64,000 bases of DNA, from assembly GCA_938021675.1 (NCBI GenBank), contig CALIFY010000007.1:1-64000 (forward strand), in the 5' to 3' direction. This DNA is from an uncultured Acidimicrobiales bacterium. Its GTDB lineage: Bacteria > Actinomycetota > Acidimicrobiia > Acidimicrobiales > SZUA-35. How positions within the stretch are numbered: position 1 is the stretch's first letter; the number at the start of each line of letters is the position of its first letter. Shown here one piece after another: positions 1 to 64,000 of the stretch. The notes below the pieces were generated by a model. It was not told where the DNA came from, made no database searches, and saw only the letters and a list, made by a program, of their open reading frames with translations. The position numbers and the translations under genes are program-made.

Positions 1-228
1 CAACCGTCGTTCGGGTGTTCGACCCGGTGGTCGGTGGGCTGCGGGGTGACGGTCATGACCTTTACTCCAACGGGAGCCTCGAACCGGTGCCATGTGCCTT
101 GGGGGACGATGATCATCTGCATCGGCCCGAGCGTGTGACGACGCTCTTCACCGTCGATACACATCGTCATGGTCGTCGACCGCTCTCTCAACAGCGGCGG
201 CCAAATCGATCGGAGCGGGCGTCGTCAT
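1..228 (-). pseudogene. Cupin-domain protein, broken and running off the left edge
   Basis: Reading leftwards from about 170, one open frame encodes a cupin core (GEERRHTLGPMQMIIVPQGT, then WHRFEAP and PTDHR) and leaves the window at base 1. A plausible N-terminus starting at 228 (MTTPAPIDLAAAVERAVD) lies in another frame and stops near 148. The roughly 35 residues normally found between these parts of a small cupin are missing. I infer an internal deletion with frameshift. Its 3' end is outside the window. Confidence 0.5.
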
Positions 229-360
229 GACCACCAGTGAACCACGCCCGCCACCTGGGTTGGTCACGCCACGGTCCACATCGACCGGGACGTCGTGGCG
301 GCCGGGCGCTTTGACGTTTCCGTTCGATGGGCGTTCTCGCTGCCGCTTGCCCGGTTTCGG

Positions 361-1359
361 TCAGGTCGTGATGACGATCGGCGTCCAGTCGAGCACGATG
401 TGACGCTCCCCGTTGTCTCGGTGGGCGGTCACCGTGACGTTGACCGCCCGCAGCATGCCGTCACCCGATGGTTGCTGGTCGATGAGTTCGTGTTCGAACG
501 ACAGAAGGTCGCCTTCGAATACCGGGGAGGTGTGGTTGCATTCGTGCCAGCCGATCAGGGTGGCCAATCCGTCGACCGAACGCTCCAACGACGCCTGGGC
601 GAGGGCCACGGTGTGGCCGCCGTAGACGAGGCGTCGGTCATATGGGGAGGCGCCGGCGTCGCGGTGGACCGAGGCCAGATTGTGGGTTGCGCGAACGAGA
701 GAGGTCGCCCGTTCGACCACGTCGCGCAGCGGGTCGATTCGCACCTCACCGACCGCCCAGCCGTCGTGTTCGCCGAGGAGGGCGACGTCCCAATCCGGTG
801 GGGCGTTGATCTGGTACTCGTTCAGCGTGAGCGGCCGCGAGCGTGGTCCGATGTCGTCGTTGTGGCCGGGTAGCGAGTCGTGTTGGCATGGAAGGAGAGC
901 GCACCGCTCGAATGCCAGCACGACGTCATCGTCGGCTGTGGTGGTGATGCCGAGTAACACTTTGCCCCGTGGTTGTCCGCCGGGCTTGAGCGACGAATCG
1001 CAGAGTGCCCGAACCTCGGTTGACGTCTGCACCGTTTCGCCGAGATGTACCGGCCGGGCCAAGGCCAACCCTCGGTAAAACAAGTTGGCGACGACTCGCC
1101 GTGTGGCCACGGTGCTCGCCCCGATCGACAGCGCGACGACGAGGCCAGGGTGGGCCAGCGGCCGGGAGTCGTTTGTCAGCCTTGCGGCCAGTCGATGGTC
1201 GAGCCCTGGCGCCCAATGGTCGCCGCAGATCGATCGGTAGGTGGCGGCGTCGCCGGTGGTGAGCGTGTGGCTAGGAGGTGCGGCGAATCGGTGACCGACG
1301 GTCAGCTCATCGTAGAACGGGCCGACATCGGAACTTCGATGTTCGGATGCTGCATCCAT
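361..1359 (-). CDS. MaoC-type double hot-dog enoyl/mesaconyl-CoA hydratase
   Basis: A 332-residue protein of the long MaoC type, close in length to mesaconyl-CoA (beta-methylmalyl-CoA) hydratases and to the Rv2499c group. The N-terminal half carries the substrate-side hot-dog fold (GDHWAPGLDH, then AHPGLVVALSIGA). The second fold has YGGHTVALAQASLE followed by GWHECNHTSPVFEGD. The start at 1359 has GAGGAG nine bases upstream; an in-frame ATG at 1422 lacks a ribosome site. It diverges from the acyl-CoA dehydrogenase and CitE-like genes, and I infer a shared branched C5 acyl-CoA (itaconate/leucine) pathway. The exact substrate is not visible from sequence. Confidence 0.8.
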   Translation of the reverse strand: MDAASEHRSSDVGPFYDELTVGHRFAAPPSHTLTTGDAATYRSICGDHWAPGLDHRLAARLTNDSRPLAHPGLVVALSIGASTVATRRVVANLFYRGLALARPVHLGETVQTSTEVRALCDSSLKPGGQPRGKVLLGITTTADDDVVLAFERCALLPCQHDSLPGHNDDIGPRSRPLTLNEYQINAPPDWDVALLGEHDGWAVGEVRIDPLRDVVERATSLVRATHNLASVHRDAGASPYDRRLVYGGHTVALAQASLERSVDGLATLIGWHECNHTSPVFEGDLLSFEHELIDQQPSGDGMLRAVNVTVTAHRDNGERHIVLDWTPIVITT

Positions 1360-1576
1360 TCTCGGACTCTCCTCGGGGTGACCGGCCGAGCGATCATCGT
1401 TTGTCTGCGTTTCGGCGACCATCTGGCTTCGACCAAAGTACACGCAATATGATTTGCACCCGAATGGCTCACCGATGTTGAGCCGTCGGCAACTGGGGGA
1501 GATATGAACGTCGTGCAGAACGTCCGGTGGCCGTCGGTGTGTCGGCGCGACGAGGAGTACGGAAGGACGGCCGGCG

Positions 1577-2743
1577 ATGATTGGAGACAACCCCGACTTT
1601 GAGGTCATCCGTACCGAGGTCAGGCGGTTATGCGACCGATACGGAAATGAGTACTGGCGCGGTCTAGAGCCCGACCGGTATCCCACTGAATTCGTCGCCG
1701 ACCTTACGAAACACGGCTGGTTGGCGGCCCTGATCCCTGAGAGTTATGGCGGCGGCGGGCTTAGCCTGGCCGGGGCGTCGGTGATTCTGGAAGAGATTTC
1801 GGCCAGCGGTGGCAACCCCAGTGCCTGCCACGCCCAGATGTACATCATGGGCACGCTGTTGCGTCACGGCTCGGAGGAGCAAAAGCAGCGGTACCTTCCG
1901 AAACTGGCAGCGGGCGAGGTCAGTCTGCAGGCCTTCGGGGTGACCGAGCCGATGGCCGGATCCGAGACCACGTCGATACGGACGCGGGCCGAACGTGACG
2001 GCGACACGTGGCGGATCAACGGGCAAAAGATCTGGACATCTCGAGCCCTTCACTCCGATCTGATGATCTTGCTTGCTCGAACCGCGTCAGCCGATGAAGC
2101 CGAGGACCGCCTTGGTGGTTTGTCGGTGTTTCTGTTCGATCTCCGCGGGGCGGACGGTGAACTCCTGTCGGGGCTCACGATCAATTCAATCTCGACGTGG
2201 ATGAATCACAACACAACCGAGGTGTTCTTCGACGACGTGGTTATTCCCGCCGACTCTCTGGTCGGGATCGAGGGCATGGGGTTTCGTCACATTCTCGACG
2301 GGATGAACGCCGAGCGGATCCTCATCGCTGCCGAGTGCGTCGGCGACGGCAAGTTCTTCCTGGAACGGGCCAGCGAGTACGCCCGAGAGCGTGAGGTGTT
2401 CGGTCGGCCGATCGGATCAAATCAAGGCGTCGCCTTCCCCTTGGCCAAGGCCTACGCCAACCTTCGAGCGGCGGACCTGATGCGGTGGCAGGCCGCCGAG
2501 CTGTTCGATGCCGGAGAGTCATGCGGTGCCGAGGCGAATATGGCCAAGATGCTGGCGTCGAACGCCTCGTGGGAGGCCGGCAACGCGGCCCTCGATACCC
2601 ACGGAGGGTTTGGGTTTGCCGTCGAGTACGACATAGAACGCAAGCTGCGTGAAACCCGCCTCTATCAAGTCGCTCCAATCAACAACAATTTGGTGCTTGC
2701 CTTCGTGGCCCAGAAGTGCCTCGGCCTTCCAAAGAGCTACTAG
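1577..2743 (+). CDS. Acyl-CoA dehydrogenase
   Basis: A 388-residue flavoprotein of the acyl-CoA dehydrogenase family, normal length. Visible parts are the helical N-domain (LIPESYGGGGLSLAGASVIL), the middle-domain FAD-binding stretch (FGVTEPMAGSETTSIRTRA, then INGQKIWTSRA) and the C-terminal four-helix domain (REREVFGRPIGSNQGV, DTHGGFGFA). Near the C-terminus, where many family members have a catalytic Glu in YEGT, this protein reads QVAPINNN, so its base may sit elsewhere or its chemistry may differ. GGAAGG lies upstream of the ATG. The CitE-like gene starts 31 bases after its stop, suggesting one transcript. Confidence 0.88.
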   Translation: MIGDNPDFEVIRTEVRRLCDRYGNEYWRGLEPDRYPTEFVADLTKHGWLAALIPESYGGGGLSLAGASVILEEISASGGNPSACHAQMYIMGTLLRHGSEEQKQRYLPKLAAGEVSLQAFGVTEPMAGSETTSIRTRAERDGDTWRINGQKIWTSRALHSDLMILLARTASADEAEDRLGGLSVFLFDLRGADGELLSGLTINSISTWMNHNTTEVFFDDVVIPADSLVGIEGMGFRHILDGMNAERILIAAECVGDGKFFLERASEYAREREVFGRPIGSNQGVAFPLAKAYANLRAADLMRWQAAELFDAGESCGAEANMAKMLASNASWEAGNAALDTHGGFGFAVEYDIERKLRETRLYQVAPINNNLVLAFVAQKCLGLPKSY

Positions 2744-2774
2744 TGAACAGATTGGACGTCGATGGGAGGTACCG

Positions 2775-3743
2775 ATGACTAACGGTCCGGGGTCACGGCG
2801 GCAGTTGCAGTCACGTGTACGGCCACGGCTACGGCGATCCGAACTTTCGGTGCCGGGATCAAACCCGGCGATGATCGCCAAGGCCGTCGCGAGCGAGGCC
2901 GATGTCGTCGTCATCGACTTGGAGGACGCGGTTGCTGCTCAGGCCAAAGTCGACGCTCGAATGAACGTCATCACTGCGCTGAACGACTTGGACTGGGGCC
3001 GGAGCGGTCGTGCGTACCGAATCAACAGCGTTGACACCTCGTGGTGTCACGATGACTTGATCGCCGTTGTCACCGCCGCCGGCCGGCACCTCGACGTTGT
3101 AGTCATTCCGAAAGTACTGGGACCGCGGGAGGTGTGGTTCGTCGATGATCTTCTCACCCAACTCGAACTGAAACTCGGTCTTGAACCCAAAGGCATCGGT
3201 CTCGAGGTCTTGATCGAGGAGACGCGAGCGCTAGTCGAGGTCGATGCGATCGCCGGATCGAGCGCCCGGCTTGAAGCCATCGTTCTTGGAGTTGGCGATC
3301 TTGCCGCCGACCAAGGTATGCGACTCGGTCATGTCGGCGACGTCCCGGCCGGCGCCGGCGACGTTTGGGCTTACGCTCGGCATCGGACGATCGTTGCTGC
3401 TCGGGCTGCGGGGATAGAAGCGATCGACGGGCCGTTCGGTGATTTTCGAAACCTTGAGGGGTTCACCGCCAGTGCCGCATCCTTCGCTTTGATCGGAGGC
3501 TCGGGCAAGTGGTGCATTCACCCGTCCCAGCTCGACGCAGCGAATCGAATCTTCGCCCCAACCGCAGCCGAGATAGCCGAAGCCCAAGCCGCCCTCGCCG
3601 CGGTGACCGAAGCGGGCCGCGCTGGCAACGGCGCAGTCAGCGTTGACGGCAAGATGATCGATGCCGCGACCGAACGAGGTTTTCAAAAGCTTCTGGATCG
3701 AGCCAACGCCTGTTCGACGATGCCCCCAGCGGAGTCACCGTGA
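2775..3743 (+). CDS. HpcH/HpaI aldolase / citrate lyase beta-like (CitE family) acyl-CoA lyase
   Basis: A 322-residue TIM-barrel lyase. It shows the CitE-family metal and substrate motifs VVIDLEDAV near residue 43, LEVLIEETRAL in the middle, and a C-terminal WCIHPSQLDAANRIF. The start is fixed by GGGAGGT five bases before ATG 2775; the reading frame is open further upstream but overlaps the preceding gene. Stand-alone CitE proteins cleave citramalyl-CoA, malyl-CoA or related beta-hydroxyacyl-CoAs. The neighbouring dehydrogenase and MaoC hydratase make a citramalyl-CoA-type lyase for itaconate or leucine carbon the best guess. Confidence 0.85.
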   Translation: MTNGPGSRRQLQSRVRPRLRRSELSVPGSNPAMIAKAVASEADVVVIDLEDAVAAQAKVDARMNVITALNDLDWGRSGRAYRINSVDTSWCHDDLIAVVTAAGRHLDVVVIPKVLGPREVWFVDDLLTQLELKLGLEPKGIGLEVLIEETRALVEVDAIAGSSARLEAIVLGVGDLAADQGMRLGHVGDVPAGAGDVWAYARHRTIVAARAAGIEAIDGPFGDFRNLEGFTASAASFALIGGSGKWCIHPSQLDAANRIFAPTAAEIAEAQAALAAVTEAGRAGNGAVSVDGKMIDAATERGFQKLLDRANACSTMPPAESP

Positions 3744-3829
3744 CCGCTTCTCGATCGCATCACGGCGGCAGGTTGCTGAGGTGAGGTCAAACCCCGGATA
3801 GGGTTACGTTGCCGGTAGTTGGAGTAGCT

Positions 3830-4231
3830 GTGAATGACAGAGTGGAACACCTACAGATGGTCCAGTCGATCATCACCCGGATGGCCCAAAACTCCTTCCT
3901 GCTCAAGGGGTGGACGATCACGCTTATGGCCGGAATTTTTGCGATTGCAGCCACGAGCACTACCGGCTCTCTTGTGGCAATTGCGTTTGTTCCAGCGACC
4001 GGATTTTGGTTCCTTGACGCCTACTACCTTCGTCAGGAGCGGCTGTTCCGGTTGCTTTACGAACGAGTTCGTGACGCTCCGGATGTAGATTTCTCAATGA
4101 AAACAAGCCCGGATAGAGCCGCCGGTACTGGCTGGTGGGCTGTTGTGTTCTCTATCACGCTCGTCATCTTTTACGGACTAGCTCTGCTGACCGTAGCCCT
4201 GGTCTGGATCGGGATATCGATCGCTGGGTGA
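3830..4231 (+). CDS. Small membrane protein next to the TIR gene
   Basis: A 133-residue protein starting at a GTG with GGAG five bases upstream; an in-frame TTG at 3809 is the alternative. The cytosolic N-terminus (NDRVEHLQMVQSIITRMAQN) leads into SFLLKGWTITLMAG, then two closely spaced membrane segments, the loop DAYYLRQERLFRLLYERVR, and a third hydrophobic segment at the C-terminus. I recognise this as a widespread family of unknown function, often met in accessory regions; I recall association with TIR genes but cannot verify it here. It converges on the TIR-VWA gene with 36 bases between the stops. Confidence 0.75.
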   Translation: MNDRVEHLQMVQSIITRMAQNSFLLKGWTITLMAGIFAIAATSTTGSLVAIAFVPATGFWFLDAYYLRQERLFRLLYERVRDAPDVDFSMKTSPDRAAGTGWWAVVFSITLVIFYGLALLTVALVWIGISIAG

Positions 4232-4267
4232 GGGCGATCGTTCCCAGGCCTTCGGCCACGATGGCTT

Positions 4268-6562
4268 TCAAAAGTTGCTGATGATGTCGATAAACGCTTC
4301 GGCTATCGTGCTCGGGTCGCGAGCGTCGTACGCTTCAGCCTGGGTGGTATCGGCAATTTCTCGCATCGTTTCGAGGTCCGAGTCCTTGTCCAATGCGATA
4401 GAAAAGATGCGAATCGGTGGTTGTCCGTCGCCGTCAAGCTCGTCGAGTAAGCGGATGAGGTCGGTGTCGCCGTCATCGTTCATCCCATCGCTAACCACTA
4501 AGACAGTATTGATGAGATCCGTTTCGTCCTGAGACTCGAGTGAGCTGACCGCGTCTCGAATAGTACGGTAGAGGGCGGTGTCTCCTGGTGTTGGTTGAAT
4601 ATCACCTAGATTCGCTGAAAGTCTGAGTTTGTGGTCGTCATCCAGCCGAGCTGTCTCGACCAATTCGCGGTATGGGGTCGGGCCGAAGGCTCGTTCGCTG
4701 GAGAAGATCCACAAGCCAACCTCGTCATCGGAGGACAGCTGGTCTAACGCATCAGCCGCAGCCTTCTTTGCTACGTCGTTGCGGGTGGTTGTCTCGCCTT
4801 CGCGTACTGTCTCGCGCATACTCCCCGAAACGTCGTACAGAAGCAGTAGCCGAACCTTCTTTCTTAGCTCGGCCCAGTCATCCAGAATCTGTTGAACCAC
4901 CTCTGCTGACGGCGGGTCCACGACGGTCGGCCTGTCGGTTGATGCCTGGGTTGCTTGCACCAACGCCGTCCCGGCGATGCCTTCTGAGTCCCGGAAGCCG
5001 GCTGCTTGGAGTTCTTGCTGCTGTTCGTTGTTCTGAACGAACTCAAAGAACCCTGCAGCTAGTTCGCGTTGGTCCTCCGATGCTGACGGCAAGACGACGA
5101 AGGGGTGGTCCATCATGAGGGTTCCGTCTTTCGGGCTGATTGCCACGAGCGGAATTTCGGGGCGTGGGGCATTGTCGAAGCCATCTCGGTCGCCCCCGGG
5201 GTTCCCTGTGTTGTAGAGATATACCAGCTGCTCTTGCATCAGGATGGCGCTGACGTACGGCAGTTCGCCCGCTTGTGCTTCGGCTTCTGCGAACTTGGTA
5301 AGGAACTTGAGGGCCTCGTCGGAGTAGTGCACCACGCCCCGCTCGACTCCCTCGACGAAGTCCCGAACCTCGGGATCCTCGACGTCTGCGAGCGTCAGCT
5401 CGCTCTTGCCGGATGCCGCGTAGTACGAGGCAATCGTCGCCGCCATTCCGGAGGTAGATCGTTGTGGGTTGTCCTTTCCTATCGTTAGTGGACCCCATTC
5501 TGGGTGGCCGTGGGAGGCCCAGCCGCCCGGTGCATTGATCAGGTCGAGAACGTCGCTCCAGCCGATCGGCTCGTCGGGCCAACCCAGGGCGCGGGCCATC
5601 GGTTCTCGCATGGCGATGACTGCAGGACTTTGGGCCAGGGAGCCCACGATCTGCGGTTGGTCTTCCCGTTCATCATCGGCCCAAGCCTTCTCCAGAATCG
5701 ACACCCAGATTGAAGAGGTCGGCAGCCAAACCTGTGGCTCGGGTTCGCCGGTACCTCGGCTCTCCCATCCATCGGCCAAAGCCTGACGGGCCAGACCGGA
5801 TGTCACACGAGATACGGAGACTTCAACGCATCGTCCGTCGTCCAAGCGCGTGTTCTCGTTGTAGTCATTGGCGAACCCTGTCATGAGGTCTGCTTTTTCG
5901 GTCGAAACCGCCATGTCCAGTTCGACACACGACCCGGTGGGAATTTCTGGTGCAGCGACACTCGTCTCGGGGCGGTCCTCGTCGTTTCCACTTTGGCCTG
6001 TTGACGGCCAGGCGAGGAATGCGGCTATCACAGCTAGTGCAGCCCCTATCGCCCAGATCGTGTGGGGGGAAGCTCTCCACCTTGTCTCAGCTTTTGGGGT
6101 ATCCGGAGACAGTTCGACCATCCGGTTTACCAGGCGAGCAAGGTCGCCATCATGCTCTGGGCCGCTCCGAATGGGCTGCGCCTGACGGAAACAAATCTCC
6201 CTCAGGTCGTCTGGCCATTCGTCCTTTCCTGGCATGATTCGGCCGTCGGCCAGAACGGGGACGATCGGGACTGACCCACGTAGGGCTCGCCGTAGTTCGT
6301 AGGCGACGAAATCCCCTTCGGAGAATAGACGCTCTGCGCTCCAGTGTTGCCCGATGACCAACACCACTGCCGCGGAGCGGTCCAGAGCACGGTCGATTGC
6401 TAGACGGGAATCGTCTCCAGACCCTATCGAATGTAAGTCTTGGAAGACTGATACGATTTTTGGTGACTTCAGAAGAAACCGGCGAATTTGGGCAGCGAGA
6501 AAGGGGCTGTCTCGCTTCTGGTAACAAAGAAAAACAGCTCGCTCTGATTTTCGAAATCGCAA
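4268..6562 (-). CDS. TIR domain - transmembrane - solute-binding - VWA protein
   Basis: About 764 residues from TTG 6562 (AAGGGG six bases upstream); TTG 6658 would add 32 poorly conserved-looking residues. Residues 8-125 form a TIR domain: AVFLCYQKRDS, FQDLHSIGSGDD, VLVIGQHW, and DFVAYEL with Glu 89 at the position of the catalytic NADase glutamate. A single membrane helix spans about 168-186. The rest should lie outside the cell: a family-1-like solute-binding domain (about 205-560) and a VWA domain (about 568-764) with the MIDAS motif DVSGS plus distal Thr and VVSDG. Solute-binding/VWA fusions are known as actinobacterial surface proteins; joining one to a cytosolic TIR gives a Toll-receptor-like layout. 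I infer ligand sensing controls NAD+ cleavage or signal production. Just upstream lies an IS3 remnant. Confidence 0.85.
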   Translation of the reverse strand: MRFRKSERAVFLCYQKRDSPFLAAQIRRFLLKSPKIVSVFQDLHSIGSGDDSRLAIDRALDRSAAVVLVIGQHWSAERLFSEGDFVAYELRRALRGSVPIVPVLADGRIMPGKDEWPDDLREICFRQAQPIRSGPEHDGDLARLVNRMVELSPDTPKAETRWRASPHTIWAIGAALAVIAAFLAWPSTGQSGNDEDRPETSVAAPEIPTGSCVELDMAVSTEKADLMTGFANDYNENTRLDDGRCVEVSVSRVTSGLARQALADGWESRGTGEPEPQVWLPTSSIWVSILEKAWADDEREDQPQIVGSLAQSPAVIAMREPMARALGWPDEPIGWSDVLDLINAPGGWASHGHPEWGPLTIGKDNPQRSTSGMAATIASYYAASGKSELTLADVEDPEVRDFVEGVERGVVHYSDEALKFLTKFAEAEAQAGELPYVSAILMQEQLVYLYNTGNPGGDRDGFDNAPRPEIPLVAISPKDGTLMMDHPFVVLPSASEDQRELAAGFFEFVQNNEQQQELQAAGFRDSEGIAGTALVQATQASTDRPTVVDPPSAEVVQQILDDWAELRKKVRLLLLYDVSGSMRETVREGETTTRNDVAKKAAADALDQLSSDDEVGLWIFSSERAFGPTPYRELVETARLDDDHKLRLSANLGDIQPTPGDTALYRTIRDAVSSLESQDETDLINTVLVVSDGMNDDGDTDLIRLLDELDGDGQPPIRIFSIALDKDSDLETMREIADTTQAEAYDARDPSTIAEAFIDIISNF

Positions 6563-6774
6563 TACTAACCCCTTGCAAGACCTGTATAAAGTACGCTCGA
6601 ATAGAGCGACAAGTAGTGCCGACCGTACGCCATTCTGTTTCTGGTGGGAGTGGTCCAACGCGATTCTACAGGCCTAGGAATCCGGTAGGTCTTGGGGTGG
6701 CATGTGGTGGTTCGATTGCCCAGGTGCGGAAGTCCTGGAGTGGAGCGCTTTGCCTCTCCGGCCGTGTGGCTCGC
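6563..6774. other. Spacer between the TIR gene and the IS3 remnant
   Basis: No convincing gene on either strand. This should contain the promoter for the leftward TIR gene; I see no clear -35/-10 pair. Confidence 0.4.
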
Positions 6775-7397
6775 TCAGGAACCGGTGACACGCCGCGGAC
6801 GCCGAGCTGTTGCCCGATCGTGCGTGGACCCCAATCGAGATTTCGCCCGCCGGAACTTGTAGTCTTCAGCTCGCCAGAGACGGTGCACCTGTTTGTTGTT
6901 CACTCGCCAGCCTTCGGCCCAGAGCCCGTCGCAGTGCGCCGCCATCCCCACCTTGGTCGCCGCCTCGCGAACGCTCGGAGCCATTCACAGAGTTGTTCTT
7001 CGTCCGCTGGTGGCGGTTGCGGGCGGTGTCGTTGCACCGATCGATGTTGGCCGACTACCCGACATGCTCGGCGTTGCGATACCCGGAACTCGCCCTGCAG
7101 GTCATCAACAACCATGCGTTTGCGGTTCGGGTCATCACTTTTTCTCGGCCATGTATTTCAACATCGCCGTGTCCAACTCAGCCTCGGCCGATAGCTTCCT
7201 GAGCTGCTCGTTCTCGGCCCGAAGGTCTTTGAGTTCCTTCGCGTCATCGGCCTTCATGCCGCCGTATTGGTTGAGCCACCGATGTCAGGTCGAGATCAGC
7301 GATCTCGAGTTGCCGGCAGACATCGATCAGCTCCATCCCGCCAGCCTTGAGCTTGTGGCCCTCCGCTAACTTCCGGATGACTTCCGATTGGACTCGA
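6775..7397 (-). mobile_element. Degenerate IS3-family element (orfA and orfB remnants)
   Basis: On the minus strand, the upper end encodes an OrfA-like sequence, with IRKLAEGHKLKAGGMELID followed, after a frameshift, by GGMKADDAKELKDLRAENEQ and AELDTAMLKYMAEKK before a stop. Next comes an OrfB start region (RACRVVGQHRS, EEQLCEWLRAFARRRPRWGW), another frame break, and WRVNNKQVHRLWRAE, after which similarity fades. The DDE core of the transposase is absent. I infer a dead IS copy whose insertion or excision removed the 5' part of the exoprotein gene to its right. Confidence 0.8.
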
Positions 7398-7897
7398 TAC
7401 CACGCAGCGGAGCACGGTAGAGATGAATCCAGACGGTTCCGTGACGGTCTCGGTGCAAGAAAAGGTATTTGATTCGTTCGACCCGTCAATCGCAGCAGAA
7501 GGCGAGTTACCGGATCTTGAAGAACCGGTTAGCGCAAGGATGGAATGGGTGCCGCTCGGTATTTTCTCTGCTCCTTGGGTAGTTGATGCTAACGGTGTTG
7601 AAGTTCCCACATGGTTTGAAATCAGTGGGAATCAAATCACCCAAGTTGTCGATCTTTCATCTGAGGAAATCGCCTACCCGGTAGTGGCAGATCCCGACTA
7701 CACCAACTCCTGCAATTTGGTTAGGTGTCAGCGACACTTTGCGGTCGACGTATCCCTTCAAGTCGGGAGGGATATGGCAAACTCAAGTCTGGCAGGTTGG
7801 GTCTTCGCCTAATGGACTCTACTGTGGTTTCGCCGGCGCCCTCGGTAATTGGTGGACGACTACCCCGTCGAGTGACAGCAACTGCAAGTGGACCTGA
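7397..7897 (+). pseudogene. Truncated and frameshifted actinobacterial exoprotein with YPVVADP motif
   Basis: The open frame beginning around 7397 (ATG at 7423) encodes MNPDGSVTVSVQEK and ends its recognisable part with IAYPVVADPDY, a motif common in large secreted actinobacterial proteins of unknown function. Past about 7725 the sense continues in a different frame (SSPNGLYCGFAGALGNWW, then SNCKWT and a stop at 7897). There is no N-terminus or signal peptide; the gene begins at the edge of the IS3 remnant. I infer an exoprotein 3' fragment damaged by the insertion and a later frameshift. Confidence 0.6.
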
Positions 7898-8103
7898 TGA
7901 CGCTAATTCAAAGGCTGTTTATTCTACTTGGCGTAGTGCTATTCATGTCTGGCGTTTTGTTCATCAACATCGTTCGTCTGAGCGACAACCCTGTGCTTCC
8001 GCCGATAGCTCCGGGGGCACTCGCAATCCTTGCTGGGTCAGCCTGTTTTTTTCTGGCCAGATTCGTGATTCCCAGACAGAACGGCAAGGCGGAGCAGACC
8101 TAA
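7897..8103 (+). CDS. Small two-helix membrane protein coupled to the exoprotein remnant
   Basis: 68 residues. Its ATG overlaps the stop of the upstream exoprotein frame (TGATG), a layout that implies translational coupling in the intact locus. Two hydrophobic stretches are visible: LFILLGVVLFMSGVLFI near the N-terminus, and PGALAILAGSACFFLARFV, separated by a short loop. The C-terminus is charged. A strong terminator follows directly. The pairing of an exoprotein C-terminus with a small membrane protein resembles toxin-immunity pairs, but no toxin domain is recognisable, so that role is speculative. Confidence 0.55.
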   Translation: MTLIQRLFILLGVVLFMSGVLFINIVRLSDNPVLPPIAPGALAILAGSACFFLARFVIPRQNGKAEQT

Positions 8104-8107
8104 AATC

Positions 8108-8140
8108 AAGAATCCCCGGTCAACTTGGCCGGGGATTCTT
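8108..8140 (+). terminator. Intrinsic terminator after the small membrane protein gene
   Basis: A perfect 12-bp stem (AAGAATCCCCGG / CCGGGGATTCTT) with a 9-base loop, starting four bases after the stop codon. The T-run is short and lies inside the 3' arm. It separates this locus from the Fic gene. Confidence 0.8.
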
Positions 8141-8238
8141 ACGTCGGCAACATTGCAGCGCTAGTGCACGAGATCAGATCGGCGCTGCTGCCGAGTTTGG
8201 CCGGTTGAGATACTAAAGCCATGTCGCCCCGCGATCCC

Positions 8239-8311
8239 AAACTTGGATTACAGGCCCGTAATTCCAAGTTTCGAGCGCGAAACTTGTGTATCAGTCGGTA
8301 CAATCCAAGTT
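8239..8311. promoter_or_regulatory. Inverted repeat and third half-site before the Fic gene
   Basis: AAACTTGGA (8239-8247) and its exact complement TCCAAGTTT (8263-8271) flank 15 bases, and another TCCAAGTT sits at 8304-8311 directly before the likely start. Three copies of one half-site in 73 bases look like an operator. Fic proteins with a C-terminal winged helix may regulate themselves; binding here is inference. Confidence 0.5.
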
Positions 8312-9505
8312 GTGGGTGCTGATCTCTCGAAGTCGCCTGTGGGCTCGTCCGTGCTCATTCGAGGCACGGACCATCGGTTCAACGCGCCCTATGAGCTTGG
8401 TGCCTTCGTTCCTGCGCCGTTGCCGCGCAACCTCGATCTGCCTGGCGACGTTTGGATGGCTCTGTCAGACGCCATGGGCGCGCTTGGCCGGCTCGACTCG
8501 GCCGCGAGCCTGATCCCGAACCCGCAGCTCGTGACCAGAGTCGCAACTCGCCGTGAGGCGATTGGCACCTCCGCACTCGAAGGAACGTTTGCGAACCTGA
8601 CGGAGCTGTTCGCCGCGGAAGCGATCTCTGTTGAAGAGGTCGATCTGAGCATCCCGCCCAACGTCCGCGAGGTGATGAATTACACGCGAGCGGCCGACGC
8701 TGCCTTCGATTGGATCCGGGAACGTCCTATCACGATCCCTTTGCTGTCGAGCCTGCAAGCGGAGATAGTTCGGGGAACCGACAGCGATCTTCCCGAAGCT
8801 GGTGCGCTACGGGAACGCCAGGTGTTTATCGGCACCAAGAACCGGCCAATCACCGAGGCCCGGTTCATACCACCTCCCCCGGGCGACCAGCTCGTTCTGC
8901 TGCTCGATGGCTGGCTCGCTTGGCTCAACGATGAGACGCTCCGCGACTCCTTGCATCTGCTCGTGCGCGTCGCGCTCGCTCACTATCAGTTCGAGACCAT
9001 TCACCCGTACACCGATGGCAACGGTCGACTGGGCCGCCTCGTCGCCGTTCTGCAGCTCCTCACCGACGGTGCGCTCAAGACCCCCGTGCTGTCGATCTCC
9101 GACTGGCTGAAGGATCGAGGTCCCGAGTACCGAGACCACCTGTTGCGTGTGAGCGTCACCGGCGAGTGGGCGCCGTGGATCGAGTTCATCGCTCAGACGG
9201 TGGCCGCTTCAGCAGATGACGCGCTTCGCCGGGTGATGGGCCTCCTGGCGCTTCGAGAAGAGCTTTCAGAACAGGCCCGCCGGGCGCTTCCACGAGCGCG
9301 TCTCGCCATCGAGATAGCCGATGACCTAATCGCCTTCCCGATTCTCACAGTGGCCGCCGCCCAGTCTCGGTACGGCAAGTCCAACCAGGCGAACCGGAAC
9401 GCAATCAACCGTCTCTGCGAACTCGGCCTCCTCGAGCCGTACGGCGATACCCGATACGACCGTCTGTACTGGAACCGCCGTGTGTTCGAAGTCATCGAGA
9501 GTTAA
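8312..9505 (+). CDS. Fic-family AMP-transferase with autoinhibitory motif and winged-helix tail
   Basis: About 397 residues from GTG 8312; the frame is open back to TTG 8243, but that would start inside the inverted repeat. An N-terminal Fic_N region carries TSALEGTFANLTELF, matching the [S/T]xxxE[G/N] inhibitory helix of class II Fic proteins. The catalytic loop is HPYTDGNGRLGRL. The last 90 residues look like a winged-helix DNA-binding domain (ILTVAAAQSRYGKSNQANRN, LCELGLLEPYGDTRYDRLYW). It should transfer AMP to a protein hydroxyl in the cytoplasm; the target is unknown. Its 3' end abuts an integrase fragment. Confidence 0.88.
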   Translation: MGADLSKSPVGSSVLIRGTDHRFNAPYELGAFVPAPLPRNLDLPGDVWMALSDAMGALGRLDSAASLIPNPQLVTRVATRREAIGTSALEGTFANLTELFAAEAISVEEVDLSIPPNVREVMNYTRAADAAFDWIRERPITIPLLSSLQAEIVRGTDSDLPEAGALRERQVFIGTKNRPITEARFIPPPPGDQLVLLLDGWLAWLNDETLRDSLHLLVRVALAHYQFETIHPYTDGNGRLGRLVAVLQLLTDGALKTPVLSISDWLKDRGPEYRDHLLRVSVTGEWAPWIEFIAQTVAASADDALRRVMGLLALREELSEQARRALPRARLAIEIADDLIAFPILTVAAAQSRYGKSNQANRNAINRLCELGLLEPYGDTRYDRLYWNRRVFEVIES

Positions 9506-9509
9506 TGGG

Positions 9510-9674
9510 GAAGGCCGGACCTGTGGGAGCCATCGTCGCCAGCCACGCCCGGGCATCGGCCTTCGTGGCAAAGGTCGTGTCAGCGGGAACCTGTTTGCCC
9601 AGGTGCCAGTAGCGCGCCTGGTAACGCCCAGACGAGAGCTTCCGGATGTTGCCAAAGGGCCTGCTGCTCGCCAC
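9510..9674 (-). pseudogene. N-terminal fragment of a phage-type tyrosine integrase
   Basis: From GTG 9674 leftwards the frame reads FGNIRKLSSGRYQARYW and TFATKADARAWLATM, the arm-type-site DNA-binding start typical of actinobacterial integrases. Similarity ends near 9530, next to the Fic stop codon, and the core-binding and catalytic domains are missing. It lies 107 bases from the outermost tRNA-Gly repeat, as expected of an integrase beside its attachment site. Confidence 0.75.
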
Positions 9675-9780
9675 TCGTGTCTACTGTTCGCCGTTGTTCT
9701 AGGCACATTGTAGGCACGAGGTCCGGTTGCTATCCAGTGGGTCAGGCCGGATGACCCCGATTGCCAGGGCTTTCGTAGAG

Positions 9781-9823
9781 AGCGGGTGACGAGAATCGAA
9801 CTAGCGTATTCAGCTTGGGAAGC
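9781..9823 (-). repeat. Attachment-site scar A: partial copy of tRNA-Gly 3' end
   Basis: 43 bases match the 3' part of tRNA-Gly(CCC) at 12894-12936 with one mismatch (A at 9803). The copy covers the T-arm and the 3' half of the anticodon arm and stops before the 5' half, so it is not a functional tRNA. It is the outermost of three direct copies. Confidence 0.85.
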
Positions 9824-10246
9824 CTTGGCCCATTGCGATTGACGGCTGTAGGCCTGCTGAAATCGGCACCTTGTGTGGTCGGTTGCGGACGACGATCAAC
9901 GGGTGCGGTCGCTTACTTAGGGCACGGATAGGGCACGCCGTTGGAACGGCCCGTTGCTAATCAAACAGACGGAATCAGAAGTCTGACCCGCTCCGAACCC
10001 AACCGAGACCGGCAGATATCTCGCTGGCTTAGACCCATAAGCATTGCACCTGATGTGGCCCGTGGGAGAGGCCGCCCGATGTGCGGTCCCGATTTATGCT
10101 CCACTCTCGATGCCCCAAATTCGTCGGGCTGAATCGGCGGCTCCAGCGATTCTATATAAGTCTCGCTGGTGCGTAAATGCTCGCGACCGATCCAACCCAA
10201 CGCCATCCGCTAAGATCTCCAGGGTTTTGGGAGTATTTCGCCTATT
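9824..10246. other. Gene-poor island stretch
   Basis: No credible gene on either strand. A TTAGGGCACGGATAGGGCAC stretch near 9918 resembles TTAGGGCACGTGGAGGGCAC near 11813, after the second integrase fragment. These may be leftovers of integrase 3' ends from related elements. Confidence 0.45.
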
Positions 10247-11146
10247 CTACTTGGGGTCTCCTTGAAGCCAGGCAGAACCCTCTACTACGTTAATGGGGTC
10301 CGCCCCTATGCCAGGCCACACATTGCGATACATCCCTTGCACGCTTTCCCCATTTTCCAGGGATGTTATTTCCGTCAATGAAATTACATCACCAATAGTG
10401 GCGTTACTGCAGACTGCGTCTACGACCGTAGCATTTTTTGGGTCGTTAGCCTCGATGCATGAGCCCAAATCCGCGAACTGGTAGCTCTTGTCGTTGTGTG
10501 GGTGAGACCAAAGGGTTTGGAACCCTTTACATCCATCTCCGTTGGACGGGGCCTTTCTTACACTACCGTCCTCGTTTGCGTTGCCTGGATAATCATGATT
10601 GTAAGCATCAATGCTTAATACGATGTATCGGTCATTCAGGTTTCCAACCTCAGCAGAAGGGTGACTCGCCTTGCAGACATGATTCGGTTCGACTTCACGC
10701 ATTAACGGTTGACAATCTTGCCAAGGTATGTACACATCATCTTCAGATCCGTACAACACGCAGGTTTGGTAGGGCTCGTTTTTCGCTAGGTCTATATCTA
10801 CTGACGTAATACGCATGTCGTAGGCTTTGCAAATATCTTTATTCTCTTCACTGGAACCGCATGTTCCCATAGATACCATGGGCACGAAGGCTTTCTGGGC
10901 GTTTCCGATTAATTCGGTTGGACCCTCGAGGTGCCTGCAGAGGGTGTTGTCTCCGAAGGCGTTCTTCCCTAGTACCGCAAACGACTCATGCGTGCCGCCT
11001 ACCGATTCGGCCCTACAAAGGTACGAATGATTCTTCCAGGAGTCTGCGGTATCAGCCGAAGCCAAACCAGCGGTGACTAACAGGCCTCCAACAACTGTGA
11101 ATAGAGTTAGAAGTCCAATCCCAATTAGTGAATTCGGTTTCTTCAT
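10247..11146 (-). CDS. Secreted cysteine-rich protein of unknown function
   Basis: 299 residues with a clear Sec signal: MKKP, a hydrophobic core (IGIGLLTLFTVVGGLLVTAG) and a likely cut after LASA. The mature part has many Cys residues (for example MGTCGSSEENKDIC, NHVCKAS, GDGCKGF, LGSCIEAN, VDAVCSN), suggesting disulfides outside the cell. AGAAGGAT lies about ten bases before the ATG. The gene is richer in A/T than the housekeeping genes and sits between tRNA-Gly scars A and B, so it looks like cargo of an integrated element. I do not recognise a family. Confidence 0.75.
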   Translation of the reverse strand: MKKPNSLIGIGLLTLFTVVGGLLVTAGLASADTADSWKNHSYLCRAESVGGTHESFAVLGKNAFGDNTLCRHLEGPTELIGNAQKAFVPMVSMGTCGSSEENKDICKAYDMRITSVDIDLAKNEPYQTCVLYGSEDDVYIPWQDCQPLMREVEPNHVCKASHPSAEVGNLNDRYIVLSIDAYNHDYPGNANEDGSVRKAPSNGDGCKGFQTLWSHPHNDKSYQFADLGSCIEANDPKNATVVDAVCSNATIGDVISLTEITSLENGESVQGMYRNVWPGIGADPINVVEGSAWLQGDPK

Positions 11147-11539
11147 TTTGTTGAATTATCCTTCTGTTTGTTTCGGGCCACTGGCCGACAGGGTGGATAC
11201 GCAGGTTCGAAACCGCAGAAAATTGAACAACCAACGGTTTTCTGGTCAGAAATCACCGCCTTGTTCGGTGCTCAACCCAAAGCAGCTCGAACCCATGGGA
11301 ACGTTTCAAACAGACTTATTCCCTCTTTCCAAAGGCTCTAAACTTCACTGGCGCAGATTTGAGGTGCCAAGCACTGACCAGGTAAATCGGCGCTTCGCGT
11401 CTTAGGATGGGGTTGAACGATGCCCAATTGGGCTTGCTGGCCTAGAGCAGGCAGCGGATGAACCTCGGTTCTGGATCGGCCCCGACCGATGTCCTCTCGC
11501 CCGCCTCTATTCAGACGTAGCAACGACGGGCCCGAAGAC
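11147..11539. other. Upstream region of the secreted-protein gene, no gene seen
   Basis: Roughly 390 bases without a believable reading frame on either strand. The promoter for the leftward secreted-protein gene should be here; I see no clear motif. Confidence 0.4.
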
Positions 11540-11800
11540 GTTCAGTGGTAACCGAGTCGTCGCCCTGCCCATCCTACTTAGCCAATATTCTTGCAGGCCA
11601 CCTCGCTCGGTTCACGGCCGAGTCTCCCGATGCCTTCGTGTTCACAAACACCCACGGTCGACCAGTCCGCCACGTTCGCCGGAACCACTGTCAGGCACCT
11701 ACCGGAACCGTGTCGCCCGGGAACCGGAACGAGTCCCCACAACGTCGGCCACCCAACGGAGCCACTACGTCAAGTATTTACCGGTACCACACACAAAATT
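11540..11800 (+). pseudogene. Catalytic-domain fragment of a tyrosine integrase
   Basis: A frame around 11540 gives TFSGNRVVALP and, after a one-base shift, SYLANILAGHLARFTAESPD followed by AFVFTNTHGRPVRHV. This is the mid-catalytic segment of phage-type integrases, between the first catalytic Arg and the HxxR box. The nucleophilic Tyr region is not recognisable. It is on the opposite strand to the N-terminal fragment near 9.6 kb, so the two come from different genes or a rearrangement. Confidence 0.65.
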
Positions 11801-11894
11801 GATCGAGGAGTTAGGGCACGTGGAGGGCACGGAGCCTGATTCCGAGACCGAGAAGCAGGGCGGCGGTGGTGCGTTTCTCCTGGTCAGCCTGTTG

Positions 11895-11937
11895 AGCGGG
11901 TGACGAGAATCGAACTCGCGTATTCAGCTTGGGAAGC
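11895..11937 (-). repeat. Attachment-site scar B: exact partial copy of tRNA-Gly 3' end
   Basis: 43 bases identical to 12894-12936 inside the intact tRNA-Gly gene, in the same orientation. Together with the tRNA it brackets a 1.0-kb segment whose only genes are vapB and vapC. Confidence 0.88.
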
Positions 11938-12069
11938 AATCGGATCGCCTACTTGTGGAGGCGGTTTTCGGCCGGAGGCCCATGATCTCGTGGGCTTTGG
12001 GCTCGGTTGACAACATTTGGCGACGGCCAGATGCTGTTCGCTGTGGCACGCGAGTGGCGCGGTTGGGAG

Positions 12070-12483
12070 TCAGGCAGGGACGAGATCGAAGGCTTGGCCA
12101 GTGGCCGGCTTGACGACCGTGAAGTGGCGGCGGTCGAGTGTTGCGATGCGGGTCTGGCCGAGTCGTTCGGCTATCGCGATGACGCTAGCGTCGGTTCCGC
12201 CGAGCGGTAGGTCGGCGTAGGTTGTCACGAGGTGGGCGATGCGTGCCCAGTCGTGGTTGTTGAGGGGCTCGACTTCGAGTGAACCTTCGATGAGCGATTG
12301 GTAGAGCGTGGCTTCGGCTGCAGGGCCGAGCTGTCGCTGGATCAAGTAGGCGCACTCGGCGATGACAAGGCCAGTGGTCACGAGCGGACCGGTTGCGTTC
12401 TGGATCGTGTCGACGCTTTTGTGGTGGAAGCGGTCGCTTCGGTCAGCGGCGGCAACGATGACGCCGGTGTCGATGACGAGCAC
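12070..12483 (-). CDS. vapC: PIN-domain ribonuclease toxin (VapC)
   Basis: 137 residues from GTG 12483, two bases after the antitoxin stop. The PIN acidic residues are visible: LVIDTGVIVAA at the N-terminus, VIAECAYL near 45, GGTDASVIAIAERL near 97, and IATLDRRHF near the C-terminus. PIN toxins of VapBC systems cleave specific RNAs with Mg2+ and are neutralised by their cognate antitoxin. The pair lies between tRNA-Gly scar B and the intact tRNA, so it may have stabilised an integrated element. Confidence 0.88.
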   Translation of the reverse strand: MLVIDTGVIVAAADRSDRFHHKSVDTIQNATGPLVTTGLVIAECAYLIQRQLGPAAEATLYQSLIEGSLEVEPLNNHDWARIAHLVTTYADLPLGGTDASVIAIAERLGQTRIATLDRRHFTVVKPATGQAFDLVPA

Positions 12484-12485
12484 GT

Positions 12486-12701
12486 TTAGTCTTGGCCGAA
12501 TCCGTCGGCGAGTAGTTCATCGATCTGATGACTAATGCCGCCCTCGGATGCTCCGGCCGCTACGAAGGCAGGCATCTTGGAAGGGGCTCCTCCGGAAAGG
12601 CTTTCGGCGTACTCGACGATGAGTTGATCGACAGTGACTCCGCGACGCTTCGCTTCGGCGGCGAGCTTCGCTTCAGCCTCTGCAGGAAGGTCAATGGTCA
12701 T
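12486..12701 (-). CDS. vapB: VapB-type antitoxin
   Basis: 71 residues from ATG 12701 (GTG 12719 is the alternative). The first 35 residues (MTIDLPAEAEAKLAAEAKRR, then GVTVDQLIVEYAESL) look like a ribbon-helix-helix DNA-binding unit. The acidic tail (SHQIDELLADGFGQD) would wrap the toxin. It precedes vapC by two bases, the usual antitoxin-first order; operon autoregulation is expected from the family. No strong ribosome site is seen. Confidence 0.82.
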   Translation of the reverse strand: MTIDLPAEAEAKLAAEAKRRGVTVDQLIVEYAESLSGGAPSKMPAFVAAGASEGGISHQIDELLADGFGQD

Positions 12702-12893
12702 GCATCCATCATAACTCACGGGTGTGACTGCTCGCCCTCGAAGCCCGACGGACGGCTTTCTGGAGTCCGCCTTCTAGGTTCGGCCCTAGAAGTCAGCGTC
12801 TCGAAGTGGCACGTTGTGGCACGACGATGCTGGCCTGTCGGTCGGCCAAGTCGGCACCAGCCGAGTTTTCCCTGTTCAGGGGCTTGCGATGGG

Positions 12894-12936
12894 AGCGGGT
12901 GACGAGAATCGAACTCGCGTATTCAGCTTGGGAAGC
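12894..12936 (-). repeat. Attachment core within tRNA-Gly (reference copy)
   Basis: The 43-base segment shared with scars A and B. It runs from the discriminator base through the T-arm to the 3' side of the anticodon arm, the usual target of tyrosine integrases in tRNA genes. Confidence 0.85.
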
Positions 12937-12964
12937 TGATGTTCTACCATTGAACTACACCCGC
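12894..12964 (-). tRNA. tRNA-Gly(CCC)
   Basis: A 71-base cloverleaf: acceptor GCGGGTG / CACCCGC with T discriminator, D-arm GTTCAATGGTAGAAC, anticodon arm TCAGC-TTCCCAA-GCTGA giving anticodon CCC, and T-arm GCGAGTTCGATTCTCGT. CCA is not encoded. Its 3' half served as an integration site, as shown by partial copies at 11895 and 9781. Confidence 0.93.
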
Positions 12965-13128
12965 AACGAGTCCTTCGATCCTAGCCGACCGCTCGCAAGA
13001 TCGCTTGGCGTCACGTTCCCACGGCTAACCACCAACACCCGTGACGGTCGACACGCCGGCACTACTTAGCGGAGGAGATACCCCCGGAGTGATTCGATTC
13101 CGCCCGGTGGGCCTCTAGCCTTATCATT

Positions 13129-13944
13129 GTGCGCTGGCGTCCATTTCCCGTAACGCTCTTCGACTGCGACTCTACCCTTACCGCGGTCGAGGGTATCGAC
13201 GAACTGCCGGCGGACACCGCTACCCAGGCCGAGGTGGCCAGCCTTACCGAGTCGGCCATGGACGGCCAGGTCGCCCTCGAGGATGTGTACGGCCGGCGAC
13301 TTGCGCTCCTCAACCCGACAAGGGCCCAAATCCGTGACGTGAAGAGTCGATACAAAGCCGCTGCCGTCCCAGACGCCAAGCAGACCATCGCCGCCTTGAA
13401 CCATGCCGGCACCGAGCCGTGGATTATTTCCGGGGGTCTCAAAGAGGCCGTCTCAGAGTTCGCAACCTGGCTCGGCGTCTCCCCGGACAACGTCCGTGCG
13501 GTCGATACCGAGTTTGATCCCCTCACCGGAGACTGGTGGCAAGGTGAAACCGACCCTTGCTACGCCGACCACGAGCACGGCCATCTCACCACCACCGCCG
13601 GCAAGGCCGACGTGATCCGCGCCGCGGTTAAAACCCCCGGCCGTCGGCTGTTGATCGGCGATGGTGTCAGCGACCTCGCCGCCAGTACCGACGTCGACCT
13701 GTTCGCCGCCTACGCCGGTGTCGTGTCTCGTCCCACCGTGACCGATCACGCGCCGGTAGTCATCACGTCGTCGTCGATCGCCCCTGTCCTCGCCCTTGCC
13801 CTCGGCCCCGAGCGCGTCGCCGAGCTAGCCGATTCCGGTGGACCCCATTCCCCGGTGGCCTCGACCTGTATGTCCGAGATCGAATCCGGTGCCCTTCATT
13901 TTAATGACACTGCCCTGGCCCGCCGATTTGGTTCGGCTGCCTAG
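13129..13944 (+). CDS. serB: HAD-family phosphoserine phosphatase-like protein
   Basis: 271 residues. The HAD motifs are clear: LFDCDSTLTAVEGIDEL (Asp nucleophile plus acid) near residue 10, the second-motif region EPWIISGGLKEAV, and GRRLLIGDGVSDLAAS holding the Mg2+ acids. It would release phosphate from phosphoserine, the last step of serine synthesis. The serA gene begins 44 bases downstream, supporting the role. TAGCCT lies seven bases before GTG 13129 and there is no ribosome site, so the message is probably leaderless. Confidence 0.82.
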   Translation: MRWRPFPVTLFDCDSTLTAVEGIDELPADTATQAEVASLTESAMDGQVALEDVYGRRLALLNPTRAQIRDVKSRYKAAAVPDAKQTIAALNHAGTEPWIISGGLKEAVSEFATWLGVSPDNVRAVDTEFDPLTGDWWQGETDPCYADHEHGHLTTTAGKADVIRAAVKTPGRRLLIGDGVSDLAASTDVDLFAAYAGVVSRPTVTDHAPVVITSSSIAPVLALALGPERVAELADSGGPHSPVASTCMSEIESGALHFNDTALARRFGSAA

Positions 13945-13988
13945 CCCGCCGTCATAGTTCCCTTACCCCCATCCCCCGAGAGACCCCC

Positions 13989-15575
13989 ATGTTTAAGATT
14001 CTGATCTCCGACAAGCTGGGCGACGACGGCGTCGCCGTGTTCGAGGCCGCAGCCGATGCCCAGGTGGACATCCGCACCGGCCTCTCCGAGGACGAGCTGA
14101 TCGACATCATCGCCCCATACGACGCCCTCGTCATCCGGTCCGGGACCCAGGTCACGGCCAAGGTCCTCGAGGCTGCAACAAACCTGCAGGTCGTCGGCCG
14201 GGCCGGCGTCGGCACCGACAACGTCGACGTCGACCACGCCACCCGTAGCGGCGTCATCGTGATGAACACCCCCGGGGCCAACACCGTCGCCACCGCCGAG
14301 CTGACGTTTGCTCTTCTCATGTCCGCCACCCGCAACATCGTGGCTGCCCACAACTCGGTCTCCGAGGGGCGATGGGAGCGATCCAGCTTCACCGGTACTG
14401 AGCTCAAGGGCAAAACTCTCGGCATCGTCGGTTTCGGCCGAGTCGGTCGGGCCGTAGCCGCCCGGGCGCAGGCATTCGACATGACCGTGTTGGCCTACGA
14501 TCCGTTCGTGTCGGAACGGGCTGCCCTCGATTCTCGGGTCGAGCTGGTCGACCTCGACGAACTATTGGCCGCTTCGGACTACGTAACCCTTCACACCGCG
14601 CTGTCCGACGACACCGCCAACCTGATAAACGCCGAGCGCCTCGGCCTTATGAAGCCGACCGCCGTGCTGATAAACGCCGCCCGGGGCGGTCTCGTCGACC
14701 CTGAAGCGGTAGTGGCCGCCCTCGACGCCGACCAGCTTCGCCTGGCCGCAATCGACGTGTTCGTCGAGGAACCACCAGCCGAAGGTCACCCATTCGTCAA
14801 TCACCCGAAGGTGATCCACACCCCGCATCTCGGCGCGTCGACGTCGGAGGCTCAGCGGGATGTGGCCATCGAGATCGCCGAGCAGGTCCTCGAGGCCCTG
14901 CGCGGCACCAGCATCGCGAACAGTGTGAACCTCGCCTTTTCGCCTGGTCTCGACTACGACCGGGTGAACCCGTTCATCTCGCTTGCCAGCAAGATTGGCC
15001 TGCTTCAGCAGGCGATGGCTGACGCCAAAATCGAAACGGTCGAACTTGAGCTCTACGCCGACGACGCCGAGGATCTCATGCGGCCGGTAGCTTCAGGCCT
15101 GCTGAAGGGAATCCTGGAATCCGCCGCGCCGGACTCGGTCAACTTTGTCAACGCGCCGGTCATGGCCCAAGAACGAGGCCTGAAGATTTCTCGGTCTGTC
15201 GGCCTAGGCAAAGCCGATTACCGCAACCAGATCACGTGCCGAGTCGGTTGGGACGGTGGCGGACGGACGGTGTCCGGCGTGGTGTTCTCCGATGACCACC
15301 CCCGCATCGTGCAAATCTCCAACTACCGGCTAGAAGCCGATCCCTTTGGTCCGGTTCTTCTACTACTCAACGACGACGTGCCGGGCGTCATCGGTACGGT
15401 CGGCACCGTACTCGGCGACTTCGGGATCAATATCGGCGAATGGCGTCTCGGACGAAACGTCGACCGGGGAGAGGCGCTGTCGTTCATCAACCTCGATAGC
15501 GTGCCACCGGTCGACGTGCTGGGGGCAGTCAAGAGCCTCGAGCACGTCAACAAGGCGGTCGTCGTCGAACTCTGA
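13989..15575 (+). CDS. serA: D-3-phosphoglycerate dehydrogenase
   Basis: 528 residues, the long actinobacterial form. It has a substrate domain (ALVIRSGTQVTAKVLEAA), a Rossmann NAD domain (KTLGIVGFGRVGRAVAARAQ), the catalytic region (LINAARGGLVDPEAV, then HTPHLGASTSEAQ with the His), an allosteric ASB region, and a C-terminal ACT domain (DDVPGVIGTVGTVLGDFGIN). The enzyme commits 3-phosphoglycerate to serine; ACT-bearing forms are usually feedback-inhibited by serine. It follows serB, so two of the three pathway steps are adjacent. Confidence 0.96.
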   Translation: MFKILISDKLGDDGVAVFEAAADAQVDIRTGLSEDELIDIIAPYDALVIRSGTQVTAKVLEAATNLQVVGRAGVGTDNVDVDHATRSGVIVMNTPGANTVATAELTFALLMSATRNIVAAHNSVSEGRWERSSFTGTELKGKTLGIVGFGRVGRAVAARAQAFDMTVLAYDPFVSERAALDSRVELVDLDELLAASDYVTLHTALSDDTANLINAERLGLMKPTAVLINAARGGLVDPEAVVAALDADQLRLAAIDVFVEEPPAEGHPFVNHPKVIHTPHLGASTSEAQRDVAIEIAEQVLEALRGTSIANSVNLAFSPGLDYDRVNPFISLASKIGLLQQAMADAKIETVELELYADDAEDLMRPVASGLLKGILESAAPDSVNFVNAPVMAQERGLKISRSVGLGKADYRNQITCRVGWDGGGRTVSGVVFSDDHPRIVQISNYRLEADPFGPVLLLLNDDVPGVIGTVGTVLGDFGINIGEWRLGRNVDRGEALSFINLDSVPPVDVLGAVKSLEHVNKAVVVEL

Positions 15576-15653
15576 TGCTGAGAGTGACGCCATGGCGAGC
15601 CCGACGAGTTCGGGCCGTCATGGCGGCCCTCCGTCACTGATATCGTCTCTTGG

Positions 15654-16217
15654 GTGATTCTTTCCGACCACACCATCAAGAAAGAAATCGCCAACGGGCG
15701 GATCCGTATTGAACCGTTTGATGAATCATCGATTCAGCCATCATCGGTAGATCTCCGGCTCGACCATCGATTCATCGTCTTCCGAAACCACACGTTCAGC
15801 CACATAGACGTCAAGGCCAACCTCGAAGAACTGACCGACATGGTTGAGGCCTCGGACGACGATCCATTCATCCTCCACCCCGGGGAGTTCGTGCTCGGAT
15901 CAACCTCTGAACGGGTCGCCATCCCCGGCGATCTGGTCGGTCGCATCGAGGGCAAATCGAGCCTCGGCCGTCTCGGGTTGCTAATCCACACCACCGCTGG
16001 ATTCGTCGACGCTGGCTGGGACGGGCAGCTGACGCTCGAGTTCTCAAATGTCGCCAGTCTGCCGATCACTCTCTATCCGGGGATGAAGATCGGCCAGATC
16101 AGTTTCATCCAGATGACGACCGATGCCGACAACCCGTATGGCTCTGGCAACCTTGGCTCGAAGTACCAAGGACAGAAAGGCCCGCGTCCGTCTCGCTATT
16201 GGGAAAACTTCGGCTGA
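15654..16217 (+). CDS. dcd: dCTP deaminase, possibly dUMP-forming
   Basis: 187 residues, normal length. Key parts are SIQPSSVDLRLDHRF, GKSSLGRLGLLIHTTAGFVD with the catalytic Glu region, and a C-terminal YGSGNLGSKYQGQKGPRPSR nucleotide lid. Mycobacterial relatives combine dCTP deaminase and dUTPase activity; whether this one does is not certain. TATCGT stands exactly seven bases before GTG 15654 and no ribosome site is present, pointing to a leaderless transcript. Confidence 0.93.
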   Translation: MILSDHTIKKEIANGRIRIEPFDESSIQPSSVDLRLDHRFIVFRNHTFSHIDVKANLEELTDMVEASDDDPFILHPGEFVLGSTSERVAIPGDLVGRIEGKSSLGRLGLLIHTTAGFVDAGWDGQLTLEFSNVASLPITLYPGMKIGQISFIQMTTDADNPYGSGNLGSKYQGQKGPRPSRYWENFG

Positions 16218-16252
16218 CCGGATGTGGCGGCGTCCTGTAGCGTGAGCTGTCG

Positions 16253-17710
16253 CTACTCTGCCGGGTTGCTCCGGTACGACGTGAGTCGCTGGACGACGTC
16301 GAACCAGAACGGGGCGCCGAACGACACCGCGAGCCCGGTGAGAAGCCACCCGAGGACCACCTCCCACCACGCGAGGCCGATATCGGTCGACGAGCCGGTC
16401 AACGAGTCCCACGGCGGCGTGTAGTCGCCGAACAATGGCAGGGTCAGCCGTTCGTCTGCCGCTTCCAGTTCATCGGCCACCGCGGTTCGGCAGACCTCGA
16501 TGTCGCCCCCTTCGCCGCAGGTGCTCGCCGCCGTCAACGCAAGCGCGGTTCGAGCTTCAGAATGGTTCTTCAAGTCATCGATGAGGTCGAGGGCGCCGAT
16601 GTTTAACCCCACGGCCAAACCGAAGCCGGCGACGAACAACACCTTGCGGGCCGCCAACCGGTACAACTCGCTGAGCCGGACCATGTAGTCGTCGTACCAT
16701 TCGCCGATCGCTTCGGTAACTCGCGCCACGTCTTGGAACGCGTCGGATTGGGGTTCCGCGGTCGTCGCTCGGGCGACCCGTTCGACGACGTCGCCGACCG
16801 GTGACCCGGCGGTCAAGTTTCGCAGCCGGGTAACCCCGTCGTTGCCCAGCGTTGCCGACAGTTGCTCGATGCCGTGGTCCAGAGTTGGCAGTGTCTGGCG
16901 CGCTGCGATCAGAAGTCGGCTATCGGCCCGCTCTTTCTGGCCAGCTTCGTCCACCGCCGCAGCCCGCCACACCATGGCCGACGCGGCGATCGGCTGGGCC
17001 AGGTCGGCGTCGAGGCCAGCGGCGGCCAGGTCGCCGGCTAGACGTGCGTGGTCAACGGTCAAACTCCAACCATCGACAACGTCGACCGCTGAAACCCCCG
17101 CTCGGTGTGCCGTGGACAATGCCTGTCGAGCTTCCACTACGTGGGCGACGATCTCGGTTCTTCCTACCCGCGTCGCGGCGTCGACCAGGGCGTTGGCCAA
17201 CGTCGAGCCGGGTATGTGATCGACCCGAGTACGACCCGGGGTGCCGACGGTGGTCACGCTACCGAGCGAACTGACGAGTGGCGTCCTGGCCAATTCGGTC
17301 ACCAAAGACAGGGGCGAACCTGGGTTGCCGCCGGGGTTCGTCGAACGCGACGGCACCGACACCGACACACCCGGGAGCCGCCTCCAAGTGTCCTCCAGCA
17401 CACGAAGCGCCGACGCGATCGATCCGAACACCAGCGAGAGCACAGCCTGCCAGGGGCGAATGTGCGGGTCGGCGATGAGTGGACGGAGATCGCGGCTCCC
17501 GTAAAACCAACGAAGCGAATCAAAGAATCCGATCGAAAATGGTGCACTTCGCTCCGGATCGAGGGCGTTCACCAGGCCCTTCCAAAGGACCTTGGCCCGA
17601 ATGTCGAGCAACCGGGTGACCCACTCGTTTAGCGACGCCACCAATGAGGCCACCAGGAAGAAAACGAGTGCCGTTCCGATGGCGACGTCGAGCAGCACCG
17701 AATCCAACAT
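16253..17710 (-). CDS. Membrane protein of unknown function with long soluble middle
   Basis: 485 residues. An N-terminal hydrophobic helix (IGTALVFFLVASLVASLNEW) is followed by LLDIRAKVLWKGLVNAL, then a long Ala/Asp/Val-rich region (residues 60-350). Two C-terminal helices follow (KVLFVAGFGLAVGLNIGAL and WWEVVLGWLLTGLAVSFGAP) with a Cys-containing loop (STCGEGGDIEVC). AAGGGGAG precedes the ATG. The start resembles a widespread family of uncharacterised bacterial membrane proteins. It converges with dcd and diverges from the esterase gene. No function is assigned. Confidence 0.7.
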   Translation of the reverse strand: MLDSVLLDVAIGTALVFFLVASLVASLNEWVTRLLDIRAKVLWKGLVNALDPERSAPFSIGFFDSLRWFYGSRDLRPLIADPHIRPWQAVLSLVFGSIASALRVLEDTWRRLPGVSVSVPSRSTNPGGNPGSPLSLVTELARTPLVSSLGSVTTVGTPGRTRVDHIPGSTLANALVDAATRVGRTEIVAHVVEARQALSTAHRAGVSAVDVVDGWSLTVDHARLAGDLAAAGLDADLAQPIAASAMVWRAAAVDEAGQKERADSRLLIAARQTLPTLDHGIEQLSATLGNDGVTRLRNLTAGSPVGDVVERVARATTAEPQSDAFQDVARVTEAIGEWYDDYMVRLSELYRLAARKVLFVAGFGLAVGLNIGALDLIDDLKNHSEARTALALTAASTCGEGGDIEVCRTAVADELEAADERLTLPLFGDYTPPWDSLTGSSTDIGLAWWEVVLGWLLTGLAVSFGAPFWFDVVQRLTSYRSNPAE

Positions 17711-17786
17711 GGCTCCCCTTACTGTTCTGACGGGGCGACCGAAATTGAACTCGCAGCCGCCGGTGGCAGCAGTCTACGATGCGTCG

Positions 17787-18797
17787 ATGACGAGCCAACC
17801 GATCGACCTCGCGGCCCGGCTAGATGATGATCACCGTTCCGTGTTAGAGCTCGTGCCGGTCGACTTGCTCGACCTGTCCGACATCGACAAGACACGCACG
17901 GGCGTCGAGGCGCTACTGGCCACGATCCCCAGGCCGGACTTTCCACCGGGCCTGACGATCGAGGACGTCTTCGTGCCCGGGTTCGACGGTGACGTCGACG
18001 GGGATGCAGAAGATGACGCAGACCGTGGGCCGGACGTCATGGTTCGGGTATATAGGCCGGCGGAACTCCCGGCCGGAGCGCCGGCTTTGTTCTGGATTCA
18101 TGGCGGTGGTTTAGTGCTCGGGTCTGTGGATATGGACGACGCCGAATGTGCCAGGCGTGCCACCGATCTCGGTTGCCTTGTCGCCTCGGTCGAGTATCGG
18201 CGTGCTCCCGAACATCGGTTTCCGGTGCCATTGCAAGACTGCTACGCCGGATTAACTTGGCTGGCGAGCAACTCTGAACGGTTGGGTATCGACGCCGGCC
18301 GGATCGTCGTCGGTGGTGCAAGTGCCGGCGGAGGATTGGCGGCAAGCCTGGCGCTGATGGCCAGGGACAAAGGCGGCCCGAGTATCGCGTTTCAGCTGCT
18401 GGTGTACCCGATGCTCGACCATCGGAACGTGACACACAGTAGCTACGAGATCGTAGATCCCCGTGTGTGGAATCGGGACGCCAACGTTGCTGGGTGGGCC
18501 GCCTATCTCGGTTCGAGCCAGCCGAGAGAGGTGTCGCCCTGGGCGTCGCCGGCGGTGGCGTCCGATTTGGCTGGGCTCCCACCGGCCTACATCAACGTTG
18601 GTCAGTTCGACCTCTTTCTCGACGAAGATGTCGCCTACGCATTGGCCCTCCAGAGGGCTGGGGTGCCGGTCGAACTCCACGTGTATCCGGGAGCTTTTCA
18701 CGGTTCAAATTCGATGGTGGCTCACGCCCCGGTTTCGGTTCGCTGGCGTCACGACGAGGATGCCGCCCTCACAGCGGCCCTCCACAGCACCGGCTAG
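17787..18797 (+). CDS. Alpha/beta hydrolase of the hormone-sensitive-lipase (HGGG) type
   Basis: 336 residues. It has the oxyanion motif FWIHGGGLVLG, the nucleophile elbow VVGGASAGGGLAASLAL (GxSxG), the acid in QFDLFLDED and the His in PGAFHGSN, in the family order. An acidic insert (DVDGDAEDDADRGPD) sits before the first strand. It likely hydrolyses short acyl esters in the cytoplasm; the substrate is unknown. ATG 17787 follows TACGAT by six bases, the leaderless pattern. The frame stays open upstream into the promoter of the divergent membrane-protein gene. Confidence 0.85.
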   Translation: MTSQPIDLAARLDDDHRSVLELVPVDLLDLSDIDKTRTGVEALLATIPRPDFPPGLTIEDVFVPGFDGDVDGDAEDDADRGPDVMVRVYRPAELPAGAPALFWIHGGGLVLGSVDMDDAECARRATDLGCLVASVEYRRAPEHRFPVPLQDCYAGLTWLASNSERLGIDAGRIVVGGASAGGGLAASLALMARDKGGPSIAFQLLVYPMLDHRNVTHSSYEIVDPRVWNRDANVAGWAAYLGSSQPREVSPWASPAVASDLAGLPPAYINVGQFDLFLDEDVAYALALQRAGVPVELHVYPGAFHGSNSMVAHAPVSVRWRHDEDAALTAALHSTG

Positions 18798-18893
18798 AAG
18801 ATCGTTACGAACCGGGGTCCGAAGGGGACCCGCTGCACGCAAACGACGTAACGGTGCTACCTTTTCGCTCGCTTCGACATGGAGGGAGCAACG

Positions 18894-19949
18894 ATGACCA
18901 ACGGTATGCGTGGCCCAATGCCCAGCAAGCGAGTATGGCTCGCCATCATGGCGAGTGCCGGTTTGGTGATCACCTCTTGCGGGGGCGGCACCGACGAAGA
19001 TTCGGCCGGTAGCGACGATCCGCCGACGTCCGAGGACAGCTCGACCACAACGGCAGCGGAGGTCGAAACGTCGACGTCAGAAGCCGACTCGACCCCGGAA
19101 GCCGATTCGACGACAACGGTCGCCGAAGCTCCTGAATCGGACGTCTCCGAACCGCCGGTGATTACCCTGATCGACCCTGGCACCGAGCCGTTGGTCGAAC
19201 TTCGATTCGATCTCACCGATGGCGACACTTCCGTTCTTTCGGCGTCTCAAGTTCAAGAGTTCAGCCAGCAGGTCGATGGCGCCGATCAGCCATCCCCCGG
19301 CCCCCTCGCCTTCGATACCGAGATTGAAGCGGTGGTTGCAGCCGAGGGTGATGACTACCGGATCACGTCGACGGTGACGTCGTTTGCTCCGGGTAGCGAC
19401 GTCCTCCCATCGGTGGCGGAAACGCTGGAAAGCGAACTTCAGAGCATGGTTGGGCTAACCACCGAGAGCCTGCTCGACAGTCGAGGTGTCACAAGCGACG
19501 TCGAAGTGTCTGGCCTTCCCGATAGTCAGGCTGGGTTGATTGGCGATCTTATTAGCCCAACCCAGAGCACGGTATTGCTGCCTGAAGAGGCGGTTGGGGT
19601 GGGCGCTACCTGGGAGGTGTCTGAAACTCTCTCGCAGCTCGGCGCAGAGGTCGAACAGACAAGCGTCTATGAGGTCGTGGCCATCGATGGACCGATCGTG
19701 ACCCTGGCGGTGACCGGCACACAGGACGTCGACCCCGAAACGACCATCAACCTCAGCGGTGTAGAGGCCACGGTCATCGACTGGGAAGTCACCAGCACGG
19801 GCGACATCGAACTAGATCTTGGCTCGTTCGGGATCGTCGGAACACTTGAAACCACCGGCTCACAGGAGATGGAAGTGTCGTCGCCTGATGGCACGGCGAT
19901 CGCCCTCGTCCAAACCCTGTCGTCGTCGTTAGAGTTCGACAAAAGCTAA
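18894..19949 (+). CDS. Secreted lipoprotein of unknown function
   Basis: 351 residues. A lipoprotein signal (KRVWLAIMASAGLVITSCGG, lipobox ITSC) is followed by a Thr/Ser/Glu-rich linker to about residue 90. A beta-rich region follows with two similar halves about 100 residues apart, containing GVGATWEVSETL and LDLGSFGIVGTLETTGSQEM. GGAGGGAG lies seven bases before ATG 18894. It should be anchored outside the membrane. A weak hairpin (GGGTCC/GGACCC, 18815-18831) separates it from the esterase. I do not recognise a characterised homologue. Confidence 0.8.
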   Translation: MTNGMRGPMPSKRVWLAIMASAGLVITSCGGGTDEDSAGSDDPPTSEDSSTTTAAEVETSTSEADSTPEADSTTTVAEAPESDVSEPPVITLIDPGTEPLVELRFDLTDGDTSVLSASQVQEFSQQVDGADQPSPGPLAFDTEIEAVVAAEGDDYRITSTVTSFAPGSDVLPSVAETLESELQSMVGLTTESLLDSRGVTSDVEVSGLPDSQAGLIGDLISPTQSTVLLPEEAVGVGATWEVSETLSQLGAEVEQTSVYEVVAIDGPIVTLAVTGTQDVDPETTINLSGVEATVIDWEVTSTGDIELDLGSFGIVGTLETTGSQEMEVSSPDGTAIALVQTLSSSLEFDKS

Positions 19950-19998
19950 CCGCATTCGGCGGCCGCTCCGGTTGGTTGTCCGATGCCGGGTTCGAGCC

Positions 19999-22290
19999 TC
20001 AGGCTTGTTGTTCCCCGGCCTCGATGGCCTCGAGTAGATGCATGGCAATGTCGGCCACCTGAACCTCTTCCTCCTCTACCCCGTGGCCCTTCACGCCGTC
20101 GTCCATCATGATGTAGCAGAACGGGCAGGCGGTAGCGATTCGTGACGCGCCGGTGGCCAGCAGCTCCTCCGAGCGCTCATCGTTGACTTTGGTGCCGATC
20201 GTTTCTTCCATCCACATGCGGGCCCCGCCGGCCCCACAGCACATACCTTTCGTGCCGTTGCGGCCAGCCTCGACGACCTGGATCCCTTTGAGCGACCCGA
20301 TCACGTTTCGGGGTGCGAGGTACACGTCGTTGTGCCGGCCCAGGTAGCAGGCATCGTGGTAGACGATTCGCTCATCAAGAGTCGCCTGGCTCACATCGAG
20401 GCGCCCCTGGCTGATCAACCATTCCAAGAATTGGCTGTGATGCACCACCTCGTAGTTGCCACCGAGTTGCGGGTATTCGTTGGCCAGGGTGTTGAAGCAG
20501 TGCGGGCACTGGGTCACGATCTTGCGAACGCCGATGCCGTTCAGGGTGTCGACGTTCTGCTTCGCCAGCATTTGGAACAGGTACTCGTTTCCCGACCTGC
20601 GAGCTGGATCTCCGGTGCACAATTCGGCCGGTCCCAAGATGGCGAAGTCGATCCCGGCCCTAGTCATAAGCTTGGCCATCGCCTGGCTGACTTTTTGGTT
20701 TTTGTCGTCGAAGCTGCCGGCACAACCGACCCAGTAGAGGTACTCGTGAGTGAACGCCTCACCGGCCGAGGCTTGGGCACGAGCCTCGTCTGTTTCGATC
20801 ACGGCGACGCCGATGTCTTTCGCCCAATCGGACCTGTTCGTCTGACTCATCGCCCACGGGTTCGAAGAGTTCTCCATCGCTCGGTATGCGGTGCCGAGCT
20901 CGGTAGGAAAGTTTGATTCCATCAAGGTCAGGTATCGACGCATGTCGAGGATCTTGTCGAGGATCTCGATGTTTACCGGGCATATCTCGTCGCACGCTTT
21001 GCACGAGGTGCACGCCCACACCTCTTCTTCGGTAATCCGATCGAAGATCCAATTGGCCTTCACTTCGATTTCAGGGTCGACCCCGATCGGGGGAGAAACG
21101 GCCGGGGTGCCGGTGCGGGCCATGACTTCGCCGGTTTTGAGTACGATCTCGCGAGGATCGAGCGGCTTCCCGGTCGCGTTGGCCGGGCAAACCGATGTGC
21201 ACCGACCGCACATGGTGCACGCATCGGTGTCCATCAGCTGCTTCCAGGTAAACGACTCGACCGTAGAGGCCCCGAAGGTCTCGAGTTCGGTTGTGTCGAG
21301 ATCGGGTAAGGGTTTCATGGCACCCTTCGGCCGGTCACGGTCCGACAGGTACATGTTCAGTGGTGAGGTAAACATGTGGCGCAGCATCGTGCCGGGGATG
21401 ATGGCCAGAAAGGCACAGAAGCTGAGGACGTGGGCGATCCACCAGACCTGGTGCCACCCGGCAAGGTTGCCGCTGCCGTCGACAAGACGGGCCAGCGGGT
21501 ATCCGATCACCGACCACCGTTCGAAATCGGGGTTGTCCTGCAACGCGATCCGGTATGCCTCCGCTCCGAATCCGGTCACCCCGATCGCGGTCAACACCCC
21601 GAGGATGACGGCGTGTTCCGGCCGGCTCTTGGTGGCGATGCGGAACGGGCGAACCGACTTTGGCCCGTACCGGCGGACGATAGCCATGACCAGGCCGGCA
21701 AGAAATCCGAAGCCGGCCAGGTCGCCGATGAGGGAGTACGCCTGGTAGACGCCTCCATGTAGGAACTTCAGGCTCTCCGGGGCCTGGTGATTGACCTCAA
21801 GCACGGTGGTAACGCCGAGAAGGATCAAGAAGTTGAAGTAGATGAGAGAGTGCATGATGCCGGCGCCGGGTTCCCGCATCAGCGTCTTCATGTAGACGCC
21901 AGACCGGAAGTCGGCGAGGCGTTTCTTCACGTTCCGCCGATTCGTGACCCGTCGGTCCGGTCCGCCGCGCTCCCAATTCTTCACCCGGTAGGAGAGTTGG
22001 ACCGAACCCCAAAGCAACAACATCGGAACGATGGTGTAGAAGGCCAATCGCAGCGGATCGGGAATGTTCTCCAATACTTCGCGAGTGACCTCGGAGTCGT
22101 CGTGGGATTCGAAGATCCATGACGCAAGGCCGGATAGCACGGTCACTATGGCGATGGAGGCGCCGACGGCCAGCCAGAGTTGGCTGGCCTTCAGCCGACC
22201 GGTTGGCGGGGGTTCACCCGATGCCCAGCCATCGGCTCCACCTTCGGTGGTGCGACGATCCGTTGTACTTTCGGCTGTGGAAGCAGACAT
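19999..22290 (-). CDS. etfD: Membrane Fe-S oxidoreductase, EtfD-like (ETF:menaquinone reductase type)
   Basis: About 763 residues from ATG 22290. The N-terminal third has several membrane helices of the nitrate-reductase-gamma type. Two 4Fe-4S ligand sets follow (CTMCGRCTSVCPANATGKPL and CTSCKACDEICPVNIEI) and then two Cys-rich CCG domains (DACYLGRHNDVYLAPRNV, GMCCGAGGARMWMEE). This is the layout of mycobacterial Rv0338c/EtfD, which passes electrons from acyl-CoA dehydrogenases via ETF to menaquinone. TACGGT lies ten bases before the chosen ATG; an ATG at 22386 would add an unconvincing Arg/Thr-rich leader. It diverges from the PII gene. Confidence 0.83.
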   Translation of the reverse strand: MSASTAESTTDRRTTEGGADGWASGEPPPTGRLKASQLWLAVGASIAIVTVLSGLASWIFESHDDSEVTREVLENIPDPLRLAFYTIVPMLLLWGSVQLSYRVKNWERGGPDRRVTNRRNVKKRLADFRSGVYMKTLMREPGAGIMHSLIYFNFLILLGVTTVLEVNHQAPESLKFLHGGVYQAYSLIGDLAGFGFLAGLVMAIVRRYGPKSVRPFRIATKSRPEHAVILGVLTAIGVTGFGAEAYRIALQDNPDFERWSVIGYPLARLVDGSGNLAGWHQVWWIAHVLSFCAFLAIIPGTMLRHMFTSPLNMYLSDRDRPKGAMKPLPDLDTTELETFGASTVESFTWKQLMDTDACTMCGRCTSVCPANATGKPLDPREIVLKTGEVMARTGTPAVSPPIGVDPEIEVKANWIFDRITEEEVWACTSCKACDEICPVNIEILDKILDMRRYLTLMESNFPTELGTAYRAMENSSNPWAMSQTNRSDWAKDIGVAVIETDEARAQASAGEAFTHEYLYWVGCAGSFDDKNQKVSQAMAKLMTRAGIDFAILGPAELCTGDPARRSGNEYLFQMLAKQNVDTLNGIGVRKIVTQCPHCFNTLANEYPQLGGNYEVVHHSQFLEWLISQGRLDVSQATLDERIVYHDACYLGRHNDVYLAPRNVIGSLKGIQVVEAGRNGTKGMCCGAGGARMWMEETIGTKVNDERSEELLATGASRIATACPFCYIMMDDGVKGHGVEEEEVQVADIAMHLLEAIEAGEQQA

Positions 22291-22426
22291 ACGGACACAG
22301 ACCGTAGTGCCTCGACGGGCCCGACCACATCTTGAAGCGAAACGATTCGTCCCATCGGCGGTCGCTTTGGTGTCTTCGGGCGCCATTGGGGTTCCCGCAT
22401 GGCCTCGCCGGAAGTATGGTTGCGTT

Positions 22427-22765
22427 ATGCAACTCGTTACCGCAGTGATCAAGCCCCACATGCTCGATCAGGTCAAGGGGGCCCTGGCTGCGGTCGGAGT
22501 CCAGGGCATGACGATCAATGAGGTCAAGGGATTTGGGCGTCAAGGTGGTCATACCGAGACCTATCGCGGCGCCGAATACCGGGTCGACTTCGTACCGAAG
22601 ATCAAGATCGAAATCGTGACCGAACCAGAGGCGACCCAGGCGGTGATCGAAGCAATCGTCAAGGGAGCACAAACCGGCAAGATCGGTGATGGCAAGATTT
22701 GGGTTTCCCCGGTAGAGACTCTTGTGCGGATCCGGACCGGCGAATTGAACATCGACGCGGTGTAA
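22427..22765 (+). CDS. glnB: Nitrogen regulatory protein PII
   Basis: 112 residues, full length. It has the N-terminal strand QLVTAVIKPHMLDQVKGAL, the T-loop RQGGHTETYRGAEYRVDF with the modifiable Tyr, and the C-terminal signature KIGDGKIWVSPVETLVRIRT. PII senses 2-oxoglutarate and ATP/ADP and controls ammonium uptake or glutamine synthetase. No amtB or glnA is adjacent in this window, which is unusual for the glnK type. TATGGT lies six bases before the ATG, suggesting a leaderless transcript. Confidence 0.95.
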   Translation: MQLVTAVIKPHMLDQVKGALAAVGVQGMTINEVKGFGRQGGHTETYRGAEYRVDFVPKIKIEIVTEPEATQAVIEAIVKGAQTGKIGDGKIWVSPVETLVRIRTGELNIDAV

Positions 22766-22789
22766 CAAGCCACCGCCGATCGGATCGAC

Positions 22790-23782
22790 TCAATCGCTGC
22801 TGAGTGCGATGAGCAGGTTCAGTTGTTCGGCGTTCGGTGGACCACCAAGTTCGCTGCGAAAGTCTTCCGTTCCGACCTGCCAGGCTGCGAAGGACTCAGC
22901 GAAATCGCCTGCCCCGGTGCGGAAGTCGGTGGCTCCGTCCCCTGGCCACCACGGACTCGACGCAATGTTACGAGCATCCTGCCACAGTCGACGTTCGGGC
23001 CCATCGTTGAGCGTGACGTCGACGGCGTGGCCAATCTCGTGGGCGATGACGTGGGCGAGGAGCCTGTCGCTCTGCTCAACCCGGACGTAGACCTCGATCC
23101 GTTTCTGTTCGACCATGGTTAACCCGTAAAGGCCGTCCCTTCGGTCGGTGAAGGTGATCGTCCATCCGGGGAGTTGTTCGGCCCATGGGTATGTGAGCGT
23201 GGATAGCGCCGCCTGCCCGCGCTCTTCGGGCGTTGCCGGAGGTTTCGGAGACGTCGGGCTTGGCGTACTCGTAGAACTTGGTACGGCCAGGGTCGCTGGA
23301 GTTGATGTGGCTGGAGTTGCTGTCGCTGGAGTTGCTGTCGCTGGAGTTGATGTTGCTGGAGTTGCTGTCGCTGGAGTTGCTGTCGCTGGCGCATTTGGCG
23401 AGGGAGGCGACGATGTGTTGGTGTCGGCCGACGGTCGCCTGTCTTCGACGGTTGAAAGGTCGGTCGAGGACGGTGCGGGGCTGTCTGGCTCCACCAGGGT
23501 TGTCACCGACCACGTCGGCGATGGGGTTAGTGGTACCCCCGGTTGGTCGGCCAGGACGAGCAGCTGGCTTGCTGACCCTGTCTGCGGGGAGACCCATCGG
23601 ATTGACACCGCGGCGACGACCAGTGCGGCGAGCAGGCTGGCCAACACCGCGCCGAGCACCGTATTGACCACAGGGCCGACCGGTCGACGATTTCTGCCGG
23701 TTGATTCCTGCGGATCGTTGTCGATCCCATCAGCCACATCACAAACGTAACGATGGTTCGCCCAAGCTTCGAGGGCAAACAC
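22790..23782 (-). CDS. Membrane-anchored HExxH protein with Pro/Ala/Thr repeat stalk
   Basis: About 330 residues from GTG 23782; GTG 23737 is an alternative. After one membrane helix (VLGAVLASLLAALVVAAVS) comes a Ser/Thr/Pro stalk with tandem PATATPATSTPATATPA-like repeats. An external domain follows with LLAHVIAHEIGHAVDVTLND, the zinc-protease-like HExxH motif, and a later GAGDFAESFAAW that may supply the third ligand (Glu). Length and layout suggest a surface metallopeptidase-like protein; activity is untested. Its promoter region overlaps that of the divergent VOC gene. Confidence 0.72.
   Translation of the reverse strand: MFALEAWANHRYVCDVADGIDNDPQESTGRNRRPVGPVVNTVLGAVLASLLAALVVAAVSIRWVSPQTGSASQLLVLADQPGVPLTPSPTWSVTTLVEPDSPAPSSTDLSTVEDRRPSADTNTSSPPSPNAPATATPATATPATSTPATATPATATPATSTPATLAVPSSTSTPSPTSPKPPATPEERGQAALSTLTYPWAEQLPGWTITFTDRRDGLYGLTMVEQKRIEVYVRVEQSDRLLAHVIAHEIGHAVDVTLNDGPERRLWQDARNIASSPWWPGDGATDFRTGAGDFAESFAAWQVGTEDFRSELGGPPNAEQLNLLIALSSD
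23295..23384. repeat. 15-bp tandem repeat in the stalk of the HExxH protein
   Basis: Six units of the type GCTGGAGTTGCTGTC or GCTGGAGTTGATGTN lie in tandem, in frame with the minus-strand gene, where they encode the Thr/Pro/Ala stalk. Copy number may vary between strains. Confidence 0.85.
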
Positions 23783-23802
23783 CCCTTGCTACTATCGACC
23801 CC

Positions 23803-24240
23803 ATGGCCCATTCGGTGCAGGTGACGTTCGACGCCCACGATCCGCCCAACCTTGCGGCATTCTGGGCCGTCGTGCTCGACTACGAGGAGCAGCCACCGCC
23901 GCCAGAGTTCGAAACATGGGCCGAGTTCGCAGCGGCCAACAACCTTCCAGCCGACGCTATGGGCAACTACGGTGCCATCATCGATCCGGTCGGCGACGGG
24001 CCTCGCCTGTTGTTCTTGAAGGTTCCAGAGCCCAAGGCCGGTAAGAACCGGGTCCATCTCGATGTTGCCGTTTCCGATCGCCCGGCTCATGTCGCTCGGC
24101 TGGTGGAGGCCGGGGCCATCGAGCACGAGACACGGACCGAGTTGGGTGTGACCTGGACGGTGATGGAGGACCCCGAAGGAAACGAGTTTTGCGTTTCGGT
24201 CGAACCGTCGGCCCAAGCGGGCCCGGACCAAGGCGGTTGA
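23803..24240 (+). CDS. VOC / glyoxalase-like domain protein
   Basis: 145 residues with a vicinal-oxygen-chelate fold: an N-terminal VQVTFDAHDPPNLAAFWA, a middle RLLFLKVPEPKAGKNRVHLD, and a C-terminal WTVMEDPEGNEFCV. Such proteins bind small molecules, sometimes with a metal; this one cannot be assigned a substrate. TACTAT lies seven bases before ATG 23803. The next gene's ATG overlaps its stop (TGATG), so the two are probably translated together. Confidence 0.82.
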   Translation: MAHSVQVTFDAHDPPNLAAFWAVVLDYEEQPPPPEFETWAEFAAANNLPADAMGNYGAIIDPVGDGPRLLFLKVPEPKAGKNRVHLDVAVSDRPAHVARLVEAGAIEHETRTELGVTWTVMEDPEGNEFCVSVEPSAQAGPDQGG

Positions 24241-24680
24241 TGGCGATGGCCCGTTGGACCTGTCGGGACTGCGGCCGGCAATTCGGGCGGGCGAACCAGG
24301 GCCACGAGTGCGCACCGGCCATGACGCTCGACGCCTACTTTTCTACCGGTCCGCAACGGGAACGCCCGATCTTCGATGCGGTGTGGTCGCACCTGTCGAC
24401 GTTGCAATCCGATTCCGGCGTCGACGTGTACGTCGAGCCGGTGTCGGTTGGCATCTTCTTCAAAGGGCACGGCAGATTTGCTGAGCTGCGACCAATGACC
24501 CGGTGGGTTGCGCTCACCTTCAATCTCAGGCGAAAGCTGAACAGCGAGAGGTTGTCGCGAAAGGTGCTTACCCACGGCCGCCGGCACTATCACGTAATAA
24601 ATGTCACCAGCCCAGCCCAGGTCGATGATGAAGTTCGTGAATGGTTGACCGAGGCCTTTTTCTCCGACGTCGATGGGTGA
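24240..24680 (+). CDS. DUF5655-like protein with N-terminal zinc-ribbon-like motif
   Basis: 146 residues. The N-terminus WTCRDCGRQFGRANQGHEC has Cys and His residues spaced like a small zinc knuckle. The rest (DAYFSTGPQRERPIFDAVW, SVGIFFKGHGRFAELRPM, HYHVINVTSPAQVDDEVREW) matches what I recall of DUF5655, of unknown function. ATG 24240 shares a base with the stop of the VOC gene. The family name is from memory and moderately certain. Confidence 0.72.
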   Translation: MAMARWTCRDCGRQFGRANQGHECAPAMTLDAYFSTGPQRERPIFDAVWSHLSTLQSDSGVDVYVEPVSVGIFFKGHGRFAELRPMTRWVALTFNLRRKLNSERLSRKVLTHGRRHYHVINVTSPAQVDDEVREWLTEAFFSDVDG

Positions 24681-24761
24681 GGTCGATCCGGCCCCCGGAT
24701 ACCTCTGACGTAACCGCTCGGCCAGAACGAGGCGTGCGACCGACCCCGTATCCTGGGTGGT

Positions 24762-26414
24762 ATGTCCCGCTCTCTCCGCCCCCACCCACAGTCGATATCT
24801 CGATCGGGTCCGATCCTGGTCATCGTCGCCGACGGGGTCGGCGTGGCCCCGCCCGGTCCGGCGAATGCGGTTCACGAGGCGTACACCCCAACCATCGACC
24901 GGTTGACCGGATCTGAACTGGCATGCCAGTTGGCGGCTCACGGCGAAGCGGTCGGTCTCCCGAGCGACGACGACATGGGCAACAGCGAGGTAGGACACAA
25001 CGCGCTCGGTGCCGGTCGAATCTTTGACCAAGGGGCAAAGCTGGTCAACAAAGCAATCGCCGATGGGACGTTGTTCGAGACCGAAGCGTGGCGAGAGACC
25101 ATAGCCCGGACGAGTGGACCGGAAGCGGGCACGCTCCATTTGCTCGGGTTGCACAGCGACGGCAACGTGCATGCCCACACCGATCACCTGTATTCGTTGC
25201 TTCGCCGTGCGGTGTCCGAGGGAGTATCTCGGGCTCGGGTCCACGTGCTGCTCGACGGGCGTGACGTCGCAGCACGCTCTGCGTTGGATTACCTCGAAAC
25301 TACCGAGGCGGTATTGGCCGAGATCGTGGCTGGCAATCCCGGCTCCGACTATCGCATCGCCTCGGGCGGTGGACGGATGACGATCACCATGGACCGCTAT
25401 GGAGCGGACTGGCCGATGGTAAAGGCGGGCTACGACTGCCACACCCACGGCATCGGTCGGGCCTTTGCCAGCGCACGCGAAGCGGTCGAGACCATGTACG
25501 CAGAGACCGATAGCGGCGACCAAAATCTCGACCCATTCGTGGTGGTCGATGGTGATGGGGCACCGGTCGGTCCGATGGCCGACGGTGACGCTGTGGTGTT
25601 GTGGAACTTCCGCGGCGATCGGGCCATCGAGATCAGCCAAGCGTACGAGGAGAGCGATTTCACCGCCTTCGAGCGAGGCGATCACCCTGATGTGTCGTTT
25701 GCCGGCATGCTCCAATACGACGGTGATCTGTTGGTTCCAAAGCGGTACCTGGTGCCACCACCGGCGATCGATCGGACGATGGGGGAGTTCCTGTGTGCTG
25801 AAGGCGAGCCTTCGTTCGCGGTGAGCGAAACTCAAAAGTTCGGGCACGTCACGTACTTCTGGAACGGGAACCGGTCCGGCTACATCGATGAGTCGCTTGA
25901 GACGTACATCGAAGTTCCGTCCGACAACGTCGAGTTCAACAAGACCCCCGGCATGAAGCTGCGGGAGATCACCGACAAGACCATCGAGCTTATGCGGTCC
26001 GGTCGTTATCGGTTCGGAAGAATCAACTTCCCGAACGGTGACATGGTCGGCCACACCGGTGACCTCCAAGCCACCATCGAGGCCATGGAAGTTCAGGACG
26101 AGTGTGTTGCGCAGCTTTGCAAGACGATCGACGAGATCGGGGGCGTATTGATCTACACCGCAGACCACGGCAACGCCGACATTATGTACACCGAGAAAGA
26201 CGGGACCCGCCTGCCGAAGACGTCGCACACGTTAAGCCCGGTACCGTTCGCCATCTACGACCCTGGCTACGGTGGCGAGTACAAGCTGGCTTCGGTCGAA
26301 GGTGCTGGTTTGGCCAACGTGGCGGCCACGGTCTTTGAGTTGATGGGGTACCACGCGCCGGACGACTACGAGCCCAGTCTGTTGGAGTTCCTTCACCAAC
26401 CCGCGGGGGAGTAG
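24762..26414 (+). CDS. gpmI: 2,3-bisphosphoglycerate-independent phosphoglycerate mutase
   Basis: 550 residues. An alkaline-phosphatase-like core is evident: ILVIVADGVGVAPPGPANAV near the start, DDMGNSEVGHNALGAGRIFD with the phosphorylated Ser, a middle transferase domain (HLLGLHSDGNVHAHTDHL, VLLDGRDVAARSALDYL), and the C-terminal metal sites NGDMVGHTGDL and YTADHGNADIM. It interconverts 3- and 2-phosphoglycerate with Mn2+. TATCCT stands seven bases before the ATG, a leaderless arrangement. Confidence 0.95.
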   Translation: MSRSLRPHPQSISRSGPILVIVADGVGVAPPGPANAVHEAYTPTIDRLTGSELACQLAAHGEAVGLPSDDDMGNSEVGHNALGAGRIFDQGAKLVNKAIADGTLFETEAWRETIARTSGPEAGTLHLLGLHSDGNVHAHTDHLYSLLRRAVSEGVSRARVHVLLDGRDVAARSALDYLETTEAVLAEIVAGNPGSDYRIASGGGRMTITMDRYGADWPMVKAGYDCHTHGIGRAFASAREAVETMYAETDSGDQNLDPFVVVDGDGAPVGPMADGDAVVLWNFRGDRAIEISQAYEESDFTAFERGDHPDVSFAGMLQYDGDLLVPKRYLVPPPAIDRTMGEFLCAEGEPSFAVSETQKFGHVTYFWNGNRSGYIDESLETYIEVPSDNVEFNKTPGMKLREITDKTIELMRSGRYRFGRINFPNGDMVGHTGDLQATIEAMEVQDECVAQLCKTIDEIGGVLIYTADHGNADIMYTEKDGTRLPKTSHTLSPVPFAIYDPGYGGEYKLASVEGAGLANVAATVFELMGYHAPDDYEPSLLEFLHQPAGE

Positions 26415-26424
26415 AGATCACTCC

Positions 26425-26892
26425 GATGGACACGGCGGTCGACGGTTTCAGTTGGGTTCGTGTCGTCGGGCTCTTCACCCCCATCGCTTGCGGGTGGTTT
26501 CGGTGGCTGCTCTTGTCCTCCTCGTCGCCGGTTTTGGGGTTATCAACCCGCTTTTGATTCGGGTTGTATTCGATCGAGGGCTTACTCGCATCTCCAGCAG
26601 CACTTGGCGGAGTCAGTTTCGAGGAAGGGCCGGGACAACCTGACGTACGGCCGTCCCGGCGCCCGCGTATCGCTTCATGCCCCGCGTATTCGACCGTGGG
26701 CAGATCGTGCAATCGGGTGACCACCAGACGCTGTTGGCCCAGGGCGGGGCCTACGCCCGCTTGCACCGGGAGCAGTTCGGTGGTGGTGAGATCGAGACAA
26801 CGTGTGCAGATGGTGTGGTTTATAAGGATGGGCGCTGTCGGCTGTTTCCCGCCGGCTCTGGCACCAGGTCAGGCTCGGACTCTCGGGCGTAG
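26425..26892 (+). pseudogene. Collapsed ABC exporter gene
   Basis: The first 170 bases read, with one frameshift, as the start of a fused ABC exporter (FSWVRVVGLFTP, then HRLRVVSVAALVLLVAGFGV and INPLLIRVVFDRGL). The last 215 bases read as its extreme C-terminus (RVFDRGQIVQSGDHQTLLAQ, GGAYARLHREQFGGGEIE). The membrane domain, Walker A, signature and Walker B motifs are all missing. I infer a large internal deletion plus frameshifts. Confidence 0.75.
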
Positions 26893-27021
26893 CGTCTCGC
26901 CGACCTCTTCCCACGACGGTATAAATATGGCTGATTTGCGTTGAGCCATTTGAAGTGAAATGCTGCTCCCACAACACGGCGTGGGCTCGCTCAACCATCA
27001 CCTAAGTGCGGAGCCTTTTGT

Positions 27022-27963
27022 ATGGAAAGCTTTAGCGTTGTCGTCCCCTGTTTCAACGAGGACGAGAATGTAGGTTTGTTGTACCGGCGAATCTGCGACC
27101 AGATGTCCCAGCTTGGAGAGTTCGAAATAATATTCGTCGACGACGGCAGTACTGACCAGACGTTGGAAGTCATCAAGGGTCTTGCGGTCGACGATCAACG
27201 GGTGAAGTACCTGTCGTTCTCCAAAAACTTTGGGTTGGAGCCTGCGTTTCGGGCAGGTTTTAGGTACGCCACCAAGCGGTGGATAATCCAGATCGATGCC
27301 GACATGCAGTCGCCTCCAGAAGAGATTCCGAAGCTTGTCGACGAAATTCGGCGTGGGCATGACATCGTATTCGCTCGACGTCGCAACCGGCAGGACAAGT
27401 TGTTCAAGAGGTTGGGGTCGATCGGTCAACACGTCATTGCTTCTCGTGTCTTTAACATCGAGATACCTCAGGGGGCTTCGACATTTCGGATTATCGATAG
27501 CCGAATCGCTAAACGAATCGCCTGCAGTCAGACGACACGACCGTATTTTCTCGCCGAATGCGTGGCCATCGGCGCCAAGTACGAATGTGTTGATGTCGAA
27601 CATCATCCCCGTGTCGCCGGTAAGTCAAAGTTTGGTATTCGCAGGTCATTTCGAGCGACGGCCGACCTGTTCATAGGTCATTCACTTGTTCCGCTGCGTC
27701 TATTTTTCTATCTCGTGGTTGCTATTGGGTTGTTCTATGTGTTGCTGGACGCCTCTCTTGCTTCGGCCTTGAGCGGAACATTGCTGGCCTTGGGTCTCTG
27801 GCTTAATGCTGGCTACATTGCTCGAATCGCAGATGGAGCTTCGTTTCAGGGAATGTATTTGATAAGAGATGCCAACTTCGAGGTTGATCCGGTCGACCTG
27901 TTGTATGGATCTAGTCTTCCAGAAGACCTCGCGGTTGAAGCGAACCGGTACCGGGCTTTATGA
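27022..27963 (+). CDS. Family 2 glycosyltransferase, polyprenyl-phosphate type with membrane tail
   Basis: 313 residues. The GT-A fold is clear: FSVVVPCFNEDENVGLLYRR, FEIIFVDDGSTDQTLEVIKG, and WIIQIDADMQSPPEEIPKLV with the DxD-like metal site. RHPRVAGKSKFGIRR-like residues (HHPRVAGKSKFGIRR) are typical of enzymes charging polyprenyl phosphate with a sugar. Two C-terminal helices (FFYLVVAIGLFYVLLD and GTLLALGLWLNAGYI) anchor it. GGAG lies about ten bases before ATG 27022. The following gene overlaps it by ATGA, and four genes form one unit. Confidence 0.88.
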   Translation: MESFSVVVPCFNEDENVGLLYRRICDQMSQLGEFEIIFVDDGSTDQTLEVIKGLAVDDQRVKYLSFSKNFGLEPAFRAGFRYATKRWIIQIDADMQSPPEEIPKLVDEIRRGHDIVFARRRNRQDKLFKRLGSIGQHVIASRVFNIEIPQGASTFRIIDSRIAKRIACSQTTRPYFLAECVAIGAKYECVDVEHHPRVAGKSKFGIRRSFRATADLFIGHSLVPLRLFFYLVVAIGLFYVLLDASLASALSGTLLALGLWLNAGYIARIADGASFQGMYLIRDANFEVDPVDLLYGSSLPEDLAVEANRYRAL

Positions 27964-29189
27964 ACAGTCCCACCATCGTAATGTTGGGGGCAAGCGTCGA
28001 TCAGCTCCCCTCTTACAGGGTTGCGCGAGATATGAACTACTACATCATTAGCTTCGACGGCAATCCTGATGCTTTCGCATTCCCATTGGCCAACGAGACG
28101 TACCCGGTTAGTGTGAGGGATCATCAGCAAATAGAGAAGATTCTTAATGGGCGACAGGTTGATGCGATCTACAGTCCGGCCAGCGATGCAGCCCGGCTAA
28201 GTGAATACCATCTAGCGAAGGCCTTCAAGACGCCAAAAAGGGTGTCCATGGATTCGGTGCGCGGCTCGGTGAGTAAGAGCTTCTTTTTGCACAAACTCCA
28301 ATGCATGGGGTTGCCGCATCATGCGCACATCCGAGGTAATGACCTGGCCGAACTCGCAAACGGTGTGAATGGCTGGAGCTATCCGTTCGTTGTCAAGCCA
28401 AACGATAGCTCAGGTAGCAAGGGGGTGAGGGTTGTGCGGTCGGCGGCCGAACTTGGTCGAGCGCTCGAGCAAGCCCGGTCGATCTCGCCAACTCAGTCGG
28501 TCGTCTGTGAGGAGCTGGTTGTCGGTATGCATTGCTCGGTGGATGTGTTCCTCCGAGATTCTCGAGTGGAATTCATGGCTGTTGCTCAAAAGATGATGAC
28601 AAGCGAGCCATTCATGATTCCGCTGCACTATGTAATGCCGGCAGAAGTTCGGGAACCGGTCCGGGACAGCATCAAAGAGTACGTCGAGCGTATATGTAAA
28701 GGTCTCGATATCGTGTCAGGTCCCATCACTTGTGACGTTGTGGTCAGGGATGCTGATGAAGCTGTGTACTTCATCGAGATGGGTGCTCGGGCGGCAGGCA
28801 ATGGGATCAGCATGCTAATGAACCACGCCTATGGTATCGACTACATCGACGCATCGTTGGGGGTTCATCTTGGGAAGAGTGTTTCGGTAAAACCGAAGTT
28901 CCATAAACACGTTGCGTTGATGACTGTCGCCAGTGGTGCGGCAGGAGTTATGCAGAAGGTATCTGGCGTTGACGTCTTGCTCGAAGATGGGGTCATTGTC
29001 GATTGTAAGATGTTCTATTCGCCAGGCCAGTTCGTCAAGAAGTTTGAAGAAGCATCTCACAAGCTTGGATATCTAGTCTTGGAAGGAGATTCCCCCGAGG
29101 AAATTGGCCGCAAGATGGAGTCTGTTGGGCGAGTATTGGACATACGTGTGGAGAGCAAGAATGCATTCCTTAGCGACACATTTGCGTAA
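27960..29189 (+). CDS. ATP-grasp ligase
   Basis: 409 residues. An N-terminal nucleotide-binding-like fold (IVMLGASVDQLPSYRVARD) precedes an ATP-grasp domain: YPFVVKPNDSSGSKGVRVV for ATP binding, SVVCEELVVGMHCSVDVFL, and FIEMGARAAGNGISMLM with the Mg2+ residues. Such enzymes join a carboxylate to an amine through an acyl-phosphate. Between a polyprenyl-sugar transferase and a flippase-like protein, I infer attachment of an amino acid or other acid to a lipid-linked sugar. ATG 27960 overlaps the previous stop. Base composition is lower in GC than in the flanks. Confidence 0.82.
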   Translation: MNSPTIVMLGASVDQLPSYRVARDMNYYIISFDGNPDAFAFPLANETYPVSVRDHQQIEKILNGRQVDAIYSPASDAARLSEYHLAKAFKTPKRVSMDSVRGSVSKSFFLHKLQCMGLPHHAHIRGNDLAELANGVNGWSYPFVVKPNDSSGSKGVRVVRSAAELGRALEQARSISPTQSVVCEELVVGMHCSVDVFLRDSRVEFMAVAQKMMTSEPFMIPLHYVMPAEVREPVRDSIKEYVERICKGLDIVSGPITCDVVVRDADEAVYFIEMGARAAGNGISMLMNHAYGIDYIDASLGVHLGKSVSVKPKFHKHVALMTVASGAAGVMQKVSGVDVLLEDGVIVDCKMFYSPGQFVKKFEEASHKLGYLVLEGDSPEEIGRKMESVGRVLDIRVESKNAFLSDTFA

Positions 29190-29820
29190 GAACACGACTG
29201 CAGGAGCCTATCTGCTGGTTGCCTTGGTGCTTACCGCGGTTATCTTGGCATTTCTGCCAATGGAAAAAGAGATTTCTTCCTTGTGGGTGTTTCTCTTCAA
29301 ATTATTGCCATTCGTATTCGCCACTCTAAGTATCGCCCACCTCGATTTCGTCGACGGAGTGCGCAAGAAGCTTGGTTTGGTCAGTGTTCCCGTTACATTT
29401 TTGGGGTTCTTTTGCTACTTCGTCCCGACCCTTTTCTTCTACTCTGATGAGTTCGAGGTGATGTACCAAACGATGTTGCTGGCGGTCCCGTACGTGATCT
29501 TGACACTTGCGTTCTCGTATCGGATGGGTGGTGGTTCTAGCGGAAATACGATTCGGTTGTCGTTCGCCATGTTGTTGTTGATGATTTCAGGAATCGAAGA
29601 CCTTGCCTTCGTGCTTCTGAGTAGTTTGTATGACCCCGATTGGCTAGGAGTGCCCGCAGTGTGGGATTGGGCATCACACATGACTGTCCGGGTCGGTCGG
29701 CCGGTGACGGCTTTCGAGGCGTACGTGTTCATTGCTGCCCATGTTGCTCTCGCGGTATTCGTCATGTTCTACCCCTTCCGCAGACTTGCCCGTATGGTTG
29801 ATCGCACCAGTGCGACCTGA
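29161..29820 (+). CDS. Multi-pass membrane protein of the glycosyltransferase/ATP-grasp unit
   Basis: 219 residues from ATG 29161, with GGAGAG eight bases upstream; it overlaps the ATP-grasp gene by 29 bases. About six hydrophobic helices are visible, including AYLLVALVLTAVILAFL, SVPVTFLGFFCYFVPTLFF, LSFAMLLLMISGIEDLAFVL and AYVFIAAHVALAVFVMFYPF. I do not recognise the family. Its fixed position between a ligase and a flippase-like protein suggests a role in export or modification of the same lipid-linked product. Confidence 0.72.
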   Translation: MHSLATHLRKNTTAGAYLLVALVLTAVILAFLPMEKEISSLWVFLFKLLPFVFATLSIAHLDFVDGVRKKLGLVSVPVTFLGFFCYFVPTLFFYSDEFEVMYQTMLLAVPYVILTLAFSYRMGGGSSGNTIRLSFAMLLLMISGIEDLAFVLLSSLYDPDWLGVPAVWDWASHMTVRVGRPVTAFEAYVFIAAHVALAVFVMFYPFRRLARMVDRTSAT

Positions 29821-30868
29821 GAGCGGAGGTTCGCTAAAGAAGCTCGCAGTATTTCTATTGAAGGCCCTCATCGCTGCAGCGTTGCTCGTGTTTCTGGGCG
29901 TCAATGGTCGGTTCGATTTCGAGCGCCAGGTCTCCGTCCTGCAGCGGCCGGTGCTGATCGCCGGATTGTTCTTGTTGTGGGTTTTGAGCTTCCTGGTACT
30001 CGTGGCTTGGCGTTGGCAGCGAATTGCCAACGTCCTCGACTTAGACCTACCCATTCTGTTTGCCATCGAGGCGCACGCTGTCGGCCTCTTTATGAGCTCC
30101 TGGTTGCCGGGTGGAATGGGAGGCGATATTTGGAAGGCCTATTCCTTTGGGAAACACCACTCGTCGCCCGAAAAGAAGTACTTGGCGTACGTTAGTGTTC
30201 TTCTTGACCGCACTCTTGGCCTCTACGCTGCGGTCTGCTGCGGAGCGGTAGCGATTCTCCTCAACGTGGAGTATTGGTTCACCGTCGACTACGGGTACCT
30301 ATCGGTCCTCGTCGTTGTCCTGTGGTCGCTCCTCTCGCTACTAGGCCTACTGGTGGCCGCAACTCCGCTGAGGTTGCCCGAGGTGCTACGGGTCCCATAC
30401 CGGAAGCTAGAAAGGCGATGGAGGTTCGTTGGGGCGTTTCCTCACATGGTCGTGCTTGCGAGGGAGAACAGACGGCATCTAGGGGGCGGTCTTTTGCTGT
30501 CGATTCTGATTCAGTTGGTAAACGTTTTGTTCTTTGTGGTGGTGACACAGGCGGTTACTTCGCAGCGCGTTGGTTTCCAATGGATTGCCCCAGTGTTCGC
30601 CATTGGGCTAATTGCCGCCGTCCTCCCCATCGCTCCCGGTGGTGTTGGCGTTGGGCACTACGCGTTCGATGTGTTGTTCGTTGGCATCGGGCTGACGGGC
30701 GGAGCCGATGTGTTCAACTTCTTTCTCATCGTGACAACCCTCTTCAGCCTCGTCGGCGTGGCGCCATTCCTATTTTCCAGAATCCGCCCGTCGGGGGTGG
30801 AATCTGGCCATGTTGCTTACAGCGCCGATTCGACCCGGATCCGGGCCACGGTGCCAGATGCGCAGTAG
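29810..30868 (+). CDS. UPF0104 / LPG-synthase transmembrane-domain (AglD-like) protein
   Basis: 352 residues from GTG 29810, overlapping the previous gene by 11 bases. It shows the family pattern: LKALIAAALLVFLGVNG, a conserved loop SSWLPGGMGGDIWKAYSFGK, LLDRTLGLYAAVCCGAVAI, and IAAVLPIAPGGVGVGHYAF. Members resemble the flippase half of lysyl-phosphatidylglycerol synthase or archaeal AglD and are often found with polyprenyl glycosyltransferases. I infer transfer or flipping of a modified lipid. Its 3' end overlaps the convergent propeller gene by 52 bases. Confidence 0.83.
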   Translation: MRPESGGSLKKLAVFLLKALIAAALLVFLGVNGRFDFERQVSVLQRPVLIAGLFLLWVLSFLVLVAWRWQRIANVLDLDLPILFAIEAHAVGLFMSSWLPGGMGGDIWKAYSFGKHHSSPEKKYLAYVSVLLDRTLGLYAAVCCGAVAILLNVEYWFTVDYGYLSVLVVVLWSLLSLLGLLVAATPLRLPEVLRVPYRKLERRWRFVGAFPHMVVLARENRRHLGGGLLLSILIQLVNVLFFVVVTQAVTSQRVGFQWIAPVFAIGLIAAVLPIAPGGVGVGHYAFDVLFVGIGLTGGADVFNFFLIVTTLFSLVGVAPFLFSRIRPSGVESGHVAYSADSTRIRATVPDAQ

Positions 30869-32259
30869 TACAAATCTCGGTGCCACCCGGGGGTCAGGTA
30901 CATGCCGTCAAGGGTGGTCGCACCGGTCGCCACTCGGCTCTTCATCGTGCCGGTTCGAATGTCGAGAACGACGAGATCGTCGCTGGTCTGATTCTCGGCC
31001 AGGAACCGAAAGTCGTTTACTACCAACTCGTTGGTGTCCGGGAAGAGCAATGGTGGCATCGACGGGCGGAATGGTTGGTACCACAACATGTCTGGCGCGT
31101 TCCGGTCTGAGACGTCGAATCCGGCCAATCCGGTGTGGCAGGTGTCCCAGGCCAACAACACGTCATCATGGATCAACGGCGACGCGATGACCCAGCCGCC
31201 GGAATTCTCGGTTGGGGTGATCTCCACGATGACGTCTGGGTCGCGGATGTCTACTCCGATGACCCGGATGGGATCGTTCCAGGTGGAGTCCGGTAGCTCC
31301 TGGACCTCGGGGTACGCCCCGTGGGCTTGTTGTTCGGTGGAGAACTTGCGTTGGACGGTGTCGACGCTGCCGTTGTTCATGAGCCAGACAAATCCGTCGA
31401 CGATTGTGGCGTCCCAGGCCAGTCCGCCCTGGCCTTGGTGCCGATAGCGCGGTTGCCAGGTGCTATCGATCAGTAGCTCGCGCCCGGTCCACCGATATCG
31501 GAACAGGCGGGTCTCCCCGACGACGTATATGTCGTCGCCACCGGCGGCGGGGATGGTCGACAACCGGCCCATCGATGCTTCTGGTAACTCGACCGATGTC
31601 AGCACGTCAAGGTCGGCGTTGCAGATCGTGAGCGTCGATGGCTCCGGGCCGAGTCGGAGGTCTTTGGTGGCGATCGATCCGTCTCCCAGGATCAGCATGC
31701 CGTTGTGGGCATGGTCGACCGGGAGTTCGCGTTGTGCCTTGATTCGGCACGCGAGGTCTAGGCGGTGGACGAAGGAGCCGTTGGCGACGTACAGGTCGCC
31801 GTTGGCGTGGGCGACCAGAGAGCCTGGCCACTCGTGGCCCCCGGCAGGGAGTTCGCCTGAAGATGCGGCCGGGGTGAGGGTGATCGGATCGACGCGCTCA
31901 ACCCATCCGGCGACGGTGGCCTCCGAAGCGGTCGTCGTGCCGTACAGGTAGAGCTGGCCCGGGTCTCGCTGAATGAACATCACCGGCCGACGGCCGGTGT
32001 GGCGTGTGTTTGCGACCAGCCGATCGGTTGGTTCGATGCCGAGGCCCCTCGACGGCACAATCTTTGGACGATGGTTGGCCCCGCACTCGACTGGCCACAC
32101 CGCGGGCCAATACCTGCCTGTTGTCACCCCGGTCAACCCCTCTGAACCGTCGGTTGATGTCGAGGCATCACCATACCGGCGTTGGAATTGGGGAATGCCC
32201 GTATCTGTCGTTGCTGGCGCCGATCCTACATATAACAAGCATCGTGGTCGGCCTGTCAT
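30817..32259 (-). CDS. Probable beta-propeller protein of unknown function
   Basis: 480 residues. Repeated blocks of the type GDLYVANGSFVHRLDL, DDIYVVGETRLFRYRWTG and DLVVLDIRTGTMKSRVATG, each with strand-turn-strand character, suggest a six- or seven-bladed propeller. No signal peptide is seen at the assigned ATG 32259, and the N-terminal 60 residues are not propeller-like, so the true start may be internal. It converges on the flippase-like gene with overlapping 3' ends and diverges from dnaK. No enzyme motif is recognisable. Confidence 0.68.
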   Translation of the reverse strand: MTGRPRCLLYVGSAPATTDTGIPQFQRRYGDASTSTDGSEGLTGVTTGRYWPAVWPVECGANHRPKIVPSRGLGIEPTDRLVANTRHTGRRPVMFIQRDPGQLYLYGTTTASEATVAGWVERVDPITLTPAASSGELPAGGHEWPGSLVAHANGDLYVANGSFVHRLDLACRIKAQRELPVDHAHNGMLILGDGSIATKDLRLGPEPSTLTICNADLDVLTSVELPEASMGRLSTIPAAGGDDIYVVGETRLFRYRWTGRELLIDSTWQPRYRHQGQGGLAWDATIVDGFVWLMNNGSVDTVQRKFSTEQQAHGAYPEVQELPDSTWNDPIRVIGVDIRDPDVIVEITPTENSGGWVIASPLIHDDVLLAWDTCHTGLAGFDVSDRNAPDMLWYQPFRPSMPPLLFPDTNELVVNDFRFLAENQTSDDLVVLDIRTGTMKSRVATGATTLDGMYLTPGWHRDLYYCASGTVARIRVESAL

Positions 32260-32351
32260 CGTCTAGCCAACCCCGCTTTTGGTCGGTCGGCCACGAATGC
32301 TTCGTGTGTCTGGGCCGTTTCGTTCTGCGTTGCCTCTACGGCATCACAAAA

Positions 32352-32382
32352 GTTGCTAGTGGGGCACTCAACTATGTATAGT
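32352..32382 (+). promoter_or_regulatory. dnaK promoter with HAIR-like HspR operator
   Basis: A promoter TTGCTA (32353-32358), 18-base spacer, TATAGT (32377-32382) overlaps a HAIR-like site: TTGCTA-N7-ACTCAA matches CTTGAGT-N7-ACTCAAG well in the right half and partly in the left. A second dyad, ACTCAACTAT-GT-ATAGTTGGGT, covers the -10. HspR bound here would block transcription; the HspR gene ends the operon. Confidence 0.7.
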
Positions 32383-32461
32383 TGGGTCCACTGACCCGAT
32401 AGACAGGGAATGGGACAACTTCATTCGTCCCTAACGTCAACGCAGTAGGAGCACGCGCAAC

Positions 32462-34342
32462 ATGGCAAAGGCCGTTGGAATCGACCTCGGAACCACAAAC
32501 TCGGTGGTGGCTGTCCTGGAGGCCGGCGATCCCCTCGTCATCCCGAACGCTGAAGGTTCTCGCACGACCCCTTCGGTCGTCGCCTTCGGCAAGGATGATG
32601 GAGAGGTGATGGTTGGCGAGGTGGCGAAGCGTCAGGCCATCACCAACCCCGATCGCACCACTCGGTCGGTGAAGCGACACATGGGTACGAAGTGGAACAC
32701 CAAAATCGACACCAAGAACTACACCTCTCAGGAGATCTCGGCCCGAACCCTGATGAAGCTGAAGAGGGATGCGGAGGCGTATCTCGGCGACGCGGTGACG
32801 CAGGCCGTCATCACCGTCCCCGCCCACTTCGACGATGCGCAGCGAACCGCCACGAAAGAGGCGGGGACCATCGCTGGCCTTGAGGTGTTGCGAATCATCA
32901 ACGAACCGACTGCGGCCGCGTTGGCCTACGGGCTCGACAAGGCCGAGGCCGGCGATCAGACCGTGTTGGTGTTCGACCTCGGTGGCGGCACCTTCGACGT
33001 GTCGATTCTCGAAATCGGTGAGGGCGTGTTTGAGGTGAAGTCCACCTCCGGCGACACCGAACTCGGTGGCGACGATTGGGATCAGGCCATCATCGATTGG
33101 ATGGTGACCGAGTTCAAGAACAGCCATGGCGTCGACCTCGGGGCCGACAAGATGGCAGCCCAGCGCCTCAAGGAGGCGGCCGAGAAGGCCAAGATCGAAC
33201 TGTCGCAGGTCGCCACAAGCAACATCAACCTCCCGTTTGTGACGGCAACCGCTGAAGGCCCTCTCCATATGGAGTTGAGCCTGACCCGGGCCAAGTTCGA
33301 AGAACTGACCGCCGATTTGCTGGCCCGGGTGAAGGTGCCGGTCGAGTCGGCGCTGTCCGACGCGGGCCTCAAGCAGGCCGAAATCGACCATATCGTATTG
33401 GTCGGCGGGTCGACCCGGATGCCAGCGGTAGTCGAGCTGGTTGAGAAGATGACCGGCAAAGAGGCGAACAAGTCGGTAAACCCCGATGAGGTGGTCGCTG
33501 TTGGCGCCGCCATTCAAGCCGGCGTACTCAAGGGCGATGTGTCCGACGTGCTTCTACTTGATGTGACTCCATTGTCGCTGGGTATCGAGACCAAAGGTGG
33601 GGTGATGCACAAGCTGATCGAGCGCAACACCACGATCCCCACCAAGCGGACCGAAACGTTCTCCACCGCTGACGACAACCAGCCGCAGGTCGAGATTCAC
33701 GTGCTGCAAGGCGAGCGTGAGATGGCGGGGTACAACAAGACGCTTGGCAAGTTCCACCTCGTGGATCTTCCTCCCGCTCCCCGTGGGATCCCGCAGATCG
33801 AGGTCACGTTCGATATAGACGCAAACGGCATTGTGCATGTGTCGGCTCAGGATCGAGGGACCGGTAAAGAGCAATCGATCACCATCACCGGTCAATCGAC
33901 GCTGTCTGACGATGACATCGATCAGATGGTCAAAGATGCCGAAGCCCATGCAGAAGAAGATCGTCAACGCAAAGAAGAGGCGGACATTCGCAATTCCGCC
34001 GACTCGCTCGTCTACCAGACTGAAAAGCTGCTTTCCGACCAGGGCGACAAGATCCCCGAGGACGAAAAGAAGGCGGTGGACGAGGCGCTGGTAGAGGCCA
34101 AAGCGGCGCTGGAAGGCTCCGACATGGACGCCATCAAGGATTCAACCGAGAAGTTGATGAAGGCCAGCCAGACCGTTTCGACCAACCTGTATGAGCAGGC
34201 CGCAGCCTCCGATGCGTCCAGCTCGGCCGGTGGTGGCGAAGCGGCGGACGATGATGAGGTCGTCGATGCCGAGATCGTCGAAGACGACGACAGCGAGGGC
34301 GACAAGAGCGACAAGAGCGACAAGAGCGACGAGGCGTCGTGA
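32462..34342 (+). CDS. dnaK: Chaperone DnaK (Hsp70)
   Basis: 626 residues. It has the nucleotide-binding signatures [34 protein letters not shown] and [16 protein letters not shown], then the substrate domain ([20 protein letters not shown]) and a helical lid. The tail is rich in Asp/Ser/Lys with tandem DKS repeats. AGGAG precedes ATG 32462. It is the first gene of the dnaK-grpE-dnaJ-hspR operon and folds proteins with GrpE and DnaJ in the cytoplasm. Confidence 0.98.
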
Positions 34343-34406
34343 GCGGCAGCCCGTTGATATGCGATCGGCTCCGCTTTGCGGCGGAGCATCGCAGGAGGAT
34401 CGCCCT

Positions 34407-35276
34407 ATGACCGCCAACAAACCGTCAGATTCCATGGCGAACGATTGGACCAAAGCAGTTGTCGACGGAGCAACCGAAGACGCTGGAGATCAGAGCTCCT
34501 CGGTCGAAGATTTCGATGGCATCGTCGACGGGCCGGAAGACTCCGGTGCCGCCGATGCCGAAGTTGTTGACGCTGAGGTCGTCGAGGAGTCAGACTCGAC
34601 GAACGAGAACATGAACGACGAGACCAGTGACGATGAGACCATAGATGCCGAGGTAGTTGACGACGAGGTAGTTGACGACGAGGTCGCTGACGACGAGGTA
34701 GTTGACGCTGGCACTATCGCCGAGGGCTTAGCATATGAGGCCGCCGCGGAACAAGGCCAGGGTCAACCGGAGCCGCACCCCGGACACGGCGCTGATGTTG
34801 CCGGTGTTGACGCTGGAGTTGCCGAACCAGAGGTGCTGTCGGTTGAGGCTCTGGTCGTCGATCTTGAACGGGTAACCGTCGAGCGCGATCAGTATCTCGA
34901 CGCATCCCGGCGGCTTCAAGCTGAGTTCGAAAACTACAAGAAACAGATCGGCAAGCGCGAAGTCGAGAGTCGCGAACGGGCCAATGAACAACTGGTCGGT
35001 GAGTTGCTTCCAGTTCTCGACGCTTGTGATGGTGCGGTGACCAACGGTGCCGAGGAAGTCGTGCCGATGCGAACCGCCTTGTTGGATGCGCTGATCAAAC
35101 AGGGCCTGGATCGAGTCGAGCCGACCGATGCGGCGTTTGATCCGGTGTTACATGAAGCCGTTATGCATGAAGACGCCGACGACGTCGATGGCCCGGTTGT
35201 TGCCGAGGTCATGCGAGCGGGCTACCTCTGGAAGGGACGTGTTTTGCGCCCTGCCATGGTCCGCACGCGCGGGTAG
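34407..35276 (+). CDS. grpE: Nucleotide exchange factor GrpE with long acidic N-terminus
   Basis: 289 residues, about 90 longer than common GrpE. The extra N-terminus is acidic and repetitive (EVVDDEVVDDEVADDEVVDA). The GrpE core starts near residue 140: a coiled coil (DQYLDASRRLQAEFENYKKQ) and the beta-wing domain (GLDRVEPTDAAFDPVLHEAV). AGGAGGAT lies six bases before ATG 34407, one of the strongest ribosome sites in the window; the frame is open upstream but overlaps dnaK. It releases ADP from DnaK. Confidence 0.94.
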   Translation: MTANKPSDSMANDWTKAVVDGATEDAGDQSSSVEDFDGIVDGPEDSGAADAEVVDAEVVEESDSTNENMNDETSDDETIDAEVVDDEVVDDEVADDEVVDAGTIAEGLAYEAAAEQGQGQPEPHPGHGADVAGVDAGVAEPEVLSVEALVVDLERVTVERDQYLDASRRLQAEFENYKKQIGKREVESRERANEQLVGELLPVLDACDGAVTNGAEEVVPMRTALLDALIKQGLDRVEPTDAAFDPVLHEAVMHEDADDVDGPVVAEVMRAGYLWKGRVLRPAMVRTRG

Positions 35277-35294
35277 AGACGAGGAGTCTGGCCC

Positions 35295-36422
35295 TTGTCT
35301 CAGCATGACTGGTTGGAGAAGGACTTCTACAAGATCCTCGGCGTGTCCGATGATGTCGGCGAAAAGGAGCTGACGAAGGCATACCGAAAGTTGGCCCGCA
35401 AATACCACCCCGACGCCAACCCAAACGACTCCTCAGCCGAGGAGAAGTTCAAGGAAGTATCGGAGGCCTACGACGTTCTCGGTGATGCCGAGCGTCGACA
35501 GGAATACGACGAGCTTCGCAAGTATGGGGCCGGTCCGTTGGGGGGAGGATTCCGTCCTCCTAGCGCGTCTTCGGGTGGGCCTGGAGGCTTCGGTTTCGAC
35601 CCCGGGAACCTGTCGGACATGCTCGGCGACCTGTTCGGCGGGGGTGGGCGACGTGGTGCGCCCGGCACCGGGCCGAAACGGGGCGACGATCTTGAGGCCG
35701 AGCTCAACCTTGGGTTCGATGATGCGGTGAATGGAGTCACCACCTCGGTGCACCTCGTATCTGATGCGGCCTGCGATACCTGTCGTGGTTCGGGCTCGGC
35801 GCCGGGCACCACCCCCGAACTGTGCCCAGAGTGCGCCGGTCGGGGCGTTCTCGATGACGATCAGGGGTTCTTCTCGCTGAGTCAGCCGTGTCGGCGTTGT
35901 GCCGGCCGTGGGCGGGTCGTTACGACCCCGTGCCCGACCTGTAGAGGTAACGGCATCGAACGAAAGCCTCGTCAGGTCAAGGTCCGGATTCCCGCCGGGG
36001 TGAAGGACGGGCAGCGCATCAGGCTAAAGGGCCGTGGTGGTCCGGGTCGTAACGGTGGTTCACCAGGCGACCTGTTCGTCGTCGTTAGCGTGGGGAGCCA
36101 CGACGTGTTTGGAAGATCGGGAAGCAATCTGACGATCGACGTGCCGGTGACGTTCGCCGAGGCCACCCTCGGCGCCAAAGTTACCGTCCCGACTCTCGAC
36201 GGGTCGACGGTTACGCTCAGGATTCCGGTGGGGACCCCGTCCGGCAAGACGTTTCGGGTGAAAGGCAAGGGCGTTCCGAGATCTAATCGGAGCGGAGACC
36301 TTTTGGTCACGGTCATCGTCGATATCCCCGACACACTAACCGAGGAGCAACGGGCGGCGATTGAAGCTCTTGCTGCTGCCACGGAGACTTCGCCCCGAGC
36401 GCATCTTTTGAAGACGGGCTAG
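35295..36422 (+). CDS. dnaJ: Chaperone DnaJ (Hsp40)
   Basis: 375 residues. The J domain is at 9-75 with the HPD motif (ARKYHPDANPN). A Gly/Phe-rich linker follows, then four zinc-binding repeats (CDTCRGSG, CPECAGRG, CRRCAGRG, CPTCRGNG), then the C-terminal substrate domains. TTG 35295 is the likely start, with GAGGAG eight bases upstream. It stimulates the DnaK ATPase and delivers substrates. It follows grpE by 18 bases. Confidence 0.96.
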   Translation: MSQHDWLEKDFYKILGVSDDVGEKELTKAYRKLARKYHPDANPNDSSAEEKFKEVSEAYDVLGDAERRQEYDELRKYGAGPLGGGFRPPSASSGGPGGFGFDPGNLSDMLGDLFGGGGRRGAPGTGPKRGDDLEAELNLGFDDAVNGVTTSVHLVSDAACDTCRGSGSAPGTTPELCPECAGRGVLDDDQGFFSLSQPCRRCAGRGRVVTTPCPTCRGNGIERKPRQVKVRIPAGVKDGQRIRLKGRGGPGRNGGSPGDLFVVVSVGSHDVFGRSGSNLTIDVPVTFAEATLGAKVTVPTLDGSTVTLRIPVGTPSGKTFRVKGKGVPRSNRSGDLLVTVIVDIPDTLTEEQRAAIEALAAATETSPRAHLLKTG

Positions 36423-36442
36423 GAAGATTCGAGGGCACGCCC

Positions 36443-36835
36443 ATGGCTGATTCGGACAACGATCGGGCGCGAGCGGTGTACGTAATATCGGTTGCAGCTG
36501 AACTGGCCGGGGTTCACCCTCAAACGCTCCGAATCTACGAACGCAAGGGGCTTGTGCAGCCGGCACGGACCGATGGCGGGAGTCGGCGTTATAGCGATGA
36601 TGACATCTCGCACTTGCAACGAATCCAGGACCTTACCGACGGCGGCCTAAACCTTGCTGGTGTCAAACGGGTGCTTGAGTTGGAAGCCGAGGTGGTCGCG
36701 CTTCGGGCTCAATTGGAGATGCTCCGGGTCGACGCCAAGGCTGCGGTCGAGGATGTTCACCGCCAGTACCGGAACGAGATCGTTCCAATCAATCAGAGTC
36801 TGACCGTCTATCGACGGCCACGTCGGGGCCGCTGA
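36443..36835 (+). CDS. hspR: Heat-shock repressor HspR (MerR family)
   Basis: 130 residues. A MerR-type winged helix is at 13-80 (VYVISVAAELAGVHPQTLRI, YERKGLVQPARTDGGSRRYS), followed by a coiled coil (LELEAEVVALRAQLEMLRVD). HspR represses dnaK and clpB in actinobacteria by binding HAIR sites, with DnaK as corepressor. HAIR-like sites lie before dnaK and before clpB here. It ends the dnaK operon, 20 bases after dnaJ. Confidence 0.94.
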   Translation: MADSDNDRARAVYVISVAAELAGVHPQTLRIYERKGLVQPARTDGGSRRYSDDDISHLQRIQDLTDGGLNLAGVKRVLELEAEVVALRAQLEMLRVDAKAAVEDVHRQYRNEIVPINQSLTVYRRPRRGR

Positions 36836-37058
36836 GTACTCTCTGGCGTCGGCCCTCTTATTGAAGCGGGTGCCGCCCGGTTGGTGTCGGTGTCTCGGTT
36901 GGGTGTGGTGGTGTGTCTTTTAGATGGTTTGTGTTTCAAATGATTGTTTGGTGGTGTTTGGTTTTTTGGTGGGGAGTGGTCTCCATGTCGCTTGTGGGGT
37001 GATCGGGCTAGTCTCGTTTTTGCGGTGATCCGTGAGGGTCTGACGGGAGGTCTGATCG
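36836..37058. other. G+T-rich spacer after hspR
   Basis: No gene seen. The top strand is strikingly rich in G and T and poor in C, unlike hspR just upstream. The composition continues into the next gene. Confidence 0.6.
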
Positions 37059-38030
37059 TTGGTTGGGAAGTTGTTGCGGTTGTTTTTGATGTTTTTGGTG
37101 GTTGTAGTTGTTGTTTCTGCTTGTACCGGGGGGAGCGTTGAGGGGGAGGAGCCTGGCGTTGTTCCTGAGGTCAGTTCCTCGACGACTACCGAGGCCGGGG
37201 TGACGGGTACAGAGGTCGCTTCGGTGGCAGATGCGCCGGATACGAATGATCTAGTGGTTTTGTGGGGTGAGTTGTGGGCTGCGACTGGGTTGGAGGCTGA
37301 GGACCGCGAGGTGGCGGTGGTGGCGCTTGGTGATGCTATTGATCCTGGGGTGGTCTCGTCGGTTGTTGGGACGGTGGTGGTTCCTGGGGAGCATGAGGTG
37401 TTGACTGATCCGGCTGTTGTCGAGAATGCTGATGGTTCGGTCGATATCCGGGATTGTGTGCTTTTTACTCCTCCGATCGAGGGTTTCACGGCGCCTCATG
37501 TTGTTGAGGGTCATGCTGTGCCCGATGGTTCGGATGGTTGGATTATCGATCGTGCCGAACGGGTGGGTCGAGGGTGTGTTCCGGCCGCTATGGCCGACGA
37601 GGTCCTCGACGACTACGCCGCCTACATCCAGGCCCTCAGAGATTCCGGTGACCCGCCAGACCCTGATCACCCTGGTTTGTCTGAAACGATGACCGGTGAG
37701 TACCGAGAACAGATCGCGATCGGGAATCAGGATCTTCTCGACGAGGGCTTGGTCTATCGAGATCTCGATATCAATAATCCGGAGATAACTGATGTGCCTG
37801 GCTCGGAATCGATCGTGATCCTGGATTGTGTTGAGGTGGACCCTGACAGCGGATTTTACGAAGAGTCTGGTGAAAGGTGGGAGGAGTCAATCCTGACCGA
37901 ACCAGGGGAGAGAATCCTTTTTGAAATTCGAATGCGGAGGGAAGGCGGGAAATGGAAAACGGAGAGCTACACACAGGTGGACTCGGAATGCGATGTAGCA
38001 CCGACCCCTGCAGGGCTTCCCAGAATTTGA
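37059..38030 (+). CDS. Lipoprotein of unknown function between hspR and clpB
   Basis: 323 residues from TTG 37059, with GGGAGG eight bases upstream. The lipoprotein signal LLRLFLMFLVVVVVVSACTG has lipobox VSAC; a Ser/Thr/Glu linker and a soluble domain follow. Its first half uses many T-ending codons and the second half (from about 37560) uses the C-rich codons of the neighbourhood, suggesting a recombinant gene. I do not recognise a family. The next gene starts at its stop codon. Confidence 0.75.
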   Translation: MVGKLLRLFLMFLVVVVVVSACTGGSVEGEEPGVVPEVSSSTTTEAGVTGTEVASVADAPDTNDLVVLWGELWAATGLEAEDREVAVVALGDAIDPGVVSSVVGTVVVPGEHEVLTDPAVVENADGSVDIRDCVLFTPPIEGFTAPHVVEGHAVPDGSDGWIIDRAERVGRGCVPAAMADEVLDDYAAYIQALRDSGDPPDPDHPGLSETMTGEYREQIAIGNQDLLDEGLVYRDLDINNPEITDVPGSESIVILDCVEVDPDSGFYEESGERWEESILTEPGERILFEIRMRREGGKWKTESYTQVDSECDVAPTPAGLPRI

Positions 38031-38953
38031 GCCGTGGGCGGGCCAGGCTGTTCCTGATCGTTCTCGCCTTCTCGGCGGGATCGGTCCTGTTTCTTGCCGA
38101 ACCAAGCCTGTCGATGACCTGTAACGCTGGGTCGGATGGGTCTGCCAGGAATAGTGGTGGGGTTGTTACGGGGACGTCGGGTCGTACTCAGCGGTGTTTG
38201 GGTGGGGAGGGGGGTTCGCCGTCGACGTCTGTTGAGCAGTTGTGGGCGGCGCATTGTCATATGTATGGGTCTTTTGGGCCGGGTGCGGGTGTTGAGATGG
38301 TGAGGGGTGAGTCAGTGGCGGCGGGTGAGGAGGTGTTTGTCGGTGATTCGGGTCAGGCGGTGTCGGTGAGGGTTGAGTCGCAGGCTTTTCGGTGGACGAT
38401 TATGTGTACGACTGCGCAGGGTGCAACGTTGACGTATGTTACGGCGTTGCCGGTGGGTGTTGCTCCGGTGGATCCGGTTGTGCTTCGTGATCAAGCGGTC
38501 GCTAGTTTGACGATTCCTGATCCGGTGTTGGGTGGGAATCCTCCGTTGGATGATCCGGATCGGCATAGTGTTGTTCGGATTCCTACTTGGTTGTGGATCG
38601 CTCATCCGTGGGAGTCGTTGTTTGCTTCGGCGGCTGATGGGGGTGTTGCTGTGTCGGTTACTGCGACGCCAACTCATGTGACGTGGGATCCGGGGGATGG
38701 GAGCGGTTCATTTGATTGCTCGAACGCGGGGGTTGTTTGGCGGCCCGGTGCCAAAGTGACGTCTGAGACGTGTCTTTATGAGTACGTGCGATCGTCGGCG
38801 GGTGAGGGTGGGGATGCGTTTCGACTTACTGCGACCGTTTCGTGGAGTTTGACGTGGTCCATTAATGGTGTCGATCAGGGGCAGTTCGATGTGTATCAGC
38901 CATCGGAGAGTGTCGATCATCAAGTAGGCGAGATTCAGGCCATCGAGAGCTGA
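38027..38953 (+). CDS. Secreted protein of unknown function, coupled to the lipoprotein gene
   Basis: 308 residues if started at TTG 38027, which overlaps the previous stop (TTGA) and places a signal peptide at once (RGRARLFLIVLAFSAGSVLF, then LAEPSLS). In-frame ATGs at 37952 and 37988 would overlap the lipoprotein gene more deeply. The mature part has VRIPTWLWIAHPWESLFASA and SVTATPTHVTWDPGDGSGSF, a pattern of uncharacterised actinobacterial exported proteins, and several Cys residues. From about 38150 the codons are T-ending and G-rich, unlike clpB. Function unknown. Confidence 0.7.
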   Translation: MSRGRARLFLIVLAFSAGSVLFLAEPSLSMTCNAGSDGSARNSGGVVTGTSGRTQRCLGGEGGSPSTSVEQLWAAHCHMYGSFGPGAGVEMVRGESVAAGEEVFVGDSGQAVSVRVESQAFRWTIMCTTAQGATLTYVTALPVGVAPVDPVVLRDQAVASLTIPDPVLGGNPPLDDPDRHSVVRIPTWLWIAHPWESLFASAADGGVAVSVTATPTHVTWDPGDGSGSFDCSNAGVVWRPGAKVTSETCLYEYVRSSAGEGGDAFRLTATVSWSLTWSINGVDQGQFDVYQPSESVDHQVGEIQAIES

Positions 38954-39018
38954 CCCCAACAACAAACCTGACCGAGCTGCGTACTCCACTCGACCATGTT
39001 CGCTGCCGACTAAGGAAA

Positions 39019-39060
39019 CTTGATACTGTCATTGTCAACCTTGTGATGACGTAGTAGACT
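39019..39060 (+). promoter_or_regulatory. clpB promoter with HAIR-like HspR operator
   Basis: TTGTCA (39032-39037), 17-base spacer, TAGACT (39055-39060) form a good promoter. CTTGA-N11-TCAAC (39019-39039) has the outer half-site bases and the spacing of HAIR and overlaps the -35. The -10 ends six bases before ATG 39067, so the clpB message should be leaderless. Confidence 0.72.
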
Positions 39061-39066
39061 TTGTCT

Positions 39067-41613
39067 ATGGCTATCGACCCGAACAAGTGGACGGTGAAGA
39101 CGCAGGAGGCCGTGGCCAAAGCCCTTGAACAGGCCGGCGCCGCTTCTCATCCAGAGGTAACCCCGGACCACGTCCTTCTGGCTCTACTCAGTCAACCCGA
39201 GGGCGTTGTCCTCCCCTTGCTGACCAAAGTTGAGCGTCAGCCGAGCACTCTCCGATCTGAGACCGAGAAGGTCTTGGCCGGACTATCAAAGGCCTACGGA
39301 ACTGAACCGCGCCTAAGTCGTCAAACCAATCGTGTCCTTAACGATGCCGACTCGGTGAGAGCGGAGCTTGGCGACGACTATGTCTCGACCGAGCATCTTC
39401 TGTTGGGCCTGGCAAACCCGGATCCTGGTGGAGCGACCGCGGCCAGAATCGACCTCACCCGCGACGAACTGCTAAGTGCGTTGCAGGAAGTGCGCGGCTC
39501 GCATCGGGTCACCAGTCAAAGTCCAGAAGAGCAATTTCAAGCTCTGGATAAGTACGGGCGGGATCTCACCGAAGACGCCCGTCTCGGCAAGCTCGACCCC
39601 GTCATCGGGCGCGACGATGAGATTCGTCGAGTCGTGCAAGTCCTGAGTCGCCGAACGAAGAACAACCCGGTCCTTATCGGTGAGCCTGGTGTCGGAAAGA
39701 CGGCCATCGTTGAAGGGCTTGCGCAGCGGGTAATCGAAGGAGACGTGCCGGAGAGCCTTCGTGACCGTCGGGTCATCTCACTCGACATTTCAGCGATGCT
39801 GGCCGGGGCCAAATTCAGGGGCGAGTTCGAAGAGCGGCTCAAGGCAGTACTCAAGGAGATCACAGACGCCGATGGCGAGGTAATAACGTTCATCGACGAG
39901 ATGCACACGGTCGTCGGTGCCGGCGCTGGCGGAGATTCGGCTATGGACGCATCCAACATGCTCAAACCGATGTTGGCTCGCGGGGAACTCCGGATGGTCG
40001 GAGCCACCACGTTGGACGAATACCGGAAATACATCGAGAAGGATGCGGCACTGGAACGTCGTTTTCAGCAGGTGTTCGTAGGGGAACCGAGCGTCGAGGA
40101 CTCTGTTGCCATCCTTCGGGGATTGAAAGAACGCTACGAGGTTCACCACGGCGTCCGCATCCAGGACTCTGCCATCGTGGCTGCCGCCACCCTGTCCGAT
40201 CGCTATGTCACCGGACGGTTCCTCCCGGACAAAGCAATCGATCTTATGGACGAGGCGGCCTCAAAACTTCGAATCGAGATCGACTCGCTACCAACCGAGA
40301 TCGACATCGTCGAGCGGAGGATCCGGCAGCTCGAAATGGAACAAGTGGCGCTTGGCAAGGATCCAGAAGATACCTCTGCCGCCCCAAAGAAAACCTCAGA
40401 CCCCGCATCGGTTGAACGCCTCGAAGAACTCGACGCCGAACTGGCAGACCTCAACGAACAGCGGAATGGCATGCGGGCCCACTGGCAGAACGAAAAGGAT
40501 GCGATCGACAGGATCCGCGTCCTCAAGGAAGAGGAAGACAACCATCGCCGTCAACTCGAACGGGAAGGGGATCTGGAAAAGGCGGCCGAGATCCGCTACG
40601 GCTTGCTACCCGAAACAGAGAAACAGATCGATGAGGCTTCCGCGGCGTTGGCTGATCTCCAGTCCGAGAAAACCATGCTCAAAGAAGAGGTCGATGAAGA
40701 AGACATCGCCGAAGTGGTCTCGCGGTGGACCGGTGTCCCCGTCAACCGCCTTATGGAAGGCGAGGCCCGCAAGTTGCTTCGACTCGAAGACGAGCTACAT
40801 CACCGAGTGATCGGGCAAGACGAGGCCGTCGCGTCGGTAGCGGCGTCTATCCGTCGAAGCCGGGCAGGACTTTCCGACGCCAACCGGCCGATTGGTACCT
40901 TCCTATTTCTCGGTCCGACCGGGGTAGGTAAGACCGAGTTGGCCCGCACACTGGCCGACTTCCTGTTCGACGACGAACGAGCCATGATTCGTATCGACAT
41001 GTCTGAATACATGGAGAAGCATACGGTCAGCCGGCTCATCGGGGCACCCCCTGGCTACGTCGGCTACGACCAAGGTGGACAGCTGACCGAGGCTGTCCGG
41101 CGGCGACCGTACGCTGTTGTCCTGTTGGACGAAGTGGAAAAGGCTCACCCCGACGTCTTCAACGTATTGCTCCAGCTGATGGACGACGGCCGGCTCACCG
41201 ATGGACAAGGCCGCACAGTGGATTTCACCAACGTCGTGCTCATCATGACTTCGAACCTGCCGGGAGACCCGAAGGACTTCTTCCGTCCAGAGTTCATCAA
41301 CCGGGTCGATGACACGGTGAGGTTCTCGGAGCTGAGCGAGGCGGACCTGGTGTCCATCGTCGACATCCAATTGGCGGCTCTCGCCGATCGACTCACCGAC
41401 CGACGGATCGCGCTCGACGTTCACGACGGGGCCAAGGAGCTGTTGGCCAAGATCGGCTACGACCCAGCCTTTGGGGCCCGACCACTCAAACGGGTGATTC
41501 AGAAGGAAGTCGCCGACCAGCTGGCCATCCTCATTCTCGATGGCGAGGTCGAGGACGGGTCGAAGGTGGCGGTAGGTGTCGAGGGCGACGCGTTCACCTT
41601 CGCCGTGTCGTGA
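39067..41613 (+). CDS. clpB: Disaggregase ClpB (Hsp100)
   Basis: 848 residues. An N-terminal double-repeat domain is followed by AAA+ domain 1 ([19 protein letters not shown]), a coiled-coil M domain (about 405-525), and AAA+ domain 2 ([20 protein letters not shown]). The segment between VVLIMTSNL and [12 protein letters not shown] is about 15-20 residues shorter than in E. coli ClpB. It rescues aggregated proteins with DnaK/DnaJ. A start at TTG 39061 is possible, but ATG 39067 fits the promoter. Confidence 0.96.
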
Positions 41614-41713
41614 ACCCGTCAAGCCCGATAGCGTCGAAGCCGGGAAACACTCGCCGCCGGTGCAGTCCAGATCTTGACCTCCTCTTTTGGCCCCAAGCGG
41701 TAGGATTACGACA

Positions 41714-42991
41714 ATGCCAACAACGATCGTGGTCGGAACCCAGTGGGGCGACGAAGGGAAGGGAAAGTTCACCGACCTTCTCGCCAAAGAGATGTCGATG
41801 GTGGTCCGCTACCAAGGCGGCCACAACGCGGGCCACACCCTGGTCGTCGATGGTGAGGTCTTCGCCCTTCAATTAGTGCCCTCCGGGGTGCTGTACGACC
41901 ACATCGTCCCGGTCATCGGAAACGGCGTAGTCGTCGATCCCTTCGTGTTGTTGGCTGAGATGGACATGCTCTCCCGTCGAGGGATCGACACCGGCCGCCT
42001 TCGGCTGTCGGGGAATGCCCACCTGATTCTGAACTATCACCAGCAGCTCGATGCCTTGCACGAGAGGCATCTCGGTAAGTCCAAACTGGGGACGACAAAG
42101 CGAGGCATAGGCCCGGCCTACGCCGACAAATCGCTGCGGATCGGGGTTCGGGTTCAGGACCTACTCGATGAGATGATCTTCCGAGAGAAACTTCGGGCCG
42201 CACTCAGCCACACCAACAAAGTGCTGACCAAGGTCTACAACCGGCTCCCGGTCGACCCAGACATGCTGGCCGACAAGGTGCTGTCGGAGTGCCTCGAACC
42301 GCTCAAGCCTCACATCGTCGATACGACCGACTTGATTCACGATGCGCTAGAAGCCGATCAGCACGTGTTGCTCGAAGGGGCGCAAGCCACGTTTCTCGAT
42401 CTCGACCACGGCACATACCCGTTCGTGACGTCGAGTAACCCGACCGCCGGCGGCGCTTGCACCGGAGCCGGGATAGGTCCCCGCCACGTCGATCGCGTAC
42501 TCGGAGTGGCCAAGTCCTATGTGACTCGGGTGGGCGCAGGCCCATTCCCGACCGAGTTGACCGACTCCGACGGCGACAAGATCGTCGACATCGGACGGGA
42601 ATATGGCACCAACACCGGTCGTCGCCGTCGCCCTGGCTGGTTCGACACGGTCATGTTGCGTCACGCCGTTCGGGTCAACAGCCTCACTGAACTGGCCATC
42701 ACAAAGCTCGATGTGCTCGATTCCTTCGAGCGGCTCAGGCTTTGCGTGGCCTACGACATCGAGGGCGAGCGGACCGAGAAACTGCCGTATCATCAGTCGG
42801 AACTCCATCGGGCAGTGCCGATCTATGAAGACCTTCCCGGTTGGCAGACCGACCTAACGGAAGTTACCGAACAAGGGCAGCTGCCCGAAGAGGCTCACGG
42901 CTACCTTCGAGCCATCGAGGCTCAGGTCGGCGTACCGGTCAAGCTGGTATCTACCGGTCCCGGCCGGAGTCAATACGTCCACTACTCCTGA
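41714..42991 (+). CDS. purA: Adenylosuccinate synthetase
   Basis: 425 residues. The GTP-binding loop [20 protein letters not shown] opens the protein. [46 protein letters not shown] and the C-terminal [16 protein letters not shown] are all present. The enzyme joins IMP and aspartate using GTP, the first step to AMP; the second, purB, lies 0.9 kb downstream. TAGGAT stands seven bases before ATG 41714, the leaderless pattern. Confidence 0.97.
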
Positions 42992-43030
42992 GCGAGGGTT
43001 TGGACCCTACGATCGTGCCGATGTGATGGC

Positions 43031-43786
43031 CTACGCATCGGCCGGACGGAGAACGGGCGGTACCCACTCACCTCTATCGTCCACGATCTCGGCCGGAAGT
43101 TCCTCATAGGGGTCGGAGTCGTGGTCGTCACTCTGCCTGTTCGTGGCCGAGGTCTGTTGGATCGGTTCGGTCATCAATTCTCCTATGGATTTCGGGCCGG
43201 TTGACACATCGAGTCGCAACTCGGTCGAGGATGGAGTGTCGGTCGCTGCGATGTAGGGCCGCGGATTTCGAAACTGGATCGGTTCTGAGTCGGCGGGCGA
43301 CCCCTGACCGGGTTGCTCGAGAACGATCTCGTCGCCGTTCCCGTGTTTAGAACCGGCCTTCTGTTCGTATTCGGCGAGCCGGTCGATAGCGGACACAACG
43401 GCGTGGGCCGAGGCATCGTCGCTGGCACTCGGGGGGTCCTTGGGGGCGGGGCATGAGCTGGCAGCGTGTACGGACGGGACCGAGTCTGCGTCGGGTCCAG
43501 CCGTCTCGATCATCTCGACCTCGTCGGCGGCATCGAAGTACTCGAAGATCGGCGGCCGGGCCGGAGCGGCCCGCAACTCCTCGCGGCGGCTGTTCGCCGT
43601 CTTTCGTGCCCCTCGACGCTTTGGTTTCTGGTGGCGGACACCAGCGGCGATCAATGCACACTCACGACACAGCGGGTACTTCCGCCGTTTCATCATGACG
43701 AGGCAACTCTCACAGAACTCACCGAAGCACGTGCCACACACGTCGACTGAATTTTCGAATGGATCAATTTCACAACGACGACTCAT
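43031..43786 (-). CDS. Zinc-ribbon-like protein of unknown function
   Basis: 251 residues. The N-terminus has CEIDPFENSVDVCGTCFGEF, then CESCLVMMKRRKYPLCREC: paired Cys motifs resembling a B-box/zinc-ribbon. The remainder is acidic, low in predicted structure, and ends in EELPAEIVDDRGEWVPPVL. GAGGGA precedes ATG 43786. It sits between purA and purB on the opposite strand. No known role. Confidence 0.72.
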   Translation of the reverse strand: MSRRCEIDPFENSVDVCGTCFGEFCESCLVMMKRRKYPLCRECALIAAGVRHQKPKRRGARKTANSRREELRAAPARPPIFEYFDAADEVEMIETAGPDADSVPSVHAASSCPAPKDPPSASDDASAHAVVSAIDRLAEYEQKAGSKHGNGDEIVLEQPGQGSPADSEPIQFRNPRPYIAATDTPSSTELRLDVSTGPKSIGELMTEPIQQTSATNRQSDDHDSDPYEELPAEIVDDRGEWVPPVLRPADA

Positions 43787-43930
43787 GATTTGGTCCCTCA
43801 GAGCTTACGTACGGTTCTCGGCTCGCTAGCCGATTCCTAACCTGCCGAGCAGTAGTCTGGATATCGACCCCGCCTCGAAACTGCTTTACCGGGTGGGTAC
43901 ATCGACACACGGAAGCGAATCGAGGCCACA

Positions 43931-45349
43931 GTGGTCATCCCGAACGTATTGGCGGAGCGGTATCCCAGCGGGGAGATGACCGCCATCTTTGACCAGAGCG
44001 CTCGCATTATTGTGGAGCGGCAATTCTGGGTGGCGGTCCTGAAGGCGCAGATTGCGCTCGGGCTTGACGTAGATCAGTCCTCGGTCGATGACTACGAATC
44101 GGTTGTCGACCAGGTCGATTTGGCTGCCATCGAGCGAAGAGAGCGGGAGACGAAGCATGACGTCAAAGCCCGACTCGACGAATTCAGTGAGCTGGCAGGG
44201 CGGGAAGATGTACATAAGGGTCTGACGAGTCGAGACGTAACCGAGAACGTCGAGCGGTTGTTGGTATGGCGAGCGATGGAGCTCGTTGAGAGTCGAACGG
44301 TTGCGTTGCTGGCCGCGATCGCCGAGACCGCGGCGGAGTATGCCGCTCAGCCGATCGTCGGTCGGACCCATAACGTCCCGGCCCAACCAACGACAGTCGG
44401 TAAACGGTTCGCCCAGATTGGCGAAGAACTATTGGCCGCTCATCGACGGCTTGTTTCGGTTCGAGATGACTTTGCCATTCGAGGGGTAAAAGGGCCGGTG
44501 GGGACCCAACAAGATCAGATCGATCTCCTGGGTACCCCGGCTGCGGCTGAGAGACTTGAGATGATGGTTGCCGAATACCTCGGGGTGCCTCGGGTGCTTG
44601 GTGCGGTAGGACAGGTATATCCCCGGTCGCTCGATCTTGAGGTCGTGTCGGCACTTGCTCAGATCGGGTCGGCGCCGGCGAACCTGGCGCTTACCGTCCG
44701 GCTTATGGCGGGCCATGACCTAGCGACTGAAGGATTCCTTCCTGGCCAGGTCGGCTCGTCGGCCATGCCACACAAGATGAATACCCGATCCTGTGAGCGA
44801 ATAAATGGCCTGTTTACCATCCTCCGCGGCCACGTGACGATGGCCGCTGGTCTGGCTGGAGATCAATGGAGCGAGGGCGATGTTGCGTGCTCCGTAGTGC
44901 GGCGCGTTCTGCTGCCCGATGTGTTCTTTGCCATAGACGGAATCATGGAGACGACGTTTGCTGTCCTTCGAGGGTTCGGCGTGTTTCCTCAGGTCATCGA
45001 CCAGGAACTCCGTCGGTACCTACCGTTTCTCGCCACGACAAAGCTGTTGCTTCACGCCACCAAACATGGCCTCGGACGTGAACAGGCGCACGAGCTGGTC
45101 AAGGAACATGCCGTCGCAACCGCGCTGGCCATGCGGGCTGGTACCGGTGATGGCGCCGGATTGGTCGAGGCGTTGGGCCTCGATGAACGATTTCCCGGCA
45201 CGGAGGACGAGCTGGCAAGACTCGTTGACGAGCCGGCCGAGCTTCTCGGGTCTGCCGACGAACAGGTTCAGCGGTTCTGCGCAGAAGTCTCAGCACTGGT
45301 GGCCGATAGGCCAAAAGAGGCGAAGTACCGAGGCGCCGACATCGTATAA
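43931..45349 (+). CDS. purB: Adenylosuccinate lyase
   Basis: 472 residues of the fumarase/aspartase superfamily. Signatures are KGLTSRDVTENVERLLVWRA, QPIVGRTHNVPAQPTTVGKR (catalytic His) and the Ser loop VGSSAMPHKMNTRSCERING. It splits adenylosuccinate to AMP and also acts on SAICAR in purine synthesis. GTG 43931 is the likely start, with GAGG six bases upstream. A terminator follows. Confidence 0.96.
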   Translation: MVIPNVLAERYPSGEMTAIFDQSARIIVERQFWVAVLKAQIALGLDVDQSSVDDYESVVDQVDLAAIERRERETKHDVKARLDEFSELAGREDVHKGLTSRDVTENVERLLVWRAMELVESRTVALLAAIAETAAEYAAQPIVGRTHNVPAQPTTVGKRFAQIGEELLAAHRRLVSVRDDFAIRGVKGPVGTQQDQIDLLGTPAAAERLEMMVAEYLGVPRVLGAVGQVYPRSLDLEVVSALAQIGSAPANLALTVRLMAGHDLATEGFLPGQVGSSAMPHKMNTRSCERINGLFTILRGHVTMAAGLAGDQWSEGDVACSVVRRVLLPDVFFAIDGIMETTFAVLRGFGVFPQVIDQELRRYLPFLATTKLLLHATKHGLGREQAHELVKEHAVATALAMRAGTGDGAGLVEALGLDERFPGTEDELARLVDEPAELLGSADEQVQRFCAEVSALVADRPKEAKYRGADIV

Positions 45350-45421
45350 AGAGGCAGGCGTCATCTAGAGGGACAGACGAGGTCTAACCGGCTCTATAGA
45401 GAGAACTGCGGCCAGAACGAG

Positions 45422-45459
45422 AACCACCCGCCACCCGGGAACAGGAGCGGCGGGTGGTT
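45422..45459. terminator. Hairpin terminator between convergent purB and the 45.5-kb gene
   Basis: An 11-bp perfect stem, AACCACCCGCC / GGCGGGTGGTT, with a 16-base loop. It lies between two genes that converge, so it may stop transcription from both sides. Confidence 0.75.
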
Positions 45460-45501
45460 ATCTGGCAACTTGGTCTGCTTGAGCAGACCTCAAACAGCCG
45501 A

Positions 45502-45909
45502 TCAAGCGGCGCGGCTGATGCCAGCCCTTTTAAGAACCGCAGCGGGAACGCCAATCTGGCGGAACGCAGCGTAGGTAATACCCTTTCGTTCGGCATAGCC
45601 CTTCGCCACTTGAGTGAACTCGTCTTCTAGTTCGACAATGTCGATGCCATTGTCCATCTGCTCTCTCTCTTCGGTCAGATCGAGCTGTTCTTGGGTGAGC
45701 TGAAGGCGCTTGAGTGGATCGGCCTCTTCGAGTTCGATTTCGATCTTCTCTAGGCGTCGGTCGATGGACTCTGTGGTCCGCTTACGGCCTCGCTTCGGCT
45801 TCGAAGATTCAAGTGCTTCCAGGTACGCACGAACCTGGCGCCCTTCTGCACGGCCCACTGCTAGGGCTTGTTTGTGGTTGTCTGTCATCTGTGACTTTTT
45901 TGTTGCCAT
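45502..45909 (-). CDS. Conserved coiled-coil protein of unknown function
   Basis: 135 residues. A basic N-terminus (KPKRGRKRTTESIDRRLEKI) precedes a charged coiled coil (IELEEADPLKRLQLTQEQLD) and a C-terminal helical motif GITYAAFRQIGVPAAVLKRA. The last part resembles a C-terminus seen in uncharacterised actinobacterial proteins and could bind DNA. AGGATT lies about ten bases before ATG 45909. No function assigned. Confidence 0.75.
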   Translation of the reverse strand: MATKKSQMTDNHKQALAVGRAEGRQVRAYLEALESSKPKRGRKRTTESIDRRLEKIEIELEEADPLKRLQLTQEQLDLTEEREQMDNGIDIVELEDEFTQVAKGYAERKGITYAAFRQIGVPAAVLKRAGISRAA

Positions 45910-46484
45910 GGTTCGCTAATCCTACTCTCAAAATTTGAACGGGCTGTTGATAGGGGGTAACTCGTCGAGGGCGTTCCGGGCTGAGCCTGGTGAGCCGGGA
46001 GGTCCAAGGCAGGCAAGCCGTCGACCTCTGGCATCCGAAGTTTCTTACATTAAAGAACAAATCGGACGATCTCGTCGGTATCTTAATGGCTAGTTGAGCC
46101 ATTGGTGGTTAACCATAATAGAAGTTGGCCACCTGATCTATTCGACGTTGGGAACGTACACCTATGGCGCAGCGCCTACTATCCGGCGGCTGAGAGGATC
46201 GCAGCCGGGTTTGGGTCGGCTCCTATAGCGCCGTCGTGCTTGGCGGTTAGGGATCTTTGCAGTGCGGGAGACGGGCGGGAATACCGTTTCGTGGTGGCGG
46301 GTTCATCAATGGCGGTCATGGATGGACACGCAGATGCCATGCGCTAATTGTCTCCAATACAAGAAAGTGCACTTGGTTGCGTGCTGTACATTGTCGGCAG
46401 TTTGATTCCGTAATGAGGCTGATGGCCTAGGTCGGCGTGCCAAAATGCGCCTCGCCCGCTCCGAAGAGCGGGCGAGTGATCCGG
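45910..46484. other. Gene-poor stretch before the tRNA cluster
   Basis: About 575 bases. One 81-codon reading frame (46102-46347, plus strand) is possible but has no ribosome site and no recognisable features. I see no RNA gene or repeat. Confidence 0.4.
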
Positions 46485-46557
46485 TGGTCGGGACCGGCGT
46501 CGATCCGGTGACCTACCGCTTTTCAGGCGGCCGCTCTACCAACTGAGCTACCCGACC
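46485..46557 (-). tRNA. tRNA-Phe(GAA)
   Basis: 73-base cloverleaf: acceptor GGTCGGG / CCCGACC with A discriminator, D-arm GCTCAGTTGGTAGAGC, anticodon loop CTGAAAA giving GAA, T-arm CCGGATCGACGCCGG. CCA is not encoded. It is the last of three tRNAs read leftwards. Confidence 0.95.
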
Positions 46558-46571
46558 ATGTCGAATTCCAG

Positions 46572-46608
46572 CCGCATGAATGGAGAAGGTCTTTCTCCAT
46601 TCATGCGG
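46572..46608. repeat. Perfect 16-bp hairpin between tRNA-Asp and tRNA-Phe
   Basis: CCGCATGAATGGAGAA and its exact complement TTCTCCATTCATGCGG flank a five-base loop. There is no T-run, so it may be a processing element or a small mobile hairpin and not an intrinsic terminator. Confidence 0.85.
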
Positions 46609-46619
46609 TGGATCCAACG

Positions 46620-46694
46620 CGGTCCCGACGAGATTTGAACTCGCGACCTCCGCCTTGACAGGGCGGCGTGCACTCCAGACTGCACTACGGGACC
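46620..46694 (-). tRNA. tRNA-Asp(GTC)
   Basis: 75-base cloverleaf: acceptor GGTCCCG / CGGGACC with G discriminator, anticodon arm CCGCC-CTGTCAA-GGCGG giving GTC, T-arm GCGAGTTCAAATCTCGT. CCA is not encoded. Confidence 0.95.
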
Positions 46695-46714
46695 TGGGCA
46701 TTGAATTTGGCTAG

Positions 46715-46787
46715 TACCCCCAACGGGATTTGAACCCGTGTTACCTGCGTGAAAGGCAGGCGTCCTAGGCCGCTGAACGATGGGGGC
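46715..46787 (-). tRNA. tRNA-Glu(TTC)
   Basis: 73-base cloverleaf: acceptor GCCCCCA / TGGGGGT with A discriminator, anticodon arm CCTGC-CTTTCAC-GCAGG giving TTC, T-arm ACGGGTTCAAATCCCGT. First of the three tRNAs in the direction of transcription. Confidence 0.94.
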
Positions 46788-46952
46788 CGAATTGTCTTAC
46801 ACACTCGAACCGACGAATCGATCACCCACGAGGGCTGCATCAATGTATCAGCTTCTCCTCAAACGCGCACCGTTATTTGATGGCCCGGAGCGCATCGATC
46901 GGCCCGGAGGGAGTGTCTGAGACGAACGGCTGCCGATAGTGGGCCGGTGGAG

Positions 46953-47453
46953 CTACGGAGTCGACTCGTCTTCGGGGTCCGGTAGCGAAGTTGTCAGCGC
47001 CTCGACAATATTGTGGACGAGCTCTCCCAGGTAGCGGTAAAGCATGTGGCTGTCGATGTTCGGGTCATCCGAATCGATGTCGTAGTCGTCTTCGGACACA
47101 TCCAACATCGTGCCCAACACCAGCCGCAGGTCGTTGAGTACCCCCATCCACGCTGAGAGTTCGTCCTCGGTCAACCGGTCCTTCGACGCTGTGCTTCGAA
47201 TCAACTCGACGGCATCTCGCCGCTTGTCGATCAGTTGTTGACGGGCGAAGACCTGATACCCGGCGTCTCGTTCGGGATCCTCGGGGTACGCGGTTGGGAA
47301 GAGGCGACGAGTCTCCGGAAGGTCGGTATCGAGCAGGTCATCGAGCTGTTGGGCCAGCGTCACGATCCCGTGGCGGGCTTCTTGGGAAAGCTTCACCGCA
47401 TACGAACCGTCGTCGAGCGGAACGAACAAAAGATGGCGGCGAAATAGAGGCAT
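46953..47453 (-). CDS. DUF2017 family protein
   Basis: 166 residues from ATG 47453. Mostly helical, with LSQEARHGIVTLAQQLDDLL, RRLFPTAYPEDPERDAGYQV and a C-terminal MLYRYLGELVHNIVEALTTS. In actinobacteria DUF2017 proteins are regularly encoded directly after clpS, as here with seven bases between the genes. That conservation suggests a role near ClpS-dependent proteolysis, but no activity is known to me. Confidence 0.82.
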   Translation of the reverse strand: MPLFRRHLLFVPLDDGSYAVKLSQEARHGIVTLAQQLDDLLDTDLPETRRLFPTAYPEDPERDAGYQVFARQQLIDKRRDAVELIRSTASKDRLTEDELSAWMGVLNDLRLVLGTMLDVSEDDYDIDSDDPNIDSHMLYRYLGELVHNIVEALTTSLPDPEDESTP

Positions 47454-47460
47454 CGGTCGA

Positions 47461-47760
47461 CTACTTGTCGTGTTCCATGGTGGCCCAGAGGCCATGGCTG
47501 TGTAGGCGGTTGACGTCGCGTTCCGCCTCGAACCTCGTGCCGTTGGAGACCACAGCTCGACCTTTCTCATGGACGTCGAGCATCAGGCGATTTGCCTTTT
47601 CCTCGCTGAATCCGAACACTTTTCGGAAGACGAAAGCCACATAGCTCATGAGGTTGATCGGGTCATTCCAGACAAGGACGATCCACGGACGGTCCGCGTC
47701 GGTCGTTTCTTCGGTGCCCAGATCGATCTGTGGCTCCTGCACCTCAAGCGGTGTGCCCAT
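47461..47760 (-). CDS. clpS: Clp protease adaptor ClpS
   Basis: 99 residues. Conserved parts are PWIVLVWNDPINLMSYVAFV with the N-degron pocket residues (ND, then M), FGFSEEKANRLMLDVHEKGR with the H pocket residue, and a C-terminal LHSHGLWATMEH. It delivers N-end-rule substrates to ClpCP or ClpAP. It is followed by DUF2017 and lies four bases after ctaA ends upstream on the same strand. Confidence 0.94.
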   Translation of the reverse strand: MGTPLEVQEPQIDLGTEETTDADRPWIVLVWNDPINLMSYVAFVFRKVFGFSEEKANRLMLDVHEKGRAVVSNGTRFEAERDVNRLHSHGLWATMEHDK

Positions 47761-47764
47761 CGTT

Positions 47765-48715
47765 CTATTCTGGCAGATCGACTGCCGAATGCCCCGTGCG
47801 GTCCGTTCCTAAGACCGATTCGACTGGGTGCTCGAACAGTTGGAGGTAGGTCAGCACGGCGAGGGTCCAAACGAGTATGGCGCCGAGAATGTGGGCAGCC
47901 ACTATCGCTGCTGGCACGCCGAGCGCGAATTGAACGTATCCGATCGCCCCTTGCCCGACGGTGGAAACGAGTAACAAGCGAGCCGATCTGATGAGCTGAC
48001 CCTGAGCGGCCAGAAGGAGTAGGAGTACCACTACCGAAGTGACGAGGCACCAGGCGGCAACGCTGTGTATTCGGGCCACGTCCGTCAACTCGAATGGGAG
48101 TCGACTGGCCCGTGAGTCGCCGCTGTTTGGTCCTGTGCCGGTCACTACTGTCCCGGTAAGCAACACGATGGTGGAAAGAGCGATCGATGCCCGTCCGACC
48201 CGGACCGTTCGGCGATCGACGATCGGCCGTGTCGGGGTTGGTGCTCGGCCGGAACGATCCCACAGTACGACGGCGTTCCACAACAACACCATCGATAGTA
48301 GAAAGTGGCCGGCGACGACCATCGGGTGGAGGTCGGCCAGTACCGTCACCGCTCCAAGGAGGATCTGAGCCACGACGCCGGCAACCAATCCCCACGCCCA
48401 ACGGATTAGATCCGGTCGCCGTGGTACCCGGCGATACGCCGAGAGGACAGCGGCGATGGTGGCCACGGCCACGACACCGGAGATCAGCCGATTTCCGAAC
48501 TCGATCCAGCCGTGGAGTTCCCATTCCGGCAGGAATCGGTCGTCGTTGCAGGTCGGCCAGTCCTCGCAACCGAGGCCGGCCTCGGTGAGCCGAACCGCCG
48601 CGCCCGATAGCACGATCAGTGCCAGGAACGTGCCAGCGATGGCTACCACCCGCCGGTATCGATGCGGGGATACGGTTCGATGCCAGGCCTGGACCTTCGT
48701 CGCTGCAACGGTCAT
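47765..48715 (-). CDS. ctaA: Heme A synthase (COX15/CtaA)
   Basis: 316 residues with eight hydrophobic helices. It has AAVRLTEAGLGCEDWPTCND, ELHGWIEFGNRLISG, AGHFLLSMVLLWNAVVLWD, ARIHSVAAWCLVTSVVVLL and AAHILGAILVWTLAV, whose His residues bind heme. It oxidises heme O to heme A for the oxidase encoded downstream. GAGGAG lies five bases before ATG 48715. It diverges from ctaB, which makes heme O. Confidence 0.93.
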   Translation of the reverse strand: MTVAATKVQAWHRTVSPHRYRRVVAIAGTFLALIVLSGAAVRLTEAGLGCEDWPTCNDDRFLPEWELHGWIEFGNRLISGVVAVATIAAVLSAYRRVPRRPDLIRWAWGLVAGVVAQILLGAVTVLADLHPMVVAGHFLLSMVLLWNAVVLWDRSGRAPTPTRPIVDRRTVRVGRASIALSTIVLLTGTVVTGTGPNSGDSRASRLPFELTDVARIHSVAAWCLVTSVVVLLLLLAAQGQLIRSARLLLVSTVGQGAIGYVQFALGVPAAIVAAHILGAILVWTLAVLTYLQLFEHPVESVLGTDRTGHSAVDLPE

Positions 48716-48884
48716 GGGGGCTCCTCGGTACTCATCGCCTGCGCGTTCCGCCTGGTGAGTTCGATCGACCCTACCGCCGGCCGACGGCCCGAACCGAACC
48801 GACTTCGGTGGGGCCCAGTTGACACTCATGTCACACCACAGCCGTTGAGGCCGCTACAACGGCTTGAACCCAGTACGCTCTCCC

Positions 48885-49790
48885 GTGGTGCTAATAGCTG
48901 CCCCTGCGCGGTATCGAGTTCGGGCCTTCGTCGCATTGACGAAGCCCCGAATCATCGAACTTCTACTCGTTTCCACCGTTCCCACGATGGTGGTCGCTAA
49001 TCGCGGCCTGCCTTCGCTCTGGTTGATGGTGGCAACGGTGGTTGGCGGGACCCTTGCCGCAGGTGGCGCAAACGCCTACAACATGTACGTCGATCGGGAT
49101 ATCGATGCGATCATGGAGCGGACGAAGGGCCGCCCGCTGGTAACCGGTGAGGTTTCCCCGTCGGAGGCGTTGGCCTTCGCCACCGTGGTTGAAGCGCTGG
49201 CTTTTGTCTGGCTCGCGGTGTTCGTCAATGTATTGTCGGCTGTCCTCGCGTTGGCTGCCTGCGCCTTTTATGTCGTGGTGTACACCATTTGGCTGAAACG
49301 AACCTCTACGCAGAACATCGTGATCGGTGGTGCCGCCGGCGCAGTGCCAGTACTGATCGGGTGGTCATCGGTAACCGGGGAGGTCGGTTGGGCAGCCGTC
49401 TTGTTGTTCGGCGTAGTCTTCTTTTGGACGCCGCCGCACTTCTGGGCCCTTGCCATTAAATATGAGGCCGACTACGCCGCGGCGTCCGTACCGATGATGC
49501 CGGTTGTACAGGGTCACAAATCGACAGCCACGCAGATGGCTCTCTACTCCATCGTGGTATGGGTACTCACCATCGCGTTCTGGGTCGTCGACGACCGAGG
49601 ATGGATCTATTTTTTGACCTCGATGGTGGTTGGGGCATTGTTCACCGGCGGGGCCGTGCGGTTGCGAGGATTGACCGATCCCGTTCAGCAGGCAAAAGAG
49701 TCGATTCGTTACTTCCAATTTTCGATCACCCACCTCACCGTGTTGTTTGCGTCCTTGGCCGTCGATCAGCTCGTCGGATGGGGAGTATGA
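48885..49790 (+). CDS. ctaB: Heme O synthase (protoheme IX farnesyltransferase)
   Basis: 301 residues of the UbiA superfamily. NAYNMYVDRDIDAIMERTKG is the first prenyl-diphosphate Asp site. VIGGAAGAVPVLIGWSSVTG, FFWTPPHFWALAIKYEADYA and nine hydrophobic helices follow. It adds farnesyl to heme B. TACGCT lies five bases before GTG 48885 (eight before GTG 48888). It opens the rightward oxidase operon; the ligand-less subunit I paralogue begins about 130 bases on. Confidence 0.93.
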   Translation: MVLIAAPARYRVRAFVALTKPRIIELLLVSTVPTMVVANRGLPSLWLMVATVVGGTLAAGGANAYNMYVDRDIDAIMERTKGRPLVTGEVSPSEALAFATVVEALAFVWLAVFVNVLSAVLALAACAFYVVVYTIWLKRTSTQNIVIGGAAGAVPVLIGWSSVTGEVGWAAVLLFGVVFFWTPPHFWALAIKYEADYAAASVPMMPVVQGHKSTATQMALYSIVVWVLTIAFWVVDDRGWIYFLTSMVVGALFTGGAVRLRGLTDPVQQAKESIRYFQFSITHLTVLFASLAVDQLVGWGV

Positions 49791-49917
49791 CGTTTTCGAT
49801 TTCCACGCTCGCGGCCGGTTACAGTACGTGGCCGCAGTACCGCAAGACTTTCTTCGCGTCGTCCACTCTGCGATCGGCGCAGTATGTCCACCCGTCCTCG
49901 ACCCCACGGTTGCGCGC

Positions 49918-51633
49918 ATGGCACTAACGGAAACACGGCCGGAGACCGGCGCCCTCGATAGCACTGTCGCAGCAGCGGCACCTACCACCATCGATGGAGT
50001 GCTCGGCACCGGCGAACACAAGACGATAGGCCGCGTCTATCTCGGCGGCGGGGTCATCGGTTTGATCGGCGCGCTGGTCGTTGGCGTGATCGCCGTATTT
50101 ATGTCCAACAACCTGGACAACCTCGGCGCCGACCAGACCGACATGCTGGCCAACCTGTGGTCGTTAGGCCGAGACTTGGCTCTCTTTGGTGGCCTTGTCC
50201 CGATCTTTGTCGGGTTGGCGATCTACCTCGTTCCGCTACAGGTGGGCGCCCCGAGCTTGGCCTTTGCCCGTGGTGCGGCGGCCTCGCTGTGGACGTGGAT
50301 GCTCGGCACCGGGTTATTGGTATTGGCCTACGTCCTAAATGGTGGCCCCGGCGGCTTGCGGAAAGATTCGGTCGTTCTGTGGGCCGCAGCGTTGGCCATG
50401 ATGGTCGGAGCGCTCGTCTGGGCCATGATCTGTATTTCGGTTACCGTTCTCGGGGCACGAACTCAGGGCATGACCCTTGAGCGGGTTCCGTTGACCACCT
50501 GGGCCTTCTTCGTCTTCTCGCTCGTCGGTGTACTCAGCCTTCCGATCCTCATGGGTGAACTTCTGCTCGCCTTCTTGCGGATCCGGTTCCTGCATGTGCC
50601 GATCGCCGAGAGCGCCTCGCTGACCACGATCATGGACGGGCAATACCTCGCCCCCGCCGTCTACTGGCTCGGCATACCGGTATTGGGTATGGCGGTCGAC
50701 ATCATCGGCGTGCACAGCGAACGCCCCGCGATCTATCACCGATCGATCATGGCCGCTATCGGCGTGTTCGGAATCCTGACCTATGGCGCCGACATCGTCG
50801 GCTTGGCGTCGGTCCGTACCGGTGGCGTAGATTTCGACAACGGGTTCTTCGTCGGCGGGATGATCGCCGTCATCGTGCCGGTCTTGGTCACGCTCGTCCT
50901 CGCCGGACAATCGCTTCGCAGCGGCGTATTCCGGTTGCGGACCGCCCTCGTCGGCGTTCTTCTCGCCGGCCTTCTCTTGTTGTTGGCCACTACCGTCTCG
51001 CTACTCGGTCTCATCGAGCCGATCATGCGACTGCTCGACGACGCATCGCCGGGGAGCGTTGACCTAAGCCAGACGCTAATTCTGAACGGCACCCGATTCC
51101 ACGAAGGGATCCGAGCACTACTGCTGGGCTCTGCGTTGTTGGCGGTCATCGGGGCGCTGCACCATTGGGCAACTAAGATCTGGGGACGTCAGCTTTCCGA
51201 GCCGCTCGGTCTGCTGAGCCTTCTTGCCACCGCTGGCGGATCGGTTGTGTGGGCGACCGGTGAGATTTTGGCCGGATTCGACGATCAGCCATGGCTTCCC
51301 GCTCGATCAACGGACGACTTCTCCGCCGGTCTCGGAGCACTTGGTTTGGTTGGAGCGGTCGTGCTGGCCGTCGCCGCGGTCTCGCTCGGTGTCAACATGG
51401 CGATCAGTCTCGTGAGTTCAAAGCCTGCCGGGTCCTCTTCCAGCCCGTGGAGCGGTGTCACCCTTGAGTGGGCCACATCGTCTCCGCCGCCTGTCGGCAA
51501 CTTTCCTGCGCCGCCAATCGTTGCTTCTGCCACCCCGCTGTTAGACGAGCTGATGTTCGATGGCGAGGAACCGACCAACGAAATCTCGACCGAGGGCGCC
51601 GCCGCTTCCGTCACACAAGGAGACACTGCGTGA
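49918..51633 (+). CDS. Subunit I-like oxidase paralogue lacking all heme and copper ligands
   Basis: 571 residues and about twelve helices, alignable end to end with the CtaD encoded at 54.4 kb: YLVPLQVGAPSLAFARGAAA here against FLMPLQVGARDVAFPRINAF there, and PWSGVTLEWATSSPPP against PWDGRTIEWSIQSPAP near the C-termini. The metal ligands are gone: the helix II MHG region reads SLGRD, HPEVY reads IPVLG, the HH pair is absent (LTYGAD), the proton-channel Lys is lost, and HFHYV is replaced by EGIRA. It cannot bind heme a, heme a3 or CuB in the known way. I infer a structural or assembly role. It ends in a TGATG overlap with the next gene. Confidence 0.8.
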   Translation: MALTETRPETGALDSTVAAAAPTTIDGVLGTGEHKTIGRVYLGGGVIGLIGALVVGVIAVFMSNNLDNLGADQTDMLANLWSLGRDLALFGGLVPIFVGLAIYLVPLQVGAPSLAFARGAAASLWTWMLGTGLLVLAYVLNGGPGGLRKDSVVLWAAALAMMVGALVWAMICISVTVLGARTQGMTLERVPLTTWAFFVFSLVGVLSLPILMGELLLAFLRIRFLHVPIAESASLTTIMDGQYLAPAVYWLGIPVLGMAVDIIGVHSERPAIYHRSIMAAIGVFGILTYGADIVGLASVRTGGVDFDNGFFVGGMIAVIVPVLVTLVLAGQSLRSGVFRLRTALVGVLLAGLLLLLATTVSLLGLIEPIMRLLDDASPGSVDLSQTLILNGTRFHEGIRALLLGSALLAVIGALHHWATKIWGRQLSEPLGLLSLLATAGGSVVWATGEILAGFDDQPWLPARSTDDFSAGLGALGLVGAVVLAVAAVSLGVNMAISLVSSKPAGSSSSPWSGVTLEWATSSPPPVGNFPAPPIVASATPLLDELMFDGEEPTNEISTEGAAASVTQGDTA

Positions 51634-52247
51634 TGTCGACCGACGTGTCGTCATACGACCCAATCCCCGTCGATGTCGCCGTCGCCGAGCCGACGCGGCC
51701 GCGATTGTTGCTTCAAGGCACGAGCTTGGCCTCCGCCGCCATCGTGATGGGTTTTATGGGCCTTATCGCCGTCTACGTGGCGGAACGGGCCGAGTTCTTG
51801 GCTCGGGAAGAGCGATGGTTGCCCGATGGCGTCAGTATTCCGCTCACCCAGCCGAATTTCATGGGGCTCACCTTATGCCTTTCGGTGATCACCATTTGGT
51901 GGACGGTCCAGGCGGTACGAAACGATGATCGCGGGCATGCCTTCGTCGGCTATCTGCTCTCCTTGCTCTTTGCCTTTGCCTTCCTGGCCCAGACGGCCTA
52001 CTTGCTCACGCTGATGGAGCTTCAAATTCTGGTCGAGCCCCGGGCGGTGTTGTTCTTCGCCATTATTGGTTTGCATATGGCGTTGATGGTCGTGGCCATG
52101 GTCTTCGCCGTGGTGATGCTATTTCGTACACTCGGCGGCGAGTACTCGTCTCGGAACTACGAGGGCGTGCTGAGCGCTGCGTTGTTCTGGACGATGACCG
52201 TGGCCCTCTATGGCGTCTTGTGGTACGCCATCTACATCACCAAGTAG
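51633..52247 (+). CDS. Subunit III-like oxidase membrane protein
   Basis: 204 residues and five hydrophobic helices, resembling heme-copper oxidase subunit III but shorter than the ctaE product (for example FMGLTLCLSVITIWWTVQAV, LFFAIIGLHMALMVVAMVFA, ALFWTMTVALYGVLWYAIYI). Its ATG shares bases with the stop of the ligand-less subunit I paralogue (TGATG). The two probably form a pair parallel to CtaD/CtaE. Confidence 0.75.
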   Translation: MSTDVSSYDPIPVDVAVAEPTRPRLLLQGTSLASAAIVMGFMGLIAVYVAERAEFLAREERWLPDGVSIPLTQPNFMGLTLCLSVITIWWTVQAVRNDDRGHAFVGYLLSLLFAFAFLAQTAYLLTLMELQILVEPRAVLFFAIIGLHMALMVVAMVFAVVMLFRTLGGEYSSRNYEGVLSAALFWTMTVALYGVLWYAIYITK

Positions 52248-52254
52248 GTTCGAG

Positions 52255-53058
52255 ATGTTTACCTGGGGTTCGAAGTATCTACTCGGCATTGCCACGGCAG
52301 CCTTTCTCGCCGCCGCCACCTATGGTCTGACCACCGGTGGAACGGTCGTTGGTGTATCCAGCATGGGGTACAAGGGCGGCGTTGGCGAACACACCGGCTA
52401 CACCATCCTCATGGCGTTGGCGTTCGTCTCGCTTTTTCTTGGAGTGGTAAACGTCATCACCCGTGATGGCGATGCCGAAGAAACTGCAGCATTGATCGGC
52501 TCTGATCACATGATCGCCGTCCGCCCACCGTCCGGTTTGAGCCCGCTTGGGCCGCTGACGGCCTTCGGTATCGCCTGCCTGGCCATCGGGATAGCGATAG
52601 GCATGGTGTTCTTTTATCTTGGCATTGCCGTCCTGTTCGTGGTGGGGTTGCAGTGGCTGGTCCAAGCTTGGGCCGATCGCGCCACCGGCGACGCCGAGGT
52701 CAACGCTGTCATCCGAAATCGGATCTTGGCCCCGATGGAGGTTCCGATGATGGCGATGTTGACCATCGCCGTCGTAGCGTTAGCGCTGTCGAGGATCATG
52801 CTCGCAGTGTCGGAGATTGCGGCTACCGTCGTGGCGGTTGCAGTCGCCGCCTTCATATTCGTCGCTGCGATCCTGATCGTGAAGTCGAAGGCCCCTCGGG
52901 CTGTGGTCACCTCCGTGGTCACCTTCGGTGTAGCCGCAGTACTTGCCGGTGGGGTTATCAGCGCGGTGGTCGGCGAGCGTGAACTTCACCACGATGAGGA
53001 AGGTGAGCACAGCGAAGAAACGTCCGACGCTGGCTCGGTTGAGGGAGTAGGCGAGTGA
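52255..53058 (+). CDS. Membrane protein of the oxidase operon, function unknown
   Basis: 267 residues from ATG 52255. About seven hydrophobic helices (YLLGIATAAFLAAATYGLTT, LGPLTAFGIACLAIGIAIGM, FFYLGIAVLFVVGLQWLVQA, FGVAAVLAGGVISAVV) end in a His/Glu-rich tail (ELHHDEEGEHSEE). ctaC starts within its stop (GTGA overlap). I recall similar membrane proteins beside ctaC in uncultured actinobacteria but cannot confirm. No ligand motif is seen. Confidence 0.72.
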   Translation: MFTWGSKYLLGIATAAFLAAATYGLTTGGTVVGVSSMGYKGGVGEHTGYTILMALAFVSLFLGVVNVITRDGDAEETAALIGSDHMIAVRPPSGLSPLGPLTAFGIACLAIGIAIGMVFFYLGIAVLFVVGLQWLVQAWADRATGDAEVNAVIRNRILAPMEVPMMAMLTIAVVALALSRIMLAVSEIAATVVAVAVAAFIFVAAILIVKSKAPRAVVTSVVTFGVAAVLAGGVISAVVGERELHHDEEGEHSEETSDAGSVEGVGE

Positions 53059-54434
53059 CCGAAGACCATCACACCGCCCGGCGCTCGATTTGGCGTCGAC
53101 TTGCAGTGAACACAAGTCTGGACCGACATATGAGGCGAGGCGTGCGCAGATTTTGGGTAGTCGTGCTGTCCGGTGCGTTGTTAGCAGCATGCGCCGAGGA
53201 CAAGCCGCTGAACACCTTCGAGCCACGCGGCCCGAAGGCCCGCGACATCGATTCTTTGATGGTATGGATCTGGCCGATCATGGGCATCGTCTTCGTCCTG
53301 GTCATCGGTGGCGCAATCGCCATCGCTTTGCGGAATAGAGTGCGGCCCGAAGACTACGATGCCGAGGATCTACCGGCGCAGACCCATGGCAACACGCCCC
53401 TGGAGCTGGCATGGACCATCGCACCGGCCGTGTTGCTCGCCGCCATTAGTTTCCCCATGGTCCAAGGTATTTGGAGCCTGGAGGAGGAGAACGCCGAGGG
53501 CGACCTGGACGTCATGGTGATCGGCCAACAGTGGTGGTGGGAGTACCGCTATGACGTCGACGGTGATGGATTTTTCACCGATGCAAACGGTGATGGAGTG
53601 TCCAATCAGGATTTGACCGGTGATGATGCTGAGCTTCCGCTCGATATCAGCCTTGATCCTGACGACATCGTGACCGCAAACGAACTGGTAATCCCAGCCG
53701 GGGAACAGGTCGACCTCATAATGACGTCTCGCGATGTGATCCACTCGTTCTGGATTCCTCGCTTGAACGGTAAACGCGATACGGTCCCCGGCCGTTGGCA
53801 CACCTGGTCGGTCGAGGCTGATGAGCCCGGCAAGTTCACGGGGTGGTGCACCGAATTCTGTGGGCTATCACACTCGAGAATGCGTATGTCGGCCATCGCG
53901 CTGTCAGCTGAGGATTTCGACGAATGGTTTGAGAACCAGGCGTCTCCGGCCGAGATTCCGACCGATCCCGATGCGTTGGCCGGTCGTGAACTGTTCCAGA
54001 ACAACTGCCAGCAGTGTCACGTCATCAATGATGGTGATTTGGCCTACGCCGACGATTTCAGAACCAATGTGCCTTTGGTGTCTTTGGCCGCCCCAGACCT
54101 TACGCACTTTGCGAGCCGGACGTCGTTTGCCGGCGGCGTCTACTCGACCTACGCCGGTGGTCCCGAAGATGACAGCACAGACGCAAACGATGATGGACTC
54201 GATCCCGACGTGTATCTACAACTCGCCGAACTATCGGCGGCACCCGACTCCCCGGACGACTACCGCTTCAATGCCGCCGAACTGAAGCGTTGGGTCTCGA
54301 ACGCGCCGAGTCGCAAAGATATGGCACCAGATGCCAATCCCGAGACTGGGCTGGGACGTGGTATGCCCGCCTTCGAGTCGCTGACGGACGAACAACTCGA
54401 CCAGATCGTCGCCTATTTGGCAACGCTCGACTGA
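53055..54434 (+). CDS. ctaC: Cytochrome c oxidase subunit II fused to cytochrome c (caa3 type)
   Basis: 459 residues. A lipobox (LLAACAED, Cys 46) precedes two helices and the CuA domain with H230, then WCTEFCGLSHSRM giving Cys 265, Cys 269, His 273 and Met 276. A C-terminal cytochrome c domain has NNCQQCHV and the GMPAF Met ligand. Between VIGQQWWWEYRYD and the next CuA strand lies an insertion with calcium-loop-like DVDGDGFFTDANGDG, and the cytochrome domain has a similar DANDDGLDPD. It accepts electrons outside the membrane. GTG 53055 overlaps the previous stop; ATG 53130 would give a more typical lipoprotein start. Confidence 0.94.
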   Translation: MTEDHHTARRSIWRRLAVNTSLDRHMRRGVRRFWVVVLSGALLAACAEDKPLNTFEPRGPKARDIDSLMVWIWPIMGIVFVLVIGGAIAIALRNRVRPEDYDAEDLPAQTHGNTPLELAWTIAPAVLLAAISFPMVQGIWSLEEENAEGDLDVMVIGQQWWWEYRYDVDGDGFFTDANGDGVSNQDLTGDDAELPLDISLDPDDIVTANELVIPAGEQVDLIMTSRDVIHSFWIPRLNGKRDTVPGRWHTWSVEADEPGKFTGWCTEFCGLSHSRMRMSAIALSAEDFDEWFENQASPAEIPTDPDALAGRELFQNNCQQCHVINDGDLAYADDFRTNVPLVSLAAPDLTHFASRTSFAGGVYSTYAGGPEDDSTDANDDGLDPDVYLQLAELSAAPDSPDDYRFNAAELKRWVSNAPSRKDMAPDANPETGLGRGMPAFESLTDEQLDQIVAYLATLD

Positions 54435-54444
54435 GAGACGGACT

Positions 54445-56454
54445 ATGACGACCTACGACGATCAGCTCGCCCTACCGTCTGGGCTCTCCGACGGACCCCG
54501 CCAACCTCTGGGAATCTTCGCTCGACCGAGGAATGCCAACGGGTTCGTCGATTGGTTGACCACGGTTGACCACAAGAAAATTGGGATCATGTATGGTGCG
54601 GCTTCACTGTTCTTCCTGATTATCGGTGGTGTCGCCGCGCTACTGATTCGAATTCAGCTGGCAACACCAAACAACACGTTCCTGTCGGGCGATGCGTACA
54701 ACCGCATCTTCACCATGCATGGGACCGTCATGGTGTTCCTCGTGGTGATGCCGATGGGTGCGGCGTTCGCCAACTTCTTGATGCCGCTTCAGGTCGGGGC
54801 CCGCGATGTGGCGTTTCCTCGAATAAATGCCTTCAGTTTCTGGGTGTTTTTTGCCGGCGGTCTGATGCTGAACACCAGCTGGTTTATCGGTGGCGGCGCG
54901 CCGAACGGAGGGTGGTTTAACTACGCTCCAAATAACGGCGTTGCGTTCTCACCGGCGGCTGGCATCGACTTTTGGAATATCGGACTGCTCATTACCGGCA
55001 TCGGCTCTTTGACCGGTTCGATCAACCTCATAACCACGGTGCTCAACATGCGGGCGCCCGGCATGACCCTTATGAAGATGCCGATCTTCGTCTGGATGAC
55101 GTTGGTTACGCAGTTCTTGCTCCTGTTCGCCATTCCGGTGCTCACCGTGGCTCAGGTGCTACTGGCCGCCGATCGGCTCTTCGGTGCCAACTTCTTCAAC
55201 GTGGAACTCGGAGCTGATCCGCTGCTTTGGCAGCACCTGTTCTGGATCTTCGGGCATCCCGAGGTCTATTTGATGATTCTTCCGGCCTTCGGGATCGTTT
55301 CAGAGGTAATCCCCACATTCGCCCGAAAGCCGATCTTTGGCTACCCGTTCATGGTTTTCTCCGGGGTTGCTATCGGTTTCATGGGATGGGGAGTGTGGGC
55401 CCACCACATGTTCGTTTCCGGTATCGGACCCCTATCGGTCACGGCCTTCAGCGTGGCGACGATGTTCATCGCCGTTCCGACCGGGGTGAAGATCCTCAAC
55501 TGGTTAGCCACGATGTGGGGCGGCAAGTTGATCCTCAACACCGCCATGTTGTTCTCGATCGGTCTCGTCACCCAGTTCACCATCGGTGGGCTGTCCGGCG
55601 TATCGCACGCCATTGCACCTTCTGACACACAGCAGACAGACACCTACTACATCGTCGCTCACTTTCACTACGTGCTCTTCGGTGGCGCGCTCTTCGGGTT
55701 CGTTGCCGGCTTCTACTTCTGGTGGCCTAAGGCCTTTGGCTATCGGCTGGGCGAGCGGCTCGGAAAGTGGAACTTTTGGACGATGGTTCTCGGTTTCAAC
55801 CTGACGTTTGGACCGATGCACATTCTCGGACTGCAGGGAATGCCTCGCCGGATGCAAACCTACGACCCCGCCATGGGCTTCGGACTGTGGAACATGGTCG
55901 CATCCTGGGGTTCATTTATTCTGGCCCTGGGCATCCTGATGCTGTTGGTCAACGTTGTCCAATCACACCTCGCGTGGCGTCGAGCGGGCCGACCGAATGT
56001 CGGCGCCGACCCCTGGGATGGCCGGACGATCGAGTGGTCGATCCAATCTCCAGCGCCCAGCCATAACTTCGACGTCGACCCGGCGGTGACTTCCTTGGAT
56101 GACTTCTGGCACCGCAAGTACCAGCCCGACGAGACCGGAAAACTGCGTCGCATCCATACCGGCGACGAGATCGCTCAACCAGGCGATCCAACCGGCGTCC
56201 ACCTCCCGGCACCGTCGTACTGGCCGATCGTGTTGGCTATGTCGATGCCGATTGTCGGGTACGCCCTGATCTTCAACTTGTGGTTGATGATTCCTGGCGT
56301 CTTACTCATGACGCTCTCCCTCTGGGGTTGGGCCTTGGAGCCGGCGGACGACCTTGATCCTCACGACGACGATGGCGCTGGCCAAGGCGACAGTGCGTCA
56401 CCCGACGGTGGCGACGGAGCGACCGCTGAGCCGGAACTGGAGACCGTGTCATGA
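54445..56454 (+). CDS. ctaD: Cytochrome c oxidase subunit I
   Basis: 669 residues. All catalytic features are present: IFTMHGTVMVF (heme a His), WIFGHPEVYLMILP (CuB His and Tyr), VWAHHMFVSG (CuB His pair), PTGVKILNW (K-channel Lys) and VAHFHYVLFGG (heme a3 and heme a His). The acidic C-terminal extension (about 600-669) is longer than usual. It reduces O2 and pumps protons. It starts 10 bases after ctaC, and ctaE overlaps its stop. Confidence 0.97.
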   Translation: MTTYDDQLALPSGLSDGPRQPLGIFARPRNANGFVDWLTTVDHKKIGIMYGAASLFFLIIGGVAALLIRIQLATPNNTFLSGDAYNRIFTMHGTVMVFLVVMPMGAAFANFLMPLQVGARDVAFPRINAFSFWVFFAGGLMLNTSWFIGGGAPNGGWFNYAPNNGVAFSPAAGIDFWNIGLLITGIGSLTGSINLITTVLNMRAPGMTLMKMPIFVWMTLVTQFLLLFAIPVLTVAQVLLAADRLFGANFFNVELGADPLLWQHLFWIFGHPEVYLMILPAFGIVSEVIPTFARKPIFGYPFMVFSGVAIGFMGWGVWAHHMFVSGIGPLSVTAFSVATMFIAVPTGVKILNWLATMWGGKLILNTAMLFSIGLVTQFTIGGLSGVSHAIAPSDTQQTDTYYIVAHFHYVLFGGALFGFVAGFYFWWPKAFGYRLGERLGKWNFWTMVLGFNLTFGPMHILGLQGMPRRMQTYDPAMGFGLWNMVASWGSFILALGILMLLVNVVQSHLAWRRAGRPNVGADPWDGRTIEWSIQSPAPSHNFDVDPAVTSLDDFWHRKYQPDETGKLRRIHTGDEIAQPGDPTGVHLPAPSYWPIVLAMSMPIVGYALIFNLWLMIPGVLLMTLSLWGWALEPADDLDPHDDDGAGQGDSASPDGGDGATAEPELETVS

Positions 56455-57215
56455 CCGACACTGCTGCACGCGAGATGCCTCTTGAACCGGAGAACGAACT
56501 CCAAGATGATGTAGCCGTCGTCGATGACCACGGCAGCGACATCGCCGGACATGACGATCACGAGGGTCATCACTCCAGCCTCGGCCTATCGAACATGAAG
56601 CTGGCGATGTGGCTGTTCCTCGGGTCAGAATGCCTGCTGTTCGGCGCGCTAATATCGACGTACCTGTTGTCGAAGGCTCGCTTCCTAACGGAGCTGGTCG
56701 CGCTGAACCCACGGGTGCTCGACGGTCTTCGCGACGGTGGAATGCCGGAAGAATTGATCCAAGAGTTCATCGCCGAGGGTTCGGTTGAACCAATCTTCGA
56801 CATTCCGTTCACCTCGGGCTCATCGTTCATTCTCTTGATGAGTTCGTTGACGATGGTTTTCGCCCACAAGGCTGTGTCGGAGGGCAACTATCGCAATTCA
56901 CGGGTGTGGCTCGCCGCTACGGCGTTGCTCGGATCAACCTTTATGGCTGGTCAGGTGTACGAATTCACCATCTTTTTCAGAGAGGGTTTGACCTACGGCG
57001 GAAGCCTGTTCGGTTCTGGGTTCTTTACCCTTACCGGATTCCACGGTGCGCACGTAACCGGCGGCATTATCATGTTGTTGTCCCTGCTCGTACTCTCGTT
57101 TCGTGGCAAACTCCAGTCGAATCGAGCCGAGACGGTTGAACTGGTCGGTTTGTATTGGCACTTCGTCGACATCGTGTGGGTACTGATCTTCACGATCGTC
57201 TACCTCATCCCGTAA
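56451..57215 (+). CDS. ctaE: Cytochrome c oxidase subunit III
   Basis: 254 residues. The acidic N-terminus (DDHEGHHSSLGLSNMKLAMW) leads into the family motifs LGSECLLFGALISTYL, FTLTGFHGAHVTGGIIMLL and VELVGLYWHFVDIVWVLIF. A hydrophilic insert (about 85-115) sits between helices. ATG 56451 overlaps the ctaD stop. It stabilises subunit I and proton uptake. Confidence 0.95.
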   Translation: MTDTAAREMPLEPENELQDDVAVVDDHGSDIAGHDDHEGHHSSLGLSNMKLAMWLFLGSECLLFGALISTYLLSKARFLTELVALNPRVLDGLRDGGMPEELIQEFIAEGSVEPIFDIPFTSGSSFILLMSSLTMVFAHKAVSEGNYRNSRVWLAATALLGSTFMAGQVYEFTIFFREGLTYGGSLFGSGFFTLTGFHGAHVTGGIIMLLSLLVLSFRGKLQSNRAETVELVGLYWHFVDIVWVLIFTIVYLIP

Positions 57216-57225
57216 AGGACCTGCG

Positions 57226-57579
57226 ATGGCTGACACTGCAACCGAGACACCGCATGGGGCTGATTCCCAGCACGGCCACGATGATCATGGAGATCACCCG
57301 ACCGAGAAGCAGTACTGGGTGGTGTTCGTAATCCTTGCGGTATTCACCGCGGTCGAGGTGGCTTGGTCCTACCTGGGGCTTGAGGGCATGCAGCTCGTCG
57401 TTCCGCTTATCATCATGATGGTGATCAAGTTCTTCCTGGTCGCCGGGGCGTTCATGCATCTCTATTTTGACCTGAAAGTGTTAAACGGACGTCTGTTTAC
57501 CTGGGCGTTTTTTGGTGGAATTCTGTTGGCAATGGGTGTGTATGCCGTGGTGTTCTCGACGTTTAGGTGGCAGATCTAA
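57226..57579 (+). CDS. ctaF: Cytochrome c oxidase subunit IV family protein
   Basis: 117 residues. A His/Asp-rich N-terminus (DSQHGHDDHGDHPTEKQYW) is followed by three helices (VVFVILAVFTAVEVAWSYLG, LVVPLIIMMVIKFFLVAGAF, WAFFGGILLAMGVYAVVFS). Members of this COX4 group belong to bacterial caa3 oxidases. It lies 10 bases after ctaE. Confidence 0.9.
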   Translation: MADTATETPHGADSQHGHDDHGDHPTEKQYWVVFVILAVFTAVEVAWSYLGLEGMQLVVPLIIMMVIKFFLVAGAFMHLYFDLKVLNGRLFTWAFFGGILLAMGVYAVVFSTFRWQI

Positions 57580-58526
57580 GTGCGATTTTGGTTGAGGCCC
57601 TAGCCGTGATGCGCCTCGCCTTTGTCCCGTACGAGTTCCATGCTGAGGTGTGGGTCTTAGTGGTCGGGGCAGTGGCACTTGGCTGGTATGCGACGAAAAT
57701 CGTTCAGCCGAAGGCGATCGAAGCCGGCTATTCACCGATCTCCAAGGGCCAGAAACTCTGGTTTGTTCTTGCTGTTGCCGGTATGTGGCTGGTTTCCGAC
57801 TGGCCGGTCCACGAAATCGCCGAGCAGCACCTGTATTTCGTGCACATGTTTCAGCATCTGTTCCTATCGATGCTGGTGCCGGCAATGTTTTTGCTGGCCA
57901 CGCCGCGATGGTTGTTCGAGCTCGTACTGGGCCGGGACTCGATGGCCTGGCGATGGTTGCGTACCGGCTCGAAGCCACTGATCGCTGGGGTTACTTTCAA
58001 CACGCTGACGTTGTTGCTCCACTGGTCCCGGCTGGTGCAGTGGTCGTTCGAGTCTGGATCCTTTCACTTCGCGTTGCATCTGATGATCTTCGTGTCAGGC
58101 TTGCTCATGTGGATGCCGGTGGTTGGCCCGGTTGCCGAGTGGCGGCTCGGACCAGTTGCCCAGTGCCTGTACCTTTTCTCGATGTCGATCGTCCCCACGG
58201 TGCCCGGAGGGTGGCTGGTCTTTGCCGAGGGCGTGGTCTACCGCCACTACGATACGCCGGACCGGTTGTGGGGTATAGATGTGTTGACCGACCAGCAAGC
58301 GGCTGGCGTGGTCATGAAACTCGTTGGTGGGTTCGTGCTGTGGTCGATCATCTTCATCATTTTCACGAGGTGGGCAACGAGGGAGATGGCGAACGATGAA
58401 GCGGAACGCCTCAAACGGCAGCAAGATTCGAGGGCTGTCGACAGTGGGACCGCTTCGCCGCTGACGTTCGATCAGGTAACCGGCGCGTTCGCCAAAGCCC
58501 CCGGGCCGACCGAAACGGAACGCTAA
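57567..58526 (+). CDS. ctaG: Caa3 oxidase assembly protein CtaG
   Basis: 319 residues and seven hydrophobic helices. Its family motifs are HLYFVHMFQHLFLSMLVPAM, HFALHLMIFVSGLLMWMPVV and SIVPTVPGGWLVFAEGVVYR, with many His residues. CtaG of this type (unrelated to mitochondrial Cox11) is needed for copper-site assembly in caa3 oxidases. GTG 57567 overlaps the previous gene by 13 bases; ATG 57609 is an alternative. It closes the oxidase operon. Confidence 0.9.
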   Translation: MADLSAILVEALAVMRLAFVPYEFHAEVWVLVVGAVALGWYATKIVQPKAIEAGYSPISKGQKLWFVLAVAGMWLVSDWPVHEIAEQHLYFVHMFQHLFLSMLVPAMFLLATPRWLFELVLGRDSMAWRWLRTGSKPLIAGVTFNTLTLLLHWSRLVQWSFESGSFHFALHLMIFVSGLLMWMPVVGPVAEWRLGPVAQCLYLFSMSIVPTVPGGWLVFAEGVVYRHYDTPDRLWGIDVLTDQQAAGVVMKLVGGFVLWSIIFIIFTRWATREMANDEAERLKRQQDSRAVDSGTASPLTFDQVTGAFAKAPGPTETER

Positions 58527-58570
58527 ACGGGTTCTGCTTCCAGGTCGTCCCAGCCTGCTTCACTGGGGTG

Positions 58571-59233
58571 ATGGAATCTGATGATCTACGGCGGATGCGG
58601 CTCGATTACGAGACGGGCGGCATCGACGCGTCGACCTTTCCCGACGATCCGTTGGCCCAGTTCGACCGTTGGTTCGCCGATGCGGTGGCGGCCCAGATCG
58701 AAGAGCCGAATGCAGTGGTCGTCTCGACGGTCGATGGCGACGGACAACCGTGGTCTCGATATGTCCTACTCAAGGGACTCGACCCACGAGGCTTTTCTTT
58801 CTACTCAAACTATGGGAGCAACAAGTCTCGTGATTTGGCGGCACAGCCGAAGGCGGCTCTCACGTTTGGTTGGCTTGAACTCCACCGTCAGGTAAACGTA
58901 GCCGGAGCGATCGAGCGAGTCGATCCTTCGGAGTCCGACGACTATTGGTCGGTGCGGGCCCGCGGCTCCCAGCTTGGTGCCTGGGCGTCCGACCAGAGTC
59001 GGCCGGTTGCGTCAAGGGATCAGTTGCTGGCGGCCTACTCATCAATGGAGGAGCGGTACCCCGATGGTCCCATTCCTCGCCCACCTCACTGGGGCGGATG
59101 GAGGCTGATTCCTCACACGGTTGAATTCTGGCAAGGTCGACGGAATCGGCTTCACGATCGCCTTCGCTATGTCCGGTCGGCGACGCCTGACACTCCCGAC
59201 GGAATCTGGGAGCTTGTTCGATTGTCGCCGTAG
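58571..59233 (+). CDS. pdxH: Pyridoxamine 5'-phosphate oxidase
   Basis: 220 residues. It has AVVVSTVDGDGQPWSRYVLL, the FMN/PLP-binding GFSFYSNYGSNKSRDLAAQP, QSRPVASRDQL, and the C-terminal RPPHWGGWRLIPHTVEFWQG and RNRLHDRLRYVR. It oxidises pyridoxamine or pyridoxine phosphate to PLP with O2. A GTG codon directly before ATG 58571 could also start it. Confidence 0.95.
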   Translation: MESDDLRRMRLDYETGGIDASTFPDDPLAQFDRWFADAVAAQIEEPNAVVVSTVDGDGQPWSRYVLLKGLDPRGFSFYSNYGSNKSRDLAAQPKAALTFGWLELHRQVNVAGAIERVDPSESDDYWSVRARGSQLGAWASDQSRPVASRDQLLAAYSSMEERYPDGPIPRPPHWGGWRLIPHTVEFWQGRRNRLHDRLRYVRSATPDTPDGIWELVRLSP

Positions 59234-59249
59234 GTTCGTGTTCTCTTAG

Positions 59250-60188
59250 CTAGAGATCGGCGACCGCTGAGATCAAGTCGGCGCCGGCCATGGCGATGTG
59301 ATCGAGATCCCCGAGATCGAGTACTTGGAGGTACATTCGCTGAATCCCCTCCCGTGCGTAGCGCTCCATCGTGGCGATGACCTCGGTGGTGGTTCCTGCC
59401 GCTCCAGACGATCGAAGCTCGTCAGGGGAGCGACCGATGGCTTCGGCTCGACGGGCCACCTCGGCCTCGTTCGCCCCCAGGCAGAGGGCCAAGGTCGCTG
59501 ACCGGACGATCTCGCGAGGGTTTCGATCGATGGCAAGACACGCTGCTTCGACCCGCTCGATCGCTGCCGCCACTTCGTCGACGGGTGTGAACGGCAGGTT
59601 GAAATCGTTGGCGTGACGGGCCACTAGCTGAGGGGTCCGTTTGGGTCCTCGACCGCCGATGATGATGGGAGGGCCCGGTCGTTGAACCGGCTTAGGCAAT
59701 GCGGGAGACTCGGTGAAGGTGTGAAAACGACCCTCATGGCTAAACGTCGAGCCCTCGGGTGTAGACCACAGGCCGTGGATCTGTTCCAGATACTCTTCGA
59801 AGCGGTCGAAGCGTTCACCGAGACTTGGGAAGTCGAGCCCGTACGCGGCATGCTCGGCTTCGTACCACCCGGCTCCGAGTCCAAACTCCACTCGGCCGCC
59901 GCTCATGATGTCGACTTGCGCCACCGAAATGGCGAGAGGTCCCGGCTGGTAGAAGGTGGCAGGGCTGACCAAGGTGCCGAGCCGGATATGCGAGGTGTCC
60001 CTGGCCAGGCCGGCGAGTGTCAGCCAAGCGTGTGTCGGTCCCGGTGCCCCGCTCACGTCGCCCATTTTGAGGTAGTGGTCTGATCGGAAGAAACCGGCAA
60101 ACCCAGCGGTTTCGGCCACCTGAGCGACGGCGAGCAGATCCTCGTATGAGGCGCCCTGCTGAGGTTCGGTTAAGATTCGGAGTTCCAC
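59250..60188 (-). CDS. LLM-class (probably F420-dependent) oxidoreductase
   Basis: 312 residues with a luciferase-like barrel: AETAGFAGFFRSDHYLKMGD, IRLGTLVSPATFYQPGPLA, GRVEFGLGAGWYEAEHAAYG and PPIIIGGRGPKRTPQLVARH. Actinobacterial members mostly use cofactor F420. The start at GTG 60188 is preferred because TATCGT lies exactly seven bases upstream, as in other leaderless genes here; GTG 60197 is further out. Substrate unknown. Confidence 0.88.
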   Translation of the reverse strand: MELRILTEPQQGASYEDLLAVAQVAETAGFAGFFRSDHYLKMGDVSGAPGPTHAWLTLAGLARDTSHIRLGTLVSPATFYQPGPLAISVAQVDIMSGGRVEFGLGAGWYEAEHAAYGLDFPSLGERFDRFEEYLEQIHGLWSTPEGSTFSHEGRFHTFTESPALPKPVQRPGPPIIIGGRGPKRTPQLVARHANDFNLPFTPVDEVAAAIERVEAACLAIDRNPREIVRSATLALCLGANEAEVARRAEAIGRSPDELRSSGAAGTTTEVIATMERYAREGIQRMYLQVLDLGDLDHIAMAGADLISAVADL

Positions 60189-60303
60189 TGCACGCACGAT
60201 AGTGGCCGGTTGGCCGGCGTGTCGGTCGAGGAACCGATCCCTATTCTGTATTTACTCCTAGCGTGGGCGCTCTCACTTATGGAACGGCGAATGTAGGACG
60301 GAG

Positions 60304-61038
60304 ATGAGGGGTGTGGATAGAGAACTGACGCTCAATCGAGCGATGATCGGACTCGCCATTTTGGCGTCTCTTTGCCTGGTGGGTATCGGGTTCTTGGTGA
60401 GGTCTGCCGACACCGAACCCGACGTCGTCGTCGAGTCGGTACCACCGGCAGCCGGTGGGGTCAGCCAGTCGTCAACGGATAGCGACATAGGATCGGATCG
60501 CGCCGTCAATTCCGATTCGGGAGGATTGTTCGGCACGGCTCGGTTGGATGCAACCGGGCTACCGGCTGATGGGGGACAGGCCGACGGCCCTGGTGCCCCC
60601 GCAGACCAGCGGGGGACCGACCCCGACGTCACGACCAAGGACTCGGGCGACGACACCGATCCATCGGTTCCCGGTGATGGTGGGGATCCCGGCGACGGTG
60701 GGGTTCCCGGCGACGGTGAGGACCCTGGTGACGGTAGCGGCGATCCTGGTGAGGACCCCGGTGATGGTGGGGATCCCGGGGACGGTGGGGTCCCTGGTGA
60801 TGGTGAGGTTCCTGGTGATGGTGGGGATCCCGGGGACGGTGGGGATCCTGGTGATGGTGAGGTTCCCGGTGATGGTGGGGAACCTGGCGATGGTGGGGTC
60901 CCTGGTGATGGTGAGGGTCCCGGTGACGGTGGGGAACCTGGCGATGGTGAGGTTCCCGGTGACGGTGGGGATCCCGGTGATGGCGGTGAGGAGCCTGATG
61001 CCGTCGATCCCGATGGTGGCCTTCTCCCGTCAGGATGA
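60304..61038 (+). CDS. Membrane-anchored PGDG-repeat protein
   Basis: 244 residues. One helix (AMIGLAILASLCLVGIGFLV) is followed by an acidic Ser/Asp linker. About 110 residues of repeats with period six follow (DPGDGG, VPGDGE, EPGDGG), ending in GGLLPSG. The repeat is Gly-Asp-Gly and Pro rich, acidic and outside the membrane. It could be a wall spacer or a calcium-binding stalk; that is a guess. RBS-like AGGACGGAG precedes ATG 60304. Confidence 0.75.
   Translation: MRGVDRELTLNRAMIGLAILASLCLVGIGFLVRSADTEPDVVVESVPPAAGGVSQSSTDSDIGSDRAVNSDSGGLFGTARLDATGLPADGGQADGPGAPADQRGTDPDVTTKDSGDDTDPSVPGDGGDPGDGGVPGDGEDPGDGSGDPGEDPGDGGDPGDGGVPGDGEVPGDGGDPGDGGDPGDGEVPGDGGEPGDGGVPGDGEGPGDGGEPGDGEVPGDGGDPGDGGEEPDAVDPDGGLLPSG
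60670..60990 (+). repeat. 18-bp tandem repeat encoding PGDG units
   Basis: A GGTGATGGTGGGGATCCC-type unit recurs with point changes about 17 times. The pattern changes mainly one variable residue per unit (Asp, Val or Glu), as expected from repeated slippage and selection. Confidence 0.85.
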
Positions 61039-61118
61039 GGTGCATCTTCGAAACGATCACGCGACGAGACGTATCGATCAAGACCCGGTCCGCCAGCTGG
61101 CCGTCAAAACGACGACAC

Positions 61119-61754
61119 CTACAACCGCCAGCTGGCGGCCGCCCGTACCAGACCGTCTATCAGGTCGTCCACGTGTGGGAAACGCCGATGCCGTCCCCCG
61201 GAAGCGGGCCAATGGAGGGCAAGCGGTGACAGTCCGCGTACCCGTGGCGGCAATTCGAGTTGAACGCCGCCGTTGGAGGGAAGGTTGCAGGGATTCTCCG
61301 GATGCACGCCTCGCAAGGCTTTCGGGATCTGTTCAATCTCGTCGACGATTTGATAGGCGGGGAGGACGGCTCGCACGTGGTTCGCTACGTGCGAGGCCAA
61401 CCGCCGGTTCTGGCCACCACACAGCAAACTTGTGAACAGGCCGCGGCGGCCGTAGCCATGAACGGCCACGACGACATCGCAATGCTCAACGAACGACTTC
61501 AACGCCGGTGACTGAGCCGGGGAGACCATCGCCGAGGGGATGTGGTGGCGCATGCCGGGCGGTTGCAGCACGGCGTAGTACGACGACCCCGAACGAGCGG
61601 CTGCCTCGGAGGCGATCTGGTCTGTCACCCGCTCAAGGTTGCCGCCGTGAAAGGCACAAAATCCGAACTTGCTCCGGAGGTCGACCGTTTCGAGCACTCC
61701 CGGCTTGGCCAGGAGCGCTGCGAACGTAATCGGCTCACGGTTCACGCGCTGCAC
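61119..61754 (-). CDS. Poly-gamma-glutamate hydrolase-like protein (DUF867 type)
   Basis: 211 residues. FCAFHGGNLERVTDQIASEA holds the His and Glu expected of the zinc site; VVVAVHGYGRRGLFTSLLCG and ENPCNLPSNGGVQLELPPRV match the rest of the phage PghP-like fold. Such enzymes cut poly-gamma-glutamate; here the true substrate is unknown. There is no signal peptide. It converges with the PGDG-repeat gene. GTG 61754 is the assumed start. Confidence 0.8.
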   Translation of the reverse strand: MQRVNREPITFAALLAKPGVLETVDLRSKFGFCAFHGGNLERVTDQIASEAAARSGSSYYAVLQPPGMRHHIPSAMVSPAQSPALKSFVEHCDVVVAVHGYGRRGLFTSLLCGGQNRRLASHVANHVRAVLPAYQIVDEIEQIPKALRGVHPENPCNLPSNGGVQLELPPRVRGLSPLALHWPASGGRHRRFPHVDDLIDGLVRAAASWRL

Positions 61755-61818
61755 GTCTCAAGCCTGGCAGATGGCCCGACCCCCGCGCCAAAGACCGAAG
61801 CCTCGGGGCGGTCGCCGG

Positions 61819-62751
61819 TCAGTCGACGGCGATCGGTTCCATGCTGGGCTTTGGAAGGTTCCGGCGAGCGAACCAGCCGGCTACTGCAAGGACGACGTTT
61901 ATCAACAGGAACGCCCACCCCATGACGGTGGTGCGGGCTGTCGTCCGCCCGAATAGAGAGATCTGAGCCGAAATCCAGCCGGCCAGGTCCGCCTGGAATT
62001 TCTCAGCCCTGCTGACGATGGCGTTGATCCACGGCGTCGGTTCGCTGTCAAACGACAGGACCTGCTCGGACCAGATGCCGTAGAGGGCGACATAGACACC
62101 GACGACAACCAAGATGACCGCCGAGATGAGGTTGATCTTTGGTAGCAGTTGCCGGAAGCCGGAGACGAGACCCTTTTTGCCGAAGCCGACAGCCAGCGTG
62201 AGCACGGTGGCCAACAGCCCCATTCCGATGGCATAGGAAACGAAGGACCCGAGCCGCTGACCGAACGAGGTACCGGAGGTTGACGTCCCGATGGCGCCGA
62301 GGAAGATACCGATGGTGCAGGTGAGCGAGGCGACGGCGTACGAAACGCCGAACAGAAACATCGAGCCAACCGACTGGCTGCTACCTCCCTTGTTGAGTTT
62401 CGGGATCTTCACCATTGGCTGGAAGCCGAACAGCATGGCGATACCCATGAACACGAGCCCGATACCAACGATCACCGTGATCCTCGGTAGCCAGCCCGAT
62501 TCGTTTAGCCCGCTTATGGTGCCGGCCAGGAAGAGGCCGAGGATGCCGAACACGGCAAGGAAGCCTGCCGACATCGAAAGGCCAACAACTTGGGCTCGAT
62601 TCAAGGCGATGATCGACGATCGCTTTCCATCCTCACCGTCGTCTAGCCCGAGAAAGTAACCGAGGTACGCCGGGAGGAGCGCGAACCCGCATGGGTTCAC
62701 CAGCGCAACCATGCCGAGGGCGAAGGCCCGGGGATCAAAAAGGTCTCCCAT
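61819..62751 (-). CDS. ccdA: CcdA/DsbD-type thiol-disulfide membrane transporter
   Basis: 310 residues and about eight helices. MVALVNPCGFALLPAYLGYF has the first redox Cys and VASLTCTIGIFLGAIGTS the second, the known pair. It carries reducing power across the membrane to the TlpA-like protein encoded just before it, and so probably serves cytochrome c or oxidase copper-site maturation. Its ATG overlaps the tlpA stop (TAATG). Confidence 0.9.
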   Translation of the reverse strand: MGDLFDPRAFALGMVALVNPCGFALLPAYLGYFLGLDDGEDGKRSSIIALNRAQVVGLSMSAGFLAVFGILGLFLAGTISGLNESGWLPRITVIVGIGLVFMGIAMLFGFQPMVKIPKLNKGGSSQSVGSMFLFGVSYAVASLTCTIGIFLGAIGTSTSGTSFGQRLGSFVSYAIGMGLLATVLTLAVGFGKKGLVSGFRQLLPKINLISAVILVVVGVYVALYGIWSEQVLSFDSEPTPWINAIVSRAEKFQADLAGWISAQISLFGRTTARTTVMGWAFLLINVVLAVAGWFARRNLPKPSMEPIAVD

Positions 62752-63347
62752 TACGTCTCTCCAAGCAGATTGGTATCGATCTTCTCTTGCAGTAGCTCAG
62801 CACTTAGGATGCCGCCCCAGGTCTCCATCACGGTCCCATCCTCGGACAGGAAAACCGTGGTCGGCATGCCCTTCCCATCGAGGGCTCTCCAAATGTCTTC
62901 TTGCGGTTGGTACACCGTCTCGAAGGTGATTTCCGTCTCGGACACGAACGTTCGCCAGGTTGCTTCGTCGATGTCGTGGCTGATTCCGACGAAGCGGACG
63001 CCAGCATCGAGGTTGGCCTTGTGTACTTCCTCGAACTCCGGTAGCTCGGCACGGCATGGAGCGCACCACGACGCGAAAAAATTGACGACCAACGGCTCGC
63101 CCCGAAAATCGGCGAGCGTCGAGGTCTCCCCGTCCGTGGTGACGAACGTGAGGTCGGCGATTTCCCCGCTCAGCGCGTCGCTTTCCGGTCCCGACTCGGC
63201 GCTAGTAAACACTGCGATGAGTACGAGTACGGCCGCTATGGAACCGATGATGGCGTAGAGGACGGTCTTGGACGACGAGGAGCGAGACTCCGCTCGGGTC
63301 GACTCTTCAACGCCGTTGGGTGCTGCTGGTGGCGTTTGGGGCTCCAT
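62751..63347 (-). CDS. TlpA/ResA-like membrane-anchored thioredoxin
   Basis: 198 residues. One N-terminal helix (TVLYAIIGSIAAVLVLIAVF) is followed by a thioredoxin fold with FFASWCAPCRAELPEFEEVH (CAPC active site) and the cis-Pro in GKGMPTTVFLSEDG. GGAG lies seven bases before ATG 63347. Paired with ccdA, it should reduce extracytoplasmic thiols, such as those of apocytochrome c in the CtaC fusion encoded in the same window. Confidence 0.9.
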   Translation of the reverse strand: MEPQTPPAAPNGVEESTRAESRSSSSKTVLYAIIGSIAAVLVLIAVFTSAESGPESDALSGEIADLTFVTTDGETSTLADFRGEPLVVNFFASWCAPCRAELPEFEEVHKANLDAGVRFVGISHDIDEATWRTFVSETEITFETVYQPQEDIWRALDGKGMPTTVFLSEDGTVMETWGGILSAELLQEKIDTNLLGET

Positions 63348-63438
63348 TGCTTGCTCCAAGCTGCTCTGTTGTGTTCGATACCAACTCTATGAGAGCTGAC
63401 CAGAGATAACAGAAGCGGGTCGGTATGCATTCCCCTTC

Positions 63439-63494
63439 GGGCCAGCCATGCGTCACGGGCTCGCGTATCCGTCACCCGTGACGTGGCTGGTCCC
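63439..63494 (-). terminator. Long hairpin downstream of whiB
   Basis: CGTCACGGG and CCCGTGACG pair perfectly around a 15-base loop, and the flanks GGGCCAGCCA and TGGCTGGTCCC extend the stem with small bulges. It lies about 200 bases after the whiB stop and before tlpA on the same strand. No T-run follows, so terminator activity is likely but not certain. Confidence 0.5.
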
Positions 63495-63697
63495 GAATCC
63501 CCCTTGTCACCGGCACCGATCGGCTTCTTGTTCGAAGTGATCGGCACCGGTGAGCGGTCGATTCCTGCTATTCCGGTTAGGGGAGGCCGGATCGCTGTCC
63601 CGGTCCAACGACCAGGCGATGAGCAGACCCGATTGTGATCATCGGACCGACGGGGCCCGGCTTGAGGAGAACTTCCGAGACCCTTTGCTGTGGCTGA

Positions 63698-64000
63698 TCA
63701 AGCGATCAGACGTTGCAGGTGTTCCGGTACGGGGATCACCGGCAGCTGATCCTCAGGGCGTGGCACCTTAGGCGGCCGCCCACGACGGCGTTTCTGGGCC
63801 AACACCCGTCCGTTTGAGAACAACTGACCGCCCCATACACCGCACGGTTCGGCTCGTGAGATCGCTCCTTCGAGGCAGGGCGCGATGACTGGGCAGTCAG
63901 CGCAGATGCGCTTGGCGGCAACGATGTCGGCCAGTTCTTCTGAGAAGAACAGTTCAGCCGCCCCCGATGCTGATCGGCACGATGCATCGACCTCCCAAAT
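63698..64000 (-). CDS. WhiB-family Fe-S regulator, 5' end outside the window
   Basis: The last 100 codons are visible, reading leftwards from the right edge: VDASCRSASGAAELFFSEEL, then RICADCPVIAPCLEGAISR with the CxxC and following Cys of the 4Fe-4S cluster, EPCGVWGGQLF, and a basic tail RRRGRPPKVP. The first three features are the WhiB hallmarks; the tail resembles an AT-hook. WhiB proteins act with sigma-A in the cytoplasm to control division, redox or antibiotic responses. Confidence 0.9.
   Translation of the reverse strand: MWEVDASCRSASGAAELFFSEELADIVAAKRICADCPVIAPCLEGAISRAEPCGVWGGQLFSNGRVLAQKRRRGRPPKVPRPEDQLPVIPVPEHLQRLIA

What the first reader, a model, noticed from the sequence alone, without database searches (positions are those of the whole stretch)
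4268..6562. Toll-like layout in a bacterium: cytosolic TIR, one membrane helix, external solute-binding plus VWA module
The sequence shows a TIR domain with the catalytic-type Glu, a single helix, a family-1-like solute-binding domain and a VWA domain with intact MIDAS. TIR domains with NADase or signalling activity are known in anti-phage systems, and solute-binding/VWA fusions are known surface proteins. I know of no described system joining both. The inference is a receptor that senses a ligand or surface structure outside and triggers NAD+ cleavage or a cyclic-ADPR-like signal inside.
Basis: partly seen in the sequence, partly recalled or inferred. Interest (0 to 1): 0.85.

Follow-up and report, generated by a model that had tools for sequence, protein, structure and literature searches.

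The report
Bacterial Toll-like TIR surface receptor
A bacterium, probably an actinobacterium, carries a membrane protein laid out like a Toll receptor (a sensor outside, an NAD-cutting type of TIR domain inside) next to a small membrane protein of a family that usually accompanies TIR genes, so it may let the cell sense something outside and respond inside.

Summary
ORF 4268-6562 (minus) encodes TIR, one membrane helix, solute-binding domain and VWA with intact MIDAS. The TIR family profile finds SARM1, an NAD+ hydrolase, at E=1.8e-15 with the Glu aligned. The outer half belongs to a widespread surface-protein family often encoded near PspA. Elsewhere that half is fused to a nucleoside-phosphorylase-type domain (five loci seen) and an HTH domain (one); a common clade of TIR, phosphorylase and HTH forms is rejected. 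Related TIR domains are followed by other outer modules such as PASTA and NHL. The gene lies 36 bp, tail to tail, from the genome's only PDC-M50A gene and is its only TIR_2 match. M50A genes have a TIR gene nearby in 19 of 20 plasmid loci inspected and adjacent in 15 of 17 viral contigs. Best reading: an outside-in receptor whose TIR cuts NAD or makes an ADP-ribose signal, with M50A as membrane effector. The exact architecture was seen in one genome; activity is untested.

The parts
4268..6562 (-). TIR - membrane helix - solute-binding - VWA receptor gene, 764 aa, TTG start with AAGGGG 6 nt upstream (open to TTG 6658)
6212..6535 (-). SARM1-type TIR domain (PF13676)
   Evidence: 37.6 bits; profile A4 to SARM1, E 1.8e-15; AF2 pLDDT low here
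6296..6298 (-). catalytic-type Glu (E121 of 796, E89 of 764)
6002..6064 (-). single membrane helix, positive residues before it, acidic after it
4991..5917 (-). solute-binding domain SBP_bac_11 (PF13531)
4289..4852 (-). VWA domain with intact MIDAS (D577, S579, S581, T662, D692 of 764)
3809..4231 (+). PDC-M50A family membrane protein, candidate partner/effector, tail to tail with the receptor gene; GTG 3830 is an alternative start that fits the family alignment better (by eye)
   Evidence: PDLC04686, E 2e-42; TIR association; model pLDDT 90.4 with helices 3-49, 60-89, 116-139

Best explanation
A single-pass receptor. Outside the cell, a solute-binding domain and a MIDAS-bearing VWA domain bind a ligand or a surface/envelope structure. 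Binding or clustering brings the cytosolic SARM1-type TIR domains together, which then cleave NAD+ to an ADP-ribose-type signal and/or deplete NAD+. The neighbouring PDC-M50A membrane protein acts with the TIR, most likely as a membrane effector gated by the TIR product, causing arrest or lysis of the attacked cell. Shown: domain order, sequence motifs, family-wide M50A-TIR linkage, independent swapping of the cytosolic domain. Predicted: topology. Inferred: ligand sensing, TIR activity, M50A as effector, protective role.
For: TIR above the Pfam cut-off and related by profile to SARM1, with the Glu aligned. Outer half homologous to proteins with a lipobox or a membrane anchor. The same outer half follows a PNP_UDP_1 domain in five loci (four Pfam-tested) and an HTH_31 domain in one, so other outputs sit on one sensor; they do not form one clade with the TIR form (p-AU 8e-44). 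Among loci held with flanks, those whose sensor carries a cytosolic domain lack the separate membrane/coiled-coil partner gene (0 of 7), which loci without one mostly have (20 of 24), as if the fused domain took over the output; the 7 are only two or three independent lineages. M50A: a TIR gene within 1.5 kb in 19 of 20 plasmid loci inspected (of 140 records) and adjacent in 15 of 17 viral contigs. In this genome the TIR_2 match and the M50A match are each single and 36 bp apart, with no ThsB_TIR match that could be the real partner (genome about 95% complete). M50A keeps the residues invariant in a 22-row alignment, R24, K33, D70, E77.
Against: The TIR/SBP/VWA order was found in one genome only: 1 of 296 class, 1 of 12 genus, 1 of 396 phylum genomes (overlapping samples; at most three and two candidates per genome were scored) and 1 of 327 order genomes, where no other match ran past residue 214 of the 254-residue TIR-helix query. 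The two genes converge, so they are not one operon; convergence is uncommon for M50A and TIR: 3 of 20 plasmid loci (H19 adjacent; H10 and H27 with a HIT gene between), none of the 15 viral pairs. M50A without an adjacent TIR exists (L079, L080, H17, L189, and L199 with only a weak distant match). The window TIR does not match the PDC-M50B (ThsB-type) model. AF2 gives no confident TIR fold. The ectodomain sits on a long branch (1.18 and 1.41), which could be adaptation or relaxed constraint. No enzymatic or phage data.
Confidence: 0.5

Rival explanations
1. Envelope-stress or housekeeping sensor: the outer half still does the job of the PspA-linked surface protein family, and the TIR makes a regulatory nucleotide for a stress response, unrelated to phage.
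For: Of 16 lipoprotein-type loci held with flanks, 15 carry the membrane/coiled-coil partner and 10 a PspA homologue (PF04012 tested for one). A related TIR protein (L219) carries PASTA domains.
Against: The 64-kb window has neither a PspA homologue nor the coiled-coil partner by phmmer; the neighbour belongs to a family tied to TIR genes on plasmids and viral contigs; the full protein was not found in the other 11 genomes of the genus (one of them, G297, has a TIR piece cut by a contig end).
Confidence: 0.25
2. M50A is an orphan of a lost TIR pair and merely lies near the receptor gene; the receptor then acts alone, by NAD+ depletion.
For: Convergent orientation; orphan M50A genes exist (L079, L080, H17); the window TIR is not of the M50B type.
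Against: Both are single matches in a 4.4 Mb genome and adjacent; a convergent adjacent M50A-TIR pair exists on a Deinococcus plasmid.
Confidence: 0.15
3. Accidental or decaying fusion without function.
For: Single genome; long branch; lower G+C than serA and integration remnants a few kb away.
Against: Frame intact over 764 codons, catalytic-type Glu, all five MIDAS residues and a well-placed helix kept; independent analogous fusions.
Confidence: 0.1

Closest known systems
TIR plus small membrane protein pairs (PADLOC candidate PDC-M50; TIR-SLATT neighbourhoods of phages, PMC9503650, passages seen)
   Same: TIR gene beside a small multi-helix membrane protein; [quoted passage not shown]
   Different: There the TIR is a separate protein (PF08937 in the two tested); here it is the inner half of a membrane receptor. 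The window M50A matches no Pfam family at E up to 1.
Substrate-binding and VWA domain-containing surface proteins (name as annotated in WP_332880827.1)
   Same: Homologous outer half, about 30-49% identical.
   Different: Those are lipobox-bearing or bare membrane-anchored proteins, often near PspA and a membrane/coiled-coil partner; none of the others examined has a TIR.
Nucleoside-phosphorylase-type - helix - SBP - VWA proteins (this work, L119, L120, L123, L124, L125; Streptomyces-like genomes)
   Same: Same outer half and layout with a nucleotide-acting type of cytosolic domain.
   Different: PNP_UDP_1 instead of TIR; separate clade.
EACC1 membrane-associated two-gene conflict systems (PMC7159879, section 33 read)
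   Same: Variable modules that include membrane helices followed by an extracellular periplasmic-binding domain; TIR and PNPase are effector domains in related systems of that paper.
   Different: Core is EACC1 plus a caspase or cyclase; no caspase or cyclase domain was found in the ORFs scanned here.
Toll-like receptors (recalled)
   Same: Outer sensor, one helix, inner TIR.
   Different: No LRR; predicted reversed (N-inside) orientation; the PDB sequences found by the TIR profile were SARM1/tir-1 only.

Membership tests
TIR_2 / NADase-type TIR | PF13676 over curated cut-off | tested here: met
   37.6 vs 28 bits
TIR_2 / NADase-type TIR | catalytic Glu in the conserved position | tested here: met
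   invariant in 8 of 8 rows; profile aligns it with the Glu of SARM1 'KEIVTAL' (that this is the catalytic Glu of SARM1 is recalled)
TIR_2 / NADase-type TIR | TIR fold in a confident model | tested here: inconclusive
   pLDDT block means 40-62 over the TIR
TIR_2 / NADase-type TIR | NAD+ cleavage | not testable with these tools
   -
Thoeris | ThsB-type TIR | tested here: not met
   ThsB models E 0.017 and 0.019; NCBIfam Thoeris type III ThcB4 only 19.4 bits against a cut-off of 220, E 3.7e-4; no PF08937 match in the genome at E up to 0.1
Thoeris | ThsA effector next door | tested here: not met
   six other ORFs between 2649 and 12483 scanned, no SIR2, SLOG or Macro domain
PDC-M50 | M50A membrane protein | tested here: met
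   E 2e-42
PDC-M50 | M50B TIR partner | tested here: not met
   the window TIR protein does not match PDLC04688 at E up to 1; L081 and L082 do
SLATT | match to a Pfam SLATT model (that Pfam holds such models is recalled) | tested here: not met
   no Pfam match at E up to 1 for 3809-4231
SBP-VWA surface protein family | homologous SBP plus VWA ectodomain with MIDAS | tested here: met
SBP-VWA surface protein family | PspA and membrane/coiled-coil partner nearby (common, not universal, in the family) | tested here: not met
   none in the 64 kb window by phmmer at E up to 1e-4
Toll-like receptor | LRR ectodomain, N-terminus outside (features recalled) | tested here: not met
   SBP-VWA ectodomain, predicted N-terminus inside
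EACC1 system | EACC1 gene plus caspase | not tested
   no model for EACC1 was at hand

The most novel reading that the evidence does not exclude
Actinobacteria have a combinatorial class of true outside-in immune receptors of Toll-like layout: one inner enzyme type (SARM1-type TIR) is coupled through one helix to many outer sensors (SBP-VWA, PASTA, NHL, Ig, TPR), one outer sensor (SBP-VWA) is coupled to several inner domains (TIR, nucleoside phosphorylase, HTH), and a TIR-dedicated small membrane protein (M50A) executes the response.
Probability: 0.35. Interest if true: 0.9.

Novelty: new variant of a known kind. Interest (0 to 1): 0.72.

Why it matters
As far as I recall, the bacterial TIR defence systems studied so far are triggered by phage components inside the cell. 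A transmembrane TIR with a solute-binding/VWA sensor outside would be a bacterial counterpart, in layout and not in descent, of surface immune receptors, and would make it testable whether bacteria start NAD-based immunity from outside. The swap of TIR for a nucleoside-phosphorylase-type domain on the same sensor, and the M50A partner, give concrete controls for such a test.

Tried and rejected
Chance N-terminal fusion or out-of-frame reading: unlikely for the window (conserved TIR residues, helix), but several homologues with long open frames upstream (for example L007, L013, L015, L020, L059, L068, L133, L140) looked by eye like G+C-rich readings without domains and were not counted as fusions; they were not scanned with Pfam. 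Long-frame matches that were given no locus (for example G846, G913, G963:C41, G1076) were not examined, so the five phosphorylase loci are a lower bound. Thoeris: rejected, no ThsA or ThsB. Phage or viral origin of the receptor: a pattern scan of viral contigs, which reaches close relatives only, found none; two unannotated phage records match the outer half only, not followed. A solved relative by whole-protein sequence: none at E up to 0.01. Fold of M50A: no PDB match with E up to 0.001. Other TIR-SBP-VWA proteins: none seen in the samples, and no plasmid record covers 80% of the query; G297 has a TIR piece cut by a contig end (L083), whose continuation is unknown. Integration element carrying the gene: 44-bp copies of the tRNA-Gly end at 9780-9823 and 11894-11937 lie to one side of the gene, so membership is unproven. 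Not-in-print statement: the paper searches (open-access library; listings of at most 20) listed no paper that, by title and start of abstract, describes a TIR-SBP-VWA protein or a TIR-PASTA receptor; full texts were not read except the passages named in the report.

Full report
What is there. The minus-strand ORF at 4268-6562 (764 aa, TTG start preceded by AAGGGG; frame open to 6658) carries TIR_2, one membrane helix, SBP_bac_11 and a VWA domain. VWA models score just under their cut-off, but fold comparison (4fx5, Z 24.4, 177 residues, 1.8 A) and five invariant MIDAS residues settle it. The solute-binding part resembles sulfate- and polyamine-type binding proteins (Z 27.2 and 26.5 for 5um2 and 1sbp). 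The AF2 model (mean pLDDT 80.6) is good for the outer half and poor for TIR and helix.

The TIR. A profile of the window TIR and seven relatives finds 19 distinct PDB sequences at E up to 0.01, all SARM1 or its worm relative tir-1, best E 1.8e-15, with the invariant Glu (E89) aligned to the Glu of the SARM1 motif KEIVTAL (that this Glu is catalytic is recalled). This is why I call it NADase-type. Activity is untested.

The outer half. In 296 genomes of the class, 46 (the window's own included) have a match at E up to 1e-5. The long matches other than the window's begin at residues 156-245, that is, after the TIR, and many have a lipobox (a rough automatic test flagged 57 of 115 rows). Of 16 lipoprotein-type loci held with flanks, 15 carry a membrane/coiled-coil partner gene, 10 a PspA homologue and 7 an AAA ATPase homologue (phmmer; Pfam test of one PspA and one AAA). 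A membrane-anchored set without a cytosolic domain (L022, L114-L118, L126) has the partner in 5 of 7 (L118 ends at the contig edge). In trees of 97 and 47 sequences the window protein joins the Streptomyces-like members of that set (SH-aLRT 100), not the lipoproteins of its own class, though on a long branch. That suggests horizontal acquisition; the long branch makes it tentative.

Output domains are swapped. A search of 295 genomes of the G483 genus, with loci for the best 30 matches, gave five loci with a nucleoside-phosphorylase-type domain, a low-complexity linker, a helix and the SBP-VWA half. L119, L120, L123 and L125 were confirmed as PF01048 plus VWA, SBP_bac_11 in three of the four; L124 was judged by eye. 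One more (L122) has an HTH_31 domain at 27.3 against a cut-off of 27 bits. A further search of 345 genomes of that class showed no additional cytosolic fusion among the loci read. Holding the TIR, phosphorylase and HTH forms together as one clade costs 124 log-likelihood units (p-AU 8e-44; the grouping was chosen after seeing the architectures). Loci with a cytosolic fusion have no coiled-coil partner: 0 of 7 (window, L119, L120, L122-L125), against 20 of 24 without a fusion (16 lipoprotein-type, 7 anchored, L121). Only two or three independent lineages underlie the 7, so no test statistic is given.

Sensors are swapped too. Of 23 distinct TIR proteins in loci fetched with TIR-bearing queries, 15 have a hydrophobic segment after the TIR (one duplicate row and one weak second row left out). 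Pfam on ten of them shows PASTA (L219), NHL (L217), Big_9 plus TPR (L044) and TPR (L220) after such a segment, PQQ propeller (L211) and WD40 (L222) without a segment over the threshold, TIG under its cut-off (L221), and only TIR_2 in L208, L214 and L043.

The neighbour. The plus-strand gene 3809-4231 ends 36 bp from the receptor's stop and matches PDC-M50A (E 2e-42). The family matches 140 plasmid records, bacterial and archaeal. I inspected 20 of the 30 listed, chosen for taxonomic spread: 19 have an annotated TIR gene within 1.5 kb; the exception is H17. In 17 viral contigs, all that the scan returned, a TIR gene is adjacent in 15; L189 has none and L199 only a weak match 2.6 kb away. In the class, 5 of 296 genomes have M50A, the window's own included; of the other four, two overlap a ThsB-type TIR gene (L081, L082) and two have none in 13 kb (L079, L080). 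In the window's genome (99 contigs, about 95% complete) PF13676 has exactly one match, this gene, PF08937 none, M50A exactly one. Side-by-side placement of two single-copy genes is unlikely by chance, though clustering of accessory genes weakens this. M50A is predicted as three long helices, pLDDT 90.4, keeps invariant R24, K33, D70, E77, and has no PDB fold match. PMC9503650 (passages seen) describes phage TIR genes beside 2TM SLATT genes and predicts SLATT to be an ADP-ribose-derivative-regulated membrane effector; M50A is plausibly of that kind but matches no Pfam model.

Mechanism. I commit to: ligand or surface contact at SBP-VWA, clustering of TIR, NAD+ cleavage or cyclic signal, M50A-mediated membrane response. 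Steps after domain architecture are inference. The main rival is an envelope-stress device, since the outer half comes from a family often encoded near PspA.

Context. G+C of TIR, VWA and M50A (0.54-0.56) is below that of serA (0.64); the SBP part is 0.61. The full protein was not found in the 11 other genomes of the genus; one of them (G297) has a TIR piece of 117 residues cut by a contig end, so its architecture is open. A Fic gene and tRNA-Gly end repeats lie within about 6 kb. Literature: section 33 of PMC7159879 was read in full; of PMC7159879, PMC8195603, PMC11237479 and PMC9503650 I saw search passages; all other papers only as search listings.

Changes made on checking: genome naming marked as inference, G297 fragment added, neighbour-ORF count corrected to six, weak ThcB4 match added, limits of the searches stated.

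Noticed in passing
window 9780-9823, 11894-11937, 12892-12964: 44-bp copies (98% and 100% identical) of the tRNA-Gly(CCC) end: stacked att-like sites beside the serB/serA-like genes; a genus relative (L181) has several similar copies.
   Followed up: partly
window 6700-7400: By eye, a broken transposase-like remnant between the receptor gene and the Fic gene; not tested.
   Followed up: no
window 8243-9505: Fic protein, PADLOC SoFic model E 1e-84 but below the NCBIfam equivalog cut-off.
   Followed up: no
L158, L165, L167, L171, L173, L175, L176: A HIT-domain gene recurs in M50A plasmid loci (7 of 20 inspected), and in L176 the M50A match lies inside a protein annotated as HIT family: possibly a third component acting on the nucleotide signal.
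   Followed up: no
L219, L217, L044, L220: TIR - helix - PASTA, NHL, Big_9/TPR and TPR proteins in related genomes; the PASTA one suggests a TIR cell-wall sensor.
   Followed up: partly
L119, L120, L123, L124, L125: Nucleoside-phosphorylase-type domain - helix - SBP - VWA proteins; a PADLOC 'Effector, PN-superfamily' model matches the two tested at 1e-13 and 3e-10.
   Followed up: partly
L083 (G297) 5276-5626: TIR piece at the very end of a contig in a genome of the same genus, 33% identical to the window TIR: could be the start of another TIR fusion.
   Followed up: no
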